A stretch of DNA of 11,489 nt, taken from Pseudomonadota bacterium. Lineage in GTDB: Bacteria; SAR324; XYD2-FULL-50-16; JAHJRI01. The stretch spans positions 1 through 11,489 of the forward strand of contig JAKSDL010000491.1 of the NCBI GenBank assembly GCA_022360105.1. Direction: 5' to 3'. Position numbers and translations under genes: made by a program. The number at the start of each line of letters is the position of its first letter. Positions within the stretch are counted from its first letter, which is position 1. This document shows positions 1-11,489 of the stretch, one piece after another. Below the pieces are notes generated by a model. It was not told the origin of the DNA, ran no database searches, and worked only from the letters and a program-made list of their open reading frames with translations.

Positions 1-2214
1 ATTTAAATCATGCTTGGCAATAGTTGCATCCTTGATCAGGTTGAAATAGCTTTCCTGCTTTGTTTCATCAAGTTCAAATTCACAATCTTCCATTGCAGAC
101 CGACATTTGATAATTCCGGCTTTCCTCTTCGGTTTCTGCTGCTTTAGTTTGGAAATACGGTGTTTTATGTATTCCTTATGATGTTTTTCATATGCTTGGC
201 TTTCCAGGTCTGAAACCTTAATGGCGTTTACTTTGGTATTGAATTCATCAATCCAGGCGCAGCCTATAACATTGTTGGAGGCATCGTGCATTTTGTTGTA
301 GACCGACCATCCGGATCTATATGCATTATAATATCCCTCAGCCATATCAGGTGGAATCGTCGCTGAAGATATCATCACCTTCCGACCTAACATACCTGCT
401 AAATGAATAAGTCTTCCGATTGCGATTAAATCGGCTCCTGTGAAATCGTCTATTTCATCAATGACAAGGTCTGAAGACATCAGTCGCAGTGAAGGGAGAA
501 TGAATCGACCTCCTCGTGTTGTTTCGGTTGCTCCCATCATGTGATCTATCGTGCAGGCCAGTACCGGAGCATGGAGGAACTTTCTATCCTTTTCAGAACT
601 CAGAACTGTGGATAGTTTCTCTTCTGGAATGTCACAATCAAAATCAATGTCTTCATCCATCAGCGCTTCAAGGGAAGACTCGGAACCGGATGATGCAAGG
701 CTTTCTGATTGCTCATCTTTTTTCGCCTGCTTATGCAAGTCAATCACAGCTTTTGAACCGATCAACACTGCCAATTCCGTATCATCAAGTCCGATTCTTT
801 CACGATACTCGTCTCCTGTTTGCAATGTCAGGGTTCTTAACCCCAGTGCCAGTACGTAGCGCAAACTTTGTCCGTCTTCAGATAAAGCCCTCATAACCTT
901 AGCATTAGCGACCGTTTTTCCACATCCTGTACTAGCCATATTGACCGCAAAAAAGCCGCATTTTTCAACATTTTCTTTGCTTTTCCAGCGGTTGATTTGC
1001 TCAACCGCTTTGTCTTGCCAGCGGTAAAGAGTGGAACTTGATCTTCTTAGAAATCGTATATCGTCAGTACGAGGAAGTTGTTTTTCAAAAACCGGTAAAT
1101 TATGAGCTATATTGATTGCAGTTTTAGCAACGTGAAAAAGATGTTCATCCAACTTTTGTCTGTAACCGGAATGATCACTATTAGCATACAAACTAACAGG
1201 CTCTTTCCATTTTTTATCTGCCTCCTTTTGAGAAGAGTAATAGTGATCGCCTAACATCAGGCAAAGCCTTGTGTGGTGAAGTATGGATCGATAGCTCCCA
1301 TCGTCATATGCCTCCTGAATCAGATTTAAGTTGTTTAGTAAACGTGATGCATGTTTCTGGACTTCTTTTCTCCATTTTCCACCTGATTCCAGCATTAATC
1401 CCTTTGGAAACGAAAAGCAGCTATCCAGTCTTTTCTTGTATTCATCCTCATCATAACGGTTTTCGTATCCCCAACTTTTTGTAATTCGCTTTAACATAAT
1501 TTCGATGTTGTCGGCATGATTATCTCTCCATTTATCGAGGTTATCGGCAACTGGAAGCCGATGATGGGCGAGTATCAGCCAACAAATTATTTTTGCTGCT
1601 GAAGGCAGATTATAGAGTGGCTTTTTCTCCTGGTTTTTTGCAATTTCAATGATTTTCGTTTCTTGAACCTCACCTTTGATTAAGTCAGTTAACCATTGTT
1701 CATCTGAATACCCGCCATTGTGCCGGATCAGGGCACGTAACAATAAACAAGTTATCCACTCGTGTCGTAAAGGATCTCCTTTGTATCTGTTCCCGCTTTT
1801 TGGATTTAACTTCTCTTGAAACAATGCGGAAGATTTACCCCAGTCATGGAATAGTCCAACAAACGCTGTCAGGGATTTGATTACAGGCAAATACTTCCAG
1901 TCATTCTCGAACTGATTATTCAAAATGTCTTTTTCAGTATAGTTCACCGGTACAAACCCTTGATCATTAAATTTATTCCTGTTTCCTACCACCCATAAAA
2001 ATTGGCTGCGAGATCGACTTCTGATCCAGTGACAGCTGACTGCGGTGTTTTTGGTAGCCGTTTTACGCAGTAGCTTTTTGACGGCTTTGAGCCCCTCTTC
2101 GGTGATGATGGTTTGCCAGGTGTTGTCGCCAATCCTATTGGCAAACGCGTCCAGCACCCTTCTGGTTTTTTTAAGGGCTTTCTTTTCACATTGAGAGACG
2201 AAGGTTACCATCAT
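1..2214 (-). CDS. cas3f: Type I-F Cas2-Cas3 fusion nuclease-helicase (5' 738 codons; C-terminus beyond window edge)
   Basis: I translated the minus strand from the ATG at 2214; the frame is open without a break to position 1, giving 738 residues. The family is usually about 1,050-1,100 residues, so roughly the last third is outside. Residues 1-95 form the Cas2-like domain typical of I-F fusions (SQCEKKALKKTRR, NTWQTIIT, KTATKNTAVSCHWIR). The HD nuclease begins near residue 110, with H123-D124 in LFHDWGK and the histidine pair H217-H218 in ILAHH. The SF2 helicase part shows Walker A STGCGKT at 428-434, DEID at 586-589, and MISSA as motif III. The protein is recruited by the Csy complex to degrade DNA and also joins Cas1 in spacer acquisition. 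A second ATG follows at once (2211). A purine run (AGAAGAG) about 12 nt upstream is the only possible ribosome site. It is separated from cas1 by 385 bp, although these genes normally adjoin, and it has its own promoter. Confidence 0.96.
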   Translation of the reverse strand, partial: MMVTFVSQCEKKALKKTRRVLDAFANRIGDNTWQTIITEEGLKAVKKLLRKTATKNTAVSCHWIRSRSRSQFLWVVGNRNKFNDQGFVPVNYTEKDILNNQFENDWKYLPVIKSLTAFVGLFHDWGKSSALFQEKLNPKSGNRYKGDPLRHEWITCLLLRALIRHNGGYSDEQWLTDLIKGEVQETKIIEIAKNQEKKPLYNLPSAAKIICWLILAHHRLPVADNLDKWRDNHADNIEIMLKRITKSWGYENRYDEDEYKKRLDSCFSFPKGLMLESGGKWRKEVQKHASRLLNNLNLIQEAYDDGSYRSILHHTRLCLMLGDHYYSSQKEADKKWKEPVSLYANSDHSGYRQKLDEHLFHVAKTAINIAHNLPVFEKQLPRTDDIRFLRRSSSTLYRWQDKAVEQINRWKSKENVEKCGFFAVNMASTGCGKTVANAKVMRALSEDGQSLRYVLALGLRTLTLQTGDEYRERIGLDDTELAVLIGSKAVIDLHKQAKKDEQSESLASSGSESSLEALMDEDIDFDCDIPEEKLSTVLSSEKDRKFLHAPVLACTIDHMMGATETTRGGRFILPSLRLMSSDLVIDEIDDFTGADLIAIGRLIHLAGMLGRKVMISSATIPPDMAEGYYNAYRSGWSVYNKMHDASNNVIGCAWIDEFNTKVNAIKVSDLESQAYEKHHKEYIKHRISKLKQQKPKRKAGIIKCRSAMEDCEFELDETKQESYFNLIKDATIAKHDLN

Positions 2215-2325
2215 GGTTTTTTACTCTTCTGTTTTCAGTCGATCTGAATATCTGTATACACTTCAATATTTTGTAATTCTTATCTGGAGAATGCTATATA
2301 ACTTCCTTGCTTATATTGATGAACT

Positions 2326-2355
2326 AATATAGACTTATTTTTCATTATTTGCCAA
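2326..2355 (-). promoter_or_regulatory. Predicted sigma70 promoter of cas2-3
   Basis: On the minus strand, -35 TTGGCA lies at 2355-2350 (5 of 6 to consensus) and -10 TATATT at 2331-2326 (5 of 6), separated by 18 bp. Transcription would begin near 2319 and leave a leader of about 105 nt before the cas2-3 ATG. This is the best promoter match in the 385-bp gap and points only at cas2-3. Its -35 box contains, on the opposite strand, the CC PAM and the first two bases of the site matched by the nearby pseudo-spacer. The promoter is predicted by eye; no start site has been mapped. Confidence 0.6.
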
Positions 2356-2378
2356 GTAATTTTATAGTTGAAATAAAA
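2352..2378 (+). promoter_or_regulatory. Self-target (PAM plus partial protospacer) of the mini-array guide, over the cas2-3 -35 box
   Basis: CC at 2352-2353 is the consensus I-F PAM, on the non-target strand immediately 5' of the protospacer. From 2354 on, the sequence equals the spacer (2530 on) at positions 1-5, 7-11 and 13-17. It differs at 6, 12 and then 18-21. Type I Cascade complexes ignore every sixth guide base, so the effective pairing is continuous for 17 positions. Beyond position 17 the match collapses, which predicts stable binding without the full R-loop needed for Cas2-3 attack. The site begins within the -35 hexamer and extends upstream, so bound Csy complex would block RNA polymerase. 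Its operator function is inferred. Confidence 0.72.
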
Positions 2379-2384
2379 TCATAG

Positions 2385-2400
2385 GTACAAAAATATGTAC
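2385..2400. repeat. Inverted repeat GTACA-N6-TGTAC upstream of the cas2-3 promoter
   Basis: GTACA (2385-2389) and TGTAC (2396-2400) form a perfect 5-bp dyad with a 6-bp spacer, about 30 bp upstream of the cas2-3 -35 box. The flanking ATAGGTACA (2381-2389) recurs on the minus strand at 4949-4941, upstream of the WYL regulator gene. It could be an operator for that regulator, but the arms are short and the region is AT-rich. Confidence 0.3.
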
Positions 2401-2440
2401 AGAGTAATAATTTTGTTTACATTGATCATGATATTGCAGA

Positions 2441-2465
2441 TGCTTTATGCAAAACCTGCTTTATG
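2441..2465 (+). repeat. Direct repeat of TGCTTTATG in the mini-array leader
   Basis: The 9-mer TGCTTTATG occurs at 2441-2449 and again at 2457-2465, a 16-bp period, 37 bp upstream of the first repeat. It lies where a leader or promoter for the mini-array would be. No convincing -35/-10 pair could be assigned here: TTTACA at 2416-2421 is a good -35 hexamer but has no matching -10 at 16-18 bp. Confidence 0.35.
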
Positions 2466-2501
2466 AACAAGGGCTCTTTTGTCAGCATCAAGTAATTCTT
2501 T

Positions 2502-2582
2502 ATTTACTGCCGTATAGGTAGCTTAGAAAAAGTATTTTTAAAGTTGCTCAAATTATGTACTGCCGAATAGGCAGCTTAAACT
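2502..2582 (+). CRISPR. Two-repeat degenerate type I-F mini-array inside the cas1/cas2-3 gap
   Basis: Repeat 1 spans 2502-2529 and repeat 2 spans 2555-2582; both resemble the 28-nt I-F repeat. Each has the Cas6f hairpin: CTGCC-GTATA-GGTAG (2507-2521, one G-U pair) and CTGCC-GAATA-GGCAG (2560-2574, perfect). Repeat 1 ends in the handle CTTAGAAA (2522-2529); repeat 2 ends in a diverged CTTAAACT. The 5' four bases of both repeats are diverged (ATTT and ATGT for GTTC). Thus the parts kept are those needed to excise one guide: the first handle and both stems. The spacer (2530-2554) is 25 nt instead of 32. The array reads opposite to the cas genes and converges on the 3' end of cas1. The main array is not in the window. 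Confidence 0.88.
2522..2574 (+). ncRNA. creR: Predicted CreR-like cas-regulating guide RNA (processed form)
   Basis: Cas6f cleavage at the 3' base of each hairpin would release a 53-nt RNA: an 8-nt handle (2522-2529), 25 nt of guide (2530-2554) and a 20-nt 3' part of repeat 2 with a perfect stem (2555-2574). Canonical I-F crRNAs are 60 nt. The guide pairs with the cas2-3 promoter site at 2352-2370 with a PAM. In known CreR systems a crRNA-like RNA with a partially matching pseudo-spacer lets Cascade repress its own operon, so repression is lifted when Cascade is titrated by array crRNAs or anti-CRISPRs. The role here is inferred from this match. Transcription and processing are unproven, and no clear promoter or terminator was found. 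Confidence 0.68.
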
Positions 2583-2599
2583 TTCATACTCTATCACAA

Positions 2600-3550
2600 T
2601 CAAACCTCCCAATCCTTCTTCAGAGCCACAGCCTTTACCTGATCGAACATGAAGTCCAGGGCTTTGTGGTCAGTGAATGCTTGCAGGCATTGTTGGCGGA
2701 ATTCCTGGTCGGTAGCGTTCTCTTTAGCGCAGATGAAGGACCAGGGGAGCACAATGGCATCTTTGACCAGATCAGCTACGTCAAATACCAACGCGCCGCG
2801 ACGGGTTTTACCGTGCATCACGGCAAAACCATGTGGAATGCCCAAAACCCACAAAGTGCAAGCGGCCAATCCATAGGCCAGGTAATTCCCGTGATTTAAA
2901 AAGCTGTTGGCAAGATCGGAGGACTCCCTGTTCCTGGTAAATTCCTTATTGAGGGTGATATCTGCGGCTAGTTTATAAAGCCTTTTTGTCAGTTCAGCCT
3001 CCAACTGGAGTAGTTTACCAACACTGGAAGCTTGTTCAATGTTGGATTTTGCGATTTCGAGGGCTTGCTGGACAAGCTCATCATCAGACATAAATCCTTC
3101 CTGTTTGAGATCCCTGCTTTTAGTCCACGTAGAAATGATGAAATCGATACGAGCTTTTTGAAAAACTTTTGCTACGGCAAGTCTTTTATCAGCATCAAAC
3201 CAGAAGGATAGCCAACCCTGAACATACTCAGTTGGTCGATATTCACTTTGGGGGTTGAGCCATTCTACTTCGGCTGCTGCCAACAAAGGTGTACCTCCCC
3301 CACCGCAAAAACCGATCAACACACCTGCAGAGGCCAGCATTCTGACTGCAGCCTGGGTTATAGACGTTCCTGTACCGAGCATTATCACAGTGGTATTGGC
3401 AATGGGGATGTTCCAATATTGATACTCCTTCCTATCTTCAGTGAGATACAATACACGACCGTCTTTTTGCATCACCCGACAATGTTCAAGATAATAGAGG
3501 TTGGCCCGTTTCGAATGCAAGATCGCTTTTAAGTCAGTCAGCTGTTCCAT
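2600..3550 (-). CDS. cas1: Type I-F CRISPR integrase Cas1
   Basis: This 316-residue protein is near the usual I-F Cas1 length of about 320. Cas1 forms the integrase that inserts new spacers at the leader end of the array, working in I-F with the Cas2 domain of Cas2-3. The N-terminal beta domain includes YWNIPIANTTVIMLGTGTSI (46-65) and the glycine-rich FCGGGGTP (81-88). The helical catalytic domain keeps the expected metal ligands: E184 in LQLEAELTKRLY, H246 in AVMHGKTRRG, and D257 and D260 in VFDVADLVKD. The start at 3550 fits the family N-terminus (TDLKAILHSKRANLYYLEHC), though no clear Shine-Dalgarno precedes it. Upstream (305 bp) is a WYL regulator on the same strand. Downstream, instead of abutting cas2-3, it is followed by 385 bp containing the mini-array and a separate cas2-3 promoter. 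Confidence 0.97.
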   Translation of the reverse strand: MEQLTDLKAILHSKRANLYYLEHCRVMQKDGRVLYLTEDRKEYQYWNIPIANTTVIMLGTGTSITQAAVRMLASAGVLIGFCGGGGTPLLAAAEVEWLNPQSEYRPTEYVQGWLSFWFDADKRLAVAKVFQKARIDFIISTWTKSRDLKQEGFMSDDELVQQALEIAKSNIEQASSVGKLLQLEAELTKRLYKLAADITLNKEFTRNRESSDLANSFLNHGNYLAYGLAACTLWVLGIPHGFAVMHGKTRRGALVFDVADLVKDAIVLPWSFICAKENATDQEFRQQCLQAFTDHKALDFMFDQVKAVALKKDWEV

Positions 3551-3665
3551 GTTTAGTTAATTGGTTGAGTTTTCTTTCTAAAAACAGATTGTTCTACAAA
3601 ACTAAAAAGAACCGATTCAAATTAATGAACGTTTTCAACATTCTCGATTGGGCTTGATCACCTAA

Positions 3666-3700
3666 CCTATGGTGACGCTCGCATGCTCGCTGACCATAGG
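3666..3700. repeat. Imperfect palindrome CCTATGGT-N19-ACCATAGG upstream of cas1
   Basis: Arms CCTATGGT (3666-3673) and ACCATAGG (3693-3700) are perfectly complementary. The 19-nt loop contains GCATGC flanked by direct copies of GCTCGC/CTCGC. It has the look of a REP-like intergenic hairpin. It would lie in the cas1 leader if transcription from the WYL gene continues into cas1. Confidence 0.7.
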
Positions 3701-3710
3701 CTAATATAAT

Positions 3711-3733
3711 GAACGCCTATAGCGTTCTTTTTC
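3711..3733 (+). terminator. Terminator-like hairpin, plus-strand orientation
   Basis: GAACGC (3711-3716), loop CTATA, GCGTTC (3722-3727), then TTTTTC. The stem plus T-run has the form of an intrinsic terminator for plus-strand transcription. Both neighbouring genes are on the minus strand, where the stem is followed only by ATTATATT. It might stop antisense transcripts that cross cas1, such as read-through from the mini-array, or act weakly in the minus direction after the WYL gene. Confidence 0.5.
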
Positions 3734-3855
3734 TTAAGCAAAGGTGGCGTTACTATTACGTTATTGTATTAAACATCATCCTTTCATAACTCTGTTAGGG
3801 CAAAAAACAATCCATCCCGAATAGGGTTGAGCATTGTTTATAATCGGATATATCC

Positions 3856-4860
3856 TTACCTATACTTGTCACTTAAGTTTTTCGCTATCTGCTTAAACTC
3901 CTTTCTGAGCATCTCCGGTTCCAAAACCTCCACGCCATCCCCAAAACCCAGCAACCACCATTTCAGGGCTGAACCAAACATTACTTTGGCTTCAAGCAAA
4001 ACCCTGCCGTCTTTTTGTTCGCTTAGTTTTTGATCGGATGAGAGTTTTGACTCGTATAAGTGGCCGGCAATACTGCTATCGAATAGTGCCTTGAGAATTA
4101 TGGGCTTGTTTTCAATAAGATATTGAAAAGCACCCTGTTCGATGTACGATTTCAATTCAAAACCCTTAGGAAGATCGGCAGGTTGTTCTGATATAACTGC
4201 TGATTTTATACGGTGTAATGCAAAATGTTGGATGGTGGCATTGTCCTTTTTTGTCGCCACAAGATAGACAACTTCCTGGTTGAAAACCAATCCCAGGGGA
4301 TTTAACACATACTGACTGGCACTTTTGGTATTTCGCTTTAAATAATCTATTTGAAGGATTGTTTCTTCGATGGTGCATTTAAAGACTGTTTCAAACACTT
4401 CCTGATTTATCTTTGGGGGTATCAATTGTACCCCCCTTGGAATGACGGATATTTTCTTGTTCCATTTGCCCCAGGTCGATTTTCCTTTTCTTTTAAGCAA
4501 GTGCTCCGCCCGTTGGAAATGGTGAGTCATAAAATTGAGCATGGACTGCGGTATCAGCCTTTTAAGAAACGATTCCACCAAGTTAAAGGTCAGTGCCGTC
4601 ATAACATCCATTTTCGGCATATCCCACAAGGACGCATCCCTGCTCCAACACCAGTATTTGGCATTTGAATGCGGTGTCTTGAAATCCACAATAGGAAAAA
4701 CCGAGCTGGTCTTATTCAAATCTCTTTGAATAGTTCTTAAATCCATCTTAAACCCTTCGTCCTCAAGTCGCTCCCTTAGGACATCCGCTGTAACAGAACC
4801 AGGCTCTCTCGGAATCATTCGCAGCATTACAATATTTCGAAGAATGGTTTCTTTTGGCAT
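3856..4860 (-). CDS. WYL-domain transcriptional regulator (HTH-WYL-WCX), CRISPR-associated
   Basis: This 334-residue protein has the YafY/PafC-like layout. Residues 1-65 form a winged helix-turn-helix with the recognition segment DLRTIQRDLNKTSSVFPI (40-57). The WYL domain spans about 152-225, with NPLGLVFNQEVVYLVATKKD (187-206), where the signature tripeptide reads VYL at 198-200. The WCX C-terminal part spans about 253-332, with the characteristic LGFGDGVEVLEPEMLRKEF (304-322). WYL proteins are ligand-responsive DNA-binding regulators, often coded next to CRISPR-Cas and other defence loci, and are thought to sense nucleic acids or nucleotides. It lies upstream of cas1 on the same strand with a 305-bp gap, so it is a plausible regulator of this locus. 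Whether it represses or activates cannot be told. No good Shine-Dalgarno precedes the ATG. Confidence 0.9.
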   Translation of the reverse strand: MPKETILRNIVMLRMIPREPGSVTADVLRERLEDEGFKMDLRTIQRDLNKTSSVFPIVDFKTPHSNAKYWCWSRDASLWDMPKMDVMTALTFNLVESFLKRLIPQSMLNFMTHHFQRAEHLLKRKGKSTWGKWNKKISVIPRGVQLIPPKINQEVFETVFKCTIEETILQIDYLKRNTKSASQYVLNPLGLVFNQEVVYLVATKKDNATIQHFALHRIKSAVISEQPADLPKGFELKSYIEQGAFQYLIENKPIILKALFDSSIAGHLYESKLSSDQKLSEQKDGRVLLEAKVMFGSALKWWLLGFGDGVEVLEPEMLRKEFKQIAKNLSDKYR

Positions 4861-5186
4861 ATTTTTGTATCTCGGAAATTAACGTATCATTCCATCCTGA
4901 CAAACAATGTCGTCATCATTTCTTAAAAAAACCGACATAATGTACCTATCGATGATGCCAGACGATGTCAAAGAAAAATGGTGAAAAGTGCATCAGCGTT
5001 TTTGATGAATAAAGAAATCTAATTCCTTAAGCTTCTGTTTTTATGCCATTTATGTTGATTTTTAATCCTGTAAAAGACGACTACGGATTTATTGATCCAT
5101 CGTTTTTGTTCATTTTCAATAGTAAAAACATATGGAAAAAACATATGGTTGATCGGTCTAGAAAATTTTCGGTTGGCGGTTTTTTT

Positions 5187-5214
5187 ATTTTAGATTTACG
5201 ATTTTAGATTTCAG
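5187..5214. repeat. Two tandem copies of a 14-bp unit ATTTTAGATTT(ACG/CAG)
   Basis: ATTTTAGATTTACG (5187-5200) is followed directly by ATTTTAGATTTCAG (5201-5214) and a partial third unit starting ATTTAC. A looser copy (TGTAGATTTGAG) lies near 5262. It is low-complexity intergenic DNA with no evident function. Confidence 0.75.
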
Positions 5215-5372
5215 ATTTACAGGTTGTGTTGCCATGCAACTGTATAAAACATTTTAAATTGTAGATTTGAGCCCACCTTTGGGTGAGGATTTAGTGTTTT
5301 GAATTAAACTAAGACCTCAGATAAAGAATTTGTGACGGCTAAAACAATCAACATACAGACTTATAACTTCGA

Positions 5373-5401
5373 TTGTGTTTTGCTTACTTTGGAGACATAA
5401 T
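5373..5401 (+). promoter_or_regulatory. Candidate promoter for the ICMT-like/DUF1285-like pair
   Basis: TTGTGT (5373-5378) and CATAAT (5396-5401) are separated by 17 bp. The -10 matches at 5 of 6 positions and the -35 at only 3 of 6. It lies about 52 bp upstream of the start codon at 5454. Confidence 0.35.
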
Positions 5402-5453
5402 TGCAGAACTCCTGAAGCGACAAATTTGATTAATATGGGCAGTAAAAAAGAAT

Positions 5454-6089
5454 ATGACCGGAGTTGATTACCTGTTATTAAGTTTGGTGTGGATTGGCTG
5501 GTGTGCTCTGCACAGTTTTATGATTGCCCGCTTTATACTGGAAGCCTGCGAAAACAGGTTGCATGGCCTGTATAAGTATCACCGGCTTTTCTATAATATT
5601 GTCTCGGTCATAACATTTGCAGCAGCCGGATTGTACACCCGCAGCCTGCCCGAGACTGTTATCTTCGGATTTTCCGGTGCTTGGGATCTGGTTAGAGTTA
5701 TCGTTTTCATTGGAGCTGTACTGCTTTTTGTTGGAGGAGTCTTGAGTTACGATATGCTTCAGTTTTCCGGTCTACGCCAGATCTTCTCAAACACCACTCA
5801 CAGGGTCCTAACCAGCACCGGTGAGTTCAAAACAGACGGTCTGTTGCGCATAACCCGACATCCCTGGTACCTGGCAGGAATATGTCTGATCTGGAGCAGT
5901 TCTGCGACTATTTCGGATATAGATCTGATCGCAAAAGTTATCTTCACCTTGTATTTTTTCATCGGCGCCATTCTCGAAGAACGCAAGCTGATCTGGCAAT
6001 TCGGTGATCAATATAAACATTATCAAAAAGAAGTCTCCATGCTGTTCCCCTTCAAATGGGTCTTTAAATCTATGCGTGGAAAAATGTGA
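5454..6089 (+). CDS. Integral membrane protein of the isoprenylcysteine carboxyl methyltransferase (ICMT)/NnrU-like superfamily
   Basis: This 211-residue protein has about five hydrophobic segments (roughly 4-24, 46-64, 78-98, 136-152 and 158-174). The C-terminal half carries the marks of ICMT/phospholipid-methyltransferase-like enzymes: RHPWYLAG (135-142), the acidic pair E175-E176 in LEERKLI, and FGDQYKHYQKEVSMLFPF (183-200). In this superfamily these residues bind S-adenosylmethionine and form the active site at the membrane. The N-terminal LVWIGWCALHSFM is reminiscent of NnrU-like proteins. The substrate is unknown; it may be a lipid, quinone precursor or small hydrophobic molecule, as prokaryotes generally lack prenylated CaaX proteins. 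The start follows a weak purine stretch. The next gene begins 35 bp downstream on the same strand, suggesting co-transcription. Confidence 0.82.
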   Translation: MTGVDYLLLSLVWIGWCALHSFMIARFILEACENRLHGLYKYHRLFYNIVSVITFAAAGLYTRSLPETVIFGFSGAWDLVRVIVFIGAVLLFVGGVLSYDMLQFSGLRQIFSNTTHRVLTSTGEFKTDGLLRITRHPWYLAGICLIWSSSATISDIDLIAKVIFTLYFFIGAILEERKLIWQFGDQYKHYQKEVSMLFPFKWVFKSMRGKM

Positions 6090-6124
6090 AAGCATTGCTT
6101 TCTGTTTTTTGTTGGATTTAATTC

Positions 6125-6601
6125 ATGAATAAGTCGTCCCTCAACAACAAGGAAACCATTGTCATCACGAAAGAAGATGCCAATTTTCGTATGGATAAAC
6201 ACGGTCGCTGGATAAATGACGGTGGTCCAGTCGAAAAAGCTTCCATTATCCGCTATTTGAATTCTGCCATTGAAAAGGACGAGAATGGCTTTTATGTAAC
6301 CCATATGCTGGGCGACAGAAGGGAAAAGGTTTATTTCGAATATGAGGATACTGCGCTATTTGTCATCGATCTGAAGCTAAATGGAAATGACATTTCCCTG
6401 CTGCTCAATACAAAAAGGCGATTAAAACTGGAACCCGCAGGTTTATTCCTGAAGGATGACAGTCTTTATCTTGAGCAAAGCGGTCACGTGATTAAATTTA
6501 ATGAACGGGCGATGGTGAAAATGGCCCCTTTTCTGGCAGAAAGTGAGGAAGGGTTGGTAGTCGCCATCAACGGCCAGAAACAGGTTATTCGGGAAGAATG
6601 A
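6125..6601 (+). CDS. DUF1285-like hypothetical protein
   Basis: This 158-residue soluble protein has no signal peptide or membrane segment. Its sequence follows the DUF1285 pattern: an N-terminal strand pair ITKEDANFRMDKHGRWINDG with the following PVEKASIIRYLNSAIEKDENGFYVT, then the REKVYFEYEDTALFVIDLKL region (about 69-89). The C-terminal third (about 100-158) is strand-rich and less conserved. The family is of unknown function and I give none. It starts 35 bp after the ICMT-like gene and lacks a strong Shine-Dalgarno, so translational coupling or co-transcription is likely. Assignment rests on pattern memory, not on a search. Confidence 0.6.
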   Translation: MNKSSLNNKETIVITKEDANFRMDKHGRWINDGGPVEKASIIRYLNSAIEKDENGFYVTHMLGDRREKVYFEYEDTALFVIDLKLNGNDISLLLNTKRRLKLEPAGLFLKDDSLYLEQSGHVIKFNERAMVKMAPFLAESEEGLVVAINGQKQVIREE

Positions 6602-6658
6602 TTTTAGTTTGGATTTTTGTGTCGTCCCGATGGGACTCATTGGCAGGGCGGATGATCA

Positions 6659-6678
6659 CCAGCGGTTAAAACCGCTGG
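6659..6678. repeat. Perfect inverted repeat CCAGCGGTT-AA-AACCGCTGG
   Basis: Nine-base arms with a two-base centre form a perfect palindrome, followed by GCTACTATCTG and then a second small hairpin GCTCC-CAC-GGAGC (6691-6703). The layout resembles REP/BIME-type intergenic repeats seen in many proteobacterial genomes. Confidence 0.8.
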
Positions 6679-6721
6679 CTACTATCTGTCGCTCCCACGG
6701 AGCTGATTATTACAACAACCC

Positions 6722-6750
6722 GATGGGAAGGTCGCGCCGGCCCATCCTAC
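6722..6750 (-). repeat. Dispersed imperfect-palindrome repeat, copy 1
   Basis: Read on the minus strand, AGGATGGGCCGGCG is followed, after 3 nt, by CCTTCCCATC. Terminal arms are GATGGG (6722-6727) and CCCATC (6741-6746). It is closely similar to the plus-strand copy at 11096-11121 (AGGATGGACCGGCG, then CCTGCCCATC). Confidence 0.75.
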
Positions 6751-6851
6751 AATACTGGCTTTACCGACCCATTCTACATTTAATTGCAAATTGTGAACTT
6801 CAAATTCCTAACTTTCCAAATGTAACGGATACCCCGGATTTATCTCCCGGT

Positions 6852-8255
6852 TTAACTTTTAATGCTTTCCAACACATCGACCATGAACTGTTCCACATCC
6901 CAAGCCTTAACATCGTGCGTTACTCCCAGTCTGACAATCACAACCTTTCTGGAAGGTATTACGGCGACAATCTGGCTGTTAAACCCGCCAAAATAGTAAA
7001 GATCGGTTGGCAATTTAGGATAGAGGCGATTTTCGGGATTGCCGTCTTCTCCCCTGTTCAGCCAAATATGCGCTCCATATTCCCCTTTAGGAGATTTTGG
7101 GGTAGGTGTAGTGGAGTACTTAACCCAGCCGTCATCAAAGATTTTGTCGTCACCCCAGACACCGTCATTTAGATATAGCAAACCAATTCTGGCCCAATCC
7201 CGAGCTGTGGCAAACATATAACTGGAGCCGACAAATGATCCGGATGCGTCCGGTTCGATGATAGCTGAATGCATGGATAATCTGTCAAACAATTGTTGTC
7301 TGGCAAAGTTATTAAAAGAAACCAGTGTTCCCCCTGTTTTATTCCGGATAATACGAGCGACGATATTTGCCGTACCGCTGGAATAATTCCAAATGGTATC
7401 TGGCGGCCCTGCCAGAGGCTTCGAAGCTGCAAAGTCAGCCATGCTTTTGGAGTCATACAGCATATGCACTACATCAGTAAACGGTTCATAGGCCTCCTTG
7501 AAATCCAGTCCGTCCGACATTCTCAACAATTGATCAATGGTGATTTCCCCGCGCGAATCACCGTCGTTTTGCCAGGCTTCAACCGGAGCTTTTTCATTCA
7601 GATCCATTTTGCCTGCTTTAATCAGAATCCCGGCCAGTGCACTGGTAACGCTTTTTGACATGGACCAGCCCAGCATTGGTGTAGAGGGTGTAAACTGCTT
7701 TTCATATTTCTCGGCCACAATTCTGTTTTTAAATACAATAACTACAGCCTGGGTGTTCCTGAGGTTTTGCTCAGACGGTTCTTTGAAAGCCTCTTCCACA
7801 ACCCGGTTTAGCCGCATTTGATCTACTTCTGGCGGCAGATTTGATAAATCCACCATTTCGCCGAAAGGCCACGCTTTCTGCAAATCCGGTTCGGTTTGCT
7901 CCAAGGCTCCTTCCGCTTGCTGAACAAGCTCTTCTCGTGTGGTATCGATAGCCAGGGTGCAGCCGAATCCTTTTCTGTAGACGGCTGTTTTTGGACGCCA
8001 AAAACCAAATCCTGCTGAACTGACCGTTCCGGCTTCTCGATCCACACTGATTTCGAACAAGGTAAACAAAGGGTTGGTGGGCTTTACATCGTTTTCAAAT
8101 ACCCAATCCGGGTCACGACCTGCCAGAAATGTTTGCGAGCAGACGTACTTGGATGAATACCCCGAACCGATGGGCATGGCCCCATCCAGATAATATATTC
8201 CGGCACCTAGAATAACCAAAAAAATAACAACTATCACTATGACTGCTTTTTTCAT
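6852..8255 (-). CDS. Membrane-anchored serine hydrolase, class C beta-lactamase/6-aminohexanoate-dimer hydrolase (NylB)-like
   Basis: From the ATG at 8255 the protein has 467 residues. Residues 1-22 (MKKAVIVIVVIFLVILGAGI and on) form a signal anchor, placing the rest in the periplasm or outer envelope. The penicillin-binding/beta-lactamase fold shows SxxK at S198-K201 (GWSMSKSV), with S198 the predicted nucleophile and K201 the general base. Tyr-Ser-Ser follows at 291-293 (WNYSSGTANI), and FGGFNSQIVAV (422-432) sits at the third motif position. This family includes esterases, amidases and D-aminopeptidases; the true substrate is unknown and antibiotic resistance is not implied. I chose the start at 8255, not the in-frame ATG at 8306, because GGGAGG (8265-8260) lies 4 nt upstream and the signal sequence begins there. 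The gene is divergent from the alpha/beta hydrolase. Confidence 0.88.
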   Translation of the reverse strand: MKKAVIVIVVIFLVILGAGIYYLDGAMPIGSGYSSKYVCSQTFLAGRDPDWVFENDVKPTNPLFTLFEISVDREAGTVSSAGFGFWRPKTAVYRKGFGCTLAIDTTREELVQQAEGALEQTEPDLQKAWPFGEMVDLSNLPPEVDQMRLNRVVEEAFKEPSEQNLRNTQAVVIVFKNRIVAEKYEKQFTPSTPMLGWSMSKSVTSALAGILIKAGKMDLNEKAPVEAWQNDGDSRGEITIDQLLRMSDGLDFKEAYEPFTDVVHMLYDSKSMADFAASKPLAGPPDTIWNYSSGTANIVARIIRNKTGGTLVSFNNFARQQLFDRLSMHSAIIEPDASGSFVGSSYMFATARDWARIGLLYLNDGVWGDDKIFDDGWVKYSTTPTPKSPKGEYGAHIWLNRGEDGNPENRLYPKLPTDLYYFGGFNSQIVAVIPSRKVVIVRLGVTHDVKAWDVEQFMVDVLESIKS

Positions 8256-8462
8256 GTTTCCTCCCTGAAATTGCTTAATAATCCTTCCAAAAAACTGCTG
8301 CATCAACCCTAAGGATTTTCATAAAAAAAGGCAAATGGAAATACAGGTTGTGGAGAATACCGGTTCCGGATACAAAGTCATTGTTTTTTAATACTTCCTG
8401 GCATATGATCAAAAGATCCGGCTCAACAGGCTTCAAACAACTATATCAAGCAAGGGAATGCT
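8256..8462. other. Divergent intergenic region with Shine-Dalgarno and candidate promoter
   Basis: On the minus strand GGGAGG (8265-8260) sets the serine hydrolase start. On the plus strand TTGTTT (8381-8386) and TATGAT (8404-8409), 17 bp apart, form a plausible promoter for the alpha/beta hydrolase, with a start near 8416. The -10 matches at 5 of 6 positions. AAGGGA just before the ATG at 8463 is a weak ribosome site. Confidence 0.45.
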
Positions 8463-9464
8463 ATGATCTACAATGATTTTAAATTTGCCAGTGAAGACGG
8501 TCAGGACATATTTGTAGCAAACTGGTCGCCTGACAAGAAAACCAGGGCCAAAGCTGTTCTGCAGATTGCCCACGGTATGGCTGAACACATAGGGCGGTAC
8601 AATCGGTTTGCGTCATTTCTTACCAAACAGGGATATATTGTTTATGGGAACGATCATCGCGGCGCAGGAAAAACAGCAGGAGTGATGGAAAACGTGGGCT
8701 TTTTTGCAGACAACGGAGGTTTCCAACGCGTTGTTCAGGATTTGAGGCAACTGACTGGGATCATCAGGGAAAATCACGCTGATCTTCCGGTATTCCTGTT
8801 TGGACATAGTATGGGGTCGTTGCTGGTAAGAGAATACATTTCCGGTCCATGCGATTTAATTAAAGGTGCCATCCTTTCCGGAACTCCCCGGAATCCCGGC
8901 CTAATGGGTAAGGTGGGTGAGTTTCTGGCAAAAATGCAATCATCCTTCCAGGGTAAACGAACCAAGAGTCGGATGTTGGACAAAATGACCTTTGGAAGTT
9001 TTAATTCCAGGTTCAAGCCCAATCGCACTGATTTCGACTGGCTTACCAGGGATAACGCCGAAGTGGATAAATATATCGAAGATCCTTATTGCGGAAATAT
9101 CTATAGTGCAGGCTTTTTCTTTGATCTTTTCCATGGCTCAATTGAATTGTTCAAACCGGAAAAACAAAGGAGCACCCCAAACTCTTTGCCTATTTTATTG
9201 TTTTCAGGAGAATTTGATCCTGTGGGTGGGGCAGGAAAGGTTGAAAAGGTGGCTCAGACCTACCTGGAAAGCGGTTCAAGTGACGTAAGTGTAAAAATCT
9301 ATCCGGAAGGTCGGCACGAAATGCTGAATGAAACCAACAAAGAGGAAGTGTTTCAAGATGTAATAACCTGGCTTGATGACCATCTTGATGATGGTCATCC
9401 CGATGTAATGCTTCAAAATCAACTTGAATTGGAATCCAAGCCCGATCGTTCAGCTTTGTCGTAA
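8463..9464 (+). CDS. Alpha/beta hydrolase, monoacylglycerol lipase/lysophospholipase type
   Basis: This 333-residue cytosolic protein belongs to the Hydrolase_4 (monoglyceride lipase/PldB-like) group. After an N-terminal strand pair come the oxyanion-side motif QIAHGMAEHIGRY (34-46) and YGNDHRGAGKT (61-71). The nucleophile elbow is GHSMGS, with S116. The acid is D252 in LFSGEFDPVGG and the histidine is H285 in YPEGRHEMLNE, giving a complete triad in the family order. Residues 145-235 form the lid or cap region. The likely reaction is ester hydrolysis of monoacylglycerols or lysophospholipids; the true substrate is not known. About 30 residues after the catalytic core (from about 305) are acidic and may be dispensable. 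The gene is divergent from the serine hydrolase and convergent with the PLP enzyme. Confidence 0.9.
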   Translation: MIYNDFKFASEDGQDIFVANWSPDKKTRAKAVLQIAHGMAEHIGRYNRFASFLTKQGYIVYGNDHRGAGKTAGVMENVGFFADNGGFQRVVQDLRQLTGIIRENHADLPVFLFGHSMGSLLVREYISGPCDLIKGAILSGTPRNPGLMGKVGEFLAKMQSSFQGKRTKSRMLDKMTFGSFNSRFKPNRTDFDWLTRDNAEVDKYIEDPYCGNIYSAGFFFDLFHGSIELFKPEKQRSTPNSLPILLFSGEFDPVGGAGKVEKVAQTYLESGSSDVSVKIYPEGRHEMLNETNKEEVFQDVITWLDDHLDDGHPDVMLQNQLELESKPDRSALS

Positions 9465-9602
9465 TTCTTTCAGCAGGGTCTTAGACTTGGCAACAAGAGA
9501 GTCCCTTGGTGACTACCCTTAACTCAATGACATTGATGTAGCGCCGCCCTGCCATTTGTCTTCTTAATCTTAGAAACATTTCGACAAAAAAACACCTCGA
9601 CC
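9465..9602. other. Convergent intergenic region
   Basis: This 138-bp gap lies between the 3' ends of the alpha/beta hydrolase and the PLP enzyme. It has a 13-bp palindrome TCAATG-A-CATTGA (9524-9536) but no stem with a T-run, so no intrinsic terminator is called. Confidence 0.5.
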
Positions 9603-11021
9603 TCAAACCGTGTAAAACAGATCCAAATACCCATGTAACAGCTCATTGATCATCCGGTTGCCTTCAGTAGAACCCGATATACCGTATATTGCGCTGGTGT
9701 CGGAATGGGTCCCCGTTTTTGATTTTGCGTATTCCACTCCTTCGGTAAGATCCTTGATCAATCGTTCGGCGACACCGGGTATGACTGTCTGCGGGCGGGT
9801 AACGCAGAAATGCAAAGCCGGGGGATGTTGAAAAACATTGAAACGCCATCCTTTCTCTTTCAGGAAATCATTGACATGATAAACATCTACCTCTTCCGAG
9901 CGGAAGCTGATGATAAAAGTCGGATCTCCAATGATCGTCAATTCGGGAATGGTTTCGATGCCTGCCTTAATCTCATCAGCAACCTTCATCAGATCTCCGG
10001 CAATGGACAGATACCCTTCCACACCCAGGTTCACCATGGCTGCCCACATGGAAGCTGTTAAGCCACCGGACCGACTACCTGACGCAGATGGCGATAAATA
10101 GGTACCTCCGACCCAATCGGGATCGGTGAAATACTGGTACTTACGAAAATCCTTGTTGCGGTATAGCACAACGGAAGTCCCCTTTAATCCATACCCAAAT
10201 TTGTGTGTGTCAGCCGACATGGAGGTTAAGCCAGGCAATCTGAAGTCAAACGGCGGTATCCGGTAACCAAGCTTTTCCACCCAGGGCAGGATAAATCCAC
10301 CCAAACAACCATCGATGTGCATCCAGAGCTTGTGCTTTAATGCAATCTCAGACAGTTCTTCCATGGGATCAATTAAACCGTATGGATAGTTACCCGCACT
10401 TCCCACAATGGCAACCGTATTGGATGTGATGGCCGCTTCCACGGCTTTGGGATCGACTCTGAAATCAGGAAGCTCGCAAGGCAAATGAATCATTTTCATT
10501 CCAAAATATTCGTCAGCCTTTCTAAAAGCCGAATGCGCCGTACCGGGTAAAATGACTTCGGGATTATCTATTCCTTTTTCGGTTTTTGCCTTGTCCCTGT
10601 ATACCTTCATTGCCATCAAAATGCTTTCCGATCCCCCGGAAGTAAGAGTTCCGCAAACCTGGTCATCCGTTTTGTCGCTATTAACTGCTTCGGCGTTCAG
10701 CATACCGGCTGTCATGGAAACGATTTCAGCCTCAAACTTGGACATGCTGGGACAAAGGTCCGCCTGAATGACATTGATATGCGAATACAATGCGAAAACC
10801 TTATTCATAAAAGCCCGGTGTTCTTCACCCGCATGATAAAAGGTACCCGATGCCTGACCAGACTGCCACTTAGTGTTTTCCTCAGTCGCCATGGTTTCGA
10901 TTTCTTTGTATATATCTTCATAGTGGCGTCCTTTCTCCGGAATACGATGATAACTTTGAAATCGCCCTTCATAAGGTTTGAATGGATTGGCGGGTTGTTG
11001 GTTATTTGGTTTGTCAGACAT
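9603..11021 (-). CDS. PLP-dependent lyase/decarboxylase resembling sphingosine-1-phosphate lyase
   Basis: From the ATG at 11021 the protein has 472 residues and the fold-type I PLP layout of the group II decarboxylase/S1P lyase family. CGTLTSGGSESILMA (123-137) binds the cofactor phosphate, HIDGCLGG (235-242) contains the aspartate D237 that contacts the pyridine nitrogen, and SADTHKFGYGLKG (269-281) carries the predicted Schiff-base lysine K274. YFTDPDWVGGTYLSPSASGSRSGG recalls S1P lyases rather than glutamate decarboxylases. S1P lyases split sphingosine phosphates into phosphoethanolamine and a long-chain aldehyde. The eukaryotic N-terminal membrane segment is absent, as usual in bacteria. 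The native substrate is uncertain; an amino-acid decarboxylase is the alternative. The start was chosen because GAGGAG (about 11032-11027) precedes it; the in-frame ATG at 11126 would add 35 residues unlike the family. Confidence 0.82.
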   Translation of the reverse strand: MSDKPNNQQPANPFKPYEGRFQSYHRIPEKGRHYEDIYKEIETMATEENTKWQSGQASGTFYHAGEEHRAFMNKVFALYSHINVIQADLCPSMSKFEAEIVSMTAGMLNAEAVNSDKTDDQVCGTLTSGGSESILMAMKVYRDKAKTEKGIDNPEVILPGTAHSAFRKADEYFGMKMIHLPCELPDFRVDPKAVEAAITSNTVAIVGSAGNYPYGLIDPMEELSEIALKHKLWMHIDGCLGGFILPWVEKLGYRIPPFDFRLPGLTSMSADTHKFGYGLKGTSVVLYRNKDFRKYQYFTDPDWVGGTYLSPSASGSRSGGLTASMWAAMVNLGVEGYLSIAGDLMKVADEIKAGIETIPELTIIGDPTFIISFRSEEVDVYHVNDFLKEKGWRFNVFQHPPALHFCVTRPQTVIPGVAERLIKDLTEGVEYAKSKTGTHSDTSAIYGISGSTEGNRMINELLHGYLDLFYTV

Positions 11022-11095
11022 GAAGACTCCTCTAATTAACAATTGATTATAAAATGGGACATGTTTGTATAAACAACCGTTGTGGTTCAAGTTTA

Positions 11096-11121
11096 GGATG
11101 GACCGGCGAAGCCTGCCCATC
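11096..11121 (+). repeat. Dispersed imperfect-palindrome repeat, copy 2
   Basis: AGGATGGACCGGCG, 3 nt, then CCTGCCCATC. It matches the minus-strand copy at 6722-6750 with only a few substitutions in the loop. Confidence 0.75.
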
Positions 11122-11165
11122 TGCATTTTTAATGGTGAAAAACAGATTAGCTATGGGGCTGATTG

Positions 11166-11189
11166 ATGGGCAACGAGTTGCCATCCTAC
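11166..11189 (-). repeat. Dispersed imperfect-palindrome repeat, copy 3 (inverted to copy 2)
   Basis: On the minus strand it reads AGGATGGCAACTCG followed by TTGCCCATC. The ends agree with copies 1 and 2 while the centre differs, with its own GGCAAC/GTTGCC pairing, which keeps the hairpin. Together with copy 2 it forms a larger inverted pair about 45 bp apart. Confidence 0.65.
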
Positions 11190-11416
11190 CAATGGTTCCA
11201 AATGCATTGCCGATTCGCAGTTATCAATTGACTATTAATAATCCTTCGTAATGAACTCAAGTTTCGCACCTACTTTTGCAGGAGATGATTTGTATGGAAC
11301 ATCAGCTATTCAGTTAAAATCATTTGGCTATTAGCGACCAGCTGCTGGCTTTGATACGACTCGCTTCGCTCCATTATTTTGGGTATTCATGTAAACGTAC
11401 CGAAGGTGCTCAGTTT

Positions 11417-11453
11417 AAAGCTAAAAGCTAACTGCCAGTAGCTAATAGCTTTT
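11417..11453. repeat. AGCT-rich inverted repeat AAAAGCTA ... TAGCTTTT
   Basis: AAAAGCTA (11423-11430) and TAGCTTTT (11446-11453) are complementary with a 15-nt loop that itself holds AGCTA and TAGCT. A diverged inverted relative (GGCTATTAGCGACCAGC) starts near 11327. Confidence 0.6.
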
Positions 11454-11489
11454 ATGTAAAAGTCATCTTCCTCAGTGAACTGCAGAGCC

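Follow-up and report, generated by a model that had tools for sequence, protein, structure and literature searches.

A likely CreR-type mini-array between cas1 and cas2-3 of a type I-F1 CRISPR-Cas locus, whose guide matches the predicted promoter of cas2-3

RNAs that regulate cas genes, known as CreR, were reportedly described by Liu et al. in 2023 (Cell Host Microbe), and Shmakov et al. (2023, NAR) are said to have found mini-arrays that partly match cas promoters, chiefly that of cas8, including one I-F1 mini-array that reportedly acts as a regulatory guide. In the available portions of published accounts, a CreR is a crRNA-like RNA that is made from a mini-CRISPR within a cas locus, partly matches a cas promoter, and reuses the effector as a repressor (PMC12737573, PMC13131331, PMC12948488). 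CreR is assigned to types I-B, I-E, and V-A in one review and to type I generally and V-A in another (PMC12737573, in part). A further module, CreTA, has been proven for type I-F in Acinetobacter, where a 20-nt guide with a CC PAM, left unpaired at positions 6, 11, and 18, acts in a Csy-dependent, cas3-independent manner; the module is located in the cas3/csy1 gap, and the gene that it represses encodes a toxin RNA and is targeted downstream of its promoter (PMC10097628, in part). Phage-borne single repeats, called Racr, mimic the I-F repeat, like the repeats described below, and are processed by Cas6f; they differ in that guide and target are absent and in that they block effector assembly (PMC10651486, in part).

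Here we describe a mini-array in an 11,489-nt stretch of DNA (contig JAKSDL010000491.1; hereafter, the window), on the minus strand of which a type I-F operon begins, with cas1f followed by a partial cas2-3 (Table 1). The locus appears to share the CreR features listed above: two repeat-like sequences surround a short guide within a cas locus and outside any ordinary array, and the guide has a partial match, flanked by a PAM, in a cas promoter, which in this case is predicted. Unlike the CreR systems covered in the available review text, it belongs to type I-F1, lies between cas1 and cas2-3, is aimed at cas2-3, and is known here from sequence alone. With Acinetobacter CreTA, the mini-array shares two degenerate repeats, a short guide, a CC PAM, an operon gap as its location, 17 paired nucleotides, and free positions near 6, 11/12, and 18 (PMC10097628, in part). 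It does not resemble an ordinary CRISPR spacer, which is 32 nt long and matches its source over the full length, since the guide has 25 nt and pairing ends at position 17.

Table 1. Features of the cas1/cas2-3 junction and their positions in the window.
Feature	Position	Strand	Basis
cas1f	2600..3550	-	TIGR03637, PF01867
cas2-3 (cas3f), first 738 codons; start codon at 2214, continues past window end	1..2214	-	TIGR02562, PF21384
psiR1, I-F repeat-like, 5-bp hairpin, intact 5' handle CTTAGAAA	2502..2529	+	repeat-pair scan; expected hairpin when folded alone
Guide (spacer), 25 nt; match confined to first 17 nt	2530..2554	+	guide-target comparison
psiR2, second repeat-like sequence; hairpin retained, handle degenerate	2555..2582	+	repeat-pair scan, folding
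Predicted 53-nt crRNA-like RNA after inferred Csy4 cleavage	2522..2574	+	positions of the two hairpins and cleavage rule
CC PAM (2352-2353) and matched target (2354-2370)	2352..2370	+	guide-target comparison, shuffles
Predicted cas2-3 promoter TTGGCA-18-TATATT, 10/12, sigma-70-like; -35 box (2355-2350) contains the PAM	2326..2355	-	promoter scan
Best plus-strand promoter-like site TTGCCA-19-TAAAAT, 10/12, overlapping the target; possible source of mini-array RNA	2349..2379	+	promoter scan

The two genes are 385 nt apart in the window; in 52 of the 78 loci with a measurable gap (window included, among the matches listed) cas1 and cas2-3 overlap by 4 bases. Both repeats form a hairpin when folded singly, and the minimum-energy fold of the whole 81-nt stretch lacks the psiR1 hairpin, which counts against the reading that we favor. 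The 53-nt RNA was predicted by applying the Csy4 cleavage rule. Cleavage by Csy4 according to the same rule has been reported for Acinetobacter CreA (PMC10097628, in part). Immediately upstream of cas1 lies a gene for a WYL-domain regulator (3856-4860, minus strand); a WYL gene also adjoins cas1, divergently, in a Methylobacter plasmid (L116).

The original prediction held that the guide matches the plus strand at 15 of 17 positions next to a CC PAM, with guide positions 6 and 12 as the only mismatches and no pairing after position 17. Each of these statements, coordinates included, was reproduced, guide positions 18-21 being unpaired; over 18 nt the score is 15/18. Within the window, the runner-up sites reach 12/17, all without CC, and the 25 best sites include no second CC-flanked site above 11/17. 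We compared the match with 20,000 dinucleotide-preserving shuffles of positions 2215-2501, a stretch of 28% G+C. A CC-flanked match of at least 15/17 occurred in none of them (maximum 14), while 12 contained such a match irrespective of PAM, about 1 in 1,700. Thus, it is the PAM and the mismatch pattern that carry weight.

We looked for similar arrangements in two samples of loci. The first, chosen by Cas1 similarity, comprised the best 80 genome loci and 4 viral loci, and when these were scanned for paired repeats lying apart from ordinary arrays, 18 mini-arrays besides that of the window were found, an array fragment (L030) having been removed; the scan found none in the 4 viral-contig loci. 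A CC-flanked match to the guide's own gap was present in 17 of the 19 mini-arrays from the best 80 loci, window included. These 17 targets lie 23-148 nt before psiR1, and each outscores both its own cross-locus maximum and every one of 200 guide shuffles. An array end (L065) and a cas2-3/csy1 mini-array (L069) have no target and were counted as misses. For the second sample, 390, 301, and 369 genomes, groups that overlap and include the centre genomes, were searched with an exact pattern, which gave hits in 3, 19, and 6 genomes, respectively. Here 20 of 22 new mini-arrays match, among them every one of the 19 whose 3-kb locus contains cas2-3 or csy1 sequence; the misses are L104 and L106. Removed before this test were L085-L089 and L112-L114 (known loci found again, one irregular array, and L088, the stretch of which has no cas genes), and two further loci (L115 and L116) stand outside all counts, L116 having only a weak match (12/18); this, like the missing target of L069, counts against the reading that we favor. 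The cross-locus control reached the observed score for both misses and for L094, L097, L098, and L107, which are related loci with similar targets. When ordinary 32-nt spacers of the same loci were compared with the gaps, L065 being omitted, none exceeded 11/15 in 300 tests; those mini-array guides that were scored over 18 nt reached 12-15, with the exception of L069 at 10.

Three mini-arrays show a match on the opposite gap strand. The guides of L027 (10136-10158) and L075 (14526-14548) may represent another mode or CreTA, and that of L090 has a CC-flanked 16/18 match on the opposite strand at a distance of 189 nt, in a 3-kb stretch without a cas2-3, cas1, or csy1 hit.

A pairing profile was compiled from 31 loci representing 27 guide clusters. 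It leaves out the four loci without a target (L065, L069, L104, and L106), the three with an opposite-strand match, and L092, L094, and L096, whose guides are identical to those of L057, L033, and L042, respectively. Pairing is complete (100%) at positions 1-5, falls to 42% at position 6, 35% at position 12, and 32% at position 18, and is 82-100% at the remaining positions from 7 to 16, 71% at position 17, and 23-50% at positions 19-24. Because the choice of targets ignored positions 6, 12, and 18 and everything beyond, the low rates there are not a selection effect; the high rates elsewhere partly are. Mismatches 6 and 12 had been interpreted as bases flipped out by Cascade, of which an every-sixth-base pattern is a trait, and the 31-locus profile bears this out. 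The unpaired positions 6, 11, and 18 of Acinetobacter I-F CreA resemble the same pattern (PMC10097628, in part).

The comparison of spacers and targets across loci, which had been set beforehand as a test able to refute the prediction, came out in its favor. Unrelated guides still match their own gaps, and in loci that are close relatives guide and target change together, as at position 2, where T is replaced by C in both between L033 and L097. This further CreR feature, a guide-target pair that is kept while its sequence changes, was seen in loci other than the window's closest listed Cas1 relatives (P0002-P0010, 83-96% identical). Outside positions 6 and 12, we counted 220 matched and 115 unmatched changes over 69 pairs, numbers that are inflated because targets were selected by match, loci are shared between pairs, and duplicates are included; we therefore draw support for covariation from the close pairs alone.

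That the target lies in a cas2-3 promoter was at first an assumption, which is now backed by the predicted minus-strand site. Sites that resemble promoters occur often in DNA of this kind (3 in 2150-2650 versus 2.2 expected). A promoter-like site that scores 8/12 or more against sigma-70, reads towards the cas gene, and places its -35 box at the PAM is found in 24 of the 31 loci, compared with 5 and 6 in two equally wide control windows; the 7 loci below this mark include two of the four junction cases described below, L004 (7/12) and L073 (5/12), which counts against the reading that we favor. On the cas strand of these loci, the PAM complement is followed by TTGA..., and T/A-rich -10 letters appear 17 nt past the hexamer. 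In the window, the sequence TTGCCAA at 2349-2355 is nearly a mirror of itself, so that -35-like boxes stand back to back on both strands with the PAM at their center. As the best plus-strand promoter-like site overlaps the target, the guide of the window may also repress itself. No convincing promoter was found directly before psiR1 of the window, another point against the favored reading; the -10 of a 9/12 site there (2479-2508) falls within psiR1. In many loci (L004, L033, L050, and L107 among them) psiR1 is preceded, at a distance of 2 nt, by a -10-like hexamer, a placement that would start the RNA within the first repeat, leaderless; unlike several relatives, the window has no convincing hexamer there.

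The commonest site for a mini-array is between cas2-3 and csy1. Most loci in our collection are accordingly of the cas8f (csy1) kind that Shmakov et al. reportedly described, whereas the guide of the window aims at cas2-3. Among the loci listed, a rarer group of four has its array at the cas1/cas2-3 junction: the window, L004 from Amphritea atlantica, L037 from an uncultured gammaproteobacterium, and L073 from a Methylococcaceae MAG. The four guides are unrelated in sequence, and each matches its own gap (16/18 in L004 and 15/18 in both L037 and L073). The target lies 148 nt from psiR1 in the window versus 39-54 nt in the other three, which counts against our preferred explanation. In L037, both gaps are present and each holds one mini-array (11031-11053 and 14735-14757), with different guides that each match their own gap. 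The second sample placed 18 of its 19 arrays with cas genes nearby between cas2-3 and csy1, the remaining one (L093) lying before csy1 in a stretch without cas2-3. The exact-pattern search of the 390, 301, and 369 genomes found no further junction case, so that the junction type is either rarer or more degenerate than the pattern. Among the loci listed, 4 of 21 cas1/cas2-3 gaps longer than 200 nt (window included) hold a detectable mini-array; of ten such gaps viewed by eye, several hold other genes (toxin-antitoxin-like, Fic-like). In L004, 36 nt separate cas2-3 from the start of csy1, and the open csy1 frame of L073 overlaps cas2-3. Thus, a promoter blocked by the guide probably serves the nuclease and the effector together, and csy genes downstream of cas2-3 may also be affected, a suggestion drawn from L004 and L073, as the window ends inside cas2-3.

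Based on these observations, we consider it quite likely that the mini-array encodes a CreR-type crRNA-like RNA that leads the type I-F1 Csy complex to the predicted cas2-3 promoter and represses it without cutting. The repeats, guide, PAM, target, promoter-like site, and a geometry that recurs with different sequences are present in the DNA; from them we infer transcription, Csy4 processing, Csy binding, and repression. Transcription across 2502-2582 would be followed by Csy4 cleavage after each hairpin, and the resulting 53-nt RNA (2522-2574) would load into Csy. The complex would then bind 2352-2370 and block the -35 box, lowering expression of cas2-3 and of any csy genes read from the same promoter. 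Since I-F1 R-loops of up to 26 bp leave Cas2/3 off (PMC7296934, in part), pairing over 17 nt should not trigger Cas2/3, and the binding without cleavage put forward in the original prediction agrees with this published biochemistry. Free Csy that loads the guide would turn cas expression down, and occupation of Csy by crRNAs or anti-CRISPR proteins would lift the repression. The same logic is given for CreR in the available text of reviews, where uptake of the effector by crRNAs and anti-CRISPR proteins leads to derepression (PMC12737573, PMC12948488).

We considered whether the mini-array is instead a CreTA module. In that case, the array would be the antitoxin CreA, guided Csy would mainly repress a small gene for a toxin located between cas1 and cas2-3, the cell would depend on its own CRISPR effector, and any effect on cas2-3 would be secondary. 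The proven Acinetobacter system makes this plausible for type I-F, and the published LoGeW2-3 CreTA, which our mini-array scan recovered, has about 120 nt between target and psiR1, closer to the distance in the window than to that in the other junction loci. Between target and mini-array, moreover, lies a strongly hydrophobic ORF of 23 codons (2395-2466, plus strand) with an SD-like AGG, and the target is overlapped by the plus-strand promoter-like site. In shuffles (n = 2,000), an equally long ORF with an ATG start arises in 19% and one that also has a GRAVY of at least 1.5 in 0.1%, by thresholds set post hoc. The minus-strand leader was searched for ORFs by program up to 2351. However, the Acinetobacter toxin ORF is divergent from creA (PMC10097628, in part), whereas the ORF in the window, a candidate toxin gene, is co-directional with the array. 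The strongest minus-strand promoter-like site at the target reads into cas2-3, with the PAM inside its -35 box, and a large target distance is also seen in L101 (264 nt), where a -35 box lies at the PAM. We therefore regard a CreTA module as rather unlikely.

A combination of both roles, in which one Csy complex would have three outputs, appears quite unlikely to us. Here cas2-3 (and with it the effector operon), the gene of the guide itself, and the small hydrophobic-peptide gene at 2395-2466 would all be shut off, the PAM being central in the TTGCCAA/TTGGCAA pair of -35 boxes and the peptide gene lying in the leader of the guide's gene. If true, the array would be a nuclease thermostat and an addiction antitoxin, uniting CreR and CreTA in one locus.

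It is very improbable that the mini-array is a functionless, decaying remnant of an ordinary array with a self-acquired spacer. The degenerate psiR2 handle and the short spacer, 25 instead of 32 nt, are what decay might leave, but a self-acquired spacer should match over its full length, whereas here the match ends at 17 and has gaps at 6 and 12. The same pairing profile in 31 loci, together with the absence of any score above 11/15 in the 300 ordinary-spacer tests, largely excludes this reading. Finally, a chance match in A+T-rich DNA, to which the low G+C content of the gap and the 12 PAM-free shuffle hits lend some color, is almost certainly not the explanation given the absence of CC-flanked hits, the mismatch pattern, and the recurrence across loci, and as a general account it is refuted by own-gap matches in 17/19 and 20/22 mini-arrays.

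As far as the sequence tells, then, the window carries the structural features of CreR, and we view it as a variant, in junction and target, of a known class of mechanism. The original prediction needs qualifying: the CreR class is established, and I-F mini-arrays with CC-flanked partial targets have been published as CreTA (PMC10097628, in part), so that novelty may lie solely in the present locus and in what it targets. An array that sits between cas1 and cas2-3 and is aimed at cas2-3 was not met in the literature searched, which consisted of partial texts and excluded the key CreR and mini-array papers.

If the CreR reading is true, the nuclease-helicase gene itself would be under RNA-guided feedback, whereas Acinetobacter CreTA represses a toxin RNA instead. 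The 31-locus set also suggests a rule by which such arrays could be searched for: an array antisense to the operon, a CC PAM at or beside the -35 of a cas promoter, and about 17 paired nucleotides, of which positions 6 and 12 are exempt. Arrays would seem to occur wherever a gap in the operon is wide enough for a promoter, be it cas1/cas2-3, cas2-3/csy1, or, as in L037, both. Because the array is placed in such a gap, the feedback model would be testable by one short sequence change.
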